A DNA stretch of 64,000 nt from Frigoribacterium sp. PvP032 (lineage in GTDB: Bacteria; Actinomycetota; Actinomycetes; Actinomycetales; Microbacteriaceae): the NCBI RefSeq assembly GCF_017833035.1, contig NZ_JAFIBM010000001.1, positions 1,550,001 through 1,614,000 of the forward strand, in the 5' to 3' direction. A program made the translations under genes and the position numbers. Below are positions 1 to 64,000 of the stretch, in pieces. The notes beneath the pieces were generated by a model. The model made no database searches, had not been told where the DNA came from, and worked only from the letters and a program-made list of their open reading frames with translations. Positions within the stretch are counted from its first letter, which is position 1; every line of letters starts with the position of its first letter.

Positions 1-19
1 GCAGTGGAACGGAGACCCA

Positions 20-1486
20 GTGTCGAACGCGGCGCGATCAACAGAGACGACGAAGAGCCTGAACAGACGGGTGACGGCTCTCGCAGTCGCCGCAGCCGTC
101 GGCGGCTTCCTCTTCGGCTTCGACTCGTCAGTCATCAACGGAGCGGTGCAGAGCATCACCGACGAGTTCGGGCTCACCGAGTTCGCCTCCGGCTTCGCCG
201 TGGCCTCGGCCCTGATCGGCTGTGCGATCGGCGCGTACATCGCCGGCCGGCTCGCCGACAAGATGGGCCGCATCAAGGTCATGCTCATCGGCGCGGCCCT
301 GTTCCTGATCAGCTCGATCGGCGCGGCCTTCGCGTTCGCCGTCTGGGACCTGGTTCTCTGGCGCGTCATCGGCGGCCTCGGCATCGGCATCGCCTCGGTG
401 ATCGCTCCGGCGTACATCTCCGAGGTCTCGCCGAAGGCGATCCGCGGTCGGCTCGCGTCGTTCCAGCAGCTCGCCATCACCCTCGGCATCTTCGTCGCCC
501 TGCTCTCCGACCAGCTCTTCGCGGTCACCGCGGGCGGCGCCTCCGAGCCGTCGCTCTTCGGCCTCGCCGCCTGGCGCTGGATGTTCCTGGTGGGGATCGT
601 CCCCTCCGTCGTCTACGGGTTCCTCGCCTGGCGACTGCCCGAGTCGCCGCGCTACCTCGCCGGAGAAGGGCGGGAGGACGAGGCGAAGGACGTGCTGAAG
701 AGCATCGTGCCCGCCGAGACCGTCGACACGAGCCTGAAGGAGATCACGGACTCCATAGCGACCGAGGCCGCACTCGACAAGAAGTCGAGCATCCGCGGCA
801 CGAGGTTCGGCCTGCAGCCGATCGTCTGGGTCGGCATCATCCTCGCCGTGCTGCAGCAGTTCGTCGGCATCAACGTGATCTTCTACTACTCGACGACCCT
901 CTGGCAGGCCGTCGGCTTCCAGGAGAGCGACTCGTTCACGATCTCGACCATCACCGCCGTGGTGAACGTCGTCGTCACCTTCGTGGCGATCGGCCTGGTC
1001 GACAAGGTCGGCCGGCGCCCGCTGCTGCTGGCGGGCTCGATCGGCATGTTCGTCAGCCTCGCCGTCACGGCGATCTCGTTCAGCCAGTCGGTCGTCGACT
1101 CCAGCGGCGACCCGCAGCTGCCCGGTGCCTGGGGCCCGGTCGCCCTCGTCGCGGCCAACCTCTTCGTCGTGTCGTTCGGCGCCACCTGGGGCCCGCTGAT
1201 GTGGGTGCTGCTCGGCGAGATGTTCCCGAACAGCATCCGTGCGACGGCGCTCGGCGTCGGCAGCATGGCCAACTGGATCGCCAACTTCATCGTCACGGTG
1301 TCGTTCCCGTCGCTCGCCGCCGTCAGCCTCACGCTCTCGTACGGCATCTTCGCGGCCTTCGCCCTGATCTCGTTCTTCTTCGTGCTCGCGAAGATCCCCG
1401 AGACCAAGGGCCGCAGCCTCGAGGAGATGGGCGTCTCCGCCGTCGAGTCCTCCACGGGGAAGTCCTCGGGGAGCGCTCGCGCCTGA
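20..1486 (+). CDS. Sugar porter family MFS transporter
   Basis: A 488-residue, 12-helix membrane protein of the sugar porter (XylE/GalP/GLUT-like) branch of the major facilitator superfamily, expected to bring a monosaccharide in with protons at the cytoplasmic membrane. Family marks seen are the loop 2-3 motif RLADKMGR near residue 78, PESPRYL near 207, QQFVGIN near 280 (sugar-binding QQ..N), a second loop motif DKVGRRPL, and the terminal PETKGRSLEEM. The GTG start at 20 has GGAG 5 bases upstream. A strong hairpin follows the stop. The substrate cannot be told from sequence alone. Confidence 0.93.
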   Translation: MSNAARSTETTKSLNRRVTALAVAAAVGGFLFGFDSSVINGAVQSITDEFGLTEFASGFAVASALIGCAIGAYIAGRLADKMGRIKVMLIGAALFLISSIGAAFAFAVWDLVLWRVIGGLGIGIASVIAPAYISEVSPKAIRGRLASFQQLAITLGIFVALLSDQLFAVTAGGASEPSLFGLAAWRWMFLVGIVPSVVYGFLAWRLPESPRYLAGEGREDEAKDVLKSIVPAETVDTSLKEITDSIATEAALDKKSSIRGTRFGLQPIVWVGIILAVLQQFVGINVIFYYSTTLWQAVGFQESDSFTISTITAVVNVVVTFVAIGLVDKVGRRPLLLAGSIGMFVSLAVTAISFSQSVVDSSGDPQLPGAWGPVALVAANLFVVSFGATWGPLMWVLLGEMFPNSIRATALGVGSMANWIANFIVTVSFPSLAAVSLTLSYGIFAAFALISFFFVLAKIPETKGRSLEEMGVSAVESSTGKSSGSARA

Positions 1487-1503
1487 TCTCTGGCATCATC
1501 GAC

Positions 1504-1535
1504 GAACGCCCTGCCCGGCACCGGGCGGGGCGTTC
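1504..1535 (+). terminator. Hairpin terminator after the sugar porter
   Basis: GAACGCCC...GGGCGTTC arms with a GC-rich interior form a nearly perfect hairpin 17 bases after the stop codon. There is no T-tract, as is common in high-GC actinobacteria. Confidence 0.7.
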
Positions 1536-1556
1536 TCGCTGTGGAAGGACGTTCTC

Positions 1557-3278
1557 ATGAGCCACGCCGACGACTCGACCCCGGTCGAGCCTGCCGACGG
1601 ACCCTCGACGGAGGGCGCGACCGCTGTCGCGTCCCGTGACGAGGAGGCGCCCTCCGGCGCCTCGAGGAAGCGTGCGTTCGCCCCGTGGGTCTTCTGGCCC
1701 GCGGCCGCGATCATCCTCGCGTTCGTGGTGTTCGCGATGCTCTTCCCCCAGATCGCGGAGGGGCTCTTCGGCGCCGTGCAGTCGGGCATCGTCGGCGCGT
1801 TCGGCTGGTACTACGTGCTGCTGGCCGCCGTCTTCGTGGTCTTCGCACTGTGGATGGGCCTCAGTCGCTACGGCGACATCAAGCTCGGCAAGGACGACGA
1901 CGAGCCCGAGTTCTCGCGCGGCTCCTGGCTGTCGATGCTCTTCGCCGCGGGCATGGGCATCGGCCTGGTCTTCTACGGCGTCGCCGAGCCGCTCAGCCAC
2001 TACGCCAGCCCCCGGCCCGGCGTCACGGGCAACGACAACGAGCTCGCTGGCCAGGCGCTCAGCCAGACCTACCTGCACTGGGGCGTGCACGCCTGGTCGA
2101 TCTACATCGTCGTCGGCCTGGGCATGGCGTACGCGATCCACCGACGCGGCCGCCCGGTCTCGATCCGCTGGGCCCTCGAGCCCCTCCTCGGCGACCGCGT
2201 CAAGGGCGGCTGGGGCAACCTGATCGACGTCGTCTCGGTCGTCGGCACGCTCTTCGGCGTCGCCACGTCGCTCGGCCTCGGCGTCCTGCAGATCTCCGCG
2301 GGCCTCTCCGCCGCCGGCATCGCCGACCCGACCATCGTCGTCCAGGTGATCCTGATCGCCGCCATCACGGGCGTCACGATCTTCTCCCTCGTCAGCGGCG
2401 TCGGCAAGGGCATGAAGTGGCTCTCGAACATCAACATCGTGCTCGCCGCCCTGCTGCTCGTCTTCGTGCTGGTCAGCGGCCCGACCCTCTTCCTCCTGCG
2501 CGACTTCGTCCAGTCGCTCGGCGCCTACCTGCAGAACGTCGTCGGGCTCACCTTCACCGTCAGTGCCTTCTCCGGCGCCGAGGGCGAGGCCTGGCAGGGC
2601 AGCTGGACCACCTTCTACTGGGGCTGGTGGATGTCCTGGGCGCCCTTCGTCGGCATCTTCATCGCCCGCATCTCCAAGGGCCGCACCGTCCGTGAGTTCG
2701 TCACGGGCGTGCTCGTCGTTCCGACGATCCTCACGTTCCTCTGGTTCAGCGTCATGGGCGGCGCCGCCCTCTACCGCGAGGTCTTCGGCGGGGGAGGCCT
2801 GGTCTCGGCCGACGGCTCGGTCGACACCGAGGGCGCGCTGTTCGAGATGCTCCAGGGGCTGCCGGGCGGCTCGATCGCCGTGTTCGGCGCCATCCTGCTG
2901 ATCGGCCTCTTCTTCATCACGTCGTCCGACTCGGGCTCGCTCGTGCTCGGGATGATCTCGACCGGCGGCGACACCGAGCCCAAGACCTGGGTCCGCATCT
3001 TCTGGGCCGTCGTCACGGCCCTGGTCGCGATCGCCCTGCTGCTCACCGGCGGCCTGGACGCCCTCAAGACCGCGGCGATCATCACCGCGCTGCCCTTCAG
3101 CGTCGTCATGATCGGCATCTGCGTCGCGACGTTCCGGGCGTTCGACGAGGAGCACCGCAAGTTCCTCAGGGCGCAGCGTCGTCAGTTCCGCGACAGCATC
3201 GGCGACCACTTCGGACTCGAGGAGGCGGCCCACCCGAGGCGTCGGCCGCTCGGCTTCCTGACGCGCCGCCCGCGCTGA
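1557..3278 (+). CDS. BCCT family transporter (betaine/choline/carnitine type)
   Basis: A 573-residue carrier of the BCCT family, which imports quaternary ammonium osmolytes such as glycine betaine or choline by Na+ or H+ symport at the cytoplasmic membrane. It has about 12 membrane segments, the glycine-rich GMGIGLVFYGVAEP stretch near residue 135, and the Trp-rich family signature (WGWWMSWAPFVGIFIAR) near 353 followed by SKGRTVREF. A charged, disordered N-terminus of about 35 residues and a basic C-terminal tail resemble the osmosensing ends of actinobacterial BetP/LcoP. The ATG at 1557 follows a GAAGGA ribosome site. The transported compound is inferred only from the family. Confidence 0.93.
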   Translation: MSHADDSTPVEPADGPSTEGATAVASRDEEAPSGASRKRAFAPWVFWPAAAIILAFVVFAMLFPQIAEGLFGAVQSGIVGAFGWYYVLLAAVFVVFALWMGLSRYGDIKLGKDDDEPEFSRGSWLSMLFAAGMGIGLVFYGVAEPLSHYASPRPGVTGNDNELAGQALSQTYLHWGVHAWSIYIVVGLGMAYAIHRRGRPVSIRWALEPLLGDRVKGGWGNLIDVVSVVGTLFGVATSLGLGVLQISAGLSAAGIADPTIVVQVILIAAITGVTIFSLVSGVGKGMKWLSNINIVLAALLLVFVLVSGPTLFLLRDFVQSLGAYLQNVVGLTFTVSAFSGAEGEAWQGSWTTFYWGWWMSWAPFVGIFIARISKGRTVREFVTGVLVVPTILTFLWFSVMGGAALYREVFGGGGLVSADGSVDTEGALFEMLQGLPGGSIAVFGAILLIGLFFITSSDSGSLVLGMISTGGDTEPKTWVRIFWAVVTALVAIALLLTGGLDALKTAAIITALPFSVVMIGICVATFRAFDEEHRKFLRAQRRQFRDSIGDHFGLEEAAHPRRRPLGFLTRRPR

Positions 3279-3316
3279 CCGGCCAGGGCTCGCGCCCTCG
3301 CCGGAGCACGACCCGC

Positions 3317-3346
3317 AGGGGCGTCCCGCATCGCCGGGGCGCCCCT
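3317..3346 (+). terminator. Hairpin terminator after the BCCT gene
   Basis: AGGGGCG at 3317-3323 pairs with CGCCCCT at 3340-3346 around a GC-rich loop, 38 bases after the BCCT stop. Confidence 0.5.
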
Positions 3347-3355
3347 CGTCGGTGC

Positions 3356-3614
3356 TACCATGAGCACGCAGCCTGCCCAGCAGGCTGACTTCGCGTGCCC
3401 GTGCGTCTCGACGCACCTCGTCCTCGCAGCTCAGTTGCCCCGCAGCTCAGCCGCCCGCGGCGTGACACCGGCCTCCGCATCCACTCGGTCCGACCGTGCT
3501 CCGGCACGGACGGCGGATGCGTGCCCGGGCACCAGGCAGCGGCGGCCGTCCGGCCGCCCAGACAACCGACAACAGGCTCGCGTCCGCGCGCGCCGCAGAA
3601 CTAGGAGAACGACC
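3356..3614 (+). promoter_or_regulatory. rpsB promoter and long structured leader
   Basis: A TACCAT -10-like box lies at 3356-3361, giving a leader of roughly 250 bases before rpsB. The leader holds two clear hairpins: AGCCTGC/GCAGGCT at 3370-3386 (7-bp stem, 3-base loop) and GTGCGT/ACGCAC at 3401-3416. Long leaders with ribosomal-protein feedback sites are known for rpsB in other bacteria. Whether this one binds S2 is inference. No gene is seen in 3279-3614. Confidence 0.45.
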
Positions 3615-4565
3615 ATGGCCGTCGTCACCATCCGCCAGCTGCTCGACAGCGGCGTCCACTTCGGACACCAGACCCGCCGTTGGAACCCGAAGGTGAAGCG
3701 ATTCATCCTCGCCGAGCGCTCCGGCATCCACATCATCGACCTGCAGCAGTCGCTCGGCTACATCGACCAGGCGTACGACTTCGTCAAGGAGACGGTCGCC
3801 CACGGCGGCACCGTCCTCTTCGTCGGCACCAAGAAGCAGGCCCAGGGCTCCATCGCCGAGCAGGCGAACCGCGTCGGCCAGCCCTTCGTGAACCAGCGCT
3901 GGCTCGGTGGTCTCCTGACCAACTTCCAGACGGTCTCGAAGCGCCTCGCCCGCATGAAGGAGCTCGAGGACATCGACTTCGACGACACGACCCAGGGCTT
4001 CACCAAGAAAGAGCTCCTGATCAAGAAGCGCGAGCTCGACAAGTTGCACAAGACGCTCGGCGGCATCCGGAACCTCACGAAGACGCCGTCCGCCCTCTGG
4101 GTCGTCGACACCAAGAAAGAGCACCTCGCGATCGACGAGGCCAAGAAGCTTGGCATCCCGGTCATCGGCATCCTCGACACGAACTGCGACCCCGACGAGA
4201 TCACCTTCCCGATCCCCGGCAACGACGACGCCATCCGCTCCGTCGGCCTGCTGACCCGCATCGTCGCCGACGCTGCCGCCGAGGGCCTGGTGCAGCGTCA
4301 CCAGAAGCCGGAGGACGCTGACGCGCCCGTCGAGCCCCTCGCCGAGTGGGAGGCCGAGCTGCTCGCGCAGGGCGAGGCCAAGGCCGCCGAGTCGGCTCCC
4401 GCCGCCGAGACGCCCGTCGAGGCCGTTCCCGTCGAGGAGAACGACGCCGACGCTCAGGTCGCCGAGAAGCCCCTGGGCGAGCCGGTCGTCGAGCCCGTCG
4501 CCGAGCCCCGCGACGAGACCGCCGCCGAGCCTGCTGACGACGCCGCCGCCGCGGACGCCAAGTAG
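3615..4565 (+). CDS. rpsB: 30S ribosomal protein S2
   Basis: Ribosomal protein S2 of the small subunit, 316 residues. The protein opens [19 protein letters not shown] and carries the S2 signatures [10 protein letters not shown] and [14 protein letters not shown]. The ATG at 3615 is chosen because AGGAG sits 7 bases upstream and the conserved S2 N-terminus starts here; an upstream in-frame ATG at 3360 would add 85 unrelated residues. The C-terminal 60 or so residues are an acidic, Ala/Glu/Pro-rich tail typical of actinobacterial S2. It is followed 45 bases later by tsf, the usual rpsB-tsf pair. Confidence 0.98.
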
Positions 4566-4610
4566 AACCCCCACCTCCCCCCTTCCGACTCCACGAAAGG
4601 AAGTCAGACA

Positions 4611-5438
4611 ATGGCGAATTTCTCCGCCGCTGACGTGAAGACCCTCCGTGACCGCCTCGGCGCGGGCATGATGGACAGCAAGAACGCGCTCGTCGAGGCC
4701 GATGGCGACATCGAGAAGGCCGTCGAGATCCTGCGCGTCAAGGGACTGAAGGGCGTCGCCAAGCGCGAGGGCCGTCAGACCACCGCGGGCCTCGTCGCCG
4801 CCAAGGCGTCGGGCGGCTACGCCACCCTGATCGAGCTCGCCAGCGAGACCGACTTCGTCGCGAAGAACGAGAAGTTCATCGCGCTGGCCGACTCCGTGCT
4901 CGAGGCCGTCGCGGCCTCCGGCGCGAAGGACGCCGCCGAGGGCAACGCCGCCGCCATCGGCGGCCAGACCGTCGAGGCCTTCGTCAACGACGAGGCCGCG
5001 CTCATGGGCGAGAAGGTCGAGCTCCGCACGGTCGCCCGTGTCGAGGGCACCGAGTTCGCGATCTACCTGCACAAGACCTCGAAGGACCTGCCCCCGCAGG
5101 TCGGCGTGGTCGTGGGCTACACCGGCTCCGACGCCGAGACCGCTCGCTCGATCGCCCAGCACGTGGCCTTCGCCGCGCCGACGTACCTGTCGCGCGACGA
5201 GGTCCCCGCCGAGGACGTCGCCAAGGAGCGCGCCATCGTCGAGGAGACCGCGAAGAACGAGGGCAAGCCCGAGGCTGCCCTGCCGAAGATCATCGAGGGT
5301 CGCCTGACCGGCTTCTTCAAGGAGATCGCCCTGCTCGACCAGGCCTACGCGAAGGACAGCAAGCTGTCGGTCGCCAAGGTCGTCGAGCAGGCCGGCATCG
5401 AGATCCAGGGCTTCGCCCGGATCAAGGTCGGCGCCTAG
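4611..5438 (+). CDS. tsf: Elongation factor Ts
   Basis: EF-Ts, the nucleotide exchange factor that releases GDP from EF-Tu; 275 residues, the usual length. The N-terminal UBA-like region ([20 protein letters not shown]) and the TDFVAKN motif near residue 83, which contacts EF-Tu, are both intact. AAAGGAAG lies about 8 bases before the ATG. A perfect 16-bp hairpin downstream separates it from pyrH. Confidence 0.98.
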
Positions 5439-5449
5439 CCAGCCACAGG

Positions 5450-5483
5450 ACGGGGTCCGGGACGCACGCGTCCCGGACCCCGT
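5450..5483 (+). terminator. Strong terminator between tsf and pyrH
   Basis: A perfect 16-bp inverted repeat (ACGGGGTCCGGGACGC with its complement) has a 2-base loop and starts 12 bases after the tsf stop. It closes the rpsB-tsf unit. Confidence 0.85.
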
Positions 5484-5495
5484 TCGTGCGCCCAG

Positions 5496-5501
5496 TACCC
5501 T
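5496..5501 (+). promoter_or_regulatory. Probable pyrH -10 box
   Basis: TACCCT (TAnnnT type) lies 31 bases before the pyrH ATG and just after the tsf terminator, so pyrH-frr-cdsA probably has its own promoter. No clear -35 was identified. Confidence 0.4.
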
Positions 5502-5532
5502 GGCTACGGCCACGACACGAGGGAGACCAGAC

Positions 5533-6252
5533 ATGACGACAGAGACCACCACACGACGACGCGTCCTCCTCAAGCTCTCGGGCGAGGCCTTCGGGGGAGG
5601 GCAGCTCGGCGTGAACCCCGACGTCGTCGGGGCGATCGCCCGCGAGATCGCCGAGGCCGCGAAGGAGGTCGAGGTCGCCATCGTCGTCGGCGGCGGCAAC
5701 TTCTTCCGCGGCGCCGAGCTCAGCCAGCGCGGCATGGACCGCGCGCGAGCCGACTACATGGGCATGCTGGGCACCGTCATGAACGCCCTCGCCCTGCAGG
5801 ACTTCCTCGAGCAGGCAGGCGCCGCCACACGCGTGCAGAGCGCCATCGAGATGACCCAGGTCGCCGAGCCCTACATCCCGCGCCGCGCGGAGCGCCACCT
5901 CGAGAAGGGCCGCGTCGTCATCTTCGGCGCGGGCGCGGGGCTGCCCTACTTCTCGACCGACACCGTCTCGGCGCAGCGCGCGCTCGAGATCGGCGCAGCC
6001 GAGGTCCTGGTCGCCAAGAACGGCGTCGACGGTGTCTACTCGGCCGATCCGCGCCACGACCCGACCGCGGTCAAGCTCGACCGCCTGACCTACCAGGAGG
6101 CGCTGGTCAAGGGCCTGAAGGTGGTCGACTCGACCGCCTTCAGCCTCTGCATGGACAACGGGATGCCGATGCACGTCTTCGGCATGGAGGGCGGCGGCAA
6201 CATCGCCCGCGCCATCCGGGGCGAGCGCATCGGGACCCTCGTCAGCAACTGA
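5533..6252 (+). CDS. pyrH: UMP kinase
   Basis: Uridylate kinase of the amino-acid kinase fold, making UDP from UMP in pyrimidine nucleotide synthesis; 239 residues, the normal length. Motifs seen are the N-terminal KLSGEAFGG nucleotide loop, the [10 protein letters not shown] glycine loop near residue 55, and [13 protein letters not shown] near 168. GAGGGAGA precedes the ATG. It lies in the standard tsf-pyrH-frr order. Confidence 0.98.
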
Positions 6253-6285
6253 CGACTAAGCTCGACGACGAACCAAGGGAGCATC

Positions 6286-6843
6286 GTGACGATCACTGAC
6301 GTACTGACCGAGACACGCGAGAAGATGGACCGAGCACTCGACTCGGCCAAGACGGACTTCGGGCAGGTGCGGACCGGCCGGATCAACCCCGGCCTGTTCC
6401 AGAAGATCCCGGTCGACTACTACGGGACCCCGACGCCGCTGGCGCAGCTCGCGTCGCTGCAGGTCCCCGAGGCGCGCACCATGATCGTGACGCCCTACGA
6501 CAAGTCCGCCCTGAAGGACATCGAGCGGGCCATCGCGACCTTCCCGAACCTCGGCGCCAGCCCGACGAACGACGGCACGATCGTGCGCGTCACCATCCCC
6601 GAGCTGACACAGGACCGCCGCAAGGAGTTCGTGAAGATCGTCCGCGGCAAGGGCGAGGACGCCAAGGTCCAGATCCGCAACATCCGTCGCAAGTCGAAGG
6701 AGTCGCTCGACGCCCTCAAGACCGAGGTCGGCGACGACGAGGTCGCGCGTGGCGAGAAGGAGCTCGAGGCGGTCACGAAGTCCTTCATCGACCAGATCGA
6801 CGACGCGCTCAAGAAGAAGGAAGCCGAGCTGCTCGAGGTCTAG
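6286..6843 (+). CDS. frr: Ribosome recycling factor
   Basis: RRF, which with EF-G splits the post-termination ribosome. The 185-residue length and the [19 protein letters not shown] and [10 protein letters not shown] segments match the family. The GTG start at 6286 has AAGGGAG upstream. Its TAG stop directly abuts the cdsA ATG, so the two are probably translated together. Confidence 0.98.
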
Positions 6844-7842
6844 ATGAGCGACGCTCCCGACGGCGCACGCCCCGACGAGTCGGCGCCGACACCCAAGACC
6901 ACCCTCGGCAGCCGTCGCGCCGACTTCGACGCCAGGGCCCAGGCCGCGCGGCACGACCTCGAGAACCAGATCCGCAGCCGCCGGGCCCAGCTCGGCGCCC
7001 GCAACGAGAAGCTGACTGCCCGGACGGGGCGCAACCTCCCCGCCGCCATCGCGGTCGGCGTCGGGCTCGGGGCTGCTGTCCTGCTGAGCCTGGTCTTCGA
7101 GCCGGCGTTCTTCATGATCGTGGCCGGGGCGCTCATCGGCTCGCTCTGCTTCGAGCTGACGAGTGCGCTGCGGTTCGCGGGGCGCGACGTGCCGCGTCTG
7201 CCCAGCGTGCTCGTGGGCCTGGCGATGGTGCCGCTGGCCTTCGTCTTCGGCGTGCAGGGCCAGTGGCTCGGCCTCATCGGCGGCGTCCTCGTCGTCTCGC
7301 TGTGGCGGGTCGCGGAGCTGGTGCGTCCCTCGCACCGCAAGCCCGCCTCCGTCGTCTGGCGCGACATCGGTGCCGGGGCCTTCGTGCAGATCTACTGCTC
7401 GTTCCTCGGCAGCTTCATGCTCGTCCTCGCGGCCGAGCCCAACGGCGCGAACTGGACCCTGGCGACGCTCATCATCGTCATCGCCGTCGACACGGGCGCC
7501 TACGCGACCGGCCTCAACTTCGGCAAGCACCCGATGGCCCCGCGCATCAGCCCGAAGAAGACGTGGGAGGGCTTCGCCGGGTCGGTGGCCGCCAGCCTGA
7601 TCGCGGCCGTGCTGACCTCGTGGCTGATGCTCGACGAGCCCTGGTGGTTCGGCTTCGTGCTCGGCGGCGTGATCATCTTCACGGCGACGATCGGCGACCT
7701 GTCGGAGTCGCTCATCAAGCGCGACCTGGGCATCAAGGACATCAGCACGTGGCTGCCCGGCCACGGCGGGTTCCTCGACCGGCTGGACAGCACGCTGCCG
7801 TCCGCGGCAGCGGCCTACGCGCTGTACCTGCTCGTCACCTGA
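6844..7842 (+). CDS. cdsA: Phosphatidate cytidylyltransferase
   Basis: Makes CDP-diacylglycerol from phosphatidic acid and CTP, the branch point of phospholipid synthesis, in the cytoplasmic membrane. The protein has 332 residues with about 8 membrane helices. The C-terminal CdsA signature is present near residues 282-318 (GDLSESLIKRDLGIKD and PGHGGFLDRLDS), including the metal-binding aspartates. The N-terminal 55 residues are charged and predicted cytoplasmic, longer than in E. coli but usual in Microbacteriaceae. The start abuts the frr stop with no gap. Confidence 0.96.
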   Translation: MSDAPDGARPDESAPTPKTTLGSRRADFDARAQAARHDLENQIRSRRAQLGARNEKLTARTGRNLPAAIAVGVGLGAAVLLSLVFEPAFFMIVAGALIGSLCFELTSALRFAGRDVPRLPSVLVGLAMVPLAFVFGVQGQWLGLIGGVLVVSLWRVAELVRPSHRKPASVVWRDIGAGAFVQIYCSFLGSFMLVLAAEPNGANWTLATLIIVIAVDTGAYATGLNFGKHPMAPRISPKKTWEGFAGSVAASLIAAVLTSWLMLDEPWWFGFVLGGVIIFTATIGDLSESLIKRDLGIKDISTWLPGHGGFLDRLDSTLPSAAAAYALYLLVT

Positions 7843-7886
7843 TCTGACACGAGGCGCCGACGGCTGGCCCGAGGGGTCGATGCGGC

Positions 7887-8450
7887 ATGATGGACGGCGT
7901 GAGCTCAACATTCCCGACGGTGCCCAAGGGCCAGCGCGGCTACGACGTGTCCGAGGTCGAGGCGTTCCTCGCCGAGGCGAGGGCCGCCTACACGGGTGGC
8001 GGCGAGTCGCCGTCGTCCGTCGACTCGGCTCGCATCCGCCGTGCAGCGTTCGCGATGCGCAAGGGCGGCTACTCGCCCGCCCACGTCGACCAGGCCCTCG
8101 AGCGTCTGGAGGACGCCTTCGCGAGTCGGGAGCGCGACCGGGCGGTCAGCGCGGCCGGCGACGAGGGCTGGTACGGCGAGGCGCGCAGCGCGGCCGAGGA
8201 GATCGTGGCGCGGCTCGACCGCCCGCTCGGCCAGCGGTTCGACCGGGTCAGCCTGCTGACCGTCGGCTACCACCCGAAGGACGTCGACCGGCTGGCGCGT
8301 CGGCTGCAGGGCTACTTCTCCGACGGCAAGGCGCTCAGCATCGACGACGTGCGCGGCTCGGTGTTCCGCGCCCGGCGCGGGGGATACCGCGAGGCCCAGG
8401 TCGACGTGCTCCTCGACGCGGTGGTCGACGTCATGCTCGCCGTCCGCTGA
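7887..8450 (+). CDS. DivIVA domain-containing protein (short)
   Basis: A protein of about 187 residues with two tandem DivIVA-like segments: FPTVPKGQRGYDVSEVEAFL near residues 9-28 and FDRVSLLTVGYHPKDVDRLA near 118-137. A shorter, weaker F..RRGGYREAQVD pattern lies at the C-terminus. DivIVA-type repeats bind membranes and partners at poles and septa. This small repeat form occurs just after cdsA in many actinobacteria, and its role is not known. The start could be the ATG at 7887 or 7890, or the GTG at 7899 (MSSTFP); the RBS is weak for all three, so the N-terminus is uncertain by 4 residues. Confidence 0.8.
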   Translation: MMDGVSSTFPTVPKGQRGYDVSEVEAFLAEARAAYTGGGESPSSVDSARIRRAAFAMRKGGYSPAHVDQALERLEDAFASRERDRAVSAAGDEGWYGEARSAAEEIVARLDRPLGQRFDRVSLLTVGYHPKDVDRLARRLQGYFSDGKALSIDDVRGSVFRARRGGYREAQVDVLLDAVVDVMLAVR

Positions 8451-8474
8451 CGACGCGCCCGCGAGGCCCTGGCC

Positions 8475-8497
8475 GATCCGTGACGGATCCGTTACCC
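8475..8497 (+). promoter_or_regulatory. Promoter/operator of the SLT-domain gene
   Basis: A perfect inverted repeat GATCCGT-g-ACGGATC (8475-8489) overlaps a 10-base direct repeat, GATCCGTGAC at 8475-8484 and GATCCGTTAC at 8486-8495. A TACCCT -10-like box lies at 8492-8497, 11 bases before the ATG, so the message may have almost no leader. The repeat is a candidate regulator site. Confidence 0.45.
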
Positions 8498-8508
8498 TTG
8501 ACGGACTC

Positions 8509-9300
8509 ATGGGCAGGCACTCAGCGAACTCGACCACGGGCCACTCTCTCTCCGAGCAGCGGCTGGTCGTCAGCAGACCTCGGACGATCGAGAAGCGGCG
8601 CGTGCCCGCGTCGCTCGTGGCCCGACCGGCTCCGCGGCCGGTCCCGCGCTCCCAGCCCTCGGCGGGACGTCGGTACGTCCTCCCGTTGATGGGCTTCGCC
8701 GCCACCTTCGCGTTCCTCTCCGCCTCCCTCGTCAACCCTCTCTCGGGCGCCGAGGCAGCGACGACGACCACGGGCGGCGCGGCCGCCCTGGTGTCTCCCG
8801 GCCAGACCTTCGTCGTCGGTGCCAACGTCGTCCTCGCGGCCGACCGTGACCAGTACGGCGTCACCCTGCCGCCGCCTCCGCCGCCGCCCGCACCGGTCGT
8901 CGAGCAGGCCTCGTCCGACGAGCCTGCCGCCCCGTCGACCGGCAGCGCGAAGAAGTCCTCCTCGTCCGGCGCGGCTCCCGTCGCCGGCGTGCCCGACCCC
9001 GGCACGGCCAAGGCGATCGCCGCCGAGATGGTCGCGGCCCGCGGCTGGGGCACCGGCGAGTACGACTGCCTCGTCTCGCTCTGGAACAAGGAGTCGGGCT
9101 GGAACATCAACGCCCACAACGCCTCCAGCGGTGCCCACGGCATCCCGCAGGCGCTGCCCGGCAGCAAGATGGCCTCGGCGGGCGCCGACTGGCAGACCAA
9201 CCCGGCGACCCAGATCACCTGGGGCCTCGGCTACATCCAGGGCCGCTACACCACCCCGTGCGGCGCCTGGGGCCACTCGCAGTCCGTCGGCTGGTACTGA
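8509..9300 (+). CDS. Secreted transglycosylase SLT-domain protein
   Basis: A 263-residue exported protein. A basic N-terminus of about 60 residues precedes one hydrophobic segment near 62-82 (signal or anchor). A low-complexity Ala/Ser/Pro linker with a run of prolines follows (about 122-131), then a C-terminal lysozyme-like fold from about 165. The LWNKESGWN motif near residue 188 supplies the expected catalytic Glu of SLT lytic transglycosylases, and GAHGIPQALPGSKM is the matching downstream motif. It probably cleaves or remodels peptidoglycan. Proteins of this Rpf/SLT-like group are common in actinobacteria, and the physiological role is inferred. Confidence 0.85.
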   Translation: MGRHSANSTTGHSLSEQRLVVSRPRTIEKRRVPASLVARPAPRPVPRSQPSAGRRYVLPLMGFAATFAFLSASLVNPLSGAEAATTTTGGAAALVSPGQTFVVGANVVLAADRDQYGVTLPPPPPPPAPVVEQASSDEPAAPSTGSAKKSSSSGAAPVAGVPDPGTAKAIAAEMVAARGWGTGEYDCLVSLWNKESGWNINAHNASSGAHGIPQALPGSKMASAGADWQTNPATQITWGLGYIQGRYTTPCGAWGHSQSVGWY

Positions 9301-9309
9301 GCCAACACG

Positions 9310-9379
9310 GCTGAGCCAGCACCGCTGAGCCAGCACCGCTGACCCAGCACCGCCGGTCCAGCACCGCCGGTCCACGGCG
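9310..9379. repeat. 14-bp tandem repeat, about 5 units
   Basis: Units of GCTGAGCCAGCACC follow each other at 9310, 9324, 9338, 9352 and 9366. The last two are drifted to GCCGGTCCAGCACC. They fill the gap between the SLT gene and the next gene. Confidence 0.85.
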
Positions 9380-9406
9380 GCTGGCCGTCCGGCTACGCTG
9401 GAGCGC

Positions 9407-9709
9407 ATGCCCCGCAGCAACCGCCCGCGCCGTCCGCGCGACCGTGCGGAAGATGCCCGTGACGAGCGCGACCTGGCCCGCTCGTTGTTCGGCGGCCCGC
9501 GGACCGAGACGCGGCGCGGACGAGAGTTCGTCGTCCAGTCGGTCTCCGCGTCCTCGGCCGTCAAGGAGTACGTCTGCCCCGGCTGTGGGCTGACCGTCTC
9601 CCCGGGCACGCCCCACCTGGTCGTGTGGCGAGCTGACGGCCTCTTCGGCGAGCAGGACGACCTCGCCTCACGCCGACACTGGCACACCCACTGCTGGAGG
9701 ATCTCGTGA
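9407..9709 (+). CDS. Conserved zinc-ribbon-like protein, function unknown
   Basis: A basic 100-residue protein. The N-terminal third is Arg/Asp-rich. The C-terminal part has a metal-binding look: YVCPGCG near residue 53, HLVVW near 66 and RHWHTHCW at the end, i.e. CxxC followed by His and HxxxC ligands. Similar short proteins in actinobacteria are often mislabelled ATP/GTP-binding; no nucleotide-binding motif is visible here. Its stop overlaps the GTG start of the following hydrolase, so the two are probably co-translated. Confidence 0.75.
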   Translation: MPRSNRPRRPRDRAEDARDERDLARSLFGGPRTETRRGREFVVQSVSASSAVKEYVCPGCGLTVSPGTPHLVVWRADGLFGEQDDLASRRHWHTHCWRIS

Positions 9710-10464
9710 CCCTGCCCCCCGCCTCGACCATCGACGTCCGCGGTGGAGTCGAGCTCCCGGCTCGGCGCTCCGACGTCGAGCTTCGTACCTCCGACGGCCT
9801 GACGCTGGTGGGGGAGCTGGCGCTGCCCCTCGACCGGGATCCCGTCGCCACCCTGGTCACGCTGCACCCGCTCCCGACGGCCGGCGGGTTCATGGACTCC
9901 CACGTCATCCGCAAGGCAGCGGCACGGCTCCCGGCCCTGGCCGACGTCGCTGTGCTGCGGTTCAACTTCCGCGGCGTCTCGTCGCCCAGGGGGCGGTCAG
10001 AGGGCTCCTTCGGCGAGGGCGACGCGGAGGCCGCCGACCTGAGGGCCGCCGTCGCCCTGGTCCAGGGGGCCGGCCTGCCGACGCCCTGGCTGCTCGGCTG
10101 GTCGTTCGGCACCGAGGTCGCGCTGAAGCACGGCCGCGGCGTCGACGTCGCGGGGCTCCTCCTGCTGTCTCCGCCCCTGCACCGCACGACCGACGCCGAG
10201 CTCGCCGCCTGGAACGAGTCCGACGTGCCGATCGTCGCCGTCGTGCCCGAGCACGACGACTACCTGCAGCCCGAGGAGGCGCGGGCCCGGTTCTCCGTCG
10301 TGCCCCGCGTCGAGGTGGTCGCGGTCGAGGGCGGCAAGCACCTCTGGGTGGGCGAGAAGCAGACGTCGCGCGTGCTCGACGAGATCGTGAGGCGCGTCGC
10401 GCCTGACGCGCTGCCGCTCCCGACCACGTGGCCTCCGACCGGGAACGCGTCCGCCGCCTCCTAG
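9706..10464 (+). CDS. Alpha/beta hydrolase
   Basis: A 252-residue alpha/beta-hydrolase. The order TLHPLPTAGGFMDSHV (oxyanion region), LRFNFRGVSSPRGRSEG and a GWSFGTEVAL nucleophile elbow near residue 146 fit the family of predicted hydrolases/dienelactone hydrolases. Catalytic Asp and His candidates lie in VVPEHDDYLQP and VEGGKHLWVG. The substrate is unknown. The GTG start at 9706 overlaps the preceding stop (GTGA). The gene ends 3 bases from the convergent AI-2E gene. Confidence 0.85.
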   Translation: MTLPPASTIDVRGGVELPARRSDVELRTSDGLTLVGELALPLDRDPVATLVTLHPLPTAGGFMDSHVIRKAAARLPALADVAVLRFNFRGVSSPRGRSEGSFGEGDAEAADLRAAVALVQGAGLPTPWLLGWSFGTEVALKHGRGVDVAGLLLLSPPLHRTTDAELAAWNESDVPIVAVVPEHDDYLQPEEARARFSVVPRVEVVAVEGGKHLWVGEKQTSRVLDEIVRRVAPDALPLPTTWPPTGNASAAS

Positions 10465-10467
10465 GCC

Positions 10468-11526
10468 CTAGCGGGCGTCCTGCCGCGGCACGACGACCTG
10501 GCGGATGATCAGGAGGATCGAGGCGGCCACCGGGATGGCGATGAGGGCGCCGAGCACGCCCAGCAGCGTGCCGCCGGTGAGGGCTGCGATGACGACGACG
10601 ACTCCCGGTACCTTGACCGCACGGCGCATGATGCGCGGGCTGAGGACGTAGGCCTCGACCTGCATGTAGACGAGGTACCAGATGGCCGCGGTGACCCAGG
10701 TCGCGGGGGAGTCCGGCAGCAGCACGATCTGGGCGAGCACGATGATCGCCGAGCCGCTGATGGTCCCGACGAGGGGGATGATCGAGCCGAGGAACGCGAT
10801 GGCGGCGAAGACGGCCGGCTGCTGGGCCCCGATGGAGCTGAGGAAGATGAAGCTGAGCACGCCGTTGATGGCGGCCAGCGTGAACTGGCCGATCACGTAG
10901 CGACCCACGGACTGGCTGATCTGCTCCGCTATGTCGGCGAACCGCACGCGCTTCGACGCGGGCACGAGCTGGTAGATGCCGGCCTTGAACGTGTTGATCG
11001 ACGACGTGAAGTAGAGCACCAGGATGACCACGACGACGGTGGCGAAGACCCCGTTGCCGATGGCCACGCCGACGGCCAGGACCCCGCCGCCGATCGTGAC
11101 GACGTTGTCGGGGTTCGTCAGGAAGTCGAGGACCGAGTCGAGGGACTCCTGCACGTCGAAGAAGTTCTGGGGCACGAGCGCCTGCAGGTTGTCGACGAAC
11201 TCCTGCGTGGTCACGCTCTGCAGGTAGGTGACCAGGTTCGTGATGAGGACGGTGGCCTGGCTGACGATGACGGGGACTATCGCGAACACCACGCCCACGA
11301 ACGCCCCGATCGCGACCGTGAAGACGATCACGATGGCGAGCCAGCGCGGCACCGAGCGGTTCTCGAGCCAGGAGACGATCGGATCGAGCCCCAGGGCGAT
11401 GAAGATCGCGGCGCCCACGTAGGTGAGGATCGTCGACAGCTCGCTGAGGGCGCCCCCGATCACGAGCGCGGCGATCACGCCGAGGCCCGCGAGCAGGCCG
11501 AGGCGGAAGGGGTCGTGGATCTTCAC
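10468..11526 (-). CDS. AI-2E family transporter
   Basis: A 352-residue membrane protein of the AI-2E (TqsA/YdiK/PerM) family, with about 8 transmembrane helices and the conserved central YFTSSINTFKAGIYQLVPAS and C-terminal GVLGALIAIPVAASI segments. Family members export or exchange small molecules; AI-2, Na+/H+ and spore-related roles are all described, so the substrate is open. The GTG at 11526 (VKIHDPFRLG) is chosen because the hydrophobic core begins there. The upstream in-frame stretch is a shadow of the neighbouring coiled-coil gene. Confidence 0.88.
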   Translation of the reverse strand: MKIHDPFRLGLLAGLGVIAALVIGGALSELSTILTYVGAAIFIALGLDPIVSWLENRSVPRWLAIVIVFTVAIGAFVGVVFAIVPVIVSQATVLITNLVTYLQSVTTQEFVDNLQALVPQNFFDVQESLDSVLDFLTNPDNVVTIGGGVLAVGVAIGNGVFATVVVVILVLYFTSSINTFKAGIYQLVPASKRVRFADIAEQISQSVGRYVIGQFTLAAINGVLSFIFLSSIGAQQPAVFAAIAFLGSIIPLVGTISGSAIIVLAQIVLLPDSPATWVTAAIWYLVYMQVEAYVLSPRIMRRAVKVPGVVVVIAALTGGTLLGVLGALIAIPVAASILLIIRQVVVPRQDAR

Positions 11527-11581
11527 GCGGGCGGCTCCTGTCGACGGCCGGTGCGCCGTCCATCTCGACGCCACCGACTGC

Positions 11582-13333
11582 CTACTCTGACGTACCCTGC
11601 GCCTGCGGGGCCAACACGGCGCGCAGGTTCTCGAGGTAGCCGGCGACGGCGTCGCGCTCCTCGCGGATCTCGGCGAGGCGCCGCTCGGCGTCGTCGGTGA
11701 GCTCGGCGGCCTTCCGCTCCGCCTCGTCGACGAGGCTCGCGGAGCGCTGCTCGGCGTTCGAGAGGACGTCGTGGGCCGTCGCGTCGGCCTCGGACCGCAC
11801 GGTGCGCGCGTGCTCGTGCGACGTGCGCTCGAGCTCGTCGGCCTCGCGGCGGGTCTCGACAGCGCGCTGTCGCGCCTCCTCGAGCTGCTCGGCGGCGTCG
11901 TCGAGGTAGGCCTGCGTCTCGGCCACCGCCGCGTGGTGGCGCTGCACCAGCTCGCGCTCGGCCTCGTCGCGGCGGGTGCGGAGCTCGATCTCCGCGTCGC
12001 TGCGGCGATCCTCCAGCTCGCGGGCGAGCTCGGCGACGGCAGCCTCACGATCCGCGAGGAGGCGGGCCTGCTGGGTGGCGGCCTCCGCCGCCAGGCGCAC
12101 GCGCTGCGCCTCCTCGTCGTCGACGAGCCGGGCCTGGCTCTCGGCGACCTCGGCATCGAGGTCCGCCCTCGCGTTGACCGTCTCGGCGTCGACCGCGGCG
12201 CGCGCCTCGACAGCCTCTCGCTCGAGACGGTCCTGCTGCTGCTGCACCTCGCGTGCGAGGCGCTCGTGGGTCGCCGCGACCTCGGCGGCGAGGGCCTCCC
12301 GAGCCGTGGACAGCTCGTGCTCGAGGTCGGCCCTCGCGGCCTCGACGTCGCGTCGGGCCGCGAGACGCGCCTCCTCCACCTCGCGCTCGAGAGCGGCACG
12401 GGTCTGCACGACGTCCGCGTCGAGCTCCGCCCTGGTGACCGCGACGTGGTCGGCGAGCTCGGCGCGGCCGGTGTCGACGTCGTCGTCGAGCTCAGCGCGG
12501 GCGGTCTCGATCTCGCGGGCGAGGTCGTCCCGGCGCGTGGCGACCTCGAGCTCGAGGTCGGCACGGGTGGTCTCGTCGAGGCGCGCCAGCTCGGCGCGGA
12601 CCGTCTCGGACTCACGGACGAGGTCGGCGTGCACGCGCTCGTCCTCGGCGACGAACGCGGCCCGTGCCTGCTCGGTGTCGCGCGCCAGCGTCGCCGCGCC
12701 GTCGCGGGCGTCGGCGACCTCGCGCTCGACCTGCGCGCGCAGCTCGGCGACCTCGCGCTCGGCAGTGGCGTGCAGCGCGGCGACCTCGTGCCGGGCCGTG
12801 CTGACGTTCTCGGCGGACTCGGTGGCCGCCGCGCCGCGCATGGCGGAGGAGTCGCGCTGCGCCTCCTGCAGGAGCGAGCGCGCCTCGGCCCGTGCCCTGG
12901 CGACCATGCGGTCGGCCTCGCCGGTGCTCTCGGCGACCTGGGCCGAGGCGCGGCCGCGGGCGTCCTCGAGGAGGGCGTCGGCGCGCTCGCGGGCGTCGGC
13001 GAGGACCTGGCGGGCCTCGCTCGTCGACGACGTGCGGAGTTCTTCCGAGTCGATGTCGGCCTTGCTGACGAGGGCGGTCGCCTGCTCCTCCGCCAGCCGG
13101 AGGGTCTGCTCGAGCTTGCTGCCGAGACCGGCGTAGGTGGGCGTGCCTGCCTCCTCCAGCTCGGTCTGCAGGTCGTCGAGGCGGGTCTGGAGGTGCTTGA
13201 CGGAGGCGGCCATCTCGGCACGGTCGGCGTTGGCCTTGATCAGCTCACGGCGGAGATCGCCGAGGGCGGCGTCGACGTCGTCCTTGCGGTAGCCGCGCAG
13301 CTCGGTCCCGAATTCCGTGTCGTCAGCAGCCAC
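11582..13333 (-). CDS. Long coiled-coil DivIVA-domain protein
   Basis: A 583-residue, almost entirely coiled-coil protein. The N-terminus (FGTELRGYRKDDVDAALGDL) is a DivIVA-type membrane-targeting segment. The rest is Glu/Ala/Arg-rich heptad-like sequence, including runs of RADLD/RAELD repeats between about residues 230 and 400. Such proteins (FilP/Scy/cellulose-binding-protein-like) act as polar or filament-forming scaffolds in actinobacteria. The GTG at 13333 is favoured because GAGGGAG lies 6 bases upstream and the DivIVA motif follows at once. Its exact role in this organism is inferred from architecture only. Confidence 0.82.
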   Translation of the reverse strand: MAADDTEFGTELRGYRKDDVDAALGDLRRELIKANADRAEMAASVKHLQTRLDDLQTELEEAGTPTYAGLGSKLEQTLRLAEEQATALVSKADIDSEELRTSSTSEARQVLADARERADALLEDARGRASAQVAESTGEADRMVARARAEARSLLQEAQRDSSAMRGAAATESAENVSTARHEVAALHATAEREVAELRAQVEREVADARDGAATLARDTEQARAAFVAEDERVHADLVRESETVRAELARLDETTRADLELEVATRRDDLAREIETARAELDDDVDTGRAELADHVAVTRAELDADVVQTRAALEREVEEARLAARRDVEAARADLEHELSTAREALAAEVAATHERLAREVQQQQDRLEREAVEARAAVDAETVNARADLDAEVAESQARLVDDEEAQRVRLAAEAATQQARLLADREAAVAELARELEDRRSDAEIELRTRRDEAERELVQRHHAAVAETQAYLDDAAEQLEEARQRAVETRREADELERTSHEHARTVRSEADATAHDVLSNAEQRSASLVDEAERKAAELTDDAERRLAEIREERDAVAGYLENLRAVLAPQAQGTSE

Positions 13334-13601
13334 TGTGTCTCCCTCGCGTCCGTGGCGGGCACTGGTCACGTGCCCGGCGCGACGATTTTAGCGGTCGGGG
13401 GAGCTCGCGAGAGTGTCCGAGGAGCGCACGACGGTCCCTGAGGAGGGGCGGGGTGCGGCACTCAGGCTGGTCGGATACGCTGAGCCGTCTTAAATACCCG
13501 CCGCCGTGCCCGGCCTCCCGGCCAGGCCCGCGCGAGCTCCGTCGGCGTCTGCCGCGGTGCTCCCACCCGACCGGGATGGCGGCACGGAGGGAGAAAACAA
13601 C

Positions 13602-15413
13602 GTGCGTTTCATCATCGCTGTCGTCGTCGTCGTGCTCGCGGCGCTGATGGTGGCCCTCGGGTTCGCCCAGCGCACGGTGTTCGCGCCTCCGTCGAGCGTG
13701 TCGTCGTCGGTCTCGACCAGCTCCTCCGAGGCGACCGTGACGGTCGTGCCCGCGAGTGCGCTGCACGGACGCGAGGGCCGTCAGGCGGTCTCGATCGACG
13801 GGTCCGACGCGGTGTTCGCGGCCACCGGCCGCACCTCCGACGTCCTGGGCTGGGTCGGCGACGCCGACTACAACCTCGTCGAGTGGGACGCGGACGCGGG
13901 CGAGCTCGCGGCCCGCACAGTCTCCGGCGACGAGACGACCGTGCCCGACCCGACGGACTCCGACCTCTGGTACGACCAGTACACGGGCAGCCCCCTGACC
14001 TTCTCCCTGGACGCCCCTGACGACGTGTCGCTCGTGATCGTCTCCGACGGGACGGCTCCCGCGCCGTCGGACGTCGCCGTCACCTGGCCCCTCTCGACCG
14101 CGACCCCGACCGCAGGCCCCCTGATCGTCGGCGGACTCGTGACGCTGCTGATCGGCGTGCTCCTCTACATCTGGGCGATCGTGCACCACCGCCGCACCAG
14201 GGGCCCCCGCCGCACCTCGAGCGACGGCTCGCGTCCCACGCTCAGGCGCCCGTCCCGTCGACGCGCCCTCAAGGCGGGCACGCCGGAGTCGATCGACGCC
14301 GCGGACTCCTCGTCTCGTGGCGGCCGGGGCACGAAGCGCCGGTCCGTGGCCGTCGTCCCCGTCCTCCTCGTCGGGTCTCTGGCCCTGGCCGGCTGCTCGG
14401 CCGACTACTGGCCTGCTCCCGCCGACCAGGCCGGGGCGAGCGCGGCCGCGTCGGCGACTCCCACCGCCACCCCGACCGAGGGCGCCGACGCGGCGGACGA
14501 GGCGCCGAGCGTGCAGCCCCCGGTCGTCACGGTCGCCCAGGCGGAGCGGATCGTCCAGCGGGTCTCGGCGGTCGCCTCCCAGGCGGACGGTGCCCTCGAC
14601 GCGACGCTGGCCGAGACGCGCTTCACCGGTCCCGCCCTGCAGCAGCGACAGGCCGACTACGTCATCCGGGCCAAGGACGCCGCGGCGGCCGGGCCCCTGG
14701 CCATCCCCGCCGGCGACCTGACCCTCACGCTTCCCCAGCAGTCCGACACCTGGCCCCGGACCCTCTTCACGGTCGTCCAGGACGCCGACGCGACCAAGGC
14801 GCCCGTCGCGCTCACCCTGCTGCAGGAGACGGCTCGCGACCCGTACAAGGTCGAGTACGTCCAGTCGCTGGAGGCGCAGGCGACGCTCCCGACGGTCGCC
14901 CCCGCGACGATCGGGGCCGCGAGGCTCGCCCCCGACGTGAAGCTGCTCACCCTGCGGCCCGACCAGCTGGCCGAGGCCTACGGCGACATCCTCCGCAACG
15001 GCGACGAGAGCCAGTGGGCCGCGCAGTTCCAGGGCGAGGGCGACACGCTGCGGGACAAGATCGGCAAGGCCTACAAGGACGCCAAGCGCGCCGCGCTGCC
15101 GACCACCGCCTCCATCGACTTCACCTCTTCTCCGGTCGAGGACGACGCCGTGGCCTTCGCGACCAACGACGCCGGGGCGCTCGTCTCGGTGGCGCTGAAC
15201 GAGGTCGAGACGGTCAAGCCGACCGCCGAGGGCGCCAGCGTCGAGCCGCAGGGCGTCGTCAAGTCCCTGCTCGGCCTCGACACGTCGAAGAAGGGCATCG
15301 AGGCGACGTACGGTGTCCAGTTGTTGTTCCAGGTGCCTCCCGTGGGCAGCGACGACAAGATCGTCCTGCTCGGCTTCAGCCAGGCACTCATCCAAGCGAA
15401 GGAGCTGCCGTGA
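13602..15413 (+). CDS. Membrane protein fused to a lipoprotein-like domain, function unknown
   Basis: A 603-residue protein that looks like two proteins in one frame. Residues 1-25 are a membrane helix, then comes an extracytoplasmic domain to about 170, a second helix near 172-195 and a basic cytoplasmic stretch. A third hydrophobic segment ends LVGSLALAGCSADYW near 256-270, which has the form of a lipobox. A large soluble domain (about 270-603) follows. The internal lipobox Cys is probably not processed, since it is not N-terminal. The GTG at 13602 has GGAGGGAG 7-14 bases upstream. The stop overlaps the next GTG start, so it is coupled with the thioredoxin-TPR gene. Glycosyltransferase-like annotation is sometimes given to such proteins; no catalytic motif is seen. 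Confidence 0.7.
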   Translation: MRFIIAVVVVVLAALMVALGFAQRTVFAPPSSVSSSVSTSSSEATVTVVPASALHGREGRQAVSIDGSDAVFAATGRTSDVLGWVGDADYNLVEWDADAGELAARTVSGDETTVPDPTDSDLWYDQYTGSPLTFSLDAPDDVSLVIVSDGTAPAPSDVAVTWPLSTATPTAGPLIVGGLVTLLIGVLLYIWAIVHHRRTRGPRRTSSDGSRPTLRRPSRRRALKAGTPESIDAADSSSRGGRGTKRRSVAVVPVLLVGSLALAGCSADYWPAPADQAGASAAASATPTATPTEGADAADEAPSVQPPVVTVAQAERIVQRVSAVASQADGALDATLAETRFTGPALQQRQADYVIRAKDAAAAGPLAIPAGDLTLTLPQQSDTWPRTLFTVVQDADATKAPVALTLLQETARDPYKVEYVQSLEAQATLPTVAPATIGAARLAPDVKLLTLRPDQLAEAYGDILRNGDESQWAAQFQGEGDTLRDKIGKAYKDAKRAALPTTASIDFTSSPVEDDAVAFATNDAGALVSVALNEVETVKPTAEGASVEPQGVVKSLLGLDTSKKGIEATYGVQLLFQVPPVGSDDKIVLLGFSQALIQAKELP

Positions 15414-16420
15414 CCGGCCTTCCCCCCGTCCCCGCCGGCCTCAGAGGGGCCGTCGACCTGTCGTCCCTCGTGAACCGGCCCGCACCGTCCGCCGCCGGGG
15501 CTCCTGGCCAGCCCGCGGCCGCCGGCCACCCGGCAGGCCCCGCGGGCGCACCGGGCGTGCCTGGTCCCGCCGCCTCGGTCGCCGTGCCGGCACTCGTCGT
15601 CGACGCGACCGACGCGACGTTCTCGCAGGTGCTCGAGCTGAGCAGCACCGTCCCTGTGATCGTCGACCTCTGGGCCGAGTGGTGCGGGCCGTGCAAGCAG
15701 CTCTCGCCCGTCCTCGAGAAGCTCGTGGCCGAGTACGCCGGCCGGCTGCTGCTCGTCAAGGTGGACGTCGACTCCAACCCCCAGCTGACCGAGGCGTTCC
15801 AGGCCCAGTCGATCCCCGCCGTCGCGGCCGTGATCGGCGGCCGGCCAGTGCAGCTGTTCGTCGGCGCCCTGCCGGAGGCGCAGGTGCGCGACGTCTTCGA
15901 GCAGGTGCTCGAGCTGGCCGCCCAGAACGGCGTCACCGGGACTGCCGTCGTCGACGGCGCCGCGGCGGACGCCGACGGCGAAGCGGCCGAGCCTGAGCCC
16001 GAGCCCCTGCCGCCTCACCACCAGGACGCCTACGACGCCATCGACCGGGGCGACTACGACGCGGCGATCACCGCGTACCGCACCGCCATCGCCCAGGACC
16101 CGCGGGACCAGCTGGCCGTCGCGGGCCTCGCCCAGGTGTCGCTGATCGCCCGCCTGCAGGGCGTGACGATCGCCGACGTCCGCGGAGCGGCCGCCGCAGC
16201 TCCGACCGACGTCGACGCCCAGCTCGCCGTGGCCGACCTCGACGTCAGCGGCGGTCACGTCGACGACGCCTTCGACCGGGTGCTGACGGTGTTCCCGTCG
16301 CTCGACGCGGCCGGCAAGGACGCAGCCCGCACCCGCCTCCTCGACTACTTCGAGATCGTGGGCCTCGACGACCCGCGGGTCGCCGCGGCCCGCCGCCGGC
16401 TGACGATGCTGCTCTACTGA
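15410..16420 (+). CDS. CnoX-like thioredoxin-TPR protein
   Basis: A 336-residue protein with a disordered Pro/Ala/Gly N-terminus (about 1-60), a thioredoxin domain with WCGPC at about 91-95 and IPAV with the cis-proline near 130, and a C-terminal TPR-like helical region (about 200-336). This is the YbbN/CnoX layout, in which the protein acts as a holdase and thioredoxin-like partner for oxidatively stressed proteins. E. coli YbbN lacks one of the two cysteines, but here both are present, so real disulfide chemistry is possible. It overlaps the upstream gene by GTGA. Confidence 0.88.
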   Translation: MTGLPPVPAGLRGAVDLSSLVNRPAPSAAGAPGQPAAAGHPAGPAGAPGVPGPAASVAVPALVVDATDATFSQVLELSSTVPVIVDLWAEWCGPCKQLSPVLEKLVAEYAGRLLLVKVDVDSNPQLTEAFQAQSIPAVAAVIGGRPVQLFVGALPEAQVRDVFEQVLELAAQNGVTGTAVVDGAAADADGEAAEPEPEPLPPHHQDAYDAIDRGDYDAAITAYRTAIAQDPRDQLAVAGLAQVSLIARLQGVTIADVRGAAAAAPTDVDAQLAVADLDVSGGHVDDAFDRVLTVFPSLDAAGKDAARTRLLDYFEIVGLDDPRVAAARRRLTMLLY

Positions 16421-16451
16421 GCCGCACACACGCACGCACGCCGCGCGACGG

Positions 16452-16490
16452 ACGAAGGGCCCCGACGACCAGGTCGTCGGGGCCCTTCGT
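16452..16490. terminator. Bidirectional terminator between convergent genes
   Basis: A perfect 18-bp inverted repeat (ACGAAGGGCCCCGACGAC and its complement, 3-base loop) sits between the thioredoxin gene and the convergent glgB. Confidence 0.85.
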
Positions 16491-16508
16491 GCGCAGCGGC
16501 TCAGCGGC

Positions 16509-19010
16509 TCAGCGGCGGAGCTTCAGCCAGACGACGCCGAGCGGGGGCAGCTGGACGTCGGCGGAGGCGGGACGCCCGGCCCACGGGCTGTCCACGGCCG
16601 TGACCGCGCCGAAGTTCCCGACGCCCGAGCCGCCGTAGATCGTGGCGTCGGTGTTGAGCACCTCGTCCCACGTGCCGGCCTCGGGCAGGCCGAAGCGCAT
16701 GCGCTGCGGCTGGCCGGAGAAGTTCGCCAGCACGGCGAGCGAGTCGCCGGAGCCCGACTTCCGCAGGAAAGCGACGACGCTCTGCTCGCCGGCGCCGCCG
16801 TCGATCCACTCGAAGCCCTCGGTGTCGAAGTCGTGCGCCCAGAGAGCGCTCTCCGACTTGTAGACCTGGTTGAGGCGAGCCACGAGGTCGAAGACCTGCT
16901 GGTGCTGCGGCCGGTCGAGCACCGACCAGTCGAGCCCGAGCTCCTGGCTCCACTCGGTCGGCTGGCCGAACTCGGAGCCCATGAACAGCAGCTGCTTGCC
17001 CGGGTGGCCCCACATGTAAGCGAGGTACGCCCGCAGGTTCGCCCGCTTCTGCCAGTCGTCGCCGGGCATCTTCTCGAACAGCGAGCCCTTGCCGTAGACG
17101 ACCTCGTCGTGGCTGATCGGCAGCATGAAGTTCTCGCTCCACGCGTAGTGGAACGAGAAGGTGATCTCGCCGTGGTGGTACGAGCGGTACAGCGGGTCCT
17201 TCTCGACGTAGTCGAGGGTGTCGTGCATCCAGCCCATGTTCCACTTGAGGCCGAAGCCGAGGCCGCCCTCGCTGGTGGGGCGCGAGACGCCCGGCCAGCT
17301 GGTCGACTCCTCGGCGATCATCACGATGCCGGGGTGGCGGCGGTAGGCCGTGGCGTTGGTCTCCTGCAAGAACGAGATCGCCTCGGTGGCCTCGCGGCCG
17401 CCGTGCTCGTTCGGCAGCCACTCGCCGTCGTTCCGGCTGTAGTCGAGGTAGAGCATCGAGGCGACGGCGTCGACGCGGAGGCCGTCGACGTGGAACTCCT
17501 CGAACCAGTAGAGCGCGTTCGCCACCAGGAAGTTGCGCACCTGCGAGTCGCCGAAGTTGAAGACGTAGGTGCCCCAGTCGGGCTGTTCGCCGCGACGAGG
17601 GTCGGAGTGCTCGTAGACGCTGCGGCCGTCGAAGCGGCCGAGCGCCCACTCGTCCTTCGGGAAGTGCCCGGGCACCCAGTCGACGATGACGCCGATGCCG
17701 GCCTGGTGCAGCCGGTCGATCAGGTAGCGCAGGTCGTCGGGGGAGCCCCAGGTGCTCTGTGGCGCGTAGTAGCCCGTGACCTGGTACCCCCACGAGCCGC
17801 CGAAGGGGTGCTGCGCGAGCGGCATGAACTCGACGTGCGTGAAGCCGAGCGCGGTGACGTAGTCGACCAGCGGGTCGGCCAGCTCCCGGAACCCGAGGCC
17901 CGGCTTCCACGAGCCGACGTGCAGCTCGTAGACGCTCATCGGGCCGGCGTGCTGGTCGCTCGCCGCGCGGCGCTCGAGCCAGGAGTCGTCGCCCCAGTCG
18001 TGGCCGGACTCGGTGATGACGGAGGCGGTGGCCGGCGGGACCTCGGCGCGGCGGGCCATCGGGTCGGCCCGCTCGACCCACTCGCCGTCGGGCGTGAGGA
18101 TCTGGTACTTGTACGAGCCCTGGTCGACGCCGGGCACGAAGAGCTCCCACACGCCGTTGTCGTCGAGGCGGCGCATGGCGTGGCGGTCGCCCCACCAGCT
18201 GTTCAGGTCGCCGACCACGCGGACGGCCTGGGCGTGCGGCGCCCAGACCGCGAAGGAGGTGCCCCTGACGCCCTCGTGCTCGCGCACGTGGCTGCCCAGC
18301 ACCGTCCAGAGCTGCTCGTGGCGGCCCTCGCCGAAGAGGTAGAGGTCGAGGTCGCCGACGGTGGGGGAGAACCGGTAAGGGTCGTCGGCGACCCAGGGGG
18401 CGCCTCCTTCGTAGTAGGCCGTCACCTGGTAGCCGCCGAGCGGCGCCGCGGCGACGCCCTGCCACAGGCCGTGCGCGTGGTGCTCGAGGACGACGGCCTC
18501 GCCGGAGGCGCCCGTCACGCTGACGGAGCCGGCCAGCGGCCGGACGACGCGCACGACCGTGACGCCGTCGACGGTGTGCTCGCCGAGCAGGGCGTGCGGG
18601 TGCGCGTGGCGGCCCTCGCCCGCGGCCAGCACCTCGGCGTCGTCGAGGGCAGGGAGCTGCCGCGCGGGCGCGGCGGGCTCCGGTCGGACGTCGGGGGGCG
18701 TCGGGTCCTCGTGGAGGACGGGGCGTTCCTCGGTCGGGACCGGAGCGGGCACCGGCGAGGCGAGGAGGGGCTCGTCGGCCTCGGCCGGGTCGGACGGCTC
18801 GTCCGGCTCGTCAGCGGTGGACGGCTCGTCGACGGGGAGCGGCGGCTCCGCCGTGACGGGCGGGTCGTTCTCGTCGGTCACCGAGGTGACGGGCTCGGGG
18901 GTGACGGGCTCGGAAGCGACGGGCTCGGCGCTGACGGGCTCGGAGACGACGGGCTCGGGAACGACGGGCTCGTCGTCTCGCGAGGAGCCGTGGCGGGAGA
19001 AGATGCTCAT
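16509..19010 (-). CDS. glgB: 1,4-alpha-glucan branching enzyme with a long N-terminal tail
   Basis: A GH13 branching enzyme of 833 residues that makes alpha-1,6 branches in glycogen-like glucan. It has tandem N-terminal CBM48/beta-sandwich parts, the catalytic barrel with the nucleophile in DGLRVDAVASML (Asp near 514), the acid Glu in MIAEES (near 565) and the stabilising Asp in SHDEVVYGKGS (near 633), then a C-terminal beta domain. The usual length is about 730. The extra 110 residues at the N-terminus are an acidic, Pro-rich tail with many EPV repeats. The ATG at 19010 is the first after the glgE stop, 15 bases away. It is the second gene of glgE-glgB. Confidence 0.95.
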   Translation of the reverse strand: MSIFSRHGSSRDDEPVVPEPVVSEPVSAEPVASEPVTPEPVTSVTDENDPPVTAEPPLPVDEPSTADEPDEPSDPAEADEPLLASPVPAPVPTEERPVLHEDPTPPDVRPEPAAPARQLPALDDAEVLAAGEGRHAHPHALLGEHTVDGVTVVRVVRPLAGSVSVTGASGEAVVLEHHAHGLWQGVAAAPLGGYQVTAYYEGGAPWVADDPYRFSPTVGDLDLYLFGEGRHEQLWTVLGSHVREHEGVRGTSFAVWAPHAQAVRVVGDLNSWWGDRHAMRRLDDNGVWELFVPGVDQGSYKYQILTPDGEWVERADPMARRAEVPPATASVITESGHDWGDDSWLERRAASDQHAGPMSVYELHVGSWKPGLGFRELADPLVDYVTALGFTHVEFMPLAQHPFGGSWGYQVTGYYAPQSTWGSPDDLRYLIDRLHQAGIGVIVDWVPGHFPKDEWALGRFDGRSVYEHSDPRRGEQPDWGTYVFNFGDSQVRNFLVANALYWFEEFHVDGLRVDAVASMLYLDYSRNDGEWLPNEHGGREATEAISFLQETNATAYRRHPGIVMIAEESTSWPGVSRPTSEGGLGFGLKWNMGWMHDTLDYVEKDPLYRSYHHGEITFSFHYAWSENFMLPISHDEVVYGKGSLFEKMPGDDWQKRANLRAYLAYMWGHPGKQLLFMGSEFGQPTEWSQELGLDWSVLDRPQHQQVFDLVARLNQVYKSESALWAHDFDTEGFEWIDGGAGEQSVVAFLRKSGSGDSLAVLANFSGQPQRMRFGLPEAGTWDEVLNTDATIYGGSGVGNFGAVTAVDSPWAGRPASADVQLPPLGVVWLKLRR

Positions 19011-19024
19011 GGTGGGTCGCCTTC

Positions 19025-21025
19025 CTACGGCGCTCGGGTGAGGTCGACGGACAGCACGTGCACGGGCTCGACGAAGGCGTCGAGGCGGACGTAGTTGTCG
19101 TCGCCCCAGGTCCACGACTGGCCGGTGATGAGGTCGCGCACCGTGTACGTGCCGCCGGGTGCGAGCCCGAACTTCGTCACGTCGAGGTGCACGGTCGTCT
19201 CGCGGGCCGAGTGCGGGTCGACGTTCGCGACGACGATGATCGCGTCGGCTCGGCCGCTGCGGGTGTGCGCCCGCGACAGGTACTTCGAGTAGACGAGCAC
19301 GGCGTCGTCGTCGCTCGAGTGCAGGTCGAGGTTGCGCAGCTGCCGCAGCGCCGGGTGCGAGCTGCGGATCCGGTTGAGCTGGGTCAGGTAGGGGGCGAGG
19401 GTCGCGCCCTCCGCCTCCGCGCCGGCCCAGTCCCGCGGCTTGTACTCGTACTTCTCGTTGTCGATGTTCTCTTCCGAGCCCGGCCGGGCGACGTCCTCGA
19501 AGAGCTCGTAGCCCGAGTAGACGCCCCAGGTCGGCGACGCCGTCGCGGCGATCGCGGCCCGCACCTTGTAGGCCGGGCGCCCGCCGTACTGCAGGTAGGG
19601 CGTCAGGATGTCGTGGGTGTTGACGAACAGGTTCGGGCGCAGCCAGGCGCTCGTCTCCTTCGACAGCTCGTCGAGGTACTCCTCGAGCTCCCACTTCTCG
19701 TTGCGCCAGGTGAAGTACGTGTACGACTGGTGGAACCCGACGCGGGCGAGCGCCTGCATCATGGCCGGCTTGGTGAACGCCTCCGAGAGGAACACCACCT
19801 CGGGGTTCGTCAGCCGCACCTCGTGCAGCAGCCACTCCCAGAAGCGGACCGGCTTCGTGTGCGGGTTGTCGACGCGGAAGATCGTGACGCCGAGCTCGAT
19901 CCAGTGCCGCACGATGCGCAGCACCTCGCGGCTGACGCCCTCGTAGTCGTTGTCGAAGTTCAGGGGGTAGATGTCCTGGTACTTCTTCGGCGGGTTCTCG
20001 GCGTAGGCGATCGTGCCGTCGGGCAGGGTCGTGAACCACTCGGGGTGCTCGGTGACCCACGGGTGGTCGGGCGAGCACTGCAGGGCCAGGTCGAGCGCGA
20101 GCTCGAGGCCGGTGTTCTTGGCCGTGTCGACGAACCAGCGGAAGTCCGCGAGCGTGCCGAGGTCGGGGTGGACCGCGTCGTGGCCGCCGTCGGGGGAGCC
20201 GATCGCGTAGGGCGATCCCGGGTCGTTCGGACCTGCGGTCAGCGTGTTGTTCGGCCCCTTGCGGAACGTCGTCCCGATCGGGTGCACCGGCGGGATGTAG
20301 AGGACGTCGAAGCCCATCCGGGAGATCGCGGGGAGGCGGCGGGCCGCGGTGCGGAACGTGCCGCTCTTCCACGTGCCGTCGGGCAGCTTCTTGGCGCCCT
20401 CGCTGCGCGGGAAGAACTCGTACCAGCTGCCGACCGCCGCACGGCTGCGCTCGACGCGCAGCTCCTCCGGGGCGCTGCGGGTGACGAGGCTCGCCATCGG
20501 CTTCGCGGCGAAGACGGCCGCGAGGCGCGCGTCGGTCGCGACACGGAGGCGCGAGCCCGGCGAGAGGGCTTCGTTCGCGAGCGCCTTGGCCGCGTCCCGC
20601 ACGAGAGTCGTGTCGGGGTAGTCGGGGGCTGCGGCGACGAGGAGGCGGCTGCCGATCGCGAAGGTGACCTCGACGTCCAGCTCGGCCGGGATCTTGATCT
20701 CGGCCGTGTGCAACCAGGTCGCCCAGTCGTCCGTGTACGCCTCGACCTGCCAGGTCCAGTCGCCCTCCGTCTCGAGCTGCACCTCCGTCGTCCAGCGGTC
20801 CGTGCCGGGCAGGCCCGCGACGAGCGGGTGCCGGGACTCGGACCCGGAGGGGTCGGTCAGGACGAGGACGGCGCCGACGACGTCGTGGCCCTCGCGGAAG
20901 ACCGTGGCGCCGAAGGGCACGACCTCTCCGGCGAAGGCCTTGGTCGGGAAGTCCCGGTCGGGGGTGGTCGGGGAGAGCGCCGTGACGGGGATCCGCCCGA
21001 CTCTGGGTTCGTATGCAGTCGCCAC
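19025..21025 (-). CDS. glgE: Maltosyltransferase GlgE (maltose-1-phosphate to alpha-1,4-glucan)
   Basis: A 666-residue GH13_3 enzyme transferring maltose from alpha-maltose-1-phosphate onto alpha-1,4-glucan, the polymerising step of the GlgE pathway. Seen are YIPPVHPIG near residue 247, the nucleophile in FRVDNPHTKP (Asp near 386) typical of GlgE, the acid Glu in VVFLSEAFTKPAMM (near 415), and a C-terminal sandwich. TreS/Mak and GlgM are not in this window, so the source of maltose-1-phosphate is elsewhere. The ATG at 21025 is used (MATAYEPRVGRIPV). Confidence 0.95.
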   Translation of the reverse strand: MATAYEPRVGRIPVTALSPTTPDRDFPTKAFAGEVVPFGATVFREGHDVVGAVLVLTDPSGSESRHPLVAGLPGTDRWTTEVQLETEGDWTWQVEAYTDDWATWLHTAEIKIPAELDVEVTFAIGSRLLVAAAPDYPDTTLVRDAAKALANEALSPGSRLRVATDARLAAVFAAKPMASLVTRSAPEELRVERSRAAVGSWYEFFPRSEGAKKLPDGTWKSGTFRTAARRLPAISRMGFDVLYIPPVHPIGTTFRKGPNNTLTAGPNDPGSPYAIGSPDGGHDAVHPDLGTLADFRWFVDTAKNTGLELALDLALQCSPDHPWVTEHPEWFTTLPDGTIAYAENPPKKYQDIYPLNFDNDYEGVSREVLRIVRHWIELGVTIFRVDNPHTKPVRFWEWLLHEVRLTNPEVVFLSEAFTKPAMMQALARVGFHQSYTYFTWRNEKWELEEYLDELSKETSAWLRPNLFVNTHDILTPYLQYGGRPAYKVRAAIAATASPTWGVYSGYELFEDVARPGSEENIDNEKYEYKPRDWAGAEAEGATLAPYLTQLNRIRSSHPALRQLRNLDLHSSDDDAVLVYSKYLSRAHTRSGRADAIIVVANVDPHSARETTVHLDVTKFGLAPGGTYTVRDLITGQSWTWGDDNYVRLDAFVEPVHVLSVDLTRAP

Positions 21026-21139
21026 GGTGGCGACGCTACCCGGTCTCGGGGCCTGGTGTCCCGCCTCCTCGGGGGACGGCGCGAGACGGCCGGGCGGATC
21101 CGCCGGGTGGTCGGCGGGTGAGGGCGGGTGCCCCTCGGA

Positions 21140-21383
21140 CTGGGTGCATGTGAGCGCATGGAAAACCCTGTCGGCATTTCGGGGGACCCGGTAACGTCGA
21201 CCTCGTCAGCAGGCTGGCCCGCCGCGGGACCCGAACCCCCGTGAGCCCGGCGCCTGCCGACGGCGTCGTCGGACCCGAACCCCACGACGCGGCACTGCCC
21301 CGACACACGTCACCCCGGACCGGACCCGCCCGACGCGGCCTCGGGGCGTCGTTCGACGCGCCTGGGCGCGGACAGGACAGAAC
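21140..21383 (+). promoter_or_regulatory. Promoter and long leader of the TasA-like cluster (copy 1)
   Basis: A CTGTCG -35-like box at 21168-21173 and a TAACGT -10 at 21192-21197 (18-base spacer holding GGGGGACC) lie about 190 bases upstream of the first TasA-like gene. Upstream is CTGGGTGCATG, and the leader contains GAGCCCGGCGCC (21243-21254) and GTCACCCCGG (21309-21318). All these elements recur in the same order at 24135-24310. The leader length suggests RNA-level control, but no known riboswitch class was recognised. Confidence 0.6.
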
Positions 21384-21947
21384 ATGAACACCTTCGTCAA
21401 GAGCGCCGTCGCCGGCGCGGCCGGCATCGCCCTCCTCCTCGGCGGCGCGGGCACCTTCGCCGTCTGGAACAGCACCGCCAGTGCCTCGGCGGGCGTGCTG
21501 CAGACGGGCCAGCTCGGCCTCTCGACCGTGGCGGGCTCCGGCCAGTGGAAGGACCTCAAGACCGGGTCGGTGCTGAGCGCCGCCGAGCTGACCTCGTACC
21601 GGATGATCCCGGGGACGCAGCTGGAGTACACGGTGCCCGTCACGGTGACGGCCACCGGCACGGGCCTGAAGGCGGTGTTCTCGTACGACCTCGGCGCGAC
21701 GTCGAGCACGCTCACGAGCGTCGTCCCCGTCCTCACCGTTCAGAAGAGCCGCACCGACGCGGGCCTGCCGACCGGCTTCGCGGCCGTCAGCGGCAAGGCG
21801 AACTCCTTCTCCGTCACGCCGTCGGCCACGAGCACCGACGCCGTCGCGCGCCTCGGCATCAGCGTGCCGACCGACGCCGACAACAGCACGCAGAACAAGA
21901 CGCTGGACCTCAGCAAGGTCGTCTTCACGCTGACGCAGGTCGAGTAG
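21384..21947 (+). CDS. Alternate-type signal peptide (TasA/SipW-type) exported protein 1
   Basis: A 187-residue secreted protein. Its N-terminus has a hydrophobic core ending GGAGTFAVWNSTASASAG, the alternate signal with a GTFAxW pattern that marks TasA/CalY-type substrates of SipW-like signal peptidases. The mature part is a Thr/Ser/Val-rich beta protein without cysteines, as in TasA-type fibre subunits. It is the first gene of a four-gene run ending with a SipW-type peptidase, so it is the likely main structural subunit. Fibre formation is an inference from the family. Confidence 0.85.
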   Translation: MNTFVKSAVAGAAGIALLLGGAGTFAVWNSTASASAGVLQTGQLGLSTVAGSGQWKDLKTGSVLSAAELTSYRMIPGTQLEYTVPVTVTATGTGLKAVFSYDLGATSSTLTSVVPVLTVQKSRTDAGLPTGFAAVSGKANSFSVTPSATSTDAVARLGISVPTDADNSTQNKTLDLSKVVFTLTQVE

Positions 21948-21959
21948 CAGGAGGCGCCC

Positions 21960-22586
21960 GTGCCCCGCAGCCCGCTACCGCGCCGCCGCGCGCGCCACGC
22001 CGTCCCGCGCCGAGGCGTGACGCGGCACGGCGTGCTGCGGCGCGTGTGGACGGGCACGGCCCTGCTGAGCGGTGCCGTCGCGCTGGGGCTCGCCGCCACC
22101 GGCGGCTCGTACGCGCTCTGGAGCTCGTCCGCTCCTGGCCGCACGACCGGGACCGTCACCACGGGCACGGCCGCCCTCGCCGTCACGCAGCCGACCGGGC
22201 TCACGTCGACGGGCCTCCTGCCAGGGACGTCCGCCGTCGGCTCGTTCTCGCTCGCGAACCGCGGGGCCGTCCCGTTGGCGGCGACGGTGACGACGGCCGG
22301 GGCTCGGGCGATGTACGACGGTCCCGTGGCCGGGGCCTCGCTCGACGAGCTCCAGCTGCGGGTGGCGGCCCAGCCAGCCGGCGGGACCTGCGCCTCCGCG
22401 CTCTCCGGGGCCGCCGCCTCCCGCCTGGTGGGGTTCCGTGCGGCCGACGTGCTGCCGCGGCTCGAGCCCGGCGCCTCCGCGACGATCTGCGTCGAGGTGC
22501 TGCTCGACGCGGACGCCCCGCAGTCCGTGCAGGGCGCCGTCGACAACTGGTCGGTGCGCGTCGTCGGCACCCAGGTGGCGTCGTGA
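21960..22586 (+). CDS. Alternate-type signal peptide exported protein 2
   Basis: A 208-residue protein with a very basic N-terminus (about 28 residues), a hydrophobic core and the GGSYALWSSSAPG alternate signal motif near residue 48. The mature region is beta-rich and has a CASAL...TICVEV pair of cysteines that could form a disulfide. It resembles TasA/CalY minor components. The GTG at 21960 is 12 bases after the previous stop with AGGAGG upstream. Its stop overlaps the next GTG. Confidence 0.82.
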   Translation: MPRSPLPRRRARHAVPRRGVTRHGVLRRVWTGTALLSGAVALGLAATGGSYALWSSSAPGRTTGTVTTGTAALAVTQPTGLTSTGLLPGTSAVGSFSLANRGAVPLAATVTTAGARAMYDGPVAGASLDELQLRVAAQPAGGTCASALSGAAASRLVGFRAADVLPRLEPGASATICVEVLLDADAPQSVQGAVDNWSVRVVGTQVAS

Positions 22587-23506
22587 CCGGGGGAGGGCCC
22601 GGGCGGCGGCTCCTCGGCCGCGGTGCCGTGCTCGTCGCCCTCGTCGTCGCGCTCGTCGGCACCGGGACGGGCACGGGCTGGGCGCTCTGGACCGCCTCCG
22701 TCGACGCCGCCTCGCAGACGACGTTCGCCAAGGTCGACCTCGAGCTCGAGTCGTCGAGCCCCCGCGCCGTCGACTACACGGCCTCGGGCCAGTCGGTCAC
22801 GACCGCGATCACGATCTACAACGGCAGCACCGTACCGGCGGACTACCGGCTGTCCGTCGTCGTGGGGACGACGGGCGCCGTCTCGGCCGACCTGCCGTCT
22901 CGGGTCGACGTGCGCGCCTGGCTCGCGACCAGCGCCTCCTGCACGTCGGACGTCCCCCCGGATGCGCTGAGCGGCACGTGGGCCTCGGCGCCGGTCACGA
23001 CGGGGACCGTCGCCGTCTCGAGCAGGGCGACCTGGTGCTATCGCTCGACCGTCTCCTCCTCGGCGCCCGACAAGGCCACGGTCAACCCGCGGTTCGAGGT
23101 CGTCGGCGGCTCGCACGGCTGGACCGACCGGGCCAGCATCCAGGACTTCTACCAGAACACGCGGTACGCGACCCCGGCCCCGGCCGCGCGTGCGCTCAGC
23201 TGTCGCACGACCGACACGGGAGGCGGCACGTCCTACGCGACCGTCTCGTGGGACGCCCCGCTCGACTCCGAGCAGTGGGGGCTGTTCGTCGCCGGCCGCA
23301 GGGTGGGCAACACCGTGTCGGGCCAGGCCCCGACCAAGGAGCACGTCGTGACCCGCGACCACGTGCCGGAGTCGGTGGTCCCCGACGGCCGCGTCGTCGT
23401 CGAGGTCCGCTCGGTCGCCGGAGCCGAGCCCGGCCCGGTTGCCTGGACGGGCGCCGTCGACGTCGCGCCGAACGCGCAGGGGCAGCGCCAGGTGTCGTGC
23501 CCGTGA
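22583..23506 (+). CDS. Alternate-type signal peptide exported protein 3 (larger)
   Basis: A 307-residue protein with the GTGWALWTASVDAAS alternate signal motif near residue 33, a TasA-like beta domain, and a C-terminal region of about 100 residues (from about 205) with a fibronectin-like look (SYATVSWDAPLDSEQWGLFV). Several cysteines are present. This could be a cap, anchor or adhesive component of the fibre. The GTG at 22583 overlaps the preceding stop (GTGA), so translation is coupled. Confidence 0.8.
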   Translation: MTGGGPGRRLLGRGAVLVALVVALVGTGTGTGWALWTASVDAASQTTFAKVDLELESSSPRAVDYTASGQSVTTAITIYNGSTVPADYRLSVVVGTTGAVSADLPSRVDVRAWLATSASCTSDVPPDALSGTWASAPVTTGTVAVSSRATWCYRSTVSSSAPDKATVNPRFEVVGGSHGWTDRASIQDFYQNTRYATPAPAARALSCRTTDTGGGTSYATVSWDAPLDSEQWGLFVAGRRVGNTVSGQAPTKEHVVTRDHVPESVVPDGRVVVEVRSVAGAEPGPVAWTGAVDVAPNAQGQRQVSCP

Positions 23507-24126
23507 GAACCGGTCGCGAGCGCACCGGTCGCGAGAGCGCCGACCGCGAGAACACCGGCCTCCGGGGCCTCGCCCGTGCGCTGCTGCTGGGCCTCAGCAT
23601 CGGGGCCCTGGGCCTCGTCGTCGCGCTGGCGGCCCTGCTCGTCGTCGTGCCGAAGGCGACGGGCTCGACCCCGCTCACCGTCCTCACGAGCTCGATGGAG
23701 CCGACGTTCCCGCCGGGCACGCTGGTCGTCGTGCGCCCCGTCGACACCGACCTCGTGGAGCCGGGCGACGTCCTGACGTACCAGCTCGAGTCCGGCGAGG
23801 CGGCGGTCGTGACCCACCGGGTGGTCGAGGTCGTGTCGACGTCCGACGGCATGCGCTCGTTCGTCATGAGGGGCGACGCCAACGGCAGCGTCGACGCTGA
23901 CCCGGTCATGCCCGTGCAGGTGAAGGGGGCCGTCTGGTACAGCCTCCCGCTCGTCGGCTGGGTCGCGCAGGCCGTGGGCGGCGAGGGGCGCGGCTGGGTC
24001 GCCACGGCCGTCGGCGTCGTCCTCTGCCTGTACTCGGTCGTCGCGCTCGGCACGGGGGTGCGGCGCAGGAGGCGCGCCGGGGCAGCCGAGACCGGTCACG
24101 GTCGCCGGGCGGCCGGAGCACGCTGA
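23503..24126 (+). CDS. SipW-type signal peptidase I
   Basis: A 207-residue membrane serine peptidase with one N-terminal and one C-terminal helix. The nucleophile motif is LTSSMEPTFPPG (Ser near residue 65). The general base position carries His in VVTHRVVEV (near 106) instead of the usual bacterial Lys, the mark of the ER/SipW type. RGDANGSVDADPV near 126 gives the conserved Asp region. It very likely processes the three upstream proteins, whose signal peptides are of the alternate type. The GTG at 23503 overlaps the preceding stop; a GTG at 23497 is a possible alternative. Confidence 0.92.
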   Translation: MRTGRERTGRESADRENTGLRGLARALLLGLSIGALGLVVALAALLVVVPKATGSTPLTVLTSSMEPTFPPGTLVVVRPVDTDLVEPGDVLTYQLESGEAAVVTHRVVEVVSTSDGMRSFVMRGDANGSVDADPVMPVQVKGAVWYSLPLVGWVAQAVGGEGRGWVATAVGVVLCLYSVVALGTGVRRRRRAGAAETGHGRRAAGAR

Positions 24127-24134
24127 CCCCTCAA

Positions 24135-24310
24135 CTGGGTGGATGCGATTGCATCGAACCGTCTTGTCGGCCATCAGGGGGACCAGTACAGTCGGACCTG
24201 TCGACGCGGCCTGCCCGCCCGGGGTGCGATCCGCCCCGAGAGCCCGGCGCCCTCGACACGCTCGTCACGACGACGAGCACCGTCCTGCCGTCACCCCGGT
24301 CGATCGCCGT
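24135..24310 (+). repeat. Second copy of the TasA-cluster promoter-leader, without a gene
   Basis: CTGGGTGGATG, TTGTCG (24164-24169), a 17-base spacer with GGGGGACC, and a TACAGT -10 (24187-24192) are followed by GAGCCCGGCGCC (24240-24251) and GTCACCCCGG (24290-24299). Order and spacing closely match copy 1 at 21140. Nothing resembling a TasA-like gene follows. The rest of 24311-24527 contains only the terminator of the convergent binding-protein gene. Confidence 0.7.
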
Positions 24311-24444
24311 GGGTGCCGTCCCAGGTCGCTGCTGCAGCGCGCCCGGACCCGGCCCGAACCGGTCCGGTCGCCGGCAGCGGCCCCCTGCGAGGACCAGGCA
24401 CGCGCGCCTCGCGCGCATCGCGCGCACGAGACCCGCACAGCACG

Positions 24445-24488
24445 GAGCCCCGCCCGTCCCGCGCCGTGGCGCGGTCCGAGCGGGGCTC
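24445..24488 (-). terminator. Terminator hairpin after the peptide-binding protein gene
   Basis: GAGCCCCGC (24445-24453) pairs with GCGGGGCTC (24480-24488), with an inner GCGCC/GGCGC stem. It lies 40 bases beyond the stop of the minus-strand gene. Confidence 0.6.
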
Positions 24489-24527
24489 GTGGTCGTCCCT
24501 CAGGGGCGGCCGGTGCTGCTGCTCCTG

Positions 24528-26201
24528 CTACTTCGTGAAGCCGACGATCGTCCAGTCGAGGTCCGACGCGCCGGCGCGGGCGCCGTAGTTCGCGAGCTTC
24601 GGGCTCTGCGCCGAGATGAGCGGCTGCTGGATGATCGGCATCGAGTGCCCGATCTCCCAGATCGCCTCGTCGGCCTGGTTGTACAGGTCGGCCGCGGCGT
24701 CGGGGTCGCCCTCGGCGACCGCCTCGTCCAGCAGCGAGCTGATCTCGTCGCTCGAGACGCGGCCGTAGTTCTGGCCCTGCTCGTCCTGGTTGTAGATGCT
24801 GACGCCCGAGGCCTGGTAGCCGGTGCCGGCCCAGACGAAGATCGTCATGTCGTAGTTGCCGGGCGTGACGTTGTCCTCGAAGAAGGCGTCCGTGCCGACC
24901 GCGTTGATGTCGAGCTTGATGCCGACGGCGGTGAGCTGGCTCTGGATCACCTCGGCGAGCTGCTGCGACACCGGCGCCGACGAGGGGATCGTGATCGAGA
25001 TGGCGAGCTGCTCGCCGTCCTTCGCGCGCACGTCGCCGTCCATCTCCCAGCCCGCGTCGTCGAGGATCTTGCCGGCCTCCTCGACGTCGTAGTTGCCGGT
25101 CTCGCCCGCGTTGTCCTGGTAGGCCCCGTCGGTGCTGAGGTAGAGGTGGTTGTTCAGCGTCGAGACTTCGTAGGGCAGCGTGCCCGTGATGACCTTGCCG
25201 AGCGCGTCACGGTCGACCGCGTGCTGGATCGCCTGGCGCACCGACTCGTCGGCCAGCAGGCCCTTCGTGCTGAAGTCGACGTGGGTGTAGCGAGCCGAGG
25301 GCGCGGCGCGGAGCTCGCTGCCGTCCGCGTCCTTCACCCGGTCGTACCGGTCGGACGAGTTCGCGTAGACCTGGTCGATCTCGCCGTTGAGGTACGCGTC
25401 GATGTCGGCGTCGCCGTCGAGGGCGCGGAAGATCACCGTGTCGAGCTTGGGGGCGTCGCCCCACCAGTTCTCGTCGGGCACCATCGTGACGGTCTGGGCC
25501 GTCTGGTCGATCGCGTCGATCTTGTACGGGCCGGCCGAGATCGGCACGGCGTCGACGTAGGCGGTGTTGAACGCGGTCGGGTCGTTGTAGATCTTCGCCG
25601 GGTACAGCGGGGCGAACATCGACTTCCAGTCGGAGAACGGCTCGGAGTAGGTGACGACTACCTGCTTGTCGCTCGTGCCGGGCTCGACGCTGGCCATGCG
25701 GTCGGGGCCGAGGGTGCTGCCGACCAGGTACTCGGCGTTCGTGCCCTTGAGAGCCGTCCACCAGGCCTGGAAGTCGGCCACCGTGATCGGGGTGCCGTCG
25801 TTCCACTGCGCGTCGGGGTTGATGTCGTAGGTGACGACCAGGGGGTCGTCGCTCGTGGCCTCGGCGCTCGTGACGAGGTCCTCGTCGATCTGCGGCACGC
25901 CCTCCTCGTCGATGCGGAAGGGCTGCGGCAGGATCGCGCTCTCGATCAGGGCGGCGTCGACGAGCGCGCCGTCGAGCTGGCCGTAGTTCCACTGCGAGGG
26001 CAGCTGCGAGAGCGGCAGGGTCAGCGTGCCGCCCTGCTCGACGTCGGCGGCCGCGGTCGCGTTGATGTCGCCGGTGGGGGACAGCTCGCCGTTCTTGGGA
26101 GCGCCGTCGCCGTCCTGGCCGCCTCCGCCGCTGCACGCCGTAACGACGAGAGCGAGTGCGGCGAGGCCCGCGACGACGCCGGCCTTCTTCGTGTTCTTCA
26201 T
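24528..26201 (-). CDS. Peptide ABC transporter substrate-binding lipoprotein
   Basis: A 557-residue family 5 extracellular solute-binding protein (DppA/OppA type). The signal peptide ends ALVVTACSGGGG, a lipobox, so it is a lipoprotein on the outer face of the membrane. Family pieces seen are PQPFRIDEEG, YDINPDAQWNDGTPITVADF near residue 120, and the terminal AGASDLDWTIVGFTK. It captures oligopeptides or similar ligands for the adjacent permeases. Unusually, it is transcribed away from its permease genes, which start 218 bases beyond its own start. The ATG at 26201 gives the signal peptide. Confidence 0.93.
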   Translation of the reverse strand: MKNTKKAGVVAGLAALALVVTACSGGGGQDGDGAPKNGELSPTGDINATAAADVEQGGTLTLPLSQLPSQWNYGQLDGALVDAALIESAILPQPFRIDEEGVPQIDEDLVTSAEATSDDPLVVTYDINPDAQWNDGTPITVADFQAWWTALKGTNAEYLVGSTLGPDRMASVEPGTSDKQVVVTYSEPFSDWKSMFAPLYPAKIYNDPTAFNTAYVDAVPISAGPYKIDAIDQTAQTVTMVPDENWWGDAPKLDTVIFRALDGDADIDAYLNGEIDQVYANSSDRYDRVKDADGSELRAAPSARYTHVDFSTKGLLADESVRQAIQHAVDRDALGKVITGTLPYEVSTLNNHLYLSTDGAYQDNAGETGNYDVEEAGKILDDAGWEMDGDVRAKDGEQLAISITIPSSAPVSQQLAEVIQSQLTAVGIKLDINAVGTDAFFEDNVTPGNYDMTIFVWAGTGYQASGVSIYNQDEQGQNYGRVSSDEISSLLDEAVAEGDPDAAADLYNQADEAIWEIGHSMPIIQQPLISAQSPKLANYGARAGASDLDWTIVGFTK

Positions 26202-26418
26202 GGCACTCCGAACTAGATGGTGTGAAAAAAGCCGGTCACCCCAGTGGTCCGAGGTGCTGTCCCGCTCGGTGATCTCGAGCCGGGTCCCCCCTCGTCCGGG
26301 ACCGACGAGTGCCACGCTACGGATCCGTGCACTCGATGCGAACTTTTCTGCGACTTCGTTACACGCCTGAAACGTCGGGGTACTGGTGGCCTGCGGGGTA
26401 CGTCTATGTTGTTCTTCC
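26202..26418. promoter_or_regulatory. Divergent promoter region of the peptide transporter
   Basis: This 217-base gap serves the binding-protein gene (minus) and the permease operon (plus). On the plus strand TATGTT (26405-26410) lies 8 bases before the permease ATG, so that transcript may be leaderless. On the minus strand GGAG precedes the ATG. No palindromic operator was obvious. Confidence 0.4.
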
Positions 26419-27405
26419 ATGGCCCGCTATCTCGCGCGGCGGCTGGTGTACTACGTCGCTCTCGTCTTCATCGCCACGTCCCTGACGTACTTCCTGGCGT
26501 CGGCGACGTTCACCCCCCGGTCCGCCTACGCCGAGCGCAACCCGCGGCCCACCGAGCAGGTGATCGACGCGAAGCTCGACTCGATCGGCGTCAACGACAA
26601 GGTCCCGGTGGTCGAGCGGTACGCCTCCTGGCTGGGCGGCGCCGTGACCGGAGACCTGGGCCAGACCATCCAGGACAAGCCGGTGAACACGGAGTTCTGG
26701 CCGCGTCTCGGGGTCAGCCTCCGCCTCCTGCTCGCCGGTTCCGTCATCGGCATCGTGCTCGCCATCGCCGTCGGCACGTGGAACGCGATCCGCCAGTACA
26801 AGCTGTCCGACCGCGTCTCGGCGATCCTCTCCTTCGTGCTGATCTCGACGCCGGTCTTCCTCTCCGCGGTGCTGCTCAAGATCGGGGCGACGCAGCTCAA
26901 CAGCGTGCTCGGGTTCCAGCTGATCAGCTTCACCGGCGAGGCGACGCCGGGGCTCGGGGGCGGGTTCGCGACCGTCCTCGGCGACCGTGCGGTGCACCTC
27001 CTGCTGCCCACCATCTCGATCGCCGCCGGGCTGATCGCGATCTACAGCCGGTACCAGCGCTCGACGATGCTCGACGTGCTGCAGGCGGACTTCATCCGCA
27101 CCGCCAGGGCGAAGGGCCTCAGGAGGCGCCCCGCCATCGTCAAGCACGGTCTGCGGACCGCGCTGATCCCGATGACGACGCTCTTCGCCTTCGCCTTCCT
27201 CGGCGTGCTGACCGGTGCCACCTTCACCGAGAAGATCTTCGGCTGGAACGGCCTCGGCGCGTGGTTCATCGACGCCGTGCAGGGCAACGACGTCAACGTC
27301 GTCGTCGCCTACACGCTCTACAGCGCCGTCGTCGTGCTCTTCGCCGGCTTCGCCAGCGACGTGCTGAACGCCGTCCTCGACCCGCGCGTGCGCAGCCAGA
27401 AGTAA
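26419..27405 (+). CDS. Peptide ABC transporter permease (DppB type)
   Basis: A 328-residue inner-membrane permease of the DppB/OppB family with 6 helices. The N-terminal MARYLARRLVYYVALVFIAT is the family's first helix. The cytoplasmic EAA-like loop reads DFIRTARAKGLRRRPAIVKH near residues 227-246. It forms the translocation pore with the next gene's product. The ATG at 26419 is the start that gives this canonical N-terminus. Confidence 0.94.
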   Translation: MARYLARRLVYYVALVFIATSLTYFLASATFTPRSAYAERNPRPTEQVIDAKLDSIGVNDKVPVVERYASWLGGAVTGDLGQTIQDKPVNTEFWPRLGVSLRLLLAGSVIGIVLAIAVGTWNAIRQYKLSDRVSAILSFVLISTPVFLSAVLLKIGATQLNSVLGFQLISFTGEATPGLGGGFATVLGDRAVHLLLPTISIAAGLIAIYSRYQRSTMLDVLQADFIRTARAKGLRRRPAIVKHGLRTALIPMTTLFAFAFLGVLTGATFTEKIFGWNGLGAWFIDAVQGNDVNVVVAYTLYSAVVVLFAGFASDVLNAVLDPRVRSQK

Positions 27406-27416
27406 GGGGAGCCACC

Positions 27417-28499
27417 ATGACCAGGTTCAGTCCCGAGCTGCTCGACGGCGGCGCCGACGACGTGCTGCCCGCCACCCGCGAGGAGGCGGCGACGAGCTCG
27501 CCGAACCGCTTCGTGCTGACGATGCGCCGGCTCTTCTCCAACCGAGGCGCCTCCGTCGGCCTCGTCGCCGTGCTGCTGCTCTTCGCCTTCGCGTTCCTCG
27601 GGCCGCTCGTGTCGCCGTGGGCCTACGACTACATCGACTACACGGCGCTCTCGTCGCCCCCGACGGCCGCGCACTGGTTCGGCACCAACAACATCGGGCA
27701 GGACGTGTTCGCCCAGACCGCCCGCGGCATGCAGAAGTCCTTGCTGATCGGCCTGCTCGTCGCCCTGTTCTCGACCGCCATCGCCGGGTTCCTCGGCGCG
27801 ATGGCCGGCTACTTCGGCGGCTGGGTCGACCGCGTCGTGATGATCTTCGTCGACCTGCTGCTCGTCCTGCCGTCGTTCCTGATCATCGCGATCCTGTCGC
27901 CGCGCCTGAAGCAGTTCGGCTGGCTGATCCTAGTCGCGCTGCTCGCCCTCTTCGGCTGGATGATCACGGCGCGCGTGGTGCGGTCGCTCACCCTCAGCAT
28001 CAAGGAGCGGGAGTTCATCCGCGCCGCGCGCTACATGGGCATCGGCCACTTCACGATCATCACGCGGCACATCCTCCCGAACGTCGCGTCGTTCCTCGTC
28101 ATCGACGCCACGATCGCGATCGGGGCCGCCGTGCTCACCGAGTCGGGGCTGTCGTACTTCGGCTTCGGCGTGCAGCCGCCCGACGTCTCGCTCGGCACGC
28201 TGATCGCCCAGAACCAGAACGTGGCGACGACCAAGCCGTGGCTGTTCTTCTTCGCCGCCGGCGCGCTGATCGTGTTCGCCCTCGCGAGCAACCTGCTCGG
28301 CGACGGCCTCCGCGACGCGCTCGACCCCACCTCGACGGCCGGCCGCACCGGTCGCCGTCGCCGCCTGCGCGCGGGCGGTCGGGGACGAGGAGGCGCCGCC
28401 CCCGTCGGCCGCGCCGCCGCGCTGTCCGAGGACGCGCCCGCCGCACCCGGCGGGACCGTCCCCACCGCCCGGACCCGACCTGCGGGGGAGACCCGATGA
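27417..28499 (+). CDS. Peptide ABC transporter permease (DppC type)
   Basis: A 360-residue DppC/OppC permease: a charged cytoplasmic N-terminus, the first helix near 45-65, six helices in all, and the EAA loop EFIRAARYMGIGHFTIITRH near residue 200. The C-terminal 50 residues are Arg/Ala/Pro-rich and probably disordered. GGGGAG precedes the ATG. The stop overlaps the ATG of the ATPase gene. Confidence 0.94.
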   Translation: MTRFSPELLDGGADDVLPATREEAATSSPNRFVLTMRRLFSNRGASVGLVAVLLLFAFAFLGPLVSPWAYDYIDYTALSSPPTAAHWFGTNNIGQDVFAQTARGMQKSLLIGLLVALFSTAIAGFLGAMAGYFGGWVDRVVMIFVDLLLVLPSFLIIAILSPRLKQFGWLILVALLALFGWMITARVVRSLTLSIKEREFIRAARYMGIGHFTIITRHILPNVASFLVIDATIAIGAAVLTESGLSYFGFGVQPPDVSLGTLIAQNQNVATTKPWLFFFAAGALIVFALASNLLGDGLRDALDPTSTAGRTGRRRRLRAGGRGRGGAAPVGRAAALSEDAPAAPGGTVPTARTRPAGETR

Positions 28500-30616
28500 C
28501 CCTCACCGATCCCGTCGTCCCGACCCGCGCCTCCTCGGGGCCGGTGCTCGAGGTGCGCGACCTGCACGTGACCTTCCCGACGCCGGACGGGCCCGTCAGG
28601 GCCGTCCGCGGCATCGACCTGACGCTGCACAGGGGCGAGGTGCTCGGCATCGTCGGCGAGTCCGGCTCGGGCAAGTCGGTGACGAGCACCGCGATCCTCG
28701 GCCTTCTGCCGTCGACCGCCCAGGTCACCGGGTCGATCCGGCTCGACGGCGAGGAGCTGCTCGGCAAGGGCGACAAGGCGATGTCGGCCATCCGCGGCGC
28801 CCGCATCGCGATGGTGTTCCAGGACCCGCTGTCGGCCTTCACGCCCGTCTACACGGTCGGGCAGCAGATCGCCGAGACGGTGCTGATCCACCGCGGGGGC
28901 AGCAAGGCCGAGGCCCGCGCCCGCGCCGTCGAGCTGCTCGGCCTCGTGGGCATCCCCGAGCCGGAGCGGCGGGTCGACTCCTTCCCGCACGAGTTCTCGG
29001 GCGGCATGCGCCAGCGCGCCATGATCGCCATGGCGATCGCCAACGACCCCGACGTGATCCTCGCCGACGAGCCGACCACGGCCCTCGACGTGACGATCCA
29101 GGCACAGGTCATCTCGGTGCTGCGCACGGCCCAGCGCGAGACCGGGGCAGCCCTCGTCTTCGTCAGCCACGACCTCGGCGTCATCGCCGGCTTCGCCGAC
29201 CGCATCGCCGTCATGTACGCGGGGCGGGTCGTCGAGACGGCCACGGCGGAGGACCTCTTCGCCAACCCGCGCATGCCGTACACAGTCGGGCTGATCGGTG
29301 CGCTGCCGCGCCTCGACCAGCGGAGCGACCAGCCGCTCGTGCCGATCCCCGGCACGCCGCCGTCGCTGCTCTCGCTGGCGCCCGGCTGCCCCTTCGCCGC
29401 CCGCTGCCCGCTCGTGCGCGACGACTGCCGCGCGGTCGAGCCCGCGCTCGAGCAGGCGCCCTCTGTCGAGGCCGGGCACGCGGCGGCCTGCCTGCACTCG
29501 GACGAGCTGATCGGCGAGGGCACCGAGCCCGAGGAGGTCTACGACCTGCCAGAGGCGCCGCGGTCGGCCCTGTCGCGCGTCGCCCGCGAGGAGCGCGAGC
29601 GCGTGCTGCACGTCGAGGGGCTCGTGAAGACGTTCCCGATCACGAAGGGCGCCGTGTTCAAGCGCCGGGTCGGCACCGTCTGGGCCGTCGACGGCGTCGA
29701 CCTCGACGTGCGGCGCGGCGAGACGCTCGGCCTCGTGGGGGAGTCGGGCTCCGGCAAGAGCACGACCCTGCACGAGATCATGGACCTGCAGCGGCCAGAG
29801 GCCGGCACCATCGAGCTGCTGGGGACCGACCTCTCGTCGGGCAAGCTCGACCGCTCGACCGTCGCGCGCCTCCGGAGCACCGTCTCGATGGTGTTCCAGG
29901 ACCCGATGGCGAGCCTCGACCCCCGGCAGCCGGTGAGCGACATCGTCGCCGAGCCGCTGCGGGCGGCCGGGCGGTCGGCCGACGAGATCGGACGGCGCGT
30001 GCCCGAGCTGATGCGGCTGGTCGGCCTCGAGCCCGCCGCCGCGACCCGGTACCCGCACGAGTTCTCGGGCGGGCAGCGGCAGCGCATCTCGATCGCCAGG
30101 GCGCTCGCCGCCGACCCGTCGCTGGTCGTGCTCGACGAGCCGGTCTCGGCCCTCGACGTGTCGATCCAGGCCGGCGTGCTCAACCTGCTCGCCGAGCTCA
30201 AGGCGACGCTCGACCTGTCGTACCTCTTCGTGTCGCACGACCTCGCGGTGATCCGTCACGTGGCGGACCGCATCACCGTGATGTACCTCGGGCGCACCGT
30301 CGAGACCGGGCCGGTCGACGACGTGTTCGAGCACCCGCTGCACCCGTACACGCGGGCGCTGCTGTCGGCCGTGCCCGTGCCCGACCCCGTAGTCGAGCGG
30401 GCGCGCGAGCACATCCTGCTGCCCGGCGACCCGCCGAGCCCGACGGTGCAGCAGACCGGCTGCCGGTTCCGCAGCCGCTGCCCGCTGTTCGCCCTGCTGC
30501 CCGACGACAAGAAGCGCGCGTGCGTCGAGGACGTCCCCGCGATGCTGCCGCACGGCCGCGAGGGGGAGGACCACACGGCCGCGTGCCACTGGGCCGAGGA
30601 GGAGGTGCCGGCGTAG
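28496..30616 (+). CDS. Peptide ABC transporter, fused double ATPase (DppD-DppF)
   Basis: A 706-residue protein carrying two complete ABC ATPase domains that are separate DppD and DppF subunits in many bacteria. Half 1 has GESGSGKSV (near residue 55), signature FSGGMRQRAM and ADEPTTALD. Half 2 has GESGSGKST (near 418), FSGGQRQRISIARA and LDEPVSALD. Each half ends with the oligopeptide-transporter C-terminal region with clustered cysteines (CPFAARCPL and CRFRSRCPLF), which bind an iron-sulfur cluster in some homologues. It powers the importer and overlaps the permease gene by 4 bases. Confidence 0.95.
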   Translation: MTLTDPVVPTRASSGPVLEVRDLHVTFPTPDGPVRAVRGIDLTLHRGEVLGIVGESGSGKSVTSTAILGLLPSTAQVTGSIRLDGEELLGKGDKAMSAIRGARIAMVFQDPLSAFTPVYTVGQQIAETVLIHRGGSKAEARARAVELLGLVGIPEPERRVDSFPHEFSGGMRQRAMIAMAIANDPDVILADEPTTALDVTIQAQVISVLRTAQRETGAALVFVSHDLGVIAGFADRIAVMYAGRVVETATAEDLFANPRMPYTVGLIGALPRLDQRSDQPLVPIPGTPPSLLSLAPGCPFAARCPLVRDDCRAVEPALEQAPSVEAGHAAACLHSDELIGEGTEPEEVYDLPEAPRSALSRVAREERERVLHVEGLVKTFPITKGAVFKRRVGTVWAVDGVDLDVRRGETLGLVGESGSGKSTTLHEIMDLQRPEAGTIELLGTDLSSGKLDRSTVARLRSTVSMVFQDPMASLDPRQPVSDIVAEPLRAAGRSADEIGRRVPELMRLVGLEPAAATRYPHEFSGGQRQRISIARALAADPSLVVLDEPVSALDVSIQAGVLNLLAELKATLDLSYLFVSHDLAVIRHVADRITVMYLGRTVETGPVDDVFEHPLHPYTRALLSAVPVPDPVVERAREHILLPGDPPSPTVQQTGCRFRSRCPLFALLPDDKKRACVEDVPAMLPHGREGEDHTAACHWAEEEVPA

Positions 30617-30634
30617 GAGGTGCCGGCGCCGGTC

Positions 30635-30961
30635 TCAGCCTGCGGCGAGGCGGACGACCAGCACCACGACCGCGACGATCGCCAGGTTCAGCGCGACGGT
30701 CAGCCGGAACGACGACTGGAACGACCGCTTGCGCGTCTTGTGCCGCAGCCGCCGCTGGGCCACGATCGCGCCCGGCCAGCCGCCAGCCAGGCCGAGCGTC
30801 AGCAGCGTCCGCTCGGACACGCGGCGGGCTCCGCGCCGCGCGGCGCGCTTGTCGAGGGCGTAGGCGATCACGGTCACGCCGTTCAGCGCGACCAGTGCCG
30901 CGACGATCGCGACGACGGCCCACGCGGTCGTCGGGTCGGTCACGCTCGGCAGGTCAGTCAC
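30635..30961 (-). CDS. DUF1294 small membrane protein
   Basis: A 108-residue protein with two hydrophobic segments (about 14-35 and 86-106) and, between them, the conserved YALDKRAAR, SERTLLTLGLAGGWPGA and RHKTRKRSFQ of the DUF1294 family. The biochemical role is unknown. It overlaps the end of ybaK by 8 bases, so it is the last gene of glgX-ybaK-DUF1294. Confidence 0.85.
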   Translation of the reverse strand: MTDLPSVTDPTTAWAVVAIVAALVALNGVTVIAYALDKRAARRGARRVSERTLLTLGLAGGWPGAIVAQRRLRHKTRKRSFQSSFRLTVALNLAIVAVVVLVVRLAAG

Positions 30962-31451
30962 GGGCGATGGGCAGCAGCCGCGCCCCGGTGGCGCGCACCA
31001 GGTCGTCGGGAGCGATCTCGAGGTCGAGCCCGCGCCTCCCTGCGCTGACGAAGACGGTGGCGAAGGAGGCGGCGCTCGCGTCGACGACCGTCGCCAGCGT
31101 CGTGCGCTGCCCGACCGGGCTGATGCCGCCCACGACGTAGCCCGTCCGACGCTCGGCCACGGCGGGGTCGGCGAGCTTGGCCTTCTTCGCGCCGACGGCG
31201 GCGGCCAGGGCCTTGAGGTCGAGGCGACGGGCGACCGGCACGACGGCGACGACGAGGACGTCGTCGGCCGCGGCGACGAGCGTCTTGAAGACGCGGTCCT
31301 CGGACAGGCCGAGCTCGGCCGCCGCCTCCTCGCCGAAGTTCGTCGCGGTGTCGTGGTGCTCGTAGGCGTGCGCGGTGAACGGGATGCCCGCCGCGGTCAG
31401 GGCGACGGTGGCCGGGGTGCCCGCGCCCGATGCTGCGCGGCCGCCGCTCAC
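30954..31451 (-). CDS. ybaK: Cys-tRNA(Pro) deacylase, YbaK/EbsC family
   Basis: A 165-residue trans-editing enzyme that removes cysteine mischarged on tRNA(Pro). Family segments seen are YEHHDTATNFGEEAA near residue 28, RVFKTLVAAADD near 52, the Lys-rich AAAVGAKKAKLA near 83, and TGYVVGGISPVGQRT near 103. The GTG start at 31451 overlaps the glgX stop (GTGA), which decides the start. Confidence 0.92.
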   Translation of the reverse strand: MSGGRAASGAGTPATVALTAAGIPFTAHAYEHHDTATNFGEEAAAELGLSEDRVFKTLVAAADDVLVVAVVPVARRLDLKALAAAVGAKKAKLADPAVAERRTGYVVGGISPVGQRTTLATVVDASAASFATVFVSAGRRGLDLEIAPDDLVRATGARLLPIARD

Positions 31452-33454
31452 GGCACCGCCCGGAAGATCACGACCGTCGGCGCCGACACGAGCACCTCGT
31501 CGCCCGGCTCGAGGGGGTGCAGCTCGGCGGAGTCGTCGCTCGACCAGAGCGGCTCCCAGCCCGCGACGCCCTCGGAGCGGGCGAGCCGGACGGCCGCCGC
31601 CGACTCGGCGCCGTGCACCAGCACGAGCACCGTGTTCTGTGCCTCGTTCTCGGGCGTCGAGCGAGCCACGTACTGGACGGTGCGGACGTGCGGGTCCTCC
31701 CACTCGTCCTGGCGCATCTCGGCACCGGTCGCGTCGGCCCAGGTGATGTCGTTGGCGCTCAGGGTGCAGGCGCCCTCGAGGCCGAAGCGGATCGGACGGA
31801 GCGCCGGGTTCTCCCGGCGGATCCGCGCGAGCGCCGCGACGTCGTCGTGCAGGCCCTGCTGCCAGGGCTGCGTCGCCCAGTCGACCCAGGTCAGCTCGCT
31901 GTCGGTGCAGTAGCCGTTGTTGTTGCCGCGCTGCGTGCGGCCGCGCTCGTCGCCGGCGGTGAGCATCGGCACGCCCGACGACACGAAGAGGGTGCCGAGC
32001 AGGTTGCGCATCGAGCGGCGTCGCGCGTCGCTGATCCACGGGTTGTCGCTGTGCCCCTCGACGCCGTGGTTGAACGAGCGGTTGTCGTCGGTGCCGTCGC
32101 GGTTCTGCTCGCCGTTGCTGAGGTTGTGCTTGGCGTCGTAGGAGACGAGGTCGAGCAGGGTGAAGCCGTCGTGGGCCGTGACGAAGTTCAGCCCGGCCAG
32201 CGGCCCGCGGTCGTGGGCGAAGACGTTGCTCGACCCGCTGAGCTTCGAGGCGAAGCTGCCGACGCCGGTCGGGGGAGTGCCCTGGGCCCTGGCGGTCGCC
32301 ACGTCCGTCAGCCAGAAGTCCCTGGCCCGGTTGCGGAAGCGGTCGTTCCACTCGATCCAGCCATCGGGGAAGGCGCCGGTCTGCCAGCCGCCCGCGCCGA
32401 CGTCCCACGGCTCGGCGACCATCTTGACGCCGGCCAGGGCCGGGTCGGAGACGATGTCGTGCAGCAGCGGGTGGTCGGGGTCGAAGACGTGGCCCGCGTT
32501 GCGGCCGAGCGTCGCGGCGAGGTCGAAGCGGAAGCCGTCGATCTGCATCTCGGTCGCCCAGTAGCGCAGCGAGTCCATCACGAGGCGGTGCGCGGCGGGG
32601 TGGCTCGTGTCGAGCGAGTTGCCGCAGCCGGTCACGTCGACGGGGCGGCCCTCGGCGTCGTGCCGGTAGTACGCGGCGGCGTCGAGGCCACGGAGGCTCG
32701 TCACGGGCCCGCCGTCCTCGCCCTCCTCGGCGGTGTGGTTGTAGACGACGTCGAGCCAGACCTCGATGCCCGCCTCGTGCAGCAGGCGCACCATCCCCTT
32801 GAACTCGCGGACGACGGCGGAGGCGCCCGCCAGCTGGGCGTCCCGGCTCGCGTACGCCGCGTGCGGCGCGAAGTACGACAGCGTGTTGTAGCCCCAGTAG
32901 TTCTCGATGCCCTGCGCGACGAGGCGCTGCTCGTCGACGTGCTGGTGCACCGGCAGCAGCTGGACGGCCGTGACCCCGAGCCCCTTCAGGTAGGCGATGG
33001 TCGTGTCGGCGGCGAGCCCCGCGTAGGTGCCGCGCAGCTCGTCGGGCACGAAGGGCGCGAGCCGCGTCAGGCCGCGGACGTGGGCCTCGTAGACGACCAC
33101 CCGGTCGAGCGGGGTGCGCGGCTTCTCGACGCCGCCCCAGTCGAACGACTCGTCGATCACGGTGGCGCGGTGCTCGCCGTGGCCGGTGCGGCCGAGGCCG
33201 CGGGCCCACGGGTCGAGCAGGGCGGGGCGCTCGGCGCCGTCGGTGCGGAGCCAGTAGCGCCGTCCCGGCGTCAGCGCGCCGTCGGTCGCGCTCCACACGT
33301 CGTGCTCGTCGCGGACGAGGGGGACGACCCGGTCGTGGGGCGCGTCGTCGATCACGACCTCGAGGCGCTCGGCCGACGACGAGAACACGCGGAGCGTCGG
33401 CCCGTCCGGCCCCTGGCGCACTCCGAGGTCGGCGAGGGGGTCGATGTCGGGCAC
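31448..33454 (-). CDS. glgX: Glycogen debranching enzyme (GlgX type)
   Basis: A 668-residue GH13_11 isoamylase/GlgX: an N-terminal CBM48 (about 15-130), a catalytic barrel with nucleophile Asp near 311 (DGFRFDLAATLGR), acid Glu near 348 (VAEPWDVG), and a C-terminal beta domain. It hydrolyses alpha-1,6 branches of glycogen and complements glgE/glgB located 12 kb away. The GTG at 33454 gives the usual N-terminus. TACTGT at 33463-33468 on the minus strand is 8 bases before it, so the transcript may be leaderless. TreX-like assignment is a possible alternative. Confidence 0.92.
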   Translation of the reverse strand: MPDIDPLADLGVRQGPDGPTLRVFSSSAERLEVVIDDAPHDRVVPLVRDEHDVWSATDGALTPGRRYWLRTDGAERPALLDPWARGLGRTGHGEHRATVIDESFDWGGVEKPRTPLDRVVVYEAHVRGLTRLAPFVPDELRGTYAGLAADTTIAYLKGLGVTAVQLLPVHQHVDEQRLVAQGIENYWGYNTLSYFAPHAAYASRDAQLAGASAVVREFKGMVRLLHEAGIEVWLDVVYNHTAEEGEDGGPVTSLRGLDAAAYYRHDAEGRPVDVTGCGNSLDTSHPAAHRLVMDSLRYWATEMQIDGFRFDLAATLGRNAGHVFDPDHPLLHDIVSDPALAGVKMVAEPWDVGAGGWQTGAFPDGWIEWNDRFRNRARDFWLTDVATARAQGTPPTGVGSFASKLSGSSNVFAHDRGPLAGLNFVTAHDGFTLLDLVSYDAKHNLSNGEQNRDGTDDNRSFNHGVEGHSDNPWISDARRRSMRNLLGTLFVSSGVPMLTAGDERGRTQRGNNNGYCTDSELTWVDWATQPWQQGLHDDVAALARIRRENPALRPIRFGLEGACTLSANDITWADATGAEMRQDEWEDPHVRTVQYVARSTPENEAQNTVLVLVHGAESAAAVRLARSEGVAGWEPLWSSDDSAELHPLEPGDEVLVSAPTVVIFRAVP

Positions 33455-33548
33455 GGGACCTACAGTAGATGAGGGCCGACACGGGCCCGAGACCTGATCG
33501 GCCGACCCGGGCGACCGACACGACCGACCGACCGGCAGGAGGCGCCCC

Positions 33549-34715
33549 ATGGCCGTCTACCTCGACCACGCCGCGACGACGCCGATGCACCCCGCGGCCA
33601 TCGCTGCGTACGCCGCGGCCCTCGGCACGGTCGGCAATCCCTCCTCGATCCACTCCGCGGGCCAGGGCGCCAAGCGCGTGCTCGAGGAGGCGCGTGAACG
33701 CGTCGCCGCCTCCCTCGGCTGCGAGCCCATCGAGGTCGTCTTCACCTCGGGCGGCACCGAGTCCGTCAACCTCGGGGTCAAGGGCCTCTGGTGGGCGAGG
33801 CAGGCCGACCGGCCGCGCCCGCGCCTCCTCGTGCCCGCCGGCGAGCACCACGCCACCGTCGACGCCGTCGAGTGGCTCGAGCGGCACGACGGCGCCGTCG
33901 TGACCTGGCTGCCGCTCGACGAGCACGGCCGGCTGCGGGTCGACGCGCTCGCCGCGGCCCTCGACGAGCACGACGACGTCGCGCTGGTCAGCCTGCTCTG
34001 GGCCAACAACGAGGTCGGCACGCTGCAGCCGGTCGACGAGGTCGTGGCGCTCGCCGCCGCCCACGGGGTGCCGGTGCACTGCGACGCGGTGGCCGCGTAC
34101 GGGCAGGTGCCGATCGACTTCCGGGCGAGCGGCCTCGCCGCCCTGAGCGTCTCCGCCCACAAGATCGGCGGGCCGATCGGCATCGGCGCCCTCGCGCTCG
34201 CCCGCACGGCGACCGTCGAGCCCCTCATCCACGGCGGCGGTCAGCAGCGCCAGGTGCGCTCGGGCACCCAGGACGGCCCGGCCGCGGTCGCCTTCGCCGT
34301 CGCCGCCGAGCAGCCGCACCACCCGTACGAGCCGCTGCGCGACCGGCTCGTCGAGGGAGTGCTCGCCGCCGTCCCCACCGCCGTGCTCCGCGGCGATCCG
34401 GTCGACCGCCTCCCCGGCAACGCGCACTTCACGTTCCCCGGCTGCGAGGGCGACTCGCTGCTGTTCCTCCTCGACGCGGCGGGCGTCGCCGTCTCGACGG
34501 GGTCCGCCTGCCAGGCGGGCATCCCGGAGCCGTCGCACGTGCTGCTCGCGATGGGACTCACCGACGAGGAGGCGCGGGGCGCGCTCCGCATGACGGTCGG
34601 GCACACGAGCGCGGACGCCGACGTCGACGCGCTCCTCGCCGCACTGCCGGCCGCGGTCGCCCGCGCGACCCGCGCCGGCTACGCCGCGCACGCCCCCGCC
34701 TCCTTCGCTCGCTAG
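33549..34715 (+). CDS. Cysteine desulfurase (NifS/IscS-like)
   Basis: A 388-residue class V PLP enzyme that removes sulfur from cysteine. Motifs in order are YLDHAATTPMHPAA, GTESVNLGVKG, the PLP-stacking GEHHATV (His near 102), NNEVGTLQP, the PLP-lysine in SAHKIGG (near 206), and the sulfur-carrying Cys in TGSACQAG (near 322). In related actinobacteria this gene is followed by mnmA (tRNA 2-thiouridylase); mnmA is not here. GGAGG precedes the ATG. Confidence 0.94.
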   Translation: MAVYLDHAATTPMHPAAIAAYAAALGTVGNPSSIHSAGQGAKRVLEEARERVAASLGCEPIEVVFTSGGTESVNLGVKGLWWARQADRPRPRLLVPAGEHHATVDAVEWLERHDGAVVTWLPLDEHGRLRVDALAAALDEHDDVALVSLLWANNEVGTLQPVDEVVALAAAHGVPVHCDAVAAYGQVPIDFRASGLAALSVSAHKIGGPIGIGALALARTATVEPLIHGGGQQRQVRSGTQDGPAAVAFAVAAEQPHHPYEPLRDRLVEGVLAAVPTAVLRGDPVDRLPGNAHFTFPGCEGDSLLFLLDAAGVAVSTGSACQAGIPEPSHVLLAMGLTDEEARGALRMTVGHTSADADVDALLAALPAAVARATRAGYAAHAPASFAR

Positions 34716-34803
34716 CGCCGCTCGCGCCCGCCCCCGCGTCCCCGCGACTCGCGTGCGCCCGGTCGCTCGCACTACCTGCGTCCGCCGCCCGCTCGCCCGG
34801 TGA

Positions 34804-34948
34804 CTTGCCACTTCGCGGGCTCATCGACGCACCAGAACCCCCACGAAGTGGCAAGCAGCCCCCCGACGCGCCGTCGAACCGCGCGACCCCACAAGTGGGT
34901 TGCCACTTCGCGGGGCCATTCTCGTCGTGGAGCCCCGCCAAGTGGCAA
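34804..34948. repeat. Two inverted-repeat hairpins sharing TTGCCACTT arms
   Basis: Hairpin 1 is CTTGCCACTTCG (34804-34815) with CGAAGTGGCAAG (34844-34855), a perfect 12-bp match. Hairpin 2 is TTGCCACTT (34900-34908) with AAGTGGCAA (34940-34948), extended inward by GCGGGG/CCCCGC. They fill the gap between the desulfurase and the next gene. Nothing coding is seen in 34716-35064. Confidence 0.8.
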
Positions 34949-35064
34949 GGCCTCCCCCCGTAGCCACGCCCGATGGTTCCTACACAGGCGGAGGTCGCGA
35001 GCATTCGTCCCGGGCGCGTCGTCGGCGACTCGTTCTAGTTGGCGGTGCCCGCCAACATCGGGTG

Positions 35065-35970
35065 ATGCGTCTGCCGAGCCCGCTCCCCGTTCCGTTCGAC
35101 GAGCGCCCGTTCTCGGTCAGTGAGGCACTGCGGGCGGGAATCACGCCCGACCGTCTGCGGGCGTCCGATCTCGTCATCCCTCATCGAGGTACCCGCGCGC
35201 TGAGTGAACCAGACGGGTTGCGAGCGCGGGCCGAGGCCCTCGCGCCCCTGCTCGCCCCGGACGAGTTCTTCAGCCACACGACCGCGCTGGCGCTCTGGGG
35301 TCTCCCGCTTCCCGCCCGATGGGAGGACGGTCCCCTCCACGTCGCGGGCACGACGTCGCGGCAGCGCCGCCGTCGGGGAGTGATCGGCCACCGCCTCCTG
35401 CCGGGAACGCCTCGTTGGACGGCCGGCTCCCTCATGGTGGCGTCGCCCGTCGAGGCGTGGATCGAGTCGGCCGCGATGCTGGGCCTCGACGAGATCGTCC
35501 AGCTCGGAGACTCGCTCGCGGGTTCCTGGTCCACCGACCCGAGGGCACGTGGCATCGCCCTCGACGTTCTGGTGGACGCCTCGATAGCGGCTCGTCGGCG
35601 GCCAGGCCAGACCCGAGTGAGCCAGGCCTCGATGCTCGTCCGTGAACGCGTCGACTCCCCGCAGGAGACCCGGCTCCGCCTGCTCATCGTCCGTGCCGGC
35701 CTCCGGGAGCCGGAGGTGAACGTCAAGCGGAGGACGGCTGACGGCCTGTACCTCGGCAAGCCAGATCTCAGTTGGATGGTCGAGAAGGCAGCGGTCGACT
35801 TCGAGGGAGATGGTCATCGTACCGACAGGACGCAGTGGCAGCGGGACATCGATCGCAGGGAGAGGTTCGTGGACGACGGGTGGTCGTACCACCGGGTCAC
35901 CGATCGTCATCTGCAGCACCCCCTGTCCGGTCAGCTGCTCGCGCGTCTCCGACGCTCTCTCGAACGCTGA
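35065..35970 (+). CDS. Endonuclease-like protein (AbiEi-like N-terminus, DUF559-type C-terminus)
   Basis: A 301-residue protein common in Microbacteriaceae. The N-terminal half (FSVSEALRAGITPDRL, then FFSHTTALALWGLPLP) resembles the winged-helix AbiEi antitoxin family. The C-terminal half has KPDLSW...AVDFEGDGHR near residues 238-255 and RDIDRRERFVDDGW, the DUF559/Vsr-like nuclease fold with the Asp and Glu/Asp positions kept. No toxin partner is adjacent. The ATG at 35065 (MRLPSPLPV) starts the conserved part. Function is unknown; defence or DNA repair is conceivable. Confidence 0.7.
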   Translation: MRLPSPLPVPFDERPFSVSEALRAGITPDRLRASDLVIPHRGTRALSEPDGLRARAEALAPLLAPDEFFSHTTALALWGLPLPARWEDGPLHVAGTTSRQRRRRGVIGHRLLPGTPRWTAGSLMVASPVEAWIESAAMLGLDEIVQLGDSLAGSWSTDPRARGIALDVLVDASIAARRRPGQTRVSQASMLVRERVDSPQETRLRLLIVRAGLREPEVNVKRRTADGLYLGKPDLSWMVEKAAVDFEGDGHRTDRTQWQRDIDRRERFVDDGWSYHRVTDRHLQHPLSGQLLARLRRSLER

Positions 35971-36046
35971 CGACGGCATTCGCTCGCCTGCGAGAACGGA
36001 CGGGACGAGAGAACCCGGCGACGAGGGCGCGGGGCAGACTGGGGGG

Positions 36047-36691
36047 ATGCAGATGTACTCGGCGTCGAAGAGGGTCCGTGCTCGACAGGTCGCCGGGGAC
36101 GTCGTCGCCGTGGGTCTCGTGGTCGTGTTCGTCGCCCTCGGGCTGGCCGTCGCCTCCTTCGTCGGCGGCCTCGCCGAGCTGGGGCGTCAGATCGAGGAGG
36201 CGGGCGCCGGCTTCCAGGGGACGATGGACGACGCGTCGCGCGTCCTGGGCGGCATCCCGCTGCTGGGCGGTGCCGCGTCGGCCCCGTTCGACGGCGCAGC
36301 CGGAGCCGGGCAGACGCTCGTCGACGCAGGCCGCCAGCAGCAGGACGACGTGGGGCGCGCCGCGCTCGTGGCCGGGCTGCTCGTCGGCGGTCTGCCGAGC
36401 ATCGTGGTGCTGTGGGCCTGGCTGCGCGGGCGTCTCGCGTTCGTGCGCCGCGCCTCCTCGGTGCGGGGGCTGCTCGCGCTCCCAGGGGGAGACGACCTGC
36501 TCGCGCTGCGTGCCCTGACCGGACGCGACGCGAGGGCGGCGCTCGCCGTGGCGGCCGACCCCGTGGCCTCGTGGCGGGCCGGCGACCAGGAGGTGGTGCG
36601 TCGTCTCGCCGACGTCGCCCTCCGCGAGGCGGGAGTCGCACGGGCGCGGGCCGGTAAGCTCGGGGACCATGATCGCACTGGACTTCTCTGA
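36047..36691 (+). CDS. Membrane protein of unknown function upstream of prfB
   Basis: A 214-residue protein with two membrane helices (about 20-42 and 103-125) and an outside loop between them rich in Gly/Ala that contains [18 protein letters not shown]. The C-terminal 85 residues are soluble. No enzyme motif was seen. GGGGGG lies directly before ATG 36047; ATG 36053 is an alternative. Its last 23 bases overlap the prfB start, suggesting coupling. Confidence 0.7.
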
Positions 36692-37775
36692 GCAGATTGC
36701 CGCCCTCCGGGCCACGTTCGAAGATATCCGTGCAGTGATCGGGCAAGACCGTCTCGTGGCCGAGATCGCCCAGCTCAGCGAGCAGGCGTCGGCGCCCGAC
36801 CTGTGGGACGACACGGAGAACGCGCAGAAGATCACGAGCGCCCTCAGCCACCGCCAGGCCGAGCTCGAGAAGCTCGAGACGACCGAGCAGCGCCTCGACG
36901 ACCTCGGCGTGCTCGTCGAGATGGCCAACGACGGCGACGACCAGGAGTCCGCCGACGAGGCGCAGGTCGAGCTCAAGGCCCTGCAGAAGATGATGGACAC
37001 GCTCGAGGTGCAGACGCTCCTCGACGGCGAGTACGACCCGCGCCCTGCGGTCATCACGATCCGTGCGGGCGCCGGCGGCGTCGACGCGGCCGACTTCGCC
37101 GAGATGCTGCTGCGCATGTACCTGCGCTACGCCGAGAAGCACGGCATGGCGGCCACGGTGATGGACACGAGCTACGCCGAAGAGGCGGGCATCAAGAGCG
37201 CCACCTTCGAGATCGACGCCCCCTACGCGTTCGGCACCCTCAGCGTCGAGGCCGGCACGCACCGCCTCGTGCGCATGAGCCCCTTCGGCGCCGCAGGCAA
37301 GCGCCAGACCAGCTTCGCCGCCGTCGAGGTCATCCCGCTGATGGAGGAGACGGAGGCGGTCGAGATCCCCGAGAACGACATCCGCGTCGACGTGTTCCGG
37401 TCCTCAGGCCCCGGTGGCCAGAGCGTCAACACGACCGACTCGGCCGTCCGCCTGACCCACATCCCCACAGGCACCGTCGTCTCGATGCAGAACGAGAAGA
37501 GCCAGATCCAGAACCGGGCTGCGGCGATGCGCGTGCTGCAGTCGCGCCTCCTGCTGCTGCAGAAGGAGGCGGAGAACGCGAAGAAGAAAGAGCTCGCCGG
37601 CAACATCACGGCCAGCTGGGGCGACCAGATCCGCAGCTACGTCCTCGCGCCGTACCAGATGGTGAAAGACCTCCGCAGCGAGCACGAAGTGAACAACCCC
37701 TCGAACGTGTTCGACGGCGACCTCGACGGCTTCATCTCGGCGGGCATCCGCTGGCGCAAGCGCGACGACGACTGA
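36669..37775 (+). CDS. prfB: Peptide chain release factor 2
   Basis: RF2 recognises UGA/UAA and triggers peptide release; 368 residues. The stop-codon reading tripeptide SPF ([14 protein letters not shown] near residue 201) and the catalytic GGQ ([10 protein letters not shown] near 246) are present. Unlike E. coli prfB there is no in-frame UGA/programmed frameshift: the frame is open from the ATG. It begins the prfB-ftsE-ftsX-smpB-ssrA run. Confidence 0.98.
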
Positions 37776-37874
37776 GCCCGGGCCGAGGCCCCGCTGTCAG
37801 CGGATCCATAGGCGCGTTCGCGGGGCGAGTCGCGACCGGGATCGGCCCGGCCCGCGCTTAGGGTGATCCCCGTC

Positions 37875-38618
37875 ATGATCCGTTTTGATGAAGTCACCAA
37901 GGTGTATTCCGGCAACCCCCGGCCGGCACTGAACTCGGTCACCCTCGAGATCCTCAAGGGCGAGTTCGTGTTCCTCGTCGGCGCCTCCGGCTCCGGCAAG
38001 TCCAGCTTCCTGCGCCTCGTGCTCAAGGAGGAGAAGCCCTCCAAGGGCCAGATCCACGTGCTCGGGCAGAAGCTCGGCGTGCTCTCGAGCCGCAAGGTCC
38101 CGTACTTCCGCCGCAACCTCGGCGTGGTGTTCCAGGACTTCCGCCTGCTGCCGCAGAAGAGCGTCTTCGACAACGTCGCGTTCAGCCTGCAGGTGATCGG
38201 CAAGAGCAAGGGCTTCATCCAGGAGGCGGTGCCCGACGTCCTGAAGATGGTCGGCCTGGTGGGCAAGCAGCAGCGCCTGCCGCACGAGCTCTCCGGCGGT
38301 GAGCAGCAGCGTGTGGCCATCGCCCGCGCGATCGTCAACAAGCCGTCGATCCTGCTGGCCGACGAGCCGACGGGAAACCTCGACCCCTCGACCAGCGCCG
38401 GCATCATGACGCTGCTCGAGCGCATCAACGCCGGCGGCACCACCGTGATCATGGCCACGCACGACGCCGGCATCGTCGACCAGATGCAGCGCCGCGTGAT
38501 CGAGCTGTCGGCGGGCAACATCCTCCGCGACGAGCGCCACGGCGGCTACCAGACCCAGGCGGTGCCCATCCAGGCCATCGGGGTAGAGGACCTCAGCCTG
38601 AGGGGAGCGGACGAATGA
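37875..38618 (+). CDS. ftsE: Cell division ATP-binding protein FtsE
   Basis: A 247-residue ABC ATPase that with FtsX controls peptidoglycan hydrolases at the septum. Walker [11 protein letters not shown] is near residue 35, the Q-loop [10 protein letters not shown] near 83, signature [14 protein letters not shown] near 139 and Walker [14 protein letters not shown] near 158. The ATG at 37875 ([11 protein letters not shown]) is the canonical start. A TAGGGT -10-like box lies 10 bases before it and no RBS is visible, so a leaderless start is possible. The C-terminus runs 20 residues past the E. coli length. Confidence 0.97.
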
Positions 38619-39529
38619 GACTCGGACTCGTCCTCAGCGAGGTCGGCAGCGGCCTGCGACGCAACGTCTCGATGGTCGTCGCGGTCGTGCTCGTCACGTT
38701 CATCTCGCTGACCTTCGTCGGCACCGCGGCCCTGCTGCAGCTGCAGATCAACCAGATGAAGGGCTACTGGTACGACAAGGCCCAGGTCGCCGTCTACCTC
38801 TGCACCGAGACCGACACGACCGGCAACTGCACGGGCGCGAAGGCCACACAAGACCAGATCGACGGCGTCGAGGCCCAGCTGAGCAGCCAGGTGCTCGCGC
38901 CGTTCGTCGACCGGTCGTACTTCGAGACCCAGGACGAGGCCTACGCCCGCTTCACGACGCAGTTCGCGGACAGCCCCGCGACCGAGTTCGTGCAGCCGTC
39001 GTACCTCAACGAGACCTTCTGGGTGAACCTGAAGGACCCGACGCAGTCGGACGTCCTCACCGAGAGCCTCTCGAGCCTCGCCGGCGTGCAGAGCGTCGTC
39101 GACCAACGGGGCTACCTCGACCCGATCTTCTCGGTGCTGAACGCGGCGAGCTACACGGCGATCGGCATCGCGGTGCTGATGCTCATCGCCGCGGTGCTGC
39201 TGATCGCCACCACCATCAGGCTGAGCGCCTTCAGCCGACGGCGAGAGCTCGGCATCATGCGGCTTGTGGGCGCGTCGAACAGGTTCATCCAGACGCCGTT
39301 CATCCTCGAGGGCGTGATCGCCGCGTTGGTGGGCTCGGTGCTGGCGGGCGGCGCGCTGATCGCGATCGTCAACTTCTTCGTCAAGGGCTACCTCGTGATG
39401 ACCTTCGCCTCGACGCCGTTCATCGGTCTGCGCGAGACGGCGATCGTCGTGCCGGTGGTGGTCGTGATCGGCATCGCCCTGGCGGCCTTGTCGGCCAACG
39501 TCGCCATCCGGCGCTACCTCAAGGTCTAG
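38615..39529 (+). CDS. ftsX: Cell division permease-like protein FtsX
   Basis: A 304-residue membrane partner of FtsE with 4 helices: one near 20-45, then three from about 180 to the end. A large outside loop (about 50-170) contains two cysteines ([14 protein letters not shown]) that could pair; it is the part that contacts hydrolases such as RipC/NlpC-P60 enzymes in actinobacteria. [16 protein letters not shown] is the family's cytoplasmic loop. Its ATG overlaps the ftsE stop (ATGA). Confidence 0.97.
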
Positions 39530-39549
39530 CGCTCGGACTCAACCCGGCG

Positions 39550-39593
39550 CGAAGGAGGCGCGGTGCAGGTCAGCCTGCACCGCGCCTCCTTCG
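39550..39593 (+). terminator. Strong terminator after ftsX
   Basis: A perfect 20-bp inverted repeat starting CGAAGGAGGCGCGG with a 4-base loop lies 20 bases past the ftsX stop. Confidence 0.9.
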
Positions 39594-39606
39594 TCGCCTG
39601 GCTGTG

Positions 39607-39612
39607 TAGACT
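39607..39612 (+). promoter_or_regulatory. smpB -10 box
   Basis: TAGACT preceded by TG (extended -10) lies 53 bases before the smpB GTG and just after the ftsX terminator. Confidence 0.45.
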
Positions 39613-39665
39613 GACGGGCTGCCTGATCGCGGGCAGACCACCACACGAACGACCGGAGGCTCAGC

Positions 39666-40142
39666 GTGGCGAAAGAACGCGGCGAGAAGGTCGTGGCCAC
39701 CAACCGTCGGGCGCGCCACGACTACCTGATCGAGGACACCTACGAGGCGGGCATCGTGCTGAGCGGCACCGAGGTCAAGTCGCTGCGCCAGGGGAGGGCG
39801 TCGCTCGTCGACGGCTACGCGTTCGTCGACGCCGGCGAGGCCTGGCTCGACGCGGTGCACATCCCCGAGTACACCGAGGGCACCTGGAACAACCACGCAC
39901 CGAGGCGCAAGCGCAAGCTGCTGCTGCACAAGCAGCAGATCGTCAAGATCGGCCAGAAGACGAAGGAGGGCGGGTTCACCGTCATCCCGCTCAAGATCTA
40001 CTTCAGCGACGGTCGTGCCAAGGTCGAGATCGCGGTCGCCAAGGGCAAGCGCGAGTACGACAAGAGGCAGACCTTGCGTGAGCGCACGGCGAACCGCGAG
40101 GCGCAGTCGGCGATGTCGGCCCGGAAGCACCTCGGCGAGTAG
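39666..40142 (+). CDS. smpB: SsrA-binding protein SmpB
   Basis: A 158-residue RNA-binding protein that delivers tmRNA to stalled ribosomes. The family sequence [20 protein letters not shown], followed by [12 protein letters not shown], is intact, as is the basic C-terminal tail. The GTG start is at 39666. The partner ssrA gene follows 83 bases later. Confidence 0.98.
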
Positions 40143-40155
40143 CTCCGCCGCGGCA

Positions 40156-40173
40156 GGGCGAGTAGACTCGCCC
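40156..40173 (+). promoter_or_regulatory. Palindrome over the ssrA -10 box
   Basis: GGGCGAGT-AG-ACTCGCCC is a perfect inverted repeat containing TAGACT (40163-40168), a good -10 box about 58 bases before the tmRNA. It could serve both as a weak smpB terminator and as part of the ssrA promoter. Confidence 0.45.
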
Positions 40174-40225
40174 ACAGCGACAACGGTTCTTCGCAATTCA
40201 ACAGAGTGTGACAACGGCCCCTCAT

Positions 40226-40603
40226 GGGGATGATCGGTTTCGACATCGCCTGTGTGCGAACGAGAAGCGGGCCGAGGATCCAGGGTTATCTCGTAAACGA
40301 TCTCTGGAAAACAATAAGTGCCAATAACAAGCGCACTGACTTCGCTCTCGCTGCGTAAGCAGTAGAGCCACATGGAGTCCGTCAGTCTGGTGACCGCCTT
40401 CTAACCAGAGCCTGACGTCATCTAGAGGGCTTGCTGCGTGACTACGTCTGAGGGTCACGCGGGACTTGCACTCGGGCTGGGCTCGTCGACCTAGAAGCCA
40501 GTAGCAAAGGTCGGGGCCGAGTAGAACGTCTCATCTGGCTACGCCCGTAGAATGCGTGCAATCTCAGCGATGGACGGGGGTTCAATTCCCCCCATCTCCA
40601 CCA
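40226..40603 (+). ncRNA. ssrA: tmRNA (transfer-messenger RNA)
   Basis: It opens GGGGATGATCGGTTTCGACA and closes with a T-arm (GGGTTCAATTCCCC) and CATCTCCACCA; the GGGGATG and CATCTCC ends pair as an acceptor stem, and CCA is encoded. The tag frame starts at 40320 (GCC) and reads ANNKRTDFALAA followed by TAA at 40356-40358. The tag ends in the usual ALAA degradation signal. It lies right after smpB and before a strong hairpin. Confidence 0.97.
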
Positions 40604-40641
40604 TCCGGCCGTCGTCACACTCTGTTCCGTCGCCGCCACAC

Positions 40642-40674
40642 GAAGGCCCCCTCCCGCACCGGGAGGGGGCCTTC
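40642..40674 (+). terminator. tmRNA terminator
   Basis: GAAGGCCCCCTCCC and GGGAGGGGGCCTTC form a perfect 14-bp stem with a 5-base loop, 38 bases past the tmRNA end. Confidence 0.85.
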
Positions 40675-40751
40675 GTCGTTCGTCGTCGTCGCCGCCCGGC
40701 CCGGTGCACACCACAGGGCAGCCCGCAGGAGGCGCGGTGCCCGAACACGAG

Positions 40752-40783
40752 GAAGGCCCCCGACCGTGTGGTCGGGGGCCTTC
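40752..40783 (-). terminator. Terminator of the surface-protein gene
   Basis: GAAGGCCCCCGACC and GGTCGGGGGCCTTC form a perfect 14-bp stem with a 4-base loop, 33 bases beyond the minus-strand stop. Confidence 0.85.
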
Positions 40784-40816
40784 TCCGTGTGCGTGGTGCG
40801 GTGCTACTGGGTCGCG

Positions 40817-42349
40817 TTACTCCGAGTCGGAGGACGAGACCGTGGCGAGGCGCGCACGGCGACGAGCCGCGAACGCGAGACCGGCGCCGGCGAGGGTCAG
40901 GGCAGCGCCCAGGCCCAGCGCGAGGCCCTGGTTGTCGGAACCCGTGTAGGCGAGACCGCTCGGGGTCGCGACGGGCGTGGTGCCGTTCGCGACGGGGACG
41001 ACGACGGCGGCCGCGGCCAGCGTGAACTGGACCTCGTTCGACGGGCCGGCAGCGATCGGCAGGCCGTCGGCGTCGAGGACCGGCTGGCCCGCGTCGTCGA
41101 GCAGCGCCGACACGGCGACGGCGGTGTAGTCGTTCGGCTCGAGGGCCAGCGTGACGGTCCAGATGCCGTCCTCGCCGACGATGATGCGGTCGGCGGGGTC
41201 AGCAGGCTCGGCGGCCTGGGTGGTGACCTCGTCGAGCGCAGCCGTCGGGACGACGAGCAGGCCGATGTCGGAGCCGGGGGTGCCGGTGCCCTCGAAGGTG
41301 ACCTGGTCGCCCGTCAGCGCGGCGCCGGTGACAGGAGCCGTGATCACGGGGGTGTCGAGCACGATGGGCTCGACGGGAGCGACGACGGCCGGCAGGCTGA
41401 AGTTGCGCGTGACGGTGTTGTCGAAGCCGCTGCCGCCGACGAAGCCGCTGACGAAGACGGTCTGGGCGACGTCGTCGTCCTCGGTGTAGGTGACCTCGAT
41501 GGAGAAGGTCGTGCCGTTGCCGAGGTTCTGACGGCCGAGCTCGACGCCGTCGGCGTCGTCAGCGTTCACGATGACGGTGGAGCCGGCAGGAGCGGTGCCC
41601 GTGAAGGTCACGGTGCGCGAGTCGGTCGTGGTGCCCTGCTCGGGCGCGTCGAGGACGAGCGTCTTGGCGGGCGCCGGTGCGACGACGGGCGCCGGGATCG
41701 AGAACGCACGGGTCACGGGGGTGATGCCGCTGCCGCCGAGGGTGCCGTTCACGGTGACCGACTGGGCCGCCGCCGACGTGTCGGCGTAGGTGTACGTGAT
41801 CGAGTACGACGTGGCGTTGCCGAGGTTCTGGCGTCCGAGCTCGCCCGAGGCGTTGCTCACGACGACCGTCGAGCCCTCGGACGCGGTGCCCGAGAAGGTG
41901 ACGGTGCGCGTGTCGAGCACCTGGCCCTCGGTCGGGGTCGCGACGGTGAGGAACTTCGAGATGGGGAGGCGGAAGTTCACCGTCTTGGCGTCCGAGAAGC
42001 CGCTGCCGCCGGCGATGCCGTCGACGAAGACGCTCTGTCGCGAGGACACGGTCTCCGCGTAGGCAGGCAGGTCGACGGTGAAGGCACCGGTGGTGCGGTC
42101 GGTCGTCGCCGAGCCGAGGAGGGTGGTGCGCGTCGTGTCGCTGAAGACGCGGATCGAGGAGCCGGCGATGGCCGAGCCCACGATGTCCACGTCACGGGAG
42201 GTCGTGGTCGACCCCTCCGCAGGACTCGTGACGACGAGGTTGCCGACTGCGGCGGAGGCGGCGGTGGAGGTGAGGAGGACCCCACCGAGGGCGAGCGAGA
42301 GCGCAGCCGGAACGGCTAGCGCGCGACGCCAAGAGAACTTGGTGATCAC
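40817..42349 (-). CDS. Cell-surface protein with Ig-like repeats and a LAYTG tail
   Basis: A 510-residue secreted protein. The signal peptide is near 1-33 (ends STAASAAVG). The body has at least three beta-sandwich repeats; two share DTRTVTFSGTASEGSTVVV / DSRTVTFTGTAPAGSTVIV and the strand ELGRQNLGN. The C-terminus carries LAYTGSDN near residue 466, a hydrophobic helix and RRRAR, which is the layout of a sortase substrate of the LAxTG (class E) type. It is probably wall-anchored. The GTG at 42349 is preferred because it places the signal peptide at the N-terminus. It lies next to the EPS locus, and no sortase is in the window. Confidence 0.82.
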   Translation of the reverse strand: MITKFSWRRALAVPAALSLALGGVLLTSTAASAAVGNLVVTSPAEGSTTTSRDVDIVGSAIAGSSIRVFSDTTRTTLLGSATTDRTTGAFTVDLPAYAETVSSRQSVFVDGIAGGSGFSDAKTVNFRLPISKFLTVATPTEGQVLDTRTVTFSGTASEGSTVVVSNASGELGRQNLGNATSYSITYTYADTSAAAQSVTVNGTLGGSGITPVTRAFSIPAPVVAPAPAKTLVLDAPEQGTTTDSRTVTFTGTAPAGSTVIVNADDADGVELGRQNLGNGTTFSIEVTYTEDDDVAQTVFVSGFVGGSGFDNTVTRNFSLPAVVAPVEPIVLDTPVITAPVTGAALTGDQVTFEGTGTPGSDIGLLVVPTAALDEVTTQAAEPADPADRIIVGEDGIWTVTLALEPNDYTAVAVSALLDDAGQPVLDADGLPIAAGPSNEVQFTLAAAAVVVPVANGTTPVATPSGLAYTGSDNQGLALGLGAALTLAGAGLAFAARRRARLATVSSSDSE

Positions 42350-42582
42350 GTACCTGGTGCTTTCTGTAGGAGAACAAGCGACATTGCTCATCCCCCGAGC
42401 CCAGCGCACGGGAGATATGCGAAGGGACCTCAACAAAGCCCCTCACTCAGCAGCCTAAGCAACACCTGTGTGTTCGGTCGCCCTGAACGGGTGATGGAAC
42501 GGGTGGTCTCGTTCGTGGCCCCAGGTGACGCGCTGGGCTATCCGCTCCCTATATCGGGCCCCAGGCAAGCGAAGCTCAGGGA

Positions 42583-42611
42583 GACGATCGAGGCATCGTC
42601 ATTGTTATAGT
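42583..42611 (+). promoter_or_regulatory. Promoter of the LCP gene with adjacent inverted repeat
   Basis: GACGAT (42583-42588) and ATCGTC (42595-42600) form a 6-bp inverted repeat directly before the TATAGT -10 box (42606-42611), which is 52 bases before the LCP start. The repeat sits where the -35 would be. No gene is seen in 42350-42663. Confidence 0.5.
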
Positions 42612-42663
42612 CGACAAGACGCTGGGCGAGAGCCGCGCCGGAGTCGTAGGGGGAACCGGCCGC

Positions 42664-43716
42664 ATGAGCGACATCTTCACGCTGACGTCGGACGACGGTG
42701 ACGGGCCCTCACCCGAGGAGGCGCCCCGCAAGAAGCGTCGCCTGTCGCGAGGCGCGAAGGTGCTGATCGTCATCGCATCGATCGTCGTCGGGATCGTGCT
42801 GATTGCCGTCGTCGGTGCCGGCGTCTACGCATCCCGGCTGGCGAACACGTTCGATGACAACGCCACCAAGATCGAGCAGGCGTTCCCTGAAGAGTCGACG
42901 CGTCCCGCTCCGGTCGAGACCGGCGCGATGAACATCCTCCTCATGGGCTCGGACTCTCGCGCCGACGAGACCACGATCGACGACGCGTCTGCCTCCGATC
43001 AGCGGACGGACTCGATGATGCTCGTGCACGTCGACGCGGACCGAGAGAACGTCTACGTCATGTCGATCATGCGTGACCTCTACGTGCCGATCCCCGGCAA
43101 CGGCGACAACAAGATCAACGCCGCGTTCGCCTATGGCGGCTCGCCCCTGACGGTCCAGACGGTGGAGCAGCTGCTCGGCGTCCGCATCGACCACGTGGCC
43201 ATCATCGACTTCGAGGGCTTCAAGGGCATGACGACGGCGCTCGGGGGAGTGGACGTGGAGTCGGCGCAGGCGTTCTCCGCTGGTCCGTACTCCTACGTCG
43301 AAGGGGTGAATCGTCTCGAGGGCGACGCTGCCCTGCGCTTCGTCCGAGAGCGCTACGCGTTCGCCGACGCCGACTTCACGCGGGTCAAGAACCAGCAGGC
43401 CTTTGTGAAGGGTCTCGCCAACACGATCTTGAGTCGAGCGACCTTGACCGACCCCGGCAAGGTCTCGGCGTTCGTCACGGCCATGTCGCCTTACCTGACC
43501 GTCGACAAGGGCTTCGACGTCGGCACGATCGGCAACCTCGCCTTCAGCCTCCGGAACATGGACTCGTCGACAATGCATTTCTTCACGATTCCGACCGCCG
43601 GCACGGGCAACGTCGGCGGCCAGTCGATCGTCAACGTCGACCAGGCCGGCCTCGATGCGGTGAAGCAAGGTCTTGCGACCGACACCCTCGACTCCGTCGT
43701 GCCCGATGCCCCGTGA
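42664..43716 (+). CDS. LytR-CpsA-Psr (LCP) family glycopolymer transferase
   Basis: A 350-residue membrane-anchored LCP protein: cytoplasmic basic N-terminus, one helix near 35-58, then the extracellular LCP domain. Family residues are kept: GSDSRADE near residue 97, RTDSMMLVHVD near 115, SIMRDLYVPIPG near 138, and ALRFVRERYAF near 223. LCP proteins move undecaprenyl-linked glycopolymers onto peptidoglycan. Heading this EPS locus, it probably attaches its product to the wall. The stop overlaps the next GTG. Confidence 0.93.
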   Translation: MSDIFTLTSDDGDGPSPEEAPRKKRRLSRGAKVLIVIASIVVGIVLIAVVGAGVYASRLANTFDDNATKIEQAFPEESTRPAPVETGAMNILLMGSDSRADETTIDDASASDQRTDSMMLVHVDADRENVYVMSIMRDLYVPIPGNGDNKINAAFAYGGSPLTVQTVEQLLGVRIDHVAIIDFEGFKGMTTALGGVDVESAQAFSAGPYSYVEGVNRLEGDAALRFVRERYAFADADFTRVKNQQAFVKGLANTILSRATLTDPGKVSAFVTAMSPYLTVDKGFDVGTIGNLAFSLRNMDSSTMHFFTIPTAGTGNVGGQSIVNVDQAGLDAVKQGLATDTLDSVVPDAP

Positions 43717-44618
43717 GGGCTGCTGTTAGTGGTGACGGCCTGAGGCCCGGTCCGCATCGGCTTGCCCAAGACGCACGAGAGTCTGGTCGTGTTCTCATCA
43801 CCGGTGCGTCAAGCGGGTTGGTTCCCCCTCTCGCGCGGCGTCTGCGTGCCGCGGGAATGGACGTCGTCGTCTCGTCACGTACTCTGGGCCTGCGTGCCGA
43901 TCTCTCGGACCTGCGTCAGATCGATCGTCTCCTGCAGGACGTCAGACCTACCGCGGTGGTACATATCGGAGCGCTGGTGGGTCGCGCCTGCGAAGACGAT
44001 CCACGCGCCGCGGAGGTCATCAATGTCGAGGCCACCGGCAGGATCGCGCACCTCGCTCGAGAACTCGGCGTAGAGCGTCTGGTGCTCGCCTCGACGGCTG
44101 CCGTGTATCCGGAGTCCACGGACCCGCACTCTGAAGACGAGACGGTGGGTGTGCCGGCTACGGTTTATGGCCGCACCAAGCTAGCTGCCGAGCAGGTGGT
44201 CCGCGAATTCCTCGACGGTTCGTCTGTCGAGCACGTCACCGCGAGGTTGTTCAACGTCTGGGGTTCCGCCTACCCGGGCGCACTCCCCGTTCGTTTGAGA
44301 GCGAGGGGAGACAAGGTGCAGTTGAGAGGTCTCGACGAGTTCGTGCGTGACTACGTCCACGTCGATGACGTCGCGGAGGTGCTCGGAGACCTCTTGCGGC
44401 CAGACGGTCCGAATCAAACGCCGACTTTGCTCAACGTCGCCACGGGCGTGCCTGTGTCGAATCGCGACCTCCTCCGGGGCCAGGACCTGATCGAGGGAGT
44501 CGACTATGAGATTCGAAGCCCTTTGGTGAGTCGTAGCGTGGCCGATGTCACGACCCTGAAGCGCTGGTGGGGGCGTGTTCCCGGGACGCTCCCGACGACT
44601 CAGCTGGAGGCGCCATAA
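43713..44618 (+). CDS. NAD-dependent epimerase/dehydratase (EPS sugar)
   Basis: A 301-residue extended short-chain dehydrogenase. A Rossmann motif (LITGASSG) is at the start, and the active-site pair is in VYGRTKLAAEQ (Tyr near 151, Lys near 155) with the Ser/Thr in LASTAAVYPES. It acts on a nucleotide sugar, and the product cannot be named. The GTG at 43713 overlaps the LCP stop. An odd point: about 20 residues precede the Rossmann motif (RPGPHRLAQDARESGRV). Confidence 0.82.
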   Translation: MRAAVSGDGLRPGPHRLAQDARESGRVLITGASSGLVPPLARRLRAAGMDVVVSSRTLGLRADLSDLRQIDRLLQDVRPTAVVHIGALVGRACEDDPRAAEVINVEATGRIAHLARELGVERLVLASTAAVYPESTDPHSEDETVGVPATVYGRTKLAAEQVVREFLDGSSVEHVTARLFNVWGSAYPGALPVRLRARGDKVQLRGLDEFVRDYVHVDDVAEVLGDLLRPDGPNQTPTLLNVATGVPVSNRDLLRGQDLIEGVDYEIRSPLVSRSVADVTTLKRWWGRVPGTLPTTQLEAP

Positions 44619-44728
44619 GCTTCGTCCATCGTCGTGGTCGGCCGGCGCTGGTGGTCCATGAGCGCCCCCGCGGTGCGTGCTCACCGTCGATGCTCATCAC
44701 AGCGGGGGACATGCCCGTTTGTCGTGTC

Positions 44729-46714
44729 CTAAGGAACGATTGCAGGCAGGTTGCTGGCCAACTGGGACGCGACGCGACGCGCCACCGTGTCAGTGACATG
44801 CGAAGTGTCCCGGTACACGAAGACGCCATCGACGACAGGCTGGCAACGATCGTCGCAGAGCCAAGGGACCGTGGGGACGTAGAGGGCGCCTGCATCGACG
44901 ACGGCATCTTCTTCCGCAGCAGCGAGGCGTTCGTCGACCAGGCTGGTGGTAGGTGCTGAGCAGTCACCAGAGTTGCCAACAGATGCCGTGACGCAGAGGA
45001 CAGGGGCAGCAGGCCAGCGCGGCGTCTCTCCGAGAACAACGACGTCGGTCTCCGGCAAATCGCGTGTGAGTTGCTCGATCGTGCGTGCGTAGGCGTTCGC
45101 CCAGGTCTCCTCGAAGGGCTCGCCCGAAGCGATCGAGCCGCGGTAGCCAGGCCCAGCGGCGCTCAGCACGATGAGGTCTGGTGACAGCGCTATTGTCCTG
45201 CGAAGTACTTGCTGACGCCACGTCGCGCATTCGTCATACGTCCGCTGAAGCGTGGTATCACGAAGTTCGAGGTCGACGAACGGACATGCCGACTTCGTGA
45301 GGGAAGTCAGAGCGCCTCTGTCCCGGACGACGGCCTCTTCCAGAGGGCTGAACCACTGCGCCGCGTGTGAGTCCCCCAGGAGGACTACTTGCAAATTGGC
45401 GTCGTCAGGCCCGTATAGACAGGAACCCGCTTCGACCTGCAGCCTCTCGAGGTGACAGCCGTCGGCGTATACGGGCGGAAGAGAAGCGCCGAGCTCGGCG
45501 AGCTCAGGCACGACGGTTGCGTAGGGGGCGCGTGGCTTGGCTGTGGCCGTGACGGGTGACGCTCCGACCAGGCCAGCTAGCAGGAGCGTGACCGAAGCCG
45601 CGGCTCCGATGCCGAGGAGCGAACGTGACGTCGACGACGACATGGTGCGCCGTCGGTGAGGACCAGCGTCGGGCCGGTGTCGGCGTTCGACCCACCGGAA
45701 GGTGCACTCGCTGAGCCCGAGAGCGACGAGCACGGCGAGGAGTACTTCGGGGACAGTCAACGTCCTCCCCAGCGCTAAGACAGGGACCACGAGCGCAGGC
45801 CAGTGCCAGAGGTAGAGCGAGTAAGAGCGATCGCCGACAGCGGTCAAGACTGGCTGGGCGAGGAAACGCGTGACGCTTGCACCACGGTCACTCGGGGCAC
45901 CGAGGATCAGCACGACGGCGACGACCGGTAGGAGTGTCGGCCACGAGGGATGGGGCGTCGACGCGCCCACGACGGCGACGGAGGACAGCAACGCAGCCAT
46001 CGCCAGCCACCCCGGCAACCCGGAACCCCGCATGACGCCACGAAGGCCCTTGCTACCGGCAAGCGCCAGAAGGCACCCGGCCCCGAGTTCCCAGGCCCGC
46101 GTCACGGGGAGGTAGAAGGACCACGGAGCGAATGCTTCCGTGAGGATGACAGCCAGGGCGAACGAGAGGGCACACAGGACTGCCACGGAGATGATGGGCA
46201 ATGACTTACGCCGGTTGCCACCGAGTTTGAGAAGGATCAGGAGGAGGAGGGGCCACGCCAGGTAGAACTGCTCCTCGATGCCGAGTGACCAGAAATGGAG
46301 GAATGGTGCCGGCGATTCGTCAGCGAGGTAGTTGACCCCCGCAGCTGCGAAGCGCAAGTTCTCGATGCCCAGGACTGCCGCAAAGGCCTGTATTCGGGTT
46401 TCTCCGAGACTTGAGCTGGGTGCGACGACCAAGAGTGCAACCAGCGTGGTGGCGACGACGACAAGGGTGGTGGGCACGAGCCGGCGGATCCGCCCGACAG
46501 CGAAACGAAAGAGGTCGATGCGCCCGGTTGCCTCGTGCTGCCGCAGCAAAGCGAGGGTAATGACGAAGCCCGAGATGACGAAGAACACATCTACGCCCAA
46601 ATAGCCCCCGGAGACAGGTGCTACTCCCGCGTGGTAGGCCACGACCAGCAAGACAGAGACGGCCCGCAGTCCTTGGACGTCCGCACGTCGGCTGTTGGCG
46701 GACACGTCAAGCAT
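44729..46714 (-). CDS. Acyltransferase family 3 with SGNH domain
   Basis: A 661-residue membrane enzyme of the OafA/YrhL type. The first half has about 10 helices and the acyltransferase-3 motifs VQGLRAVSVLLVVAYHAG near residue 13 and RIRRLVPTT; SLYLWHWPALVV lies near 295. The second half (about 400-661) is an extracytoplasmic SGNH hydrolase-like domain with GDSHAAQW near 449 and DTSHVTD near 638. It probably O-acetylates the exopolysaccharide. A 110-base gap without features separates its end from the convergent epimerase gene. Confidence 0.92.
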   Translation of the reverse strand: MLDVSANSRRADVQGLRAVSVLLVVAYHAGVAPVSGGYLGVDVFFVISGFVITLALLRQHEATGRIDLFRFAVGRIRRLVPTTLVVVATTLVALLVVAPSSSLGETRIQAFAAVLGIENLRFAAAGVNYLADESPAPFLHFWSLGIEEQFYLAWPLLLLILLKLGGNRRKSLPIISVAVLCALSFALAVILTEAFAPWSFYLPVTRAWELGAGCLLALAGSKGLRGVMRGSGLPGWLAMAALLSSVAVVGASTPHPSWPTLLPVVAVVLILGAPSDRGASVTRFLAQPVLTAVGDRSYSLYLWHWPALVVPVLALGRTLTVPEVLLAVLVALGLSECTFRWVERRHRPDAGPHRRRTMSSSTSRSLLGIGAAASVTLLLAGLVGASPVTATAKPRAPYATVVPELAELGASLPPVYADGCHLERLQVEAGSCLYGPDDANLQVVLLGDSHAAQWFSPLEEAVVRDRGALTSLTKSACPFVDLELRDTTLQRTYDECATWRQQVLRRTIALSPDLIVLSAAGPGYRGSIASGEPFEETWANAYARTIEQLTRDLPETDVVVLGETPRWPAAPVLCVTASVGNSGDCSAPTTSLVDERLAAAEEDAVVDAGALYVPTVPWLCDDRCQPVVDGVFVYRDTSHVTDTVARRVASQLASNLPAIVP

Positions 46715-46753
46715 TCGCGCAGGTTAGCAGTACCCACATGCCCGACCGTGTTC

Positions 46754-47566
46754 TCACCGGGGCTTGGAATTGGCTCGACGCATATACCCCGGACGGGCAA
46801 CTTGCATGTGTCGAGCGACCTGCGCCGCGAACCACAATGCGTCGCGCAGCGCCTGACTCAGCGGGAAGTTGCCGAGGGATCCGGCTAGGCGTCTTCTGGA
46901 GCGCAGAACCGTGCGCATGGAAGTGCTCCACGGACTCGTCAGACGGCTGAACTGGCCTGGGTGTATCCGGTAGGAGGTCAGGGCGTCAGGCAAGTTGTCG
47001 ATGTCGCCGATGTCGGCCAGGCGCAAGAAGAGGTCGTAGTCCTGCATCCGTGCGCAATCTTCGTCATAACCGCCGACGCTCTCGAGCGATAGGCGTCTCA
47101 TCATCACTGACGAGTGGACTAATGGATTGCGTTTGAGCAGGGTGGACTTGATCTGCTCGACACCGACCACGACCTCGAGGGTTCCCAGGAATCTGGATGC
47201 GTCGTCGATGAGCTGGGCAGACGAACCGAGGCAGACGAGTTCGGGTCGGTGCCGCATCTCCTCGAGCTGACGCTCAAGGCGTCCCGGCATGGCCAGATCA
47301 TCGGCGTCCAGGCGCGCGATGAACTCACCTCGTGATGCCCGTAGGCCACTGTTCAGTGCTGCGGGCGTTCCTTGACGGTGCTCATGCTTTATCACCCGTA
47401 CTCTGTCATCCGAGGGTACGTGACGAGGTTCGAGTTCGATTCCGTCGGCGACCAAGACGACTTCCAGGTCGACGCCAGTCTGCGCGAGCACCGAGTCGAG
47501 GGCAGCCCAGAGGTGTTGGTCCGCACGGACTGTCGGAATGACGACCGATATTGAGGGGGCAGGCAT
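46754..47566 (-). CDS. Family 2 glycosyltransferase
   Basis: A 270-residue GT-A fold glycosyltransferase. The N-terminus ISVVIPTVRADQ, the metal/nucleotide-binding ARLDADDLAMPGRL near residue 90 (DxD type) and YDEDCARMQDYDLFLRLAD near 170 are standard GT2 features. It adds a sugar to the lipid-linked repeat unit in the cytoplasm. It is transcribed divergently from the epimerase at 47603, with only 36 bases between them. Confidence 0.9.
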   Translation of the reverse strand: MPAPSISVVIPTVRADQHLWAALDSVLAQTGVDLEVVLVADGIELEPRHVPSDDRVRVIKHEHRQGTPAALNSGLRASRGEFIARLDADDLAMPGRLERQLEEMRHRPELVCLGSSAQLIDDASRFLGTLEVVVGVEQIKSTLLKRNPLVHSSVMMRRLSLESVGGYDEDCARMQDYDLFLRLADIGDIDNLPDALTSYRIHPGQFSRLTSPWSTSMRTVLRSRRRLAGSLGNFPLSQALRDALWFAAQVARHMQVARPGYMRRANSKPR

Positions 47567-47602
47567 GGTGGGGCAAGGTTACGGTATATGGAGTAAGCAA
47601 CG
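47567..47602. promoter_or_regulatory. Short divergent control region
   Basis: These 36 bases between two divergent EPS genes must hold RBS elements for both strands (GGAG for the epimerase). TATA-like sequence GGTATATGG is centred in it. Promoters may lie inside the coding ends. Confidence 0.3.
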
Positions 47603-48595
47603 GTGACGGCTTCCCGTCCCCCGAAATCATGCGCTGTGATCGGGGCATCGGGTTTCGTGGGTCGAGCCATCGTCGGGCGCCTAGAGGAAGCCGGGTGGAG
47701 GGTCATCTCTGTCTCGGCGCCGCGCCTGACTTCCTGGGCAAGCGACGAGTCGGGCCTGATCTCGGAGTCGCTGGCGCACGAGGATGTCCTCGCTGCCCTG
47801 CAGGGAAAAGTGCAAGGGACGGACATCGTCGTCTTAGCGGCTGGCCTGGCCACGCCGAACTCTTCCGACGTCCCTGCTCTCATCGGAGCCAACGCGTTGT
47901 TGCCAGTTCTCGTCGCGCGGGCTGCCGCTCGAGCAGGCTGTGAGGGATTCGTCCACATCTCGTCGGCCGCCGTTCAGGGACGGGTTCGAGTCCTCGACGA
48001 GAGCGAGGTGACGACGCCATTCTCTCCTTACTCGACGTCCAAGGCGCTCGGTGAGAGCGCGCTCCTGGTTATAGCGGACAGCCTGGGCCTGCGTGCGTGC
48101 ATCTTCCGTGCCACTTCTGTTCACGGCAATGGACGTCCCACGACCGCAGCTCTCCGCCGTGTGGCGCGCAGCCCCCTGTCCTCGGTTGCTGCGCCTGGCT
48201 CCGCTGCCACGCCCATCGTGTCCGTCTCGGGCCTCGCTCGCGCTGTCGCATTCCTGCTTCCAAGGCTCGAGGACGCACCTTCGATCGTTCTCCAACCCGC
48301 TGAGGGAGCCACTACTCGAAGCGTCCTGACTGTCGCTGGCAGTCGTGCGCCGCTGGTGGTGCCGGCTCTTTTGGCCCGGTTGGCTGTCGTGGTCGGGTAC
48401 GGCGTGTTCGGTCGTGTCTTACCCGCGACAAAAGGCCACGTCCGTCGCGTGGAACTCATGTGGTTCGGACAGGATCAAGACGAGGGCTGGTTGACGCGGG
48501 CCGGGTTCGAGCCGATAGACGAAGTTCACGCCTGCCTCGCCCCCGACGGTGAGGTGCCCGCTCGACAGGTATGGCATAAGGGGAGCGAGGCATGA
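47603..48595 (+). CDS. NAD-dependent epimerase/dehydratase family protein (EPS)
   Basis: A 330-residue extended SDR: Rossmann motif VIGASGFVGRAI near residue 12, Ser in ISSAAVQGR, catalytic Tyr/Lys in YSTSKALGE (near 138-142). It probably modifies a nucleotide sugar for the EPS repeat unit. The GTG at 47603 has GGAG about 8 bases upstream. Its stop overlaps the flippase ATG. Confidence 0.85.
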   Translation: MTASRPPKSCAVIGASGFVGRAIVGRLEEAGWRVISVSAPRLTSWASDESGLISESLAHEDVLAALQGKVQGTDIVVLAAGLATPNSSDVPALIGANALLPVLVARAAARAGCEGFVHISSAAVQGRVRVLDESEVTTPFSPYSTSKALGESALLVIADSLGLRACIFRATSVHGNGRPTTAALRRVARSPLSSVAAPGSAATPIVSVSGLARAVAFLLPRLEDAPSIVLQPAEGATTRSVLTVAGSRAPLVVPALLARLAVVVGYGVFGRVLPATKGHVRRVELMWFGQDQDEGWLTRAGFEPIDEVHACLAPDGEVPARQVWHKGSEA

Positions 48596-49908
48596 AGGTC
48601 AGGGGGACCGAGACGCCACGAGCGTCGTCCCTCGGTTCGAGGCTGCGACTCGTCGCTGTCTCTTCGGGCATCGGTACCGGCGGCAAGCTGCTCCAGTTCG
48701 CCGCCCTGGCGTTCCTTGCTACCCAGCTCACTCCGGCAGAGTACGGGCGCTTCTCCATCCTGCAGATCTTGCTGTTCGGCATAGCCAGCATCGCTAGTTC
48801 AAGTTTCGCATTCGCTGCCAACACGAGGGCGGCCGATATCGTGTCCGCCAACGCCGGAGTCGAGTTCTCGACCGTGCTCCGGGCCGTGGCACTCGGCAAG
48901 CTGCCCGTCTATGCCGGCATAGCAATTGCAGGGGCAGTCGTCTTCCCGCTTCTCTACCTCGTCTTGTCCGGAGGACTGGTCCCGACTCCGTTCGTCTTCG
49001 CACTAGGAGCAACATGCAGTGCGATCGTGGTGACGGACACATTCATAGGCGTTGTCGCCGGTACAGGTCGCGTCGTTCCATCGGCCCTGCTCGACGGCGC
49101 CCGGGGCGCGGGTTCTGCGATCGCGCTGGCAGTGGCCGTTCTGTTGTTCTCAAGTGACTGGACAGCGCTCGGCTTGGTAGTCGTTGACCTCGTGATCGCC
49201 ACGGTCGGGATCTCGATGATGTCGACGAGAACGTCGGCGCGGCGTGTCACTAGCCTCATCGTCCCGCGGGCTTCAAAGGGTGTCATCAGGGCAGGTGTGG
49301 CCGCGAACGCCGCAGCGCAACTGGGTACATGGGCTCTCGTCTGGGCGGTGCAGGTTGTCGGCGGGCTGGGCGCAGTGGGAGCATTCTCTCTGGCCAACCG
49401 GTTTGCCACGCTGGTCTTGTTGGCGCCTGGGTTCCTGAGCAAGAACATGCTCGGTGCATTGCGACGGGACCGCCCTACGGGCGAAGATCGCGGAAAAAGC
49501 CTGCTCTTCTTCTATGTGGCCACCGTCAGCGCCGGCAGTCTGGCCGCCGCCGTTCTTGCTGTTGCCATTGGACTGTCGTTTCCCGCATTCCGCGGCAACT
49601 ACCCGGGTCTGGACGAACTACTCATAGTCTTGTCTGGGGCGGCTGTGCTCAGGGCGGTGGCTACTAGCCTGGGCATCATCTGCGTCTCAAGAGACTTGCT
49701 TAAGACATGGGTATTGAGCGACGCGGCCGCTCTCCTTGTATTGCTTATATCTATAACGTTCGCACTAGTATCTGCTGCTGACATAGGTCTATTGCTCACG
49801 GGCCTCGTGATCTCGAACGCTACGGCCCTGATCTGGAGGGCAGGAGGACTGTTCCTTTCGCGCAGGGCCTCGTCATCCTCGCCGGAAGCCGACCGGCTCG
49901 CGGCCTGA
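48592..49908 (+). CDS. Polysaccharide flippase (Wzx-like)
   Basis: A 438-residue membrane protein with about 12 helices of the MATE/MOP polysaccharide-transport group; the N-terminal GGKLLQFAALAFLATQLTPAE-type first helix pair is typical. It moves lipid-linked oligosaccharide across the cytoplasmic membrane. The ATG at 48592 overlaps the preceding stop (ATGA). No close functional name can be given. Codon use is less GC-biased near its 3' end. Confidence 0.85.
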   Translation: MKVRGTETPRASSLGSRLRLVAVSSGIGTGGKLLQFAALAFLATQLTPAEYGRFSILQILLFGIASIASSSFAFAANTRAADIVSANAGVEFSTVLRAVALGKLPVYAGIAIAGAVVFPLLYLVLSGGLVPTPFVFALGATCSAIVVTDTFIGVVAGTGRVVPSALLDGARGAGSAIALAVAVLLFSSDWTALGLVVVDLVIATVGISMMSTRTSARRVTSLIVPRASKGVIRAGVAANAAAQLGTWALVWAVQVVGGLGAVGAFSLANRFATLVLLAPGFLSKNMLGALRRDRPTGEDRGKSLLFFYVATVSAGSLAAAVLAVAIGLSFPAFRGNYPGLDELLIVLSGAAVLRAVATSLGIICVSRDLLKTWVLSDAAALLVLLISITFALVSAADIGLLLTGLVISNATALIWRAGGLFLSRRASSSSPEADRLAA

Positions 49909-50062
49909 CTAAAGGAATTTTACCGTTCAGTCTTACGTGGACGAGGTGGCCTGGCTTGCCGTACTGGTCCCGCACTTCGCCACTGAGCCGACTGCTTCTC
50001 GATCCATGTATCTCGCGTCGGTGAGCACCTCACTCGCCCTTGCCGTGAGCTAGCCTCTGAGC

Positions 50063-51496
50063 GTGAAGACGACACCCGTGACCCTTTCCGCCAGGCGGGG
50101 AGCCGTTATCGTCCTTCTCGTCATCGTCTTGGGAATCTTCCTCATCCAACGGTCATGGTTCATAGGCCTTCTTCCGGAAACGGCCTACGTCATCTCGACG
50201 GCGACCGGTGGTTTCGCGATTTTCGCTACGGCAGTCGCAGGGCGTCGACGACTCTGGTCTGGCGGGTTCTTTTTCGTTCTCCTCATTGGACTCTTCCACC
50301 TCGGCATTCCCGCGGTCTTCGCTACGAACTCATCGATCCCTACTCGTTACGCGGACTACTTGCCGCTCTGGCTGAGCAACGGGGCCCCGATCACTGAATC
50401 GTTGTGGCTAAGTGTCACGGCAATGACGTCCATCGCAGTCGCCTACGTCATCGCCTCCAACAAGACGGACAACACATTTGCTGTGCAGCCTTCATCGCGG
50501 ACGGAGGGGCTTGCCCTTGGAGGTCTCGTTCTCGTCGTTCTCGGCGCAGGCATGTATCTCGGCTACGTGGCCATCGCAGCACCGGAGCTGCTGACCGGTG
50601 CCGGAAAGAGGTACTACGAGCAGACCGTGTCGGGGAACGCGCCAATTGCCTACGGGACCATCATCGTGTCTATCGGCTCCGTATTGGCGGCTGCGGGCCA
50701 GAAGTCCCGCACGAGGAACGTCGCGTTCGGGGTCTTCCTGGTCTTCACGCTTGCGACTCTGGCGTTCGGCTCGCGAACGGCCGCCCTGTACAGCGTCGTT
50801 GCCGTGGTGGTCGTCGTTGCCCGGCTCCAGAGGATGCCTCGCCAGCGAGTTGCCATCGTCTCTGTTCTTCTTGGGCTAATGGTTGTCTCGGCGGTCCAGC
50901 AAGTCCGCGATGAAGGCTTGTCCGGTGCATCCGTCGGAGAGTTTGTGGGATCACCCGCCAGTGCCGCAACAGAGATGGGGCTTACTTTGCGGCCTGTAGT
51001 CGAGACCGTGCAATGGTTCGAGAACGGCGAGGACTATCGCTATGGATCCACCTATGTTGCGGGCGTCGAGCGCCTCATTGAGGGCGTGTTTGGTCTTGAT
51101 CGCCCACCGTCGACAGAGGATGAGAGGTTCGCCGGGGCGCTCGTCCGCGATCGGGTCGACCTTTTCCAGATCGGTTACAGTATCGTTGCAGAGGCATACT
51201 TGAACTTTGGCCCCTTCGGGTTGGCCGCCTTCTTCGCCGCACTTGGTGTCTTGTTCGGTCGCTGGGACAGTCAAAATCTTGGCAATGGCCTGAGCGCCGC
51301 GCGATATGGCATTGTTTTTGTGGCCCTCATTGCTCACGTCCGGCAAGCATCGAATATTACGTTGACGAGCATCATCATCGGTCTCGTGGCAGTAGAAGTC
51401 ACCCACCGCATCGCCGTTCTTGTCCACCAGTCGAAGATGTCTCGGGTCACCACCCGCTCTGTGCAGATGCCCGAGAGGCAACGCGCCGTTCTCTAG
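50063..51496 (+). CDS. Polysaccharide polymerase (Wzy-like)
   Basis: A 477-residue protein with about 11-12 helices and a large outside loop near residues 295-380, the layout of O-antigen polymerases. It would polymerise the repeat units outside the membrane. Primary sequence of Wzy proteins is poorly conserved, so the call rests on topology and on its place between a flippase and a glycosyltransferase. The GTG at 50063 is used. The 154-base gap before it (49909-50062) shows nothing recognisable. Confidence 0.8.
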   Translation: MKTTPVTLSARRGAVIVLLVIVLGIFLIQRSWFIGLLPETAYVISTATGGFAIFATAVAGRRRLWSGGFFFVLLIGLFHLGIPAVFATNSSIPTRYADYLPLWLSNGAPITESLWLSVTAMTSIAVAYVIASNKTDNTFAVQPSSRTEGLALGGLVLVVLGAGMYLGYVAIAAPELLTGAGKRYYEQTVSGNAPIAYGTIIVSIGSVLAAAGQKSRTRNVAFGVFLVFTLATLAFGSRTAALYSVVAVVVVVARLQRMPRQRVAIVSVLLGLMVVSAVQQVRDEGLSGASVGEFVGSPASAATEMGLTLRPVVETVQWFENGEDYRYGSTYVAGVERLIEGVFGLDRPPSTEDERFAGALVRDRVDLFQIGYSIVAEAYLNFGPFGLAAFFAALGVLFGRWDSQNLGNGLSAARYGIVFVALIAHVRQASNITLTSIIIGLVAVEVTHRIAVLVHQSKMSRVTTRSVQMPERQRAVL

Positions 51497-51582
51497 CGAG
51501 TTAGTTGGCTGTAAGGACCATGCGTCGCGTTCCTCCTGGTCGAACGTCGCGGCCTTCCGCTTCGTCAAGATAGGGTCGCACT

Positions 51583-52581
51583 ATGAGGGTTTTGTTGGTC
51601 TCCGGCATCTTTGCCATGTCCGAGGACTTCCGGTCTGAGAAGCTTCAGGAGACAACAGAGACGATCCTCTACGACGGTCTTCGTCAACGCGGCGTCGACG
51701 TCGAGCAACGCGGTCACGCGTACTATGACGACTGGTCTGGCTTCGACGTAGTGCACCTCCACCACTTGGCCAATTCTTGTGTCCGCATGTTGCTGCCGAG
51801 CCAGCGACCTATTGTCTTCTCCCGACACGCGACGAAGCAGGTTCCCCTGCACCACAGGATCGTGTTGCGGCAGACGTACGCGAACAGCACGCGGGTCGTG
51901 GTCTCGAGCGAGCAGGAGCGGCGTCGTCTGGCTGGTGTGGTCCCGTCGGCCAAGGTGTCCGTGCTCTACAACGGGGTGCGGTCTGACAGCTTCACAGCTC
52001 GTGAACGAACAGCACCCGCACCTGGCGAGCGGTGGGTCCTCCTCTACGTGGGCCAGCTGATCGAGTTGAAACGTGTCCACCAGGCCATCGAGGAGCTGAA
52101 GGAAGTCCTTGTCCAGGGCTGGGATGCAGAATTGCGCATCGTCTCTCAGAGGGAGACTCTTCGGGGTGAGCTGGAAGCACTCGCCACTTCTCTCGGCGTC
52201 CTCGATCGTGTTCGCTTCCTCGGACCTAGGGGGAGAGAAGCTCTGGGGCGTGAGATGGACGAAGCTCACCTCTTGATGCTGCCTTCTAGGACAGAGGCAC
52301 TTTCGACCGTCGTAACAGAGGCAGCGCTGGCCGCGCTGCCCGTGGCGTCGTACGACGTCGGCGGCATGCGTGAGCAGATCCCCGAAGCATGGCCGGCGCC
52401 GTCTGCTGATGACCGAAGGTCTTATTCAGAGATTGTCCGTAGCACGCTCGGTGACTACCAGACCGCAGCGCGGCGGTGGGCAGAGCACGTGCCAGTGGCG
52501 CGAATGCGATTCTCGACTGAGTCCATGATCGACGGACACCTGGCCCTCTATCGTGATGTGGCCGTCGGACGCTCAGAGTAG
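51583..52581 (+). CDS. Family 4 glycosyltransferase
   Basis: A 332-residue GT-B glycosyltransferase. The acceptor-side start is RVLLVSGIFAMSED. The donor-side half has VGQLIELKRVHQAI near residue 158 and the E-x7-E-like MLPSRTEALSTVVTEAALAAL near 228-248. It uses a nucleotide sugar in the cytoplasm. Its last 34 bases overlap the 3' end of the convergent GT4 gene. Confidence 0.88.
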   Translation: MRVLLVSGIFAMSEDFRSEKLQETTETILYDGLRQRGVDVEQRGHAYYDDWSGFDVVHLHHLANSCVRMLLPSQRPIVFSRHATKQVPLHHRIVLRQTYANSTRVVVSSEQERRRLAGVVPSAKVSVLYNGVRSDSFTARERTAPAPGERWVLLYVGQLIELKRVHQAIEELKEVLVQGWDAELRIVSQRETLRGELEALATSLGVLDRVRFLGPRGREALGREMDEAHLLMLPSRTEALSTVVTEAALAALPVASYDVGGMREQIPEAWPAPSADDRRSYSEIVRSTLGDYQTAARRWAEHVPVARMRFSTESMIDGHLALYRDVAVGRSE

Positions 52582-53705
52582 AACTCGTCCAACAACGGCC
52601 AAATGACGGACGTGTCGAAATGCTCGAGAACCGCACGGTGAGCAGCTTCGGCAAAGCCAGAGTCGGGCTCACTGCCAGTCAGCGAACGCTCGATCCCGGA
52701 AGCGAGAGCCGCGACGTCACCGATGGGCACGATGGTGCCCGTGACACCGTTCTGGACTACGTCGGCGGCGCCCGTGAAATCCGTTACCACCACAGGTGTG
52801 CCAGCGGCCGCCGCCTCGAGGATGACGGTAGGGAGCCCTTCTCGTAGCGAGGGGAGGCAAAGGACGTCCATGCGTCCGTACCATGGCGCCGTGTCCGCTA
52901 CGTTGCCAGCGACACGTACCCAACTCTGGCCCAGGAGGTGTTGGGCGCGAGCAGGCAGTTGTTGGGTGCCCTCGTCAGGGCCGATGAGGAGGAGTTCCAC
53001 ATCTGCACCCCGGCGGCGCAATGAGTCCACGGCGAGGAGGAGCTGGTCGATGCCCTTGTCGGACGTCAGGCGCCCGACGAAGCCCACGACGCCCTGCCCA
53101 GTCCTCTTGACGCGCGATGCGCGCTCCTGAGCAGCCCTGTCACGGTAATGCTGGACGTCAACCCCGTTCGCAGAACCACGACCGAGGACTGTCATTCGTC
53201 TCGGGGGCAGCCCCGCGTGTGACGCTGCCTCGACGAGGCCCGACCCAACGCTCAGCGTGTCCGTGGATGCTCCGATGACGAACCGTTCGATGGCTGTGAG
53301 GGCGCGTCGAGCAAAGCCAGTCGTGGTCTCCAAGCGGAGGCCGTAGAGGAAGTAGATGCGTCTCGGCACACGGGCGACCAAAGCTGCCGCAGCGCCGAGC
53401 ATGGAGGCCTTGGGAGTGCCGTACACGACGACGTCGGGTCTCTTCCGACGAAGCACCCGGACTATCTTGAAGAACGCCACAACATCCCTCACAGGCGACG
53501 GAGATCGCCGCATCGTGAGGGGCACGAGGCACACGTCTTCCTCGTCGGCGATGCGACGTGCGATCCCCGTATCGGTCGTGACGAGCGTGCAATGCCACCC
53601 GGTGCTGCGCAGGTGGCCCAGTTGTCCGCGCAGCTGCGAATGGACCGACCGATCCGTGGTCGAGATGAACAGGATGTGCCCCTTCGATCCCTCGACCGCG
53701 TTCAT
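52548..53705 (-). CDS. Family 4 glycosyltransferase (EPS operon, minus strand)
   Basis: A 385-residue GT-B enzyme resembling capsular glycosyltransferases. It has the N-terminal KGHILFISTTDRSVHSQLRG, donor half GFVGRLTSDKGIDQLL near residue 211, and the nucleotide-sugar motif CLPSLREGLPTVILEAAAAG near 295. The ATG at 53705 overlaps the preceding stop by 4 bases. It is the last gene of the minus-strand operon starting at 59588. Confidence 0.9.
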   Translation of the reverse strand: MNAVEGSKGHILFISTTDRSVHSQLRGQLGHLRSTGWHCTLVTTDTGIARRIADEEDVCLVPLTMRRSPSPVRDVVAFFKIVRVLRRKRPDVVVYGTPKASMLGAAAALVARVPRRIYFLYGLRLETTTGFARRALTAIERFVIGASTDTLSVGSGLVEAASHAGLPPRRMTVLGRGSANGVDVQHYRDRAAQERASRVKRTGQGVVGFVGRLTSDKGIDQLLLAVDSLRRRGADVELLLIGPDEGTQQLPARAQHLLGQSWVRVAGNVADTAPWYGRMDVLCLPSLREGLPTVILEAAAAGTPVVVTDFTGAADVVQNGVTGTIVPIGDVAALASGIERSLTGSEPDSGFAEAAHRAVLEHFDTSVIWPLLDEFYSERPTATSR

Positions 53706-54721
53706 CGGGCAACCTCGTTCGGTCGTCGGCTTCGAAGCATTCGCGGCAGGGCGACGTATGCGGTGCACACGACCGCCATCGCGACGGCGCACAGGACGGC
53801 GCCGACTCCACCCACGGCGCTCAGCACGCCGAGGGTCGAGGTCAGGGCCGTGGTGCCGCAGACGAACGCGGCGATGCTTATGTGCGACCAACCAAGGTCC
53901 TCGAGAAGGTGATACCTGTGCTGGCGATGGGATTCATGCCAGCGTTCTCCGCGCAGCACCCTGCTGAGCAAGGTGTACGCCGTGTCCGCGAGGTAGACGG
54001 CGACCGGTCCCAGAACGGCGAGGAGCGGTGCTCCTGCTGCCAGCGCACCTAGCGTGATGACGCTCATCGCGCCCCCGATGAGGTAGCTGCCAGAGTCACC
54101 CAGGAACATCTTGTGGTGTCCGTTGTTCCATGGCAGGAACCCGAGTCCGGCCGCCGCCGCCACCGCGCCGGCCGCTGCCAGCGTGTCGGGAGCTGCATCC
54201 GTCATCGCGGCGAGGATGACATGGGCGACCCCGAAGGCGACGAGGACCATGCCGCTCAAGTTGTCGACGCCGTCCATGAAGTTGGCCACGTTGACGAGGA
54301 CGGGTACGACGATGACGGCGATAGGGAGGAACAGGACCTGGCCGGACAAGAGCACCAACCAGCCGCCCACAAGCCCTCCGATGAGGAGTTGCGCGATCAG
54401 CCGTCCACCGATGGGCACGCCATGTGCGTCCTCAGCGAAACCGAGACCCGCCGTGAGGATGACTGTCGTGAGCACGAGGAAGGTGAAGGATCCACCGGTG
54501 CCACCCGCGCCACCGGTTGCCAGGGTCACGAGCAAGCCAGCGACGAGTGCCGCTGCCACGGCCACCCCAGCGCCTCTCAGGACGGGGCGCACGTGCGAAG
54601 AGCGGGCGCTGGGCAGGTCGATCACTGTGAAGCGCGTGAGCAAAGGTCGAACGGCAAACGGCATGAAGAGGCCGACAGCGACCGTGATGACTGCTGCGAG
54701 CAGGATCTTGTCTGAGATCAC
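53702..54721 (-). CDS. Initiating phospho-sugar transferase (WecA/WbpL/MraY-like)
   Basis: A 339-residue polyprenyl-phosphate N-acetylhexosamine-1-phosphate transferase with about 10 helices. Active-site motifs are NFMDGVDNLSG near residue 150, FLGDSGSYLIGG near 207, and the cytoplasmic HRQHRYHLLEDLGW near 266. It loads the first sugar phosphate on undecaprenyl phosphate, so it starts EPS repeat-unit synthesis. The preceding dehydratase probably makes its UDP-sugar substrate. Confidence 0.93.
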   Translation of the reverse strand: MISDKILLAAVITVAVGLFMPFAVRPLLTRFTVIDLPSARSSHVRPVLRGAGVAVAAALVAGLLVTLATGGAGGTGGSFTFLVLTTVILTAGLGFAEDAHGVPIGGRLIAQLLIGGLVGGWLVLLSGQVLFLPIAVIVVPVLVNVANFMDGVDNLSGMVLVAFGVAHVILAAMTDAAPDTLAAAGAVAAAAGLGFLPWNNGHHKMFLGDSGSYLIGGAMSVITLGALAAGAPLLAVLGPVAVYLADTAYTLLSRVLRGERWHESHRQHRYHLLEDLGWSHISIAAFVCGTTALTSTLGVLSAVGGVGAVLCAVAMAVVCTAYVALPRMLRSRRPNEVAR

Positions 54722-54749
54722 GATGCACCCGGACGAGGACCGGCCACGC

Positions 54750-56537
54750 TCAACGATCTCCAGGGAGAAGGGCCAGCGATCGCCACACGGACGACGAAGC
54801 TTTTATGTCGCTGAGCTCGAGGACGGACAGCGGCGGGACGATGGTGTGGGAGATCTTGGGGTGGGCGGGCCGGTTGTCGGACTCACCGTTGCCCACGAGC
54901 TCTTCGTGGAGCTTCTCGCCGTCGCGTAGCCCGGTGAACGTGATGCCGATGTCGCGGCCGGACATGGCGATCATGCGCTCGGCGATGTCGAGGATCTTGA
55001 CGGGCTCTCCCATGTCCAGGATCAGGACTTCGCCAGGTGAGCCGATGCCGCCGGCCTGAACGACGAGATGGCAGGCTTCCGGGATCGTCATGAAGAAGCG
55101 CGTCACGTCGGGGTGCGTGATGGTCAGGGGCCCACCGGCCTCGATCATCGCCGTGAAGACGGGCAGCATCGAGCCGCGACTGCCGAGGACGTTGCCGAAA
55201 CGGACTGAGAGGTACCGGGAACCCGTCTCATCTGCAGTCCATGCCGTGAGACGCTCGGCGAGGCGCTTGGAGTGCCCCAGTACGCTCGTCGGGTTCGCCG
55301 CCTTGTCCGTCGAGATGTTGACGAAAGTCGTCACCCCGACGGCCTTGCTGGCGTCCAGCACGTTCTGTGTCCCGAGCACATTGGTCTTCCATGCTTCGTC
55401 GGGGTACTGCTCGAGCATGGGCAGGTGCTTGAGTGCCGCCGCATGGAAGACGACTTCGGGTCGACGTTCCTCGAAGATCACCCGCAGTGCCTCCGGGTCC
55501 CGGATATCGGCGAGCACCACTTCCTTCGTGTCGAGCAGGCCGTTGCCTGAGATCGACAGCTGTGACTGCTGGAGACCGGTCTCGTCACGATCGAGCATGA
55601 TCAGCTCGTCCGGCGCGAACTTCATGATCTGGCGGCACAGTTCACTGCCGATGGAGCCTCCGGCGCCGGTGACGAGAACTTTCTTGCCCTGCAGGTAGCC
55701 CGCGATCGACTCGACCTCGGTATCGACGGGGTGCCGGCCGATGATGTCCTCGATGGCGATGTCGCGAACGTCCCCGAGGCGCGACTTGCCCTCTAGGATC
55801 TCGTCGAGCAGCGGCAGCACCATGAGACGGAGTCCTGCCTCCGCCGTGAGGTCGGCCAGTTCCTGCAACAGGGGCGCGTCGGCCTTGGCCACGCCCACGA
55901 TGATGGCCTCAGCACCGCTTCGTTGTGCGGCGTCGACGAGCTCGCGGCGGGTGCCCAGGACGCGCACACCCTCGATCCGCAGGCCAGCCCTCTCCGGGTC
56001 GTCGTCGATCAGGCCGACAGGCAGGTACGGCGATGTCGGGTCTGTCAGCATCCGCCTGATCAGGTGGTTCGCGAGACGCCCGGCGCCGAAGATCAGAGTG
56101 GGCTGCGCGTCCTCGCCGGGTCGGTGCTGGCTCTCCACATACAGCCGAGCCACGTAGCGCAGAGCGCCCATGAGGACGAAGGCGAGCGGCATCGCTATGA
56201 AAACAGTGCTGCGGGCCACCATGATCTCCGTCCCGACGACGAGCACCGGCACGCCGACGACGATACCGGTCGAGACCACCGCTACCACGAGAGCGCGCAC
56301 TTCGGCGAAGCTACCGGGTACGAACCGGCGCCGATATAGACCGGTCGCGAACCCGGCCATTGCGCTGATGAGGACGATCACCAGCGTGACGCCCGAGACG
56401 GCCCACCACGTGACGTTCTCGTAAGCAAAGTCATATCGCAGTGACACCGCGGTAGTCACCGCGAGCACCCACGCGATCGCGTCCAGACCGACCTGTAGGG
56501 CAGTCCTACTACGCGGGGAAGATGTATTCGGGTTCAT
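54750..56537 (-). CDS. UDP-sugar 4,6-dehydratase, CapD/PglF-like membrane form
   Basis: A 595-residue protein: four N-terminal helices (about 12-120), a first Rossmann domain with FGAGRLANHLIRRML near residue 150, and a second catalytic SDR domain with VTGAGGSIGSELCRQI near 291 and NISTDKAANPTSVLGHSK near 400, the active-site Lys region of PglF-type enzymes. It makes UDP-4-keto-6-deoxy-HexNAc. ATG 56537 is preferred over the TTG and GTG just before it because AAGGA is 7 bases upstream; its A overlaps the last base of the preceding TGA (TGATG). Confidence 0.92.
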   Translation of the reverse strand: MNPNTSSPRSRTALQVGLDAIAWVLAVTTAVSLRYDFAYENVTWWAVSGVTLVIVLISAMAGFATGLYRRRFVPGSFAEVRALVVAVVSTGIVVGVPVLVVGTEIMVARSTVFIAMPLAFVLMGALRYVARLYVESQHRPGEDAQPTLIFGAGRLANHLIRRMLTDPTSPYLPVGLIDDDPERAGLRIEGVRVLGTRRELVDAAQRSGAEAIIVGVAKADAPLLQELADLTAEAGLRLMVLPLLDEILEGKSRLGDVRDIAIEDIIGRHPVDTEVESIAGYLQGKKVLVTGAGGSIGSELCRQIMKFAPDELIMLDRDETGLQQSQLSISGNGLLDTKEVVLADIRDPEALRVIFEERRPEVVFHAAALKHLPMLEQYPDEAWKTNVLGTQNVLDASKAVGVTTFVNISTDKAANPTSVLGHSKRLAERLTAWTADETGSRYLSVRFGNVLGSRGSMLPVFTAMIEAGGPLTITHPDVTRFFMTIPEACHLVVQAGGIGSPGEVLILDMGEPVKILDIAERMIAMSGRDIGITFTGLRDGEKLHEELVGNGESDNRPAHPKISHTIVPPLSVLELSDIKASSSVWRSLALLPGDR

Positions 56538-57511
56538 CACCAAGTCCTTCCGCCGTCAGCGGAGACAAGGACCGCGTCTGCGGCCCAGAGCCAGAGCGAG
56601 CCTGCTCCGGCAGAGATCGCGACGGACCCGGGGGCACCGGCCGTCGTTGGTGCGCATCCCACACGTGCGGGTTCAGTAGATGTGTCGCCGACCGACGCGA
56701 CGGCGACGCCGTCGCAGCCGACGGACCCGCCCGAGGCCACGAGATACTCGCCGGCGTCGGCGGTGACGGCCAGTGCGCCCTCGACGAAGGCGCCGGCGTC
56801 CCACGTGGTCGCGCCGTCGACGGTGCGGTGCAGCGTCCCGTCGCCGCAGAGGACACCCGCGCGGGTGTCGCTGACCACCGCGAGGTCGATCACGGGGCAG
56901 GGAGCAGCGTGGTCGCCCGAGGGGGAGTGGACGGTGTCCGTGTCCGTGCGCGTGACGTACCAGGCGGCGGCGAGGCGGTCGGGGTAGTCGCCAAACTCGG
57001 CACCTCCCGAGAAGGTCTGGGCGAACGCCGGTGCGCAGGTCGCGCCCGCGGGCCCCACGACGAAGACCGTGGCAGCGTCGGCGGCCTGGAGGCGGTCGAT
57101 GCCCGCCAGCCCGACGTTCGTCGCGACGGACGTCGAGGACCAGTCCGCGCCTCCTGTGGTCGTCGTCTCCAGGGACAGCTCGGCGGTGTCCGTGCCCGGC
57201 GTGCAGGTGCCCACCTCGCCACGCCATGCGGTGTCGCCGTCGACTGCGGACAGCAGACGCGTGGGCTGTACGGCGGCGGCCGATGTCGGCGTCGCCGAGG
57301 GAGTCGGGGCGACGGGTGCCGTCGACTCCTCGGCGGGGCTCGACGGCTGGAGGGCGGAGGGTTCGCGGTCCGCGGCGAGACCGGCAGGCTCCCGAGTCAC
57401 GGCGACGGCGATCAGTCCGACGTCGACGAGCAGGAACGCGGCGATCCCCAGGACGGCGAGGCGGCGACGGGTGCTGGCTCGCTGGCCGCGCTTCCGGCGT
57501 GCGTCGGGCAT
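56537..57511 (-). CDS. Secreted BNR/beta-propeller-like protein, function unknown
   Basis: A 324-residue protein: a basic N-terminus, one helix near 17-39 (signal/anchor), a disordered Pro/Thr/Ser linker (about 45-80), then a repeated beta region with BNR-like turns (TVDGATTWDAG near residue 222 and VSADGGRTW at the very end) and four or more cysteines. Such repeats occur in sialidases and photosystem-assembly-like propellers; no catalytic residues can be assigned. It is coupled to both neighbours through TGATG overlaps, which implies a role in the EPS system. The protein stops directly after a BNR motif, so it might be slightly truncated. Confidence 0.75.
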   Translation of the reverse strand: MPDARRKRGQRASTRRRLAVLGIAAFLLVDVGLIAVAVTREPAGLAADREPSALQPSSPAEESTAPVAPTPSATPTSAAAVQPTRLLSAVDGDTAWRGEVGTCTPGTDTAELSLETTTTGGADWSSTSVATNVGLAGIDRLQAADAATVFVVGPAGATCAPAFAQTFSGGAEFGDYPDRLAAAWYVTRTDTDTVHSPSGDHAAPCPVIDLAVVSDTRAGVLCGDGTLHRTVDGATTWDAGAFVEGALAVTADAGEYLVASGGSVGCDGVAVASVGDTSTEPARVGCAPTTAGAPGSVAISAGAGSLWLWAADAVLVSADGGRTW

Positions 57512-58143
57512 CAGGCGTTCCCGCTCGCGGCCGCACGGCGCAGCAGATCGAGGACGACGTCGGCGGCGGGCACGAGCTGGCGTCCCGACTCGGCGAACGT
57601 CTCGTCCGAACGCCGGTAGGGGTCGACGACGTCGTCGTCGATCGCGTCCTCGGGGGCGGGGACCGTGCCCCGCCGCGAGGCCAGCAGCACGACGGCGGCA
57701 CGGAGCCGGTCGGCGACGGGGGAGCCGACCAAGGGCATCACCGCTGCGAGCTCGGCGTCCGTCACGCCCTCGGCCAGCCGGGCGGCCTCGCGCATCGTGA
57801 AGGTGTACCGGCTCGCACGAGGGTGCATGGACACGACCGCGCGGCGGTGTTCCCGAGCGAGGGCGATGACGAGGTCGGCCGAGCGCACGTCGCGTTCGAA
57901 GAGGAAGCGGGCCCGGTGGTCGTCGGGCTCGAGGTCGTAGGAGCGGGCGAGGGCACGAGCCTGGTCGGGCATCACGTCGTCGTCGACCGCCATCGTGCCG
58001 GCGCTCGAGACGACGACGTCGTCGAGGTCGGCGAGGCCGCGGCGCAGGTACAGCTCGGCCAGGGGGCTGCGACAGATGTTGCCGGTGCAAACGGTCAGCA
58101 GCGAGAAGCCGGTCGGGGCCCCTCGGGGGGAGAACAGGCTCAC
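57511..58143 (-). CDS. Low-molecular-weight protein tyrosine phosphatase (Wzb-like)
   Basis: A 210-residue LMW-PTP. The P-loop CTGNICRSPL (Cys near residue 21) and the acid Asp in VVDPYRRSDETF near 177 fit the family, and it probably dephosphorylates the adjacent BY-kinase. Most LMW-PTPs have about 150 residues; this one has an insertion of roughly 50 residues between about 90 and 160. The GTG at 58143 starts 5 bases after the kinase stop. Its stop overlaps the next start (TGATG). Confidence 0.93.
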   Translation of the reverse strand: MSLFSPRGAPTGFSLLTVCTGNICRSPLAELYLRRGLADLDDVVVSSAGTMAVDDDVMPDQARALARSYDLEPDDHRARFLFERDVRSADLVIALAREHRRAVVSMHPRASRYTFTMREAARLAEGVTDAELAAVMPLVGSPVADRLRAAVVLLASRRGTVPAPEDAIDDDVVDPYRRSDETFAESGRQLVPAADVVLDLLRRAAASGNA

Positions 58144-58148
58144 GGCAA

Positions 58149-59588
58149 CTACCTCGCCGAGCGCGAGCGCGTCTTCGGCGCGGCAGGCAGGTCGCCGATG
58201 CCGGCCTCGGGGGTGTCCTGCTCCATGCCGTAGTACGCGCCGTAGTTGCCGTAGCCGTAGGCGTCCGGTCCCTTGGTGGGCAGCATGGTGAGCACGATTC
58301 CGAGCACCTTGCTGCCGATGTGCTCGAGGTTCCGCAGGGCCGACTGCAGCTCGTTGCGGGTCGTGCGCCCTGCCGCCGAGACGACGATCGCGCCGCCTGT
58401 CAGCTTGCTGAGGATCGCGGCGTCGGTCACGGGCAGCAGCGGCGGTGCGTCGATCAAGACGTAGTCGAAGGACGCGTTGAGCGACTCGAGCAGGGCGATC
58501 ATGGCCTTCGAGCCGAGCAGCTCGCTCGGGTTCGGGGGAACGCGACCGGCGGGCAGCACGTACATCGTCCCGCGGCCCCAGGCCTGGAGGACGTCCTGCA
58601 GGTCGGCACGGCCGATGAGCACGTCGGTGAGGCCCACGACGCCCTCGAGGCCGAGGGTGTCGGCGAGGCGCGGCAGGCGAAGGTCGCCGTCGACGACGGC
58701 GACGGTCGCGCCGGTCTCGGCCAGGGCCACGGCGAGGTTGGCCGTGGTGGTCGTCTTGCCCTCGCCGGGCAGGGACGACGTCACGACGAAGCACCGGCTG
58801 CCCGACTCGACGTTGACGAACTGCAGGTTGGTGCGGAGGGTGCGGAACGACTCGGCGCGAGGGTTCCGCGGGTCGACGTGCACGATCAGCGGGTTCTTCT
58901 TCGCACCAGGGTCGAAGCTGATGCCGCCGACGATCGGGGCGTCGGTGATGAGCTCGACGTCGTGCGAGCCGTGGATGCGCGTGTCGAGCGTGCTCCGCAG
59001 CACGGCTGCTCCGACGCCCAGTGCGAGCCCGACGAGCAGGCCGAGGCCGAGGTTCAGCGTGGTGCGCGGGGTGGCGGGTGCCGAGGCGACCGAACCGGGG
59101 ACGATCGTGGCGATCTTGACCAGGCTCGCGCCTCCGTCGGTCGGCATCTCGAGCTCCTCGACGACCACCTGGGTCAGGGAGGCGCCGACCGCGTTGGCGA
59201 TGTCGGCCGCCTGCTGGGCGTCGGTGTCGGTGACCGTGATGTTGATCAGCACGGTGTTGAGCGGAGAGTCCGCCGTGATGCGCGAGGCGAGCTCGGCGGC
59301 AGTCGTGTTCAGGCCGAGACCCTCGATGACAGGATCGAGCACGCTGTTGCTCGTGACGACGTCGACGTACGAGCGCACCTTCTGCTGGGCGGCACTGCTG
59401 CCCTGCACTGCGTCGCCCGTCGTCGCCGAGTCTGCTGACTGGACGGAGACGAACAGGCGCGTCGACGACACGTACGTCGGGGTCGCGAGGATGGACGACA
59501 GCGCTCCGGCGGCGACGCCCGCGAGCGTCAGCGCGGCGATGAGGATCCAGCCCTTGCGGAGGATTCGGATGTAGTCACGCAGTTCCAC
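58149..59588 (-). CDS. Polysaccharide co-polymerase/tyrosine autokinase (Wzc/CpsCD-like)
   Basis: A 479-residue BY-kinase: a Wzz-type chain-length domain (helices near 17-40 and 176-200 flanking an outside domain) fused to a cytoplasmic kinase with Walker A SSLPGEGKTTTT near residue 262, Walker A' VVDGDLRLP near 289, and Walker B YVLIDAPPLLP near 375. The C-terminal tail has a tyrosine cluster (DAYGYGNYGAYYG) as the autophosphorylation site. It governs EPS length and export. The GTG at 59588 gives the normal start. It is the first gene of a six-gene minus-strand operon. Confidence 0.94.
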   Translation of the reverse strand: MELRDYIRILRKGWILIAALTLAGVAAGALSSILATPTYVSSTRLFVSVQSADSATTGDAVQGSSAAQQKVRSYVDVVTSNSVLDPVIEGLGLNTTAAELASRITADSPLNTVLINITVTDTDAQQAADIANAVGASLTQVVVEELEMPTDGGASLVKIATIVPGSVASAPATPRTTLNLGLGLLVGLALGVGAAVLRSTLDTRIHGSHDVELITDAPIVGGISFDPGAKKNPLIVHVDPRNPRAESFRTLRTNLQFVNVESGSRCFVVTSSLPGEGKTTTTANLAVALAETGATVAVVDGDLRLPRLADTLGLEGVVGLTDVLIGRADLQDVLQAWGRGTMYVLPAGRVPPNPSELLGSKAMIALLESLNASFDYVLIDAPPLLPVTDAAILSKLTGGAIVVSAAGRTTRNELQSALRNLEHIGSKVLGIVLTMLPTKGPDAYGYGNYGAYYGMEQDTPEAGIGDLPAAPKTRSRSAR

Positions 59589-59777
59589 GCGGCGGGTCCT
59601 GTTCGTAGGGCCGCCGGGCGTGAAGTACTGATCCCCCAGACGACCTCGGAGCGGCTCCGCGAGGCCCCGCCCCCCTACGGGCACGACTGCGACCGAGCGG
59701 AACCTGGGTCGTCCTCAATACTTGCACATCATGTGTGGGTAAGAGACCAGCCGGTATCTTTTTTCTCGACCGAGCGG
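59589..59777. other. Upstream region of the EPS kinase operon
   Basis: This 189-base stretch holds the presumed promoter of the minus-strand operon. A perfect palindrome CACATCATGTG lies at 59725-59735, and a TTTTTT tract at about 59759-59764. No confident -35/-10 pair was found. Confidence 0.3.
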
Positions 59778-59919
59778 CTAGCCCTGGTTCTGGTAGCTGT
59801 GAGCCCCCGTCCCGGCGTAGGCGCCGCCCTCGACGATCAGGTACTCGGGGCGGATCGCGCGACCGGCGAAGAACGACTCGAGGATCTCGCGGGTCCCGGC
59901 CGCGTACCGGGCCTGCGGT
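59778..59919 (-). pseudogene. 3' remnant of NAD-dependent formate dehydrogenase
   Basis: About 45 codons at the 3' end of a gene, ending in a normal TAG. They read QARYAAGTREILESFF, AGRAIRPEYLIVEGG and AYAGTGAHSYQNQG, closely matching the C-terminus of NAD-dependent formate dehydrogenase as I recall it from Pseudomonas sp. 101 (ARYAAGTREILECFF...DEYLIVQGGALAGTGAHSY). All of the N-terminal and catalytic part is missing. The similarity stops at about 59915-59920, exactly where the plus-strand remnant begins. Confidence 0.75.
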
Positions 59920-60201
59920 GACCCGGGCGGCATCGACGCCGCCGCCCAGAAGGGCTCGCTCTCGCTCAGCCTCGGCACCGGCTGGGCCAAGTCGCTGTCG
60001 TTCACCACGGGCCAGTGCCCGGTGATGAAGTACAACCGGCAGCTGATGATGGCGATCCTGCACGACCGCACGAGCATCGCGAAGAACGTGCACGCGCAGG
60101 CGATAAGCCTCGCGGACGCCCCGCGCGGCTACGCCGAGTTCGACAAGGGCGCGGCCACGAAGTACGTCCTGAACCCGAACGACTACATCAAGGTGGCCTA
60201 G
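59920..60201 (+). pseudogene. 3' remnant of glutathione-independent formaldehyde dehydrogenase
   Basis: Ninety-three codons plus TAG read DPGGIDAAAQKGSLSLSLG, then TGWAKSLSF, TGQCPVMKYNRQLMMAILHD, RTSIAKNV, DAPRGYAEFDKGAATKYVL. These match the C-terminal part of FdhA-type zinc alcohol dehydrogenases (formaldehyde dehydrogenase), where GWAKSHSF, TGQTPVMKYNRQLM and DAPRGYAEFD are expected. The zinc sites and most of the coenzyme domain are absent and there is no start. It points away from the formate dehydrogenase tail. Confidence 0.75.
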
Positions 60202-60330
60202 CGGGCGATGCCGCGCCGTGCCTCCTCGATCTCGAGACCGAGACCCGAGGAGGCGCGGCTCGGCCCGTCAGCGCCGGCTTCGCCCTCGCAGGGGGTGCAG
60301 TCGCTGCAAGGGGTGTATGACGGAATCTCC

Positions 60331-61830
60331 ATGACGAACGCGCCCGACACCTCCTCCGTGCCCACCTCCTCCTCGTCGTCGGGGTACGACGAGCGCCAGA
60401 AGTGGCAGGCCTTCTGGGTCTGCGTGGGGGTGGCGGCCCTGACGATCCTCGACCTGTCGAAGGTCAACGTGGGGCTGCCGAGCATCGAGGCGTCGCTCGG
60501 CGCCGGACCGACCGCGCTGCAGCTGATCGTCGCCGGCTACGCCCTGGCCTTCGGCTTGTCGCTCGTGCCGTCGGGACGCCTCGGCGACCTCAAGTCGCGG
60601 CGCCTGATGTTCGTCATCGGCCTCAGCTCGTTCACCGTGGCCAGTGTGCTCTGCGCGATCGCCCCCACGGTCGAGCTGCTCGTCGCCGCGCGGATCCTGC
60701 AGGGCGTCGCCGCCGGCATCCAGATGCCGCAGGTGCTCGGCCTGATCCAGCAGCTGTTCCAGGGGCGCGAGCGCGGCAGGGCGTTCGGCCTGTTCGGCGC
60801 GGTCATCGGCGTCTCGACCGCGTTCGGCCCGACCATCGGCGGTCTGCTCATCGCGGTGGGCGGCGCCCAGGACGGCTGGCGCCTCCTGTTCTGGATGAAC
60901 GTGCCGCTCGGCATCGTCGCCATCGTCTTCGCCCTCAAGCTGCTGCCCCGCACCTCGACGGCGCCGAGCGGCCACAACGAGCTCGACCTGATGGGCATCG
61001 TGCTGCTCGGGCTGACGATCCTCACCCTGATGCTGCCGTTCGTGCTGACCACCGGCCAGGGCGATGACCCGCTGCGCTGGCTGTTCCTGGTGGGCTTCGC
61101 TGGCTTCGGCGCCCTCTTCGTCTGGTGGGAGCAGCGCTACAAGGCCCGCGGCAAGTCGCCGGTCGTGCACTTCTCGCTGTTCTCGCTCGCGTCGTACCGC
61201 AACGGCACGCTCATCGCGACCGTCTACTTCTGCGCGCTGCCTGCGACGTTCCTGCTCACGACGCTCTTCCTGCAGCAGGGGCTCGGCCTCGAGCCCGTCT
61301 ACGCGGGCATGGTGACCATCCCGTTCGCTCTCACCAGCGCTGTCGCCGCGTTCTACGGCGGACGCATCGTCGAGAAGTACGGCCGCAGCCTCGTCGTGCT
61401 CGGCCTCGTGCTCGTCGGAGTCGGCTTCGTCGTGCTGCTGCTGGCCGCGACGCTCACCCCGCCCGAGTACACGCCGTGGGCGATGGCGGGCGGCATGCTC
61501 GTCGCCGGCACCGGCGGAGGCTTCGTCATCTCGCCGAACCAGACCCTGACCCTGGCGGAGGTGCCGGTCGAGATGGGCGGAGTGGCCGGCTCCATGGGCC
61601 AGGTCGGCCAGCGCGCCGGCACCGCGATCGGCACGGCTGCGGCGGTCTCGACCTTCTACTCGGTGATCGCCGGACGCAGCGAGGGCTCGACCCTCGACAT
61701 CTACCACGAGGCGTACCGCAGCGGGTTCCTGGTGACCATCGCCCTGGTGGCGGGAGCGCTCGTGCTGGCGCTGCTCGACCTGCGGGCGCGGAAGCAGGGG
61801 CGGGTGGGGGAGGCGGCCGACGCCTCCTAG
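60331..61830 (+). CDS. MFS transporter, DHA2 drug-exporter family
   Basis: A 499-residue, 14-helix transporter of the DHA2 branch of the MFS. Helix 1 region LTILDLSKVNVGLPSIEASL near residue 45, motif A-like SGRLGDLKSRRLMF near 85, motif C-like GVSTAFGPTIGGLL near 155, and LQQGLGLEPVYAGM near 308 support the call. It probably exports small hydrophobic compounds with protons. The ATG at 60331 is preferred over the ATG at 60208 since the family N-terminus starts shortly after it and the extra 41 residues are low complexity. Confidence 0.88.
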   Translation: MTNAPDTSSVPTSSSSSGYDERQKWQAFWVCVGVAALTILDLSKVNVGLPSIEASLGAGPTALQLIVAGYALAFGLSLVPSGRLGDLKSRRLMFVIGLSSFTVASVLCAIAPTVELLVAARILQGVAAGIQMPQVLGLIQQLFQGRERGRAFGLFGAVIGVSTAFGPTIGGLLIAVGGAQDGWRLLFWMNVPLGIVAIVFALKLLPRTSTAPSGHNELDLMGIVLLGLTILTLMLPFVLTTGQGDDPLRWLFLVGFAGFGALFVWWEQRYKARGKSPVVHFSLFSLASYRNGTLIATVYFCALPATFLLTTLFLQQGLGLEPVYAGMVTIPFALTSAVAAFYGGRIVEKYGRSLVVLGLVLVGVGFVVLLLAATLTPPEYTPWAMAGGMLVAGTGGGFVISPNQTLTLAEVPVEMGGVAGSMGQVGQRAGTAIGTAAAVSTFYSVIAGRSEGSTLDIYHEAYRSGFLVTIALVAGALVLALLDLRARKQGRVGEAADAS

Positions 61831-61881
61831 GGGAGGCGCGGCCTGACCCGGCCGGGTTTGGCCCGATCTGGCCTGGCGCGA

Positions 61882-62031
61882 CTACGCGGCGGGGGACTGC
61901 GCGGCCGCGGCGTCGAGCCAGGCCGTGATGTCGACGGCGAGCGTGCGGGGCAGGTCGACGGCGGCAGGGTCGACGCGGGTGATCGTGCTCGTGTGGGCGG
62001 CGGCGACGGAGGCGGCGGTGACGACGGACAT
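61882..62031 (-). CDS. 49-residue protein of unknown function
   Basis: A short open frame reading MSVVTAASVAAAHTSTITRV, then DPAAVDLPRTLAVDITAWL and DAAAAQSPAA before TAG. AGAGGAG lies 6 bases before the ATG, the best ribosome site in its neighbourhood, and codon use is GC3-rich like real genes here. There is no signal peptide or membrane helix and no known motif. It sits alone between an exporter gene (convergent, ending 52 bases away) and hisN. A regulatory or processed peptide is possible but unsupported. Confidence 0.6.
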   Translation of the reverse strand: MSVVTAASVAAAHTSTITRVDPAAVDLPRTLAVDITAWLDAAAAQSPAA

Positions 62032-62259
62032 GGTGGGCTCCTCTGCGAGACGGTCTGGTTGGCGGGGCCGCCGCGGCCCGTCGAGGTGACGACGGACCGC
62101 GAGGCTCCTGGCACGCTCACCCGTCGTGGGACGGGACCCCTCCGGGGTGCGGCGACTGCCTGCGGCCAGTCAAGCCGAGAGGGTGTGTCGTCAGCGTCAA
62201 CCGAAAGGACCGGTTCTCGTCCTGCGCCTACTCCGGGCGGATGAGGTCGTGCGTCGGCG

Positions 62260-62318
62260 TCGAGTTGCCCCGAAGTGCTGCTCGCGGCCGGTCATGGCGA
62301 CGTTTCGGGGCAACTCGA
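62260..62318. repeat. Perfect 15-bp inverted repeat
   Basis: TCGAGTTGCCCCGAA (62260-62274) and its exact complement TTCGGGGCAACTCGA (62304-62318) are separated by 29 bases. It lies 59 bases past the hisN stop. The surrounding gap 62032-62376 otherwise holds only the upstream region of the 49-residue gene. Confidence 0.85.
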
Positions 62319-62376
62319 TGCCCGGCGCGGGCGCGGGCGCGATCGTGCCCGCGCTCGTGGGCGCTCGTGCATGGGG

Positions 62377-63291
62377 TCAGGGGTGGGGGACGGACGCGGG
62401 ATGCAGGCGGACGAATGCGAGGACGGCGTCGTGCAGCAGGCCGTTCGTCGCGAGTGCGCTGCCGTGCCACGGCCCTGGCTCGCCGTCGGTACTCGTGAAC
62501 GTGCCGCCCGCCTCCTCGACGATCGGGATCAGCGCCGCCATGTCGTACGGCTCGAGGCCGAGCTCGCCCGCGACGTCGAGGGCTCCCTCGGCGACGAGGA
62601 CGTACGACCAGAACTCTCCGTAGGCGCGCGTGCGCCAGACCTGGTCGGTCAGCGTGAGCAGCTGCTCGAGCCGGCCCGCCTCGCGCCAGTACTCGAGGCC
62701 GTTGTAGCTCAGCGACGCGTCGGCGAGGTCGCGGACGCCCGAGACGCGCAGGGGAGCGGCACCGTGCTCGGACGAGAACGCCCCGCCGCCCGTGCTGGCC
62801 CACCAGCGGCGGCCGAGGGCCGGAGCGCTGACGACGCCGAGCACGGGGACGCCGTCGACGACCAGCGAGATGAGGGTCGCCCAGACGGGGACGCCCCGGA
62901 GGAAGTTCGCCGTCCCGTCGATCGGGTCGACGATCCACTGGCGGCGGGGGGCCGCGTGGGCGCGTGCGGTGCGGTCGCCAGCTGCGTCGTCCCCGGCTGC
63001 GTCGTCCCCGTACTCCTCGCCGTAGAAGGAGTCGCCGGGGCGCTCGGACTCCACTCCGGCGCGGATGGCCCGCTCGACGGCCTGGTCGGCGTCGGTGACG
63101 TGCGTGCGATCGGGCTTGAGCGACACGTGCAGGTCGGCGGAGCGGTAGCGCTCGGTGCTGATCGCGTCCGCCGCATCGGCGAGCGTGAGGGCGAGACGCA
63201 GGTCGGCGGCCCAGCGGGCGCCGTCGTCGGCCGTGGCGCCCGCCGAGCTCGTGTCGGCGTCGGACGAGGAGGCGCGGGTCGGGTCGGTCAC
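62377..63291 (-). CDS. hisN: Histidinol-phosphatase, inositol-monophosphatase family
   Basis: A 304-residue member of the inositol monophosphatase superfamily that in actinobacteria acts as the histidine-pathway phosphatase. Motifs are VTDADQAVERAIR near residue 68, GEEYGDD near 93 (metal Glu), WIVDPIDGTANFLRGVPVWA near 120-139, and LEPYDMAALIPIVEEAGG near 246. The DGTANF/PVWA pattern favours HisN over SuhB. An N-terminal extension of about 30 residues and an Ala/Asp-rich insertion near 100 are present. The GTG at 63291 is the likely start. Confidence 0.88.
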   Translation of the reverse strand: MTDPTRASSSDADTSSAGATADDGARWAADLRLALTLADAADAISTERYRSADLHVSLKPDRTHVTDADQAVERAIRAGVESERPGDSFYGEEYGDDAAGDDAAGDRTARAHAAPRRQWIVDPIDGTANFLRGVPVWATLISLVVDGVPVLGVVSAPALGRRWWASTGGGAFSSEHGAAPLRVSGVRDLADASLSYNGLEYWREAGRLEQLLTLTDQVWRTRAYGEFWSYVLVAEGALDVAGELGLEPYDMAALIPIVEEAGGTFTSTDGEPGPWHGSALATNGLLHDAVLAFVRLHPASVPHP

Positions 63292-63384
63292 GCTGCCAGC
63301 GTACCGAGCGCGCCCGGCAGGCACCGCGCCTCCTCGTGTCTGGGTCGCCCGTCGGTCACTTCTCGGGGGCGTGCATCACAAAGC

Positions 63385-63461
63385 GAGAGTGATCCTGCTT
63401 CCTGCGCCCCGCCTCCCGCGTGAATCGGTTCGGCCGCCTGCAGATCACTCTCAAATTTGAG
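63385..63461. repeat. Inverted repeat and palindrome upstream of hisN
   Basis: GAGAGTGATC (63385-63394) pairs perfectly with GATCACTCTC (63443-63452). It is immediately followed by a 12-bp palindrome CTCAAATTTGAG (63450-63461), AT-rich against the local background. Confidence 0.75.
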
Positions 63462-63472
63462 AAAGCAGCCCG

Positions 63473-63660
63473 CACATGCCGACCAGGAGGCCACTTAGGT
63501 TGCTGTAAAACCCGGAAATCCGGTTCTTGCAGGGCGCGCGGTCGGCATTTGCGGTGTGGCCGGGGACGGCTGACACATATGCCGACCGGGAGTCGGCACG
63601 GGCTGCTGCAGAACAGGGAAATCCGGTTGTTGCAGGGTGCGCGGTCGGCATTTGCGGTAC
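63473..63660. repeat. Two 85-bp direct repeats with inverted ends
   Basis: Copies at 63473-63557 and 63576-63660 are aligned without gaps at about 68 of 85 positions. Both contain GGAAATCCGGTT and TTGCAGGG, and end with GGTCGGCATTTGCGGT. In each copy ATGCCGACC (63476-63484; 63579-63587) pairs with GGTCGGCAT (63540-63548; 63643-63651), so each unit can fold into a hairpin. They fill the gap between rsgA and hisN; no gene is seen in 63292-63703. Confidence 0.85.
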
Positions 63661-63703
63661 CGACCCACCGGCGACCGCGACCGCACCGGCGGCGGCGGGT
63701 CGG

Positions 63704-64000
63704 CTAGCGCGACGGCGGAGGCGGCGGCTGCTCGTCCGAGCGGGCGTCCTCGTCGCGGGCGGCCTGCTCGCGGCCGCTGACGCCGCCCTTCGAGGCGAGC
63801 AGCGTCTGCAGCGAGGCGAGCCGCTCACGGCCGACGTCGCCGAGCTCGCCGGCCTCGACTCGGTCGACGATCTCCCAGTCGTGCGCCTCGGCCAGCGGGA
63901 TCCCGTCGCGCGAGGGCTTCTCGGAGGGGTGGGCGTGCCGCGCGAACGACCGGAGGATGTTCTCCGGGTCGACGTGCCCGAGCCCGAACGATCGGACGCC
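63704..64000 (-). CDS. rsgA: Ribosome small-subunit-dependent GTPase A, C-terminal part (partial)
   Basis: The last 98 codons of a gene whose start lies beyond the window edge. The visible part begins GVRSFGLGHVDPENILRSF, which continues the GTPase G3 DTPGVRSFGL segment of actinobacterial RsgA, and ends in an Arg/Asp/Pro-rich tail (EQPPPPPSR). RsgA is a circularly permuted GTPase checking 30S maturation. In actinobacteria rsgA commonly precedes hisN, as here. The GTPase motifs themselves are outside the window. Confidence 0.8.
   Translation of the reverse strand, partial: GVRSFGLGHVDPENILRSFARHAHPSEKPSRDGIPLAEAHDWEIVDRVEAGELGDVGRERLASLQTLLASKGGVSGREQAARDEDARSDEQPPPPPSR

Follow-up and report, generated by a model that had tools for sequence, protein, structure and literature searches.

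Why would the promoter and the beginning of the leader of a tasA-like gene recur behind the same gene cassette, at a place where no gene follows? The window (the whole 64-kb stretch of Frigoribacterium DNA analysed here) contains the following cassette between the two copies, which we refer to as A (upstream) and B (downstream):

21384-21947, plus strand: tasA1, alternate-type signal peptide protein (TIGR04089, 106.8 bits, cut-off 60; no match in a Pfam search)
21960-22586, plus strand: tasA2-like protein (Pfam Peptidase_M73, 21.7 bits, below the 22.5 cut-off)
22583-23506, plus strand: third cassette ORF, 307 residues, no family (weak NCBIfam match, 12.9 vs 456)
23503-24126, plus strand: SipW-like signal peptidase (TIGR02228, 71.7 bits, cut-off 51.85)

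TIGR04089, TIGR04088 and TIGR02228 all exceeded their cut-offs, the combination of SipW-dependent signal peptide protein and SipW-like peptidase that defines a TasA/SipW-type cassette; the Bacillus SipW equivalog NF046067 was not reached (70.1 vs 190). The first large gene-like ORF beyond B, at 24528-26420, lies on the opposite strand and is presumably oppA-like, a name based on homology across relatives. The first-pass annotation had described the second copy as having no gene behind it, and this holds.

The repeated promoter and leader start

The two copies are made up as follows.

21139-21261, plus strand: copy A of the repeat, from local alignment with B
21139-21159, plus strand: operator-like block of A, ACTGGGTGCATGTGAGCGCAT, its exact genome match shared solely with B
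21169-21197, plus strand: putative promoter of A, with -35 TGTCGG (21169-21174), GGGGGACC spacer and -10 TAACGT (21192-21197)
24134-24257, plus strand: copy B of the repeat, from local alignment with A
24134-24154, plus strand: operator-like block of B, ACTGGGTGGATGCGATTGCAT, its exact genome match shared solely with A
24164-24192, plus strand: putative promoter of B, with -35 TTGTCG (24164-24169), GGGGGACC spacer and -10 TACAGT (24187-24192)

Local alignment of 253-nt stretches around A and B scored 64, above all 500 dinucleotide shuffles (mean 22.4, maximum 40), so the recurrence reported by the first-pass annotation upstream of tasA1 and past the signal peptidase gene is real, correctly positioned and better than random similarity. 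When the window was scanned with B in steps of 50, the best plus-strand match other than B itself was A. The similarity within the leader taken by itself was weaker, being matched by 4/500 and 6/500 shuffles under two scorings. Conservation had been proposed to run along a leader of ~130 bases, which is too long: the A/B similarity that is kept in relatives stops ~57 nt past the predicted +1, and the remaining leader is common to near relatives only. Of the later motifs said to be shared, GAGCCCGGCGCC lies inside this kept part, but the GTCACCCCGG match lies outside it and is confined to 5 of the 21 genus transcripts compared, which come from G000, G012 and G013. What A and B have in common is an operator-like block, a promoter and the initial ~57 nt of RNA. 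The promoters look sigma-A-type by eye, each with its own upstream operator-like block, and the hexamers, also read by eye, are 17 nt apart in both copies; promoter elements were tabulated for 21 genus elements and the -10 spacing for 22.

A hairpin at the predicted transcription start

Folding and comparison of the copies suggest the following RNA features.

21205-21383, plus strand: predicted 5' untranslated leader of tasA1, 179 nt (182 with ATG)
21205-21261, plus strand: 5'-terminal RNA hairpin of A, from predicted +1 at 21205, with ACCCGAA (21229-21235) in the P2 loop
21263-21290, plus strand: second leader hairpin of A, from the leader fold, with ACCCGAA (21273-21279) in its loop
24200-24257, plus strand: 5'-terminal RNA hairpin of B (P1, bulged inner helices, P2), from comparison of copies

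In both copies P1 starts at the predicted +1 and is followed by bulged inner helices (GGC-CU-GCC / GGC-GCC) and a variable P2. Two unpaired elements are kept between the covarying helices, a 5' bulge of two bases, in most cases CU or CA, and an internal loop of C/CC. P1 begins 7 nt past the -10 in 20 of 22 elements and 6 nt past it in two. When strands were swapped among Frigoribacterium elements, the cognate pairing was matched in 0/5000 trials for both P1 and P2 (19 and 13 distinct strands). The promoter and hairpin recur, with compensatory changes, in a second genus (29 of 30 tasA loci compared, with the marginal L214 left out), and there the swaps matched P1 in 3/5000 trials (22/5000 when trimmed) and P2 in 0/5000 (18 and 15 distinct strands; 25 of the 29 loci, leaving out L209, L210, L212 and L213).

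A model-fitted alignment of 38 rows, drawn from 32 of 43 sources (11 were omitted, including L205, L206 and L208, where model R1 ranked another place first), had two-sided changes at 9 of 13 pairs. Its two-sided-change cells numbered 79 against 34.0 in shuffles and its paired fraction was 91.8% against 76.8%, values reached by 0/500 shuffles in each case, and all six slid versions of the alignment scored lower. Two other measures fell within the shuffles, the number of pairs with two-sided change (24/500) and pair types (125/500). In a non-structural MAFFT alignment of 20 genus elements covariation was no higher than in shuffles; we ascribe this to a change of register in P1, and the swap tests and model-fitted alignment were used for that reason. 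Shuffles and swaps alike treat the sequences as unrelated, so kinship is not accounted for in these counts. By these comparisons the hairpin is well supported as a conserved RNA structure. The covariation proposed as a check on tasA leaders is present as compensatory pairing in two genera, which, together with the conservation of the B hairpin described below, supports the functional RNA suggested in the first-pass annotation.

The loop sequence CCCGAA recurs in tasA leaders and at the 3' end of B. It was found 10 times in 10 of 21 Frigoribacterium transcripts (1.09 in shuffles, maximum 5), although the motif was picked by the analyst; these transcripts, also used for the folds, comprised 12 of A and 9 of B out of 22, the A leader of G003 being left out. 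The tasA loci came from 28 non-Frigoribacterium genomes of the 68 with a match, and L176, belonging to the second genus, was moved out. The remaining 27 upstream regions of other Microbacteriaceae contained ACCCGAA 16 times, in 10 regions (0.75 in shuffles, maximum 3), and its reverse complement once, so the enrichment is on the sense strand. CCCGAR lay inside hairpin loops at 19 of 41 sites in Frigoribacterium and 26 of 59 in the second genus, while random sites were wholly unpaired in 24/315 and 30/405 cases, respectively. In 9 of 27 second-genus leaders a CCCGAA loop sits ~30 nt ahead of the start codon. CCCGAA is absent from A of G015, from B of G001 and G010, where CCCGAG stands instead, and from 14 of the 27 other-genus tasA upstream regions, and ACCCGAA is not enriched in the window (10 vs 6.0).

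Distribution and conservation of the orphan copy

B is predicted to encode an RNA without a reading frame.

24200-24367, plus strand: predicted orphan RNA B, 168 nt (168-194 nt across nine genomes)
24343-24367, plus strand: 3' hairpin of B, CCGGACC-C-GG-CCCGAA-CC-GGTCCGG, terminator-like, without a T-run

All 16 Frigoribacterium genomes searched contain a copy of the element, A heading tasA1, and nine of them have B as an ORF-less unit; seven have A without B (in G004 the sequence ends at a contig end). We found no small ORF common to all nine B copies (GTG frames occur in near relatives, ATG in 3/9), and no orphan copy in the second genus. G001, G010 and G012 keep B and have no match to tasA1; since these relatives lost the TasA-like protein, B may play an independent regulatory role. 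Each tasA1-free genome yielded one strong element in the model search, others having E-values of 0.002 or worse; a decoy would have no visible client in them, leaving B with either a different target or the status of a relic.

G000, G012, G013 and G003 share the 5' hairpin of B (+1 to +58) at 100% identity, against 71-83% at their 4-fold glgE sites, and across genome pairs its identity exceeded that of the 4-fold sites in 10 of 11. The excess is small for G000-G010 (0.72 vs 0.66) and absent for G001-G010 (0.72 for both). The 3' hairpin, the sole match in the genome at up to 3 mismatches, is 96-100% identical to that of G000 in 6 of 8 other genomes and has compensatory changes in G001 and G010. 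The middle of B is 35-49% identical in five distant genomes.

Among 299 family genomes, model R1 gave seven weak matches outside the genus, and strong matches to model R2 were solely in Frigoribacterium and the second genus. A relaxed core pattern matched 71 of the 299 genomes, 7 of the 71 being Frigoribacterium. A GGGGGAC-(1-6)-TAnnnT promoter preceded the motif in 11/11 Frigoribacterium and 25/25 second-genus copies. Other matches lacked it and were rejected (0/7 for R1 outside the genus, 0/19 for fetched weak R2 matches, 0/23 for fetched other-genus core-pattern matches), as did other weak second-genus matches (0/19 examined, E-values up to about 0.003). One Actinomadura pattern match had no TAnnnT -10 and was taken for chance. 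These family searches scored 16 candidates per genome, so diverged copies may be missed.

Competing readings and known systems

We consider it unlikely that A and B share only a regulated promoter (the CCCCnnnACTGGG block, ATGCnnnnGCAT-like half sites and TTGTCSGC...GGGGGAC), with the RNA incidental and B driving nothing useful. The operator block does point to DNA-level control: its exact matches in the 3.33-Mb genome are A and B only (the next best has 2 mismatches), and similar blocks precede tasA elsewhere, with CCCC(3-6)TGGG in 11 of 28 upstream regions outside the genus (the 27 plus L176; 1.2 in shuffles, maximum 4) and TGTC[CG]NC...GNGGAC in 8 of 28 (0.1, maximum 1). L212 and L213, tasA genes of the second genus that are more distant, have such a promoter and a short leader without the hairpin. 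The shared regulator of the first-pass annotation is therefore a supported lead, the regulator itself being putative. Against a purely DNA-level role, the compensatory changes fall in the part taken as transcribed, and in G015, G007 and G002 the block ahead of the orphan has diverged to 29-46% identity with G000, whereas the hairpins are retained. If B were a decaying, functionless leftover from duplication of a tasA unit, this would explain why the ends of B resemble those of the tasA1 unit (the leader start, and a relative of the 3' hairpin located after tasA1 in A-only genomes), why B is absent from A-only genomes, and the G001-G010 identity at the 4-fold level. This we find quite unlikely, as pairing in B is intact in nine genomes on three branches, B exceeds the 4-fold sites in all but that one pair, and B is kept where the cassette was lost.

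The bulge and internal loop kept between covarying helices could form the ligand-binding core of a metabolite riboswitch, B being a riboswitch-type RNA, but the element is just ~57 nt, no Rfam riboswitch matched even at relaxed E-values, and the gene context suggests no metabolite; we regard this as improbable. Least probable is that the copies persist as recombination sites for loss or gain of the cassette. G012, placed among two-copy genomes by a glgE tree, lacks both A and the cassette and has an A-type flank on the glgE side joined to B. The earlier proposal of a cassette moving by recombination between copies is partly borne out by this: a loss is seen. Movement is not, nor is a junction within the shared part: the flank changes to B-type near the repeat's left edge, outside it. 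RNA covariation would also need another cause, and searches of plasmids and phages with B gave no match, for which we rejected B as a mobile element.

Our best reading, held with somewhat more confidence than doubt, combines a novel cis-regulatory RNA in the tasA leader with an orphan noncoding RNA that perhaps serves as decoy for a single factor binding the loops. Within it, a conserved regulatory RNA with B as a real noncoding RNA gene seems probable, and titration of a leader-binding factor by B is doubtful. In this view the head of a single transcription unit is present twice, as A and as B, each with a promoter, an operator-like block and a bulged hairpin at the predicted +1; as judged from sequence, the +1, the terminator and transcription of both are predictions. 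A would form the 5' end of the structured tasA1 leader, and B would give the ORF-less RNA closed by its terminator-like hairpin, most simply by duplication of a tasA unit followed by loss of the gene between its two retained ends. A factor that recognises the bulged core, the CCCGAA loops or both may act through the leader on how the tasA/sipW messenger is translated or degraded, and B, from a like promoter, would titrate this factor. A bolder version, to which we give little credence, has one RNA-binding regulator (possibly an ANTAR protein with a relaxed loop rule) reading CCCGAA loops in A, B and Microbacteriaceae tasA leaders, B being a dedicated, promoter-matched decoy gene descended from a tasA unit stripped of its reading frame; if true, matrix secretion in Actinobacteria would be switched by RNA titration. 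The loop sequence enriched in leaders across the family offers a post-transcriptional lead for actinobacterial TasA/SipW-type genes, and the presence of cis and orphan forms at one locus makes the birth of a small-RNA gene from messenger ends directly studiable.

The structured RNA has no match in Rfam 15: with relaxed thresholds, neither the window stretch nor any of five related loci reached a gathering score, the best matches being unrelated families (e.g., mir-278 in L131). In searches of one open-access collection, no listed title or abstract opening concerned a leader RNA of this sort for TasA/SipW-type genes in Actinobacteria. All 16 Frigoribacterium genomes encode an ANTAR protein (PF03861) of equal score. 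ANTAR-target RNAs of actinobacteria, in the sections of PMC8164766 consulted, are stem-loops linked to mRNAs, with two hexaloop stems, a linker of 2-25 nt, A at loop position 1 and G at position 4. The G is present where an A, B or tasA-leader loop is exactly CCCGAA, as in some second-genus leaders, and in the 3' hairpin of B (CCCGAA in 7/9 genomes, CCCGAG in 2/9), but not in the larger loops of A leaders; the hexaloop here begins with C rather than A, and loops range from 6 to ~9 nt. Hairpins with CCCGAA loops occur in pairs in some leaders, with variable loop sizes and linkers. EutX and Rli55 of Enterococcus and Listeria, ANTAR-protein decoy sRNAs in the portions seen of PMC8934654 and PMC8079631, are likewise small RNAs beside a controlled operon, with loops like those of the operon leader, that titrate an RNA-binding regulator, as B might; B differs in having no detected riboswitch, CCCGAA loops instead of A1..G4 hexaloops, and a putative regulator. 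The PPE1-5' RNA of M. tuberculosis, which binds PdtaR according to part of PMC8131098, is also an actinobacterial mRNA 5'-end RNA that contains several hairpins and targets an ANTAR regulator, whereas B is a separate unit and ANTAR binding by A or B is hypothetical. Like SreA of Listeria, a SAM riboswitch transcript acting in trans (excerpts of PMC8079631), B would be a leader-type RNA doubling as a free small RNA, but SreA base-pairs with its target and arises by termination, not from a separate copy.

The repeated unit and its locus in Frigoribacterium

The source genome is 3.33 Mb, and the window spans its positions 1550001-1614000, with the following arrangement (window positions):

19025-21025, minus strand: glgE-like gene, a name we assume
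21139-21261: copy A, heading tasA1
then, in order: tasA1, tasA2, an ORF without a family and a SipW-like peptidase gene (the cassette)
24134-24257: copy B, heading a predicted orphan unit without an ORF
24445-24488: inverted repeat GAGCCCCGC...GCGGGGCTC, noted by eye
last, on the opposite strand: oppA-like gene

The inverted repeat, which separates the orphan from the convergent oppA-like gene, is likely the terminator of that gene. In the six genomes without an oppA-like gene there, the region 3' of B has in common a convergent gene for what we take to be a small membrane protein and a presumed glgX-like gene.

Alignment of A with B scored 64, against no more than 40 in 500 shuffles, bearing out the first-pass annotation's claim of similarity beyond chance. 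A and B share an operator-like block, a -35, the GGGGGACC spacer and a -10, followed by ~57 nt of RNA; the conservation claimed through a ~130-base leader holds for the promoter and these first ~57 nt and, beyond near relatives, fails for the remainder. A copy was found in all 16 Frigoribacterium genomes searched (best E per genome ≤ 6.8e-13), and 15 of the 16 exact pattern matches among named genomes lay in this genus. Gene maps of 15 other genomes and the window showed A and the cassette with no B seen in seven (G004, G005, G006, G008, G009, G011 and G014, where the contig of G004 breaks off ahead of sipW and limits its map), all three of A, cassette and B in six (G000, G002, G003, G007, G013 and G015), and a single element with a B-type 3' hairpin and without the cassette in three (G001, G010 and G012). 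A tasA1 match was present in 13 of the 16 genomes. Distant tasA1-like genes (29-33% identity) lie elsewhere in G009, G004, G015 and G006 (loci L052-L055).

In a glgE tree the A-only genomes formed one clade (100/100), and G012 grouped with G000, G003 and G013 (100/100). The glgE flank of G012 is of A type and switches to B type immediately 5' of CCCCTCAACTGGG: A and the cassette have been lost and B retained. Orphan B outlasts its presumed client, tasA1.

The 5' hairpin and its counterpart in a second genus

P1, the outer helix, begins where a start site is expected; of 22 elements, 20 have it 7 nt past the -10 and two have it 6 nt past. All 19 distinct elements adopt one common core fold: P1, a GGC/GCC helix, a two-base bulge (CU, CA or UG), a GCC/GGC helix, a C/CC loop and the distal helix P2 (one C is missing in A of G013). 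When strands were swapped between Frigoribacterium elements, cognate pairing was equalled in 0 of 5000 swaps, for P1 and P2 alike.

Through tasA upstream regions outside Frigoribacterium we reached a second genus (that of G119), which we suspect to be Curtobacterium, with tasA in 30 of 40 genomes, one of these marginal. Its tasA loci matched the strict core pattern in 17 of 29 cases and the relaxed pattern in 25, and 24 of these 25 have the common core fold (the exception being L206). The GGC/GCC helix, nearly invariant within Frigoribacterium, is replaced here by GUC/GAC, AUC/GAU or ACC/GGU, which are compensatory changes. An alignment fitted to the model, and so biased toward the structure, held 38 sequences, 37 of them distinct; in it 9 of 13 pairs showed two-sided changes (24 of 500 shuffles also reached 9), with 79 two-sided-change cells vs 34.0 shuffled (0/500) and 17 pair types vs 15.6 (125/500); the paired fraction was 91.8%, and 29-55% once the structure was slid. 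Because of this bias the swap tests matter, although neither they nor the shuffles take kinship into account. Second-genus swaps equalled cognate pairing in 3 of 5000 cases for P1 (22/5000 when trimmed) and 0 of 5000 for P2.

By eye, another long hairpin replaces the motif at second-genus loci L209 and L210, upstream of tasA and preceded by a like promoter. L212 and L213 carry a more distant type of tasA behind a like promoter and a short leader without the hairpin, and are natural test cases of the promoter without the RNA.

The orphan unit and CCCGAA loops

In nine genomes the orphan unit spans 168-194 nt from 5' to 3' hairpin, the latter being CCGGACC-C-GG-CCCGAA-CC-GGUCCGG, with pairing preserved in the G001 and G010 variants. 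Genomes with A only carry a related hairpin 3' of tasA1 (BLAST matches in 6/7, E 0.008 to 1.8e-4; loop ACCCGAC in the five read). B thus resembles a tasA unit shrunk to its two ends. At L130 and L133-L136, in A-only genomes, a strong hairpin of type GACCGGACCGC-ACCCGAC-GCGGTCCGGTC lies directly 3' of tasA1 and before tasA2, perhaps an attenuator setting the tasA1:tasA2 ratio.

Relative to G000, the B 5' hairpin is 100% identical in three relatives (4-fold glgE sites, 71-83%) and 72-84% identical in five further genomes (63-68%), in which the middle falls to 35-49%; the 3' hairpin is 80-100% identical in all eight other genomes. Between G001 and G010 hairpin identity is 0.72, the 4-fold site level. 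A later RNA model, R2, gave 24 strong matches (E ≤ 6.3e-6) in the 40 second-genus genomes, each directly 5' of a tasA counted above, and a weaker 25th, also in place (G337); the promoter precedes all 25 and none of the 19 other weak matches inspected, so no orphan copy was seen with R2 in these genomes.

Ten Frigoribacterium transcripts, hand-picked from 21, contain 10 copies of CCCGAA vs 1.09 shuffled. Upstream of tasA in 27 other-genus genomes there are 20 copies in 13 regions vs 4.0, of which 14 are wholly unpaired in local folds vs 34 of 324 random sites; matched coding stretches held none. ACCCGAA occurs 16 times in 10 of these regions vs 0.75 expected and its reverse complement once, a strand bias that argues for RNA. 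Of 59 CCCGAR sites at 27 second-genus loci, 26 fall within a hairpin loop, and in nine loci such loops lie ~30 nt 5' of the start codon. Caution is due: many CCCGAG matches sit in P2 stems, and no enrichment of ACCCGAA was found across the 64-kb window at large.

Upstream of tasA homologues outside Frigoribacterium (L158-L185), CCCC(3-6)TGGG occurs at 11 of 28 loci, TGTC[CG]NC...GNGGAC at 8 and GGGGTAC-type words at 7, each exceeding every shuffle; these shared blocks are perhaps a putative family-wide DNA operator.

Comparison with known and proposed RNA decoys

On these comparisons the leader RNA that begins with A is genuine, conserved and structured, and it has an orphan twin, the predicted RNA B; for both, function is inferred. 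ANTAR proteins are encoded in all 16 Frigoribacterium genomes, one per genome at 80.1 bits. ANTAR targets are described as having A1 and G4 in their hexaloops (PMC8164766); the CCCGAA hexaloop has G4 but lacks A1, and the A/B RNAs are therefore not classed as ANTAR targets. In the accounts drawn on here, EutX/Rli55 titrates EutV (PMC8934654, PMC8079631), and the PPE1-5' RNA binds PdtaR, whose sequestration is proposed (PMC8131098). By analogy, the A/B RNAs could act as decoys of the EutX/Rli55 or PPE1-5' type, via ANTAR or another protein.
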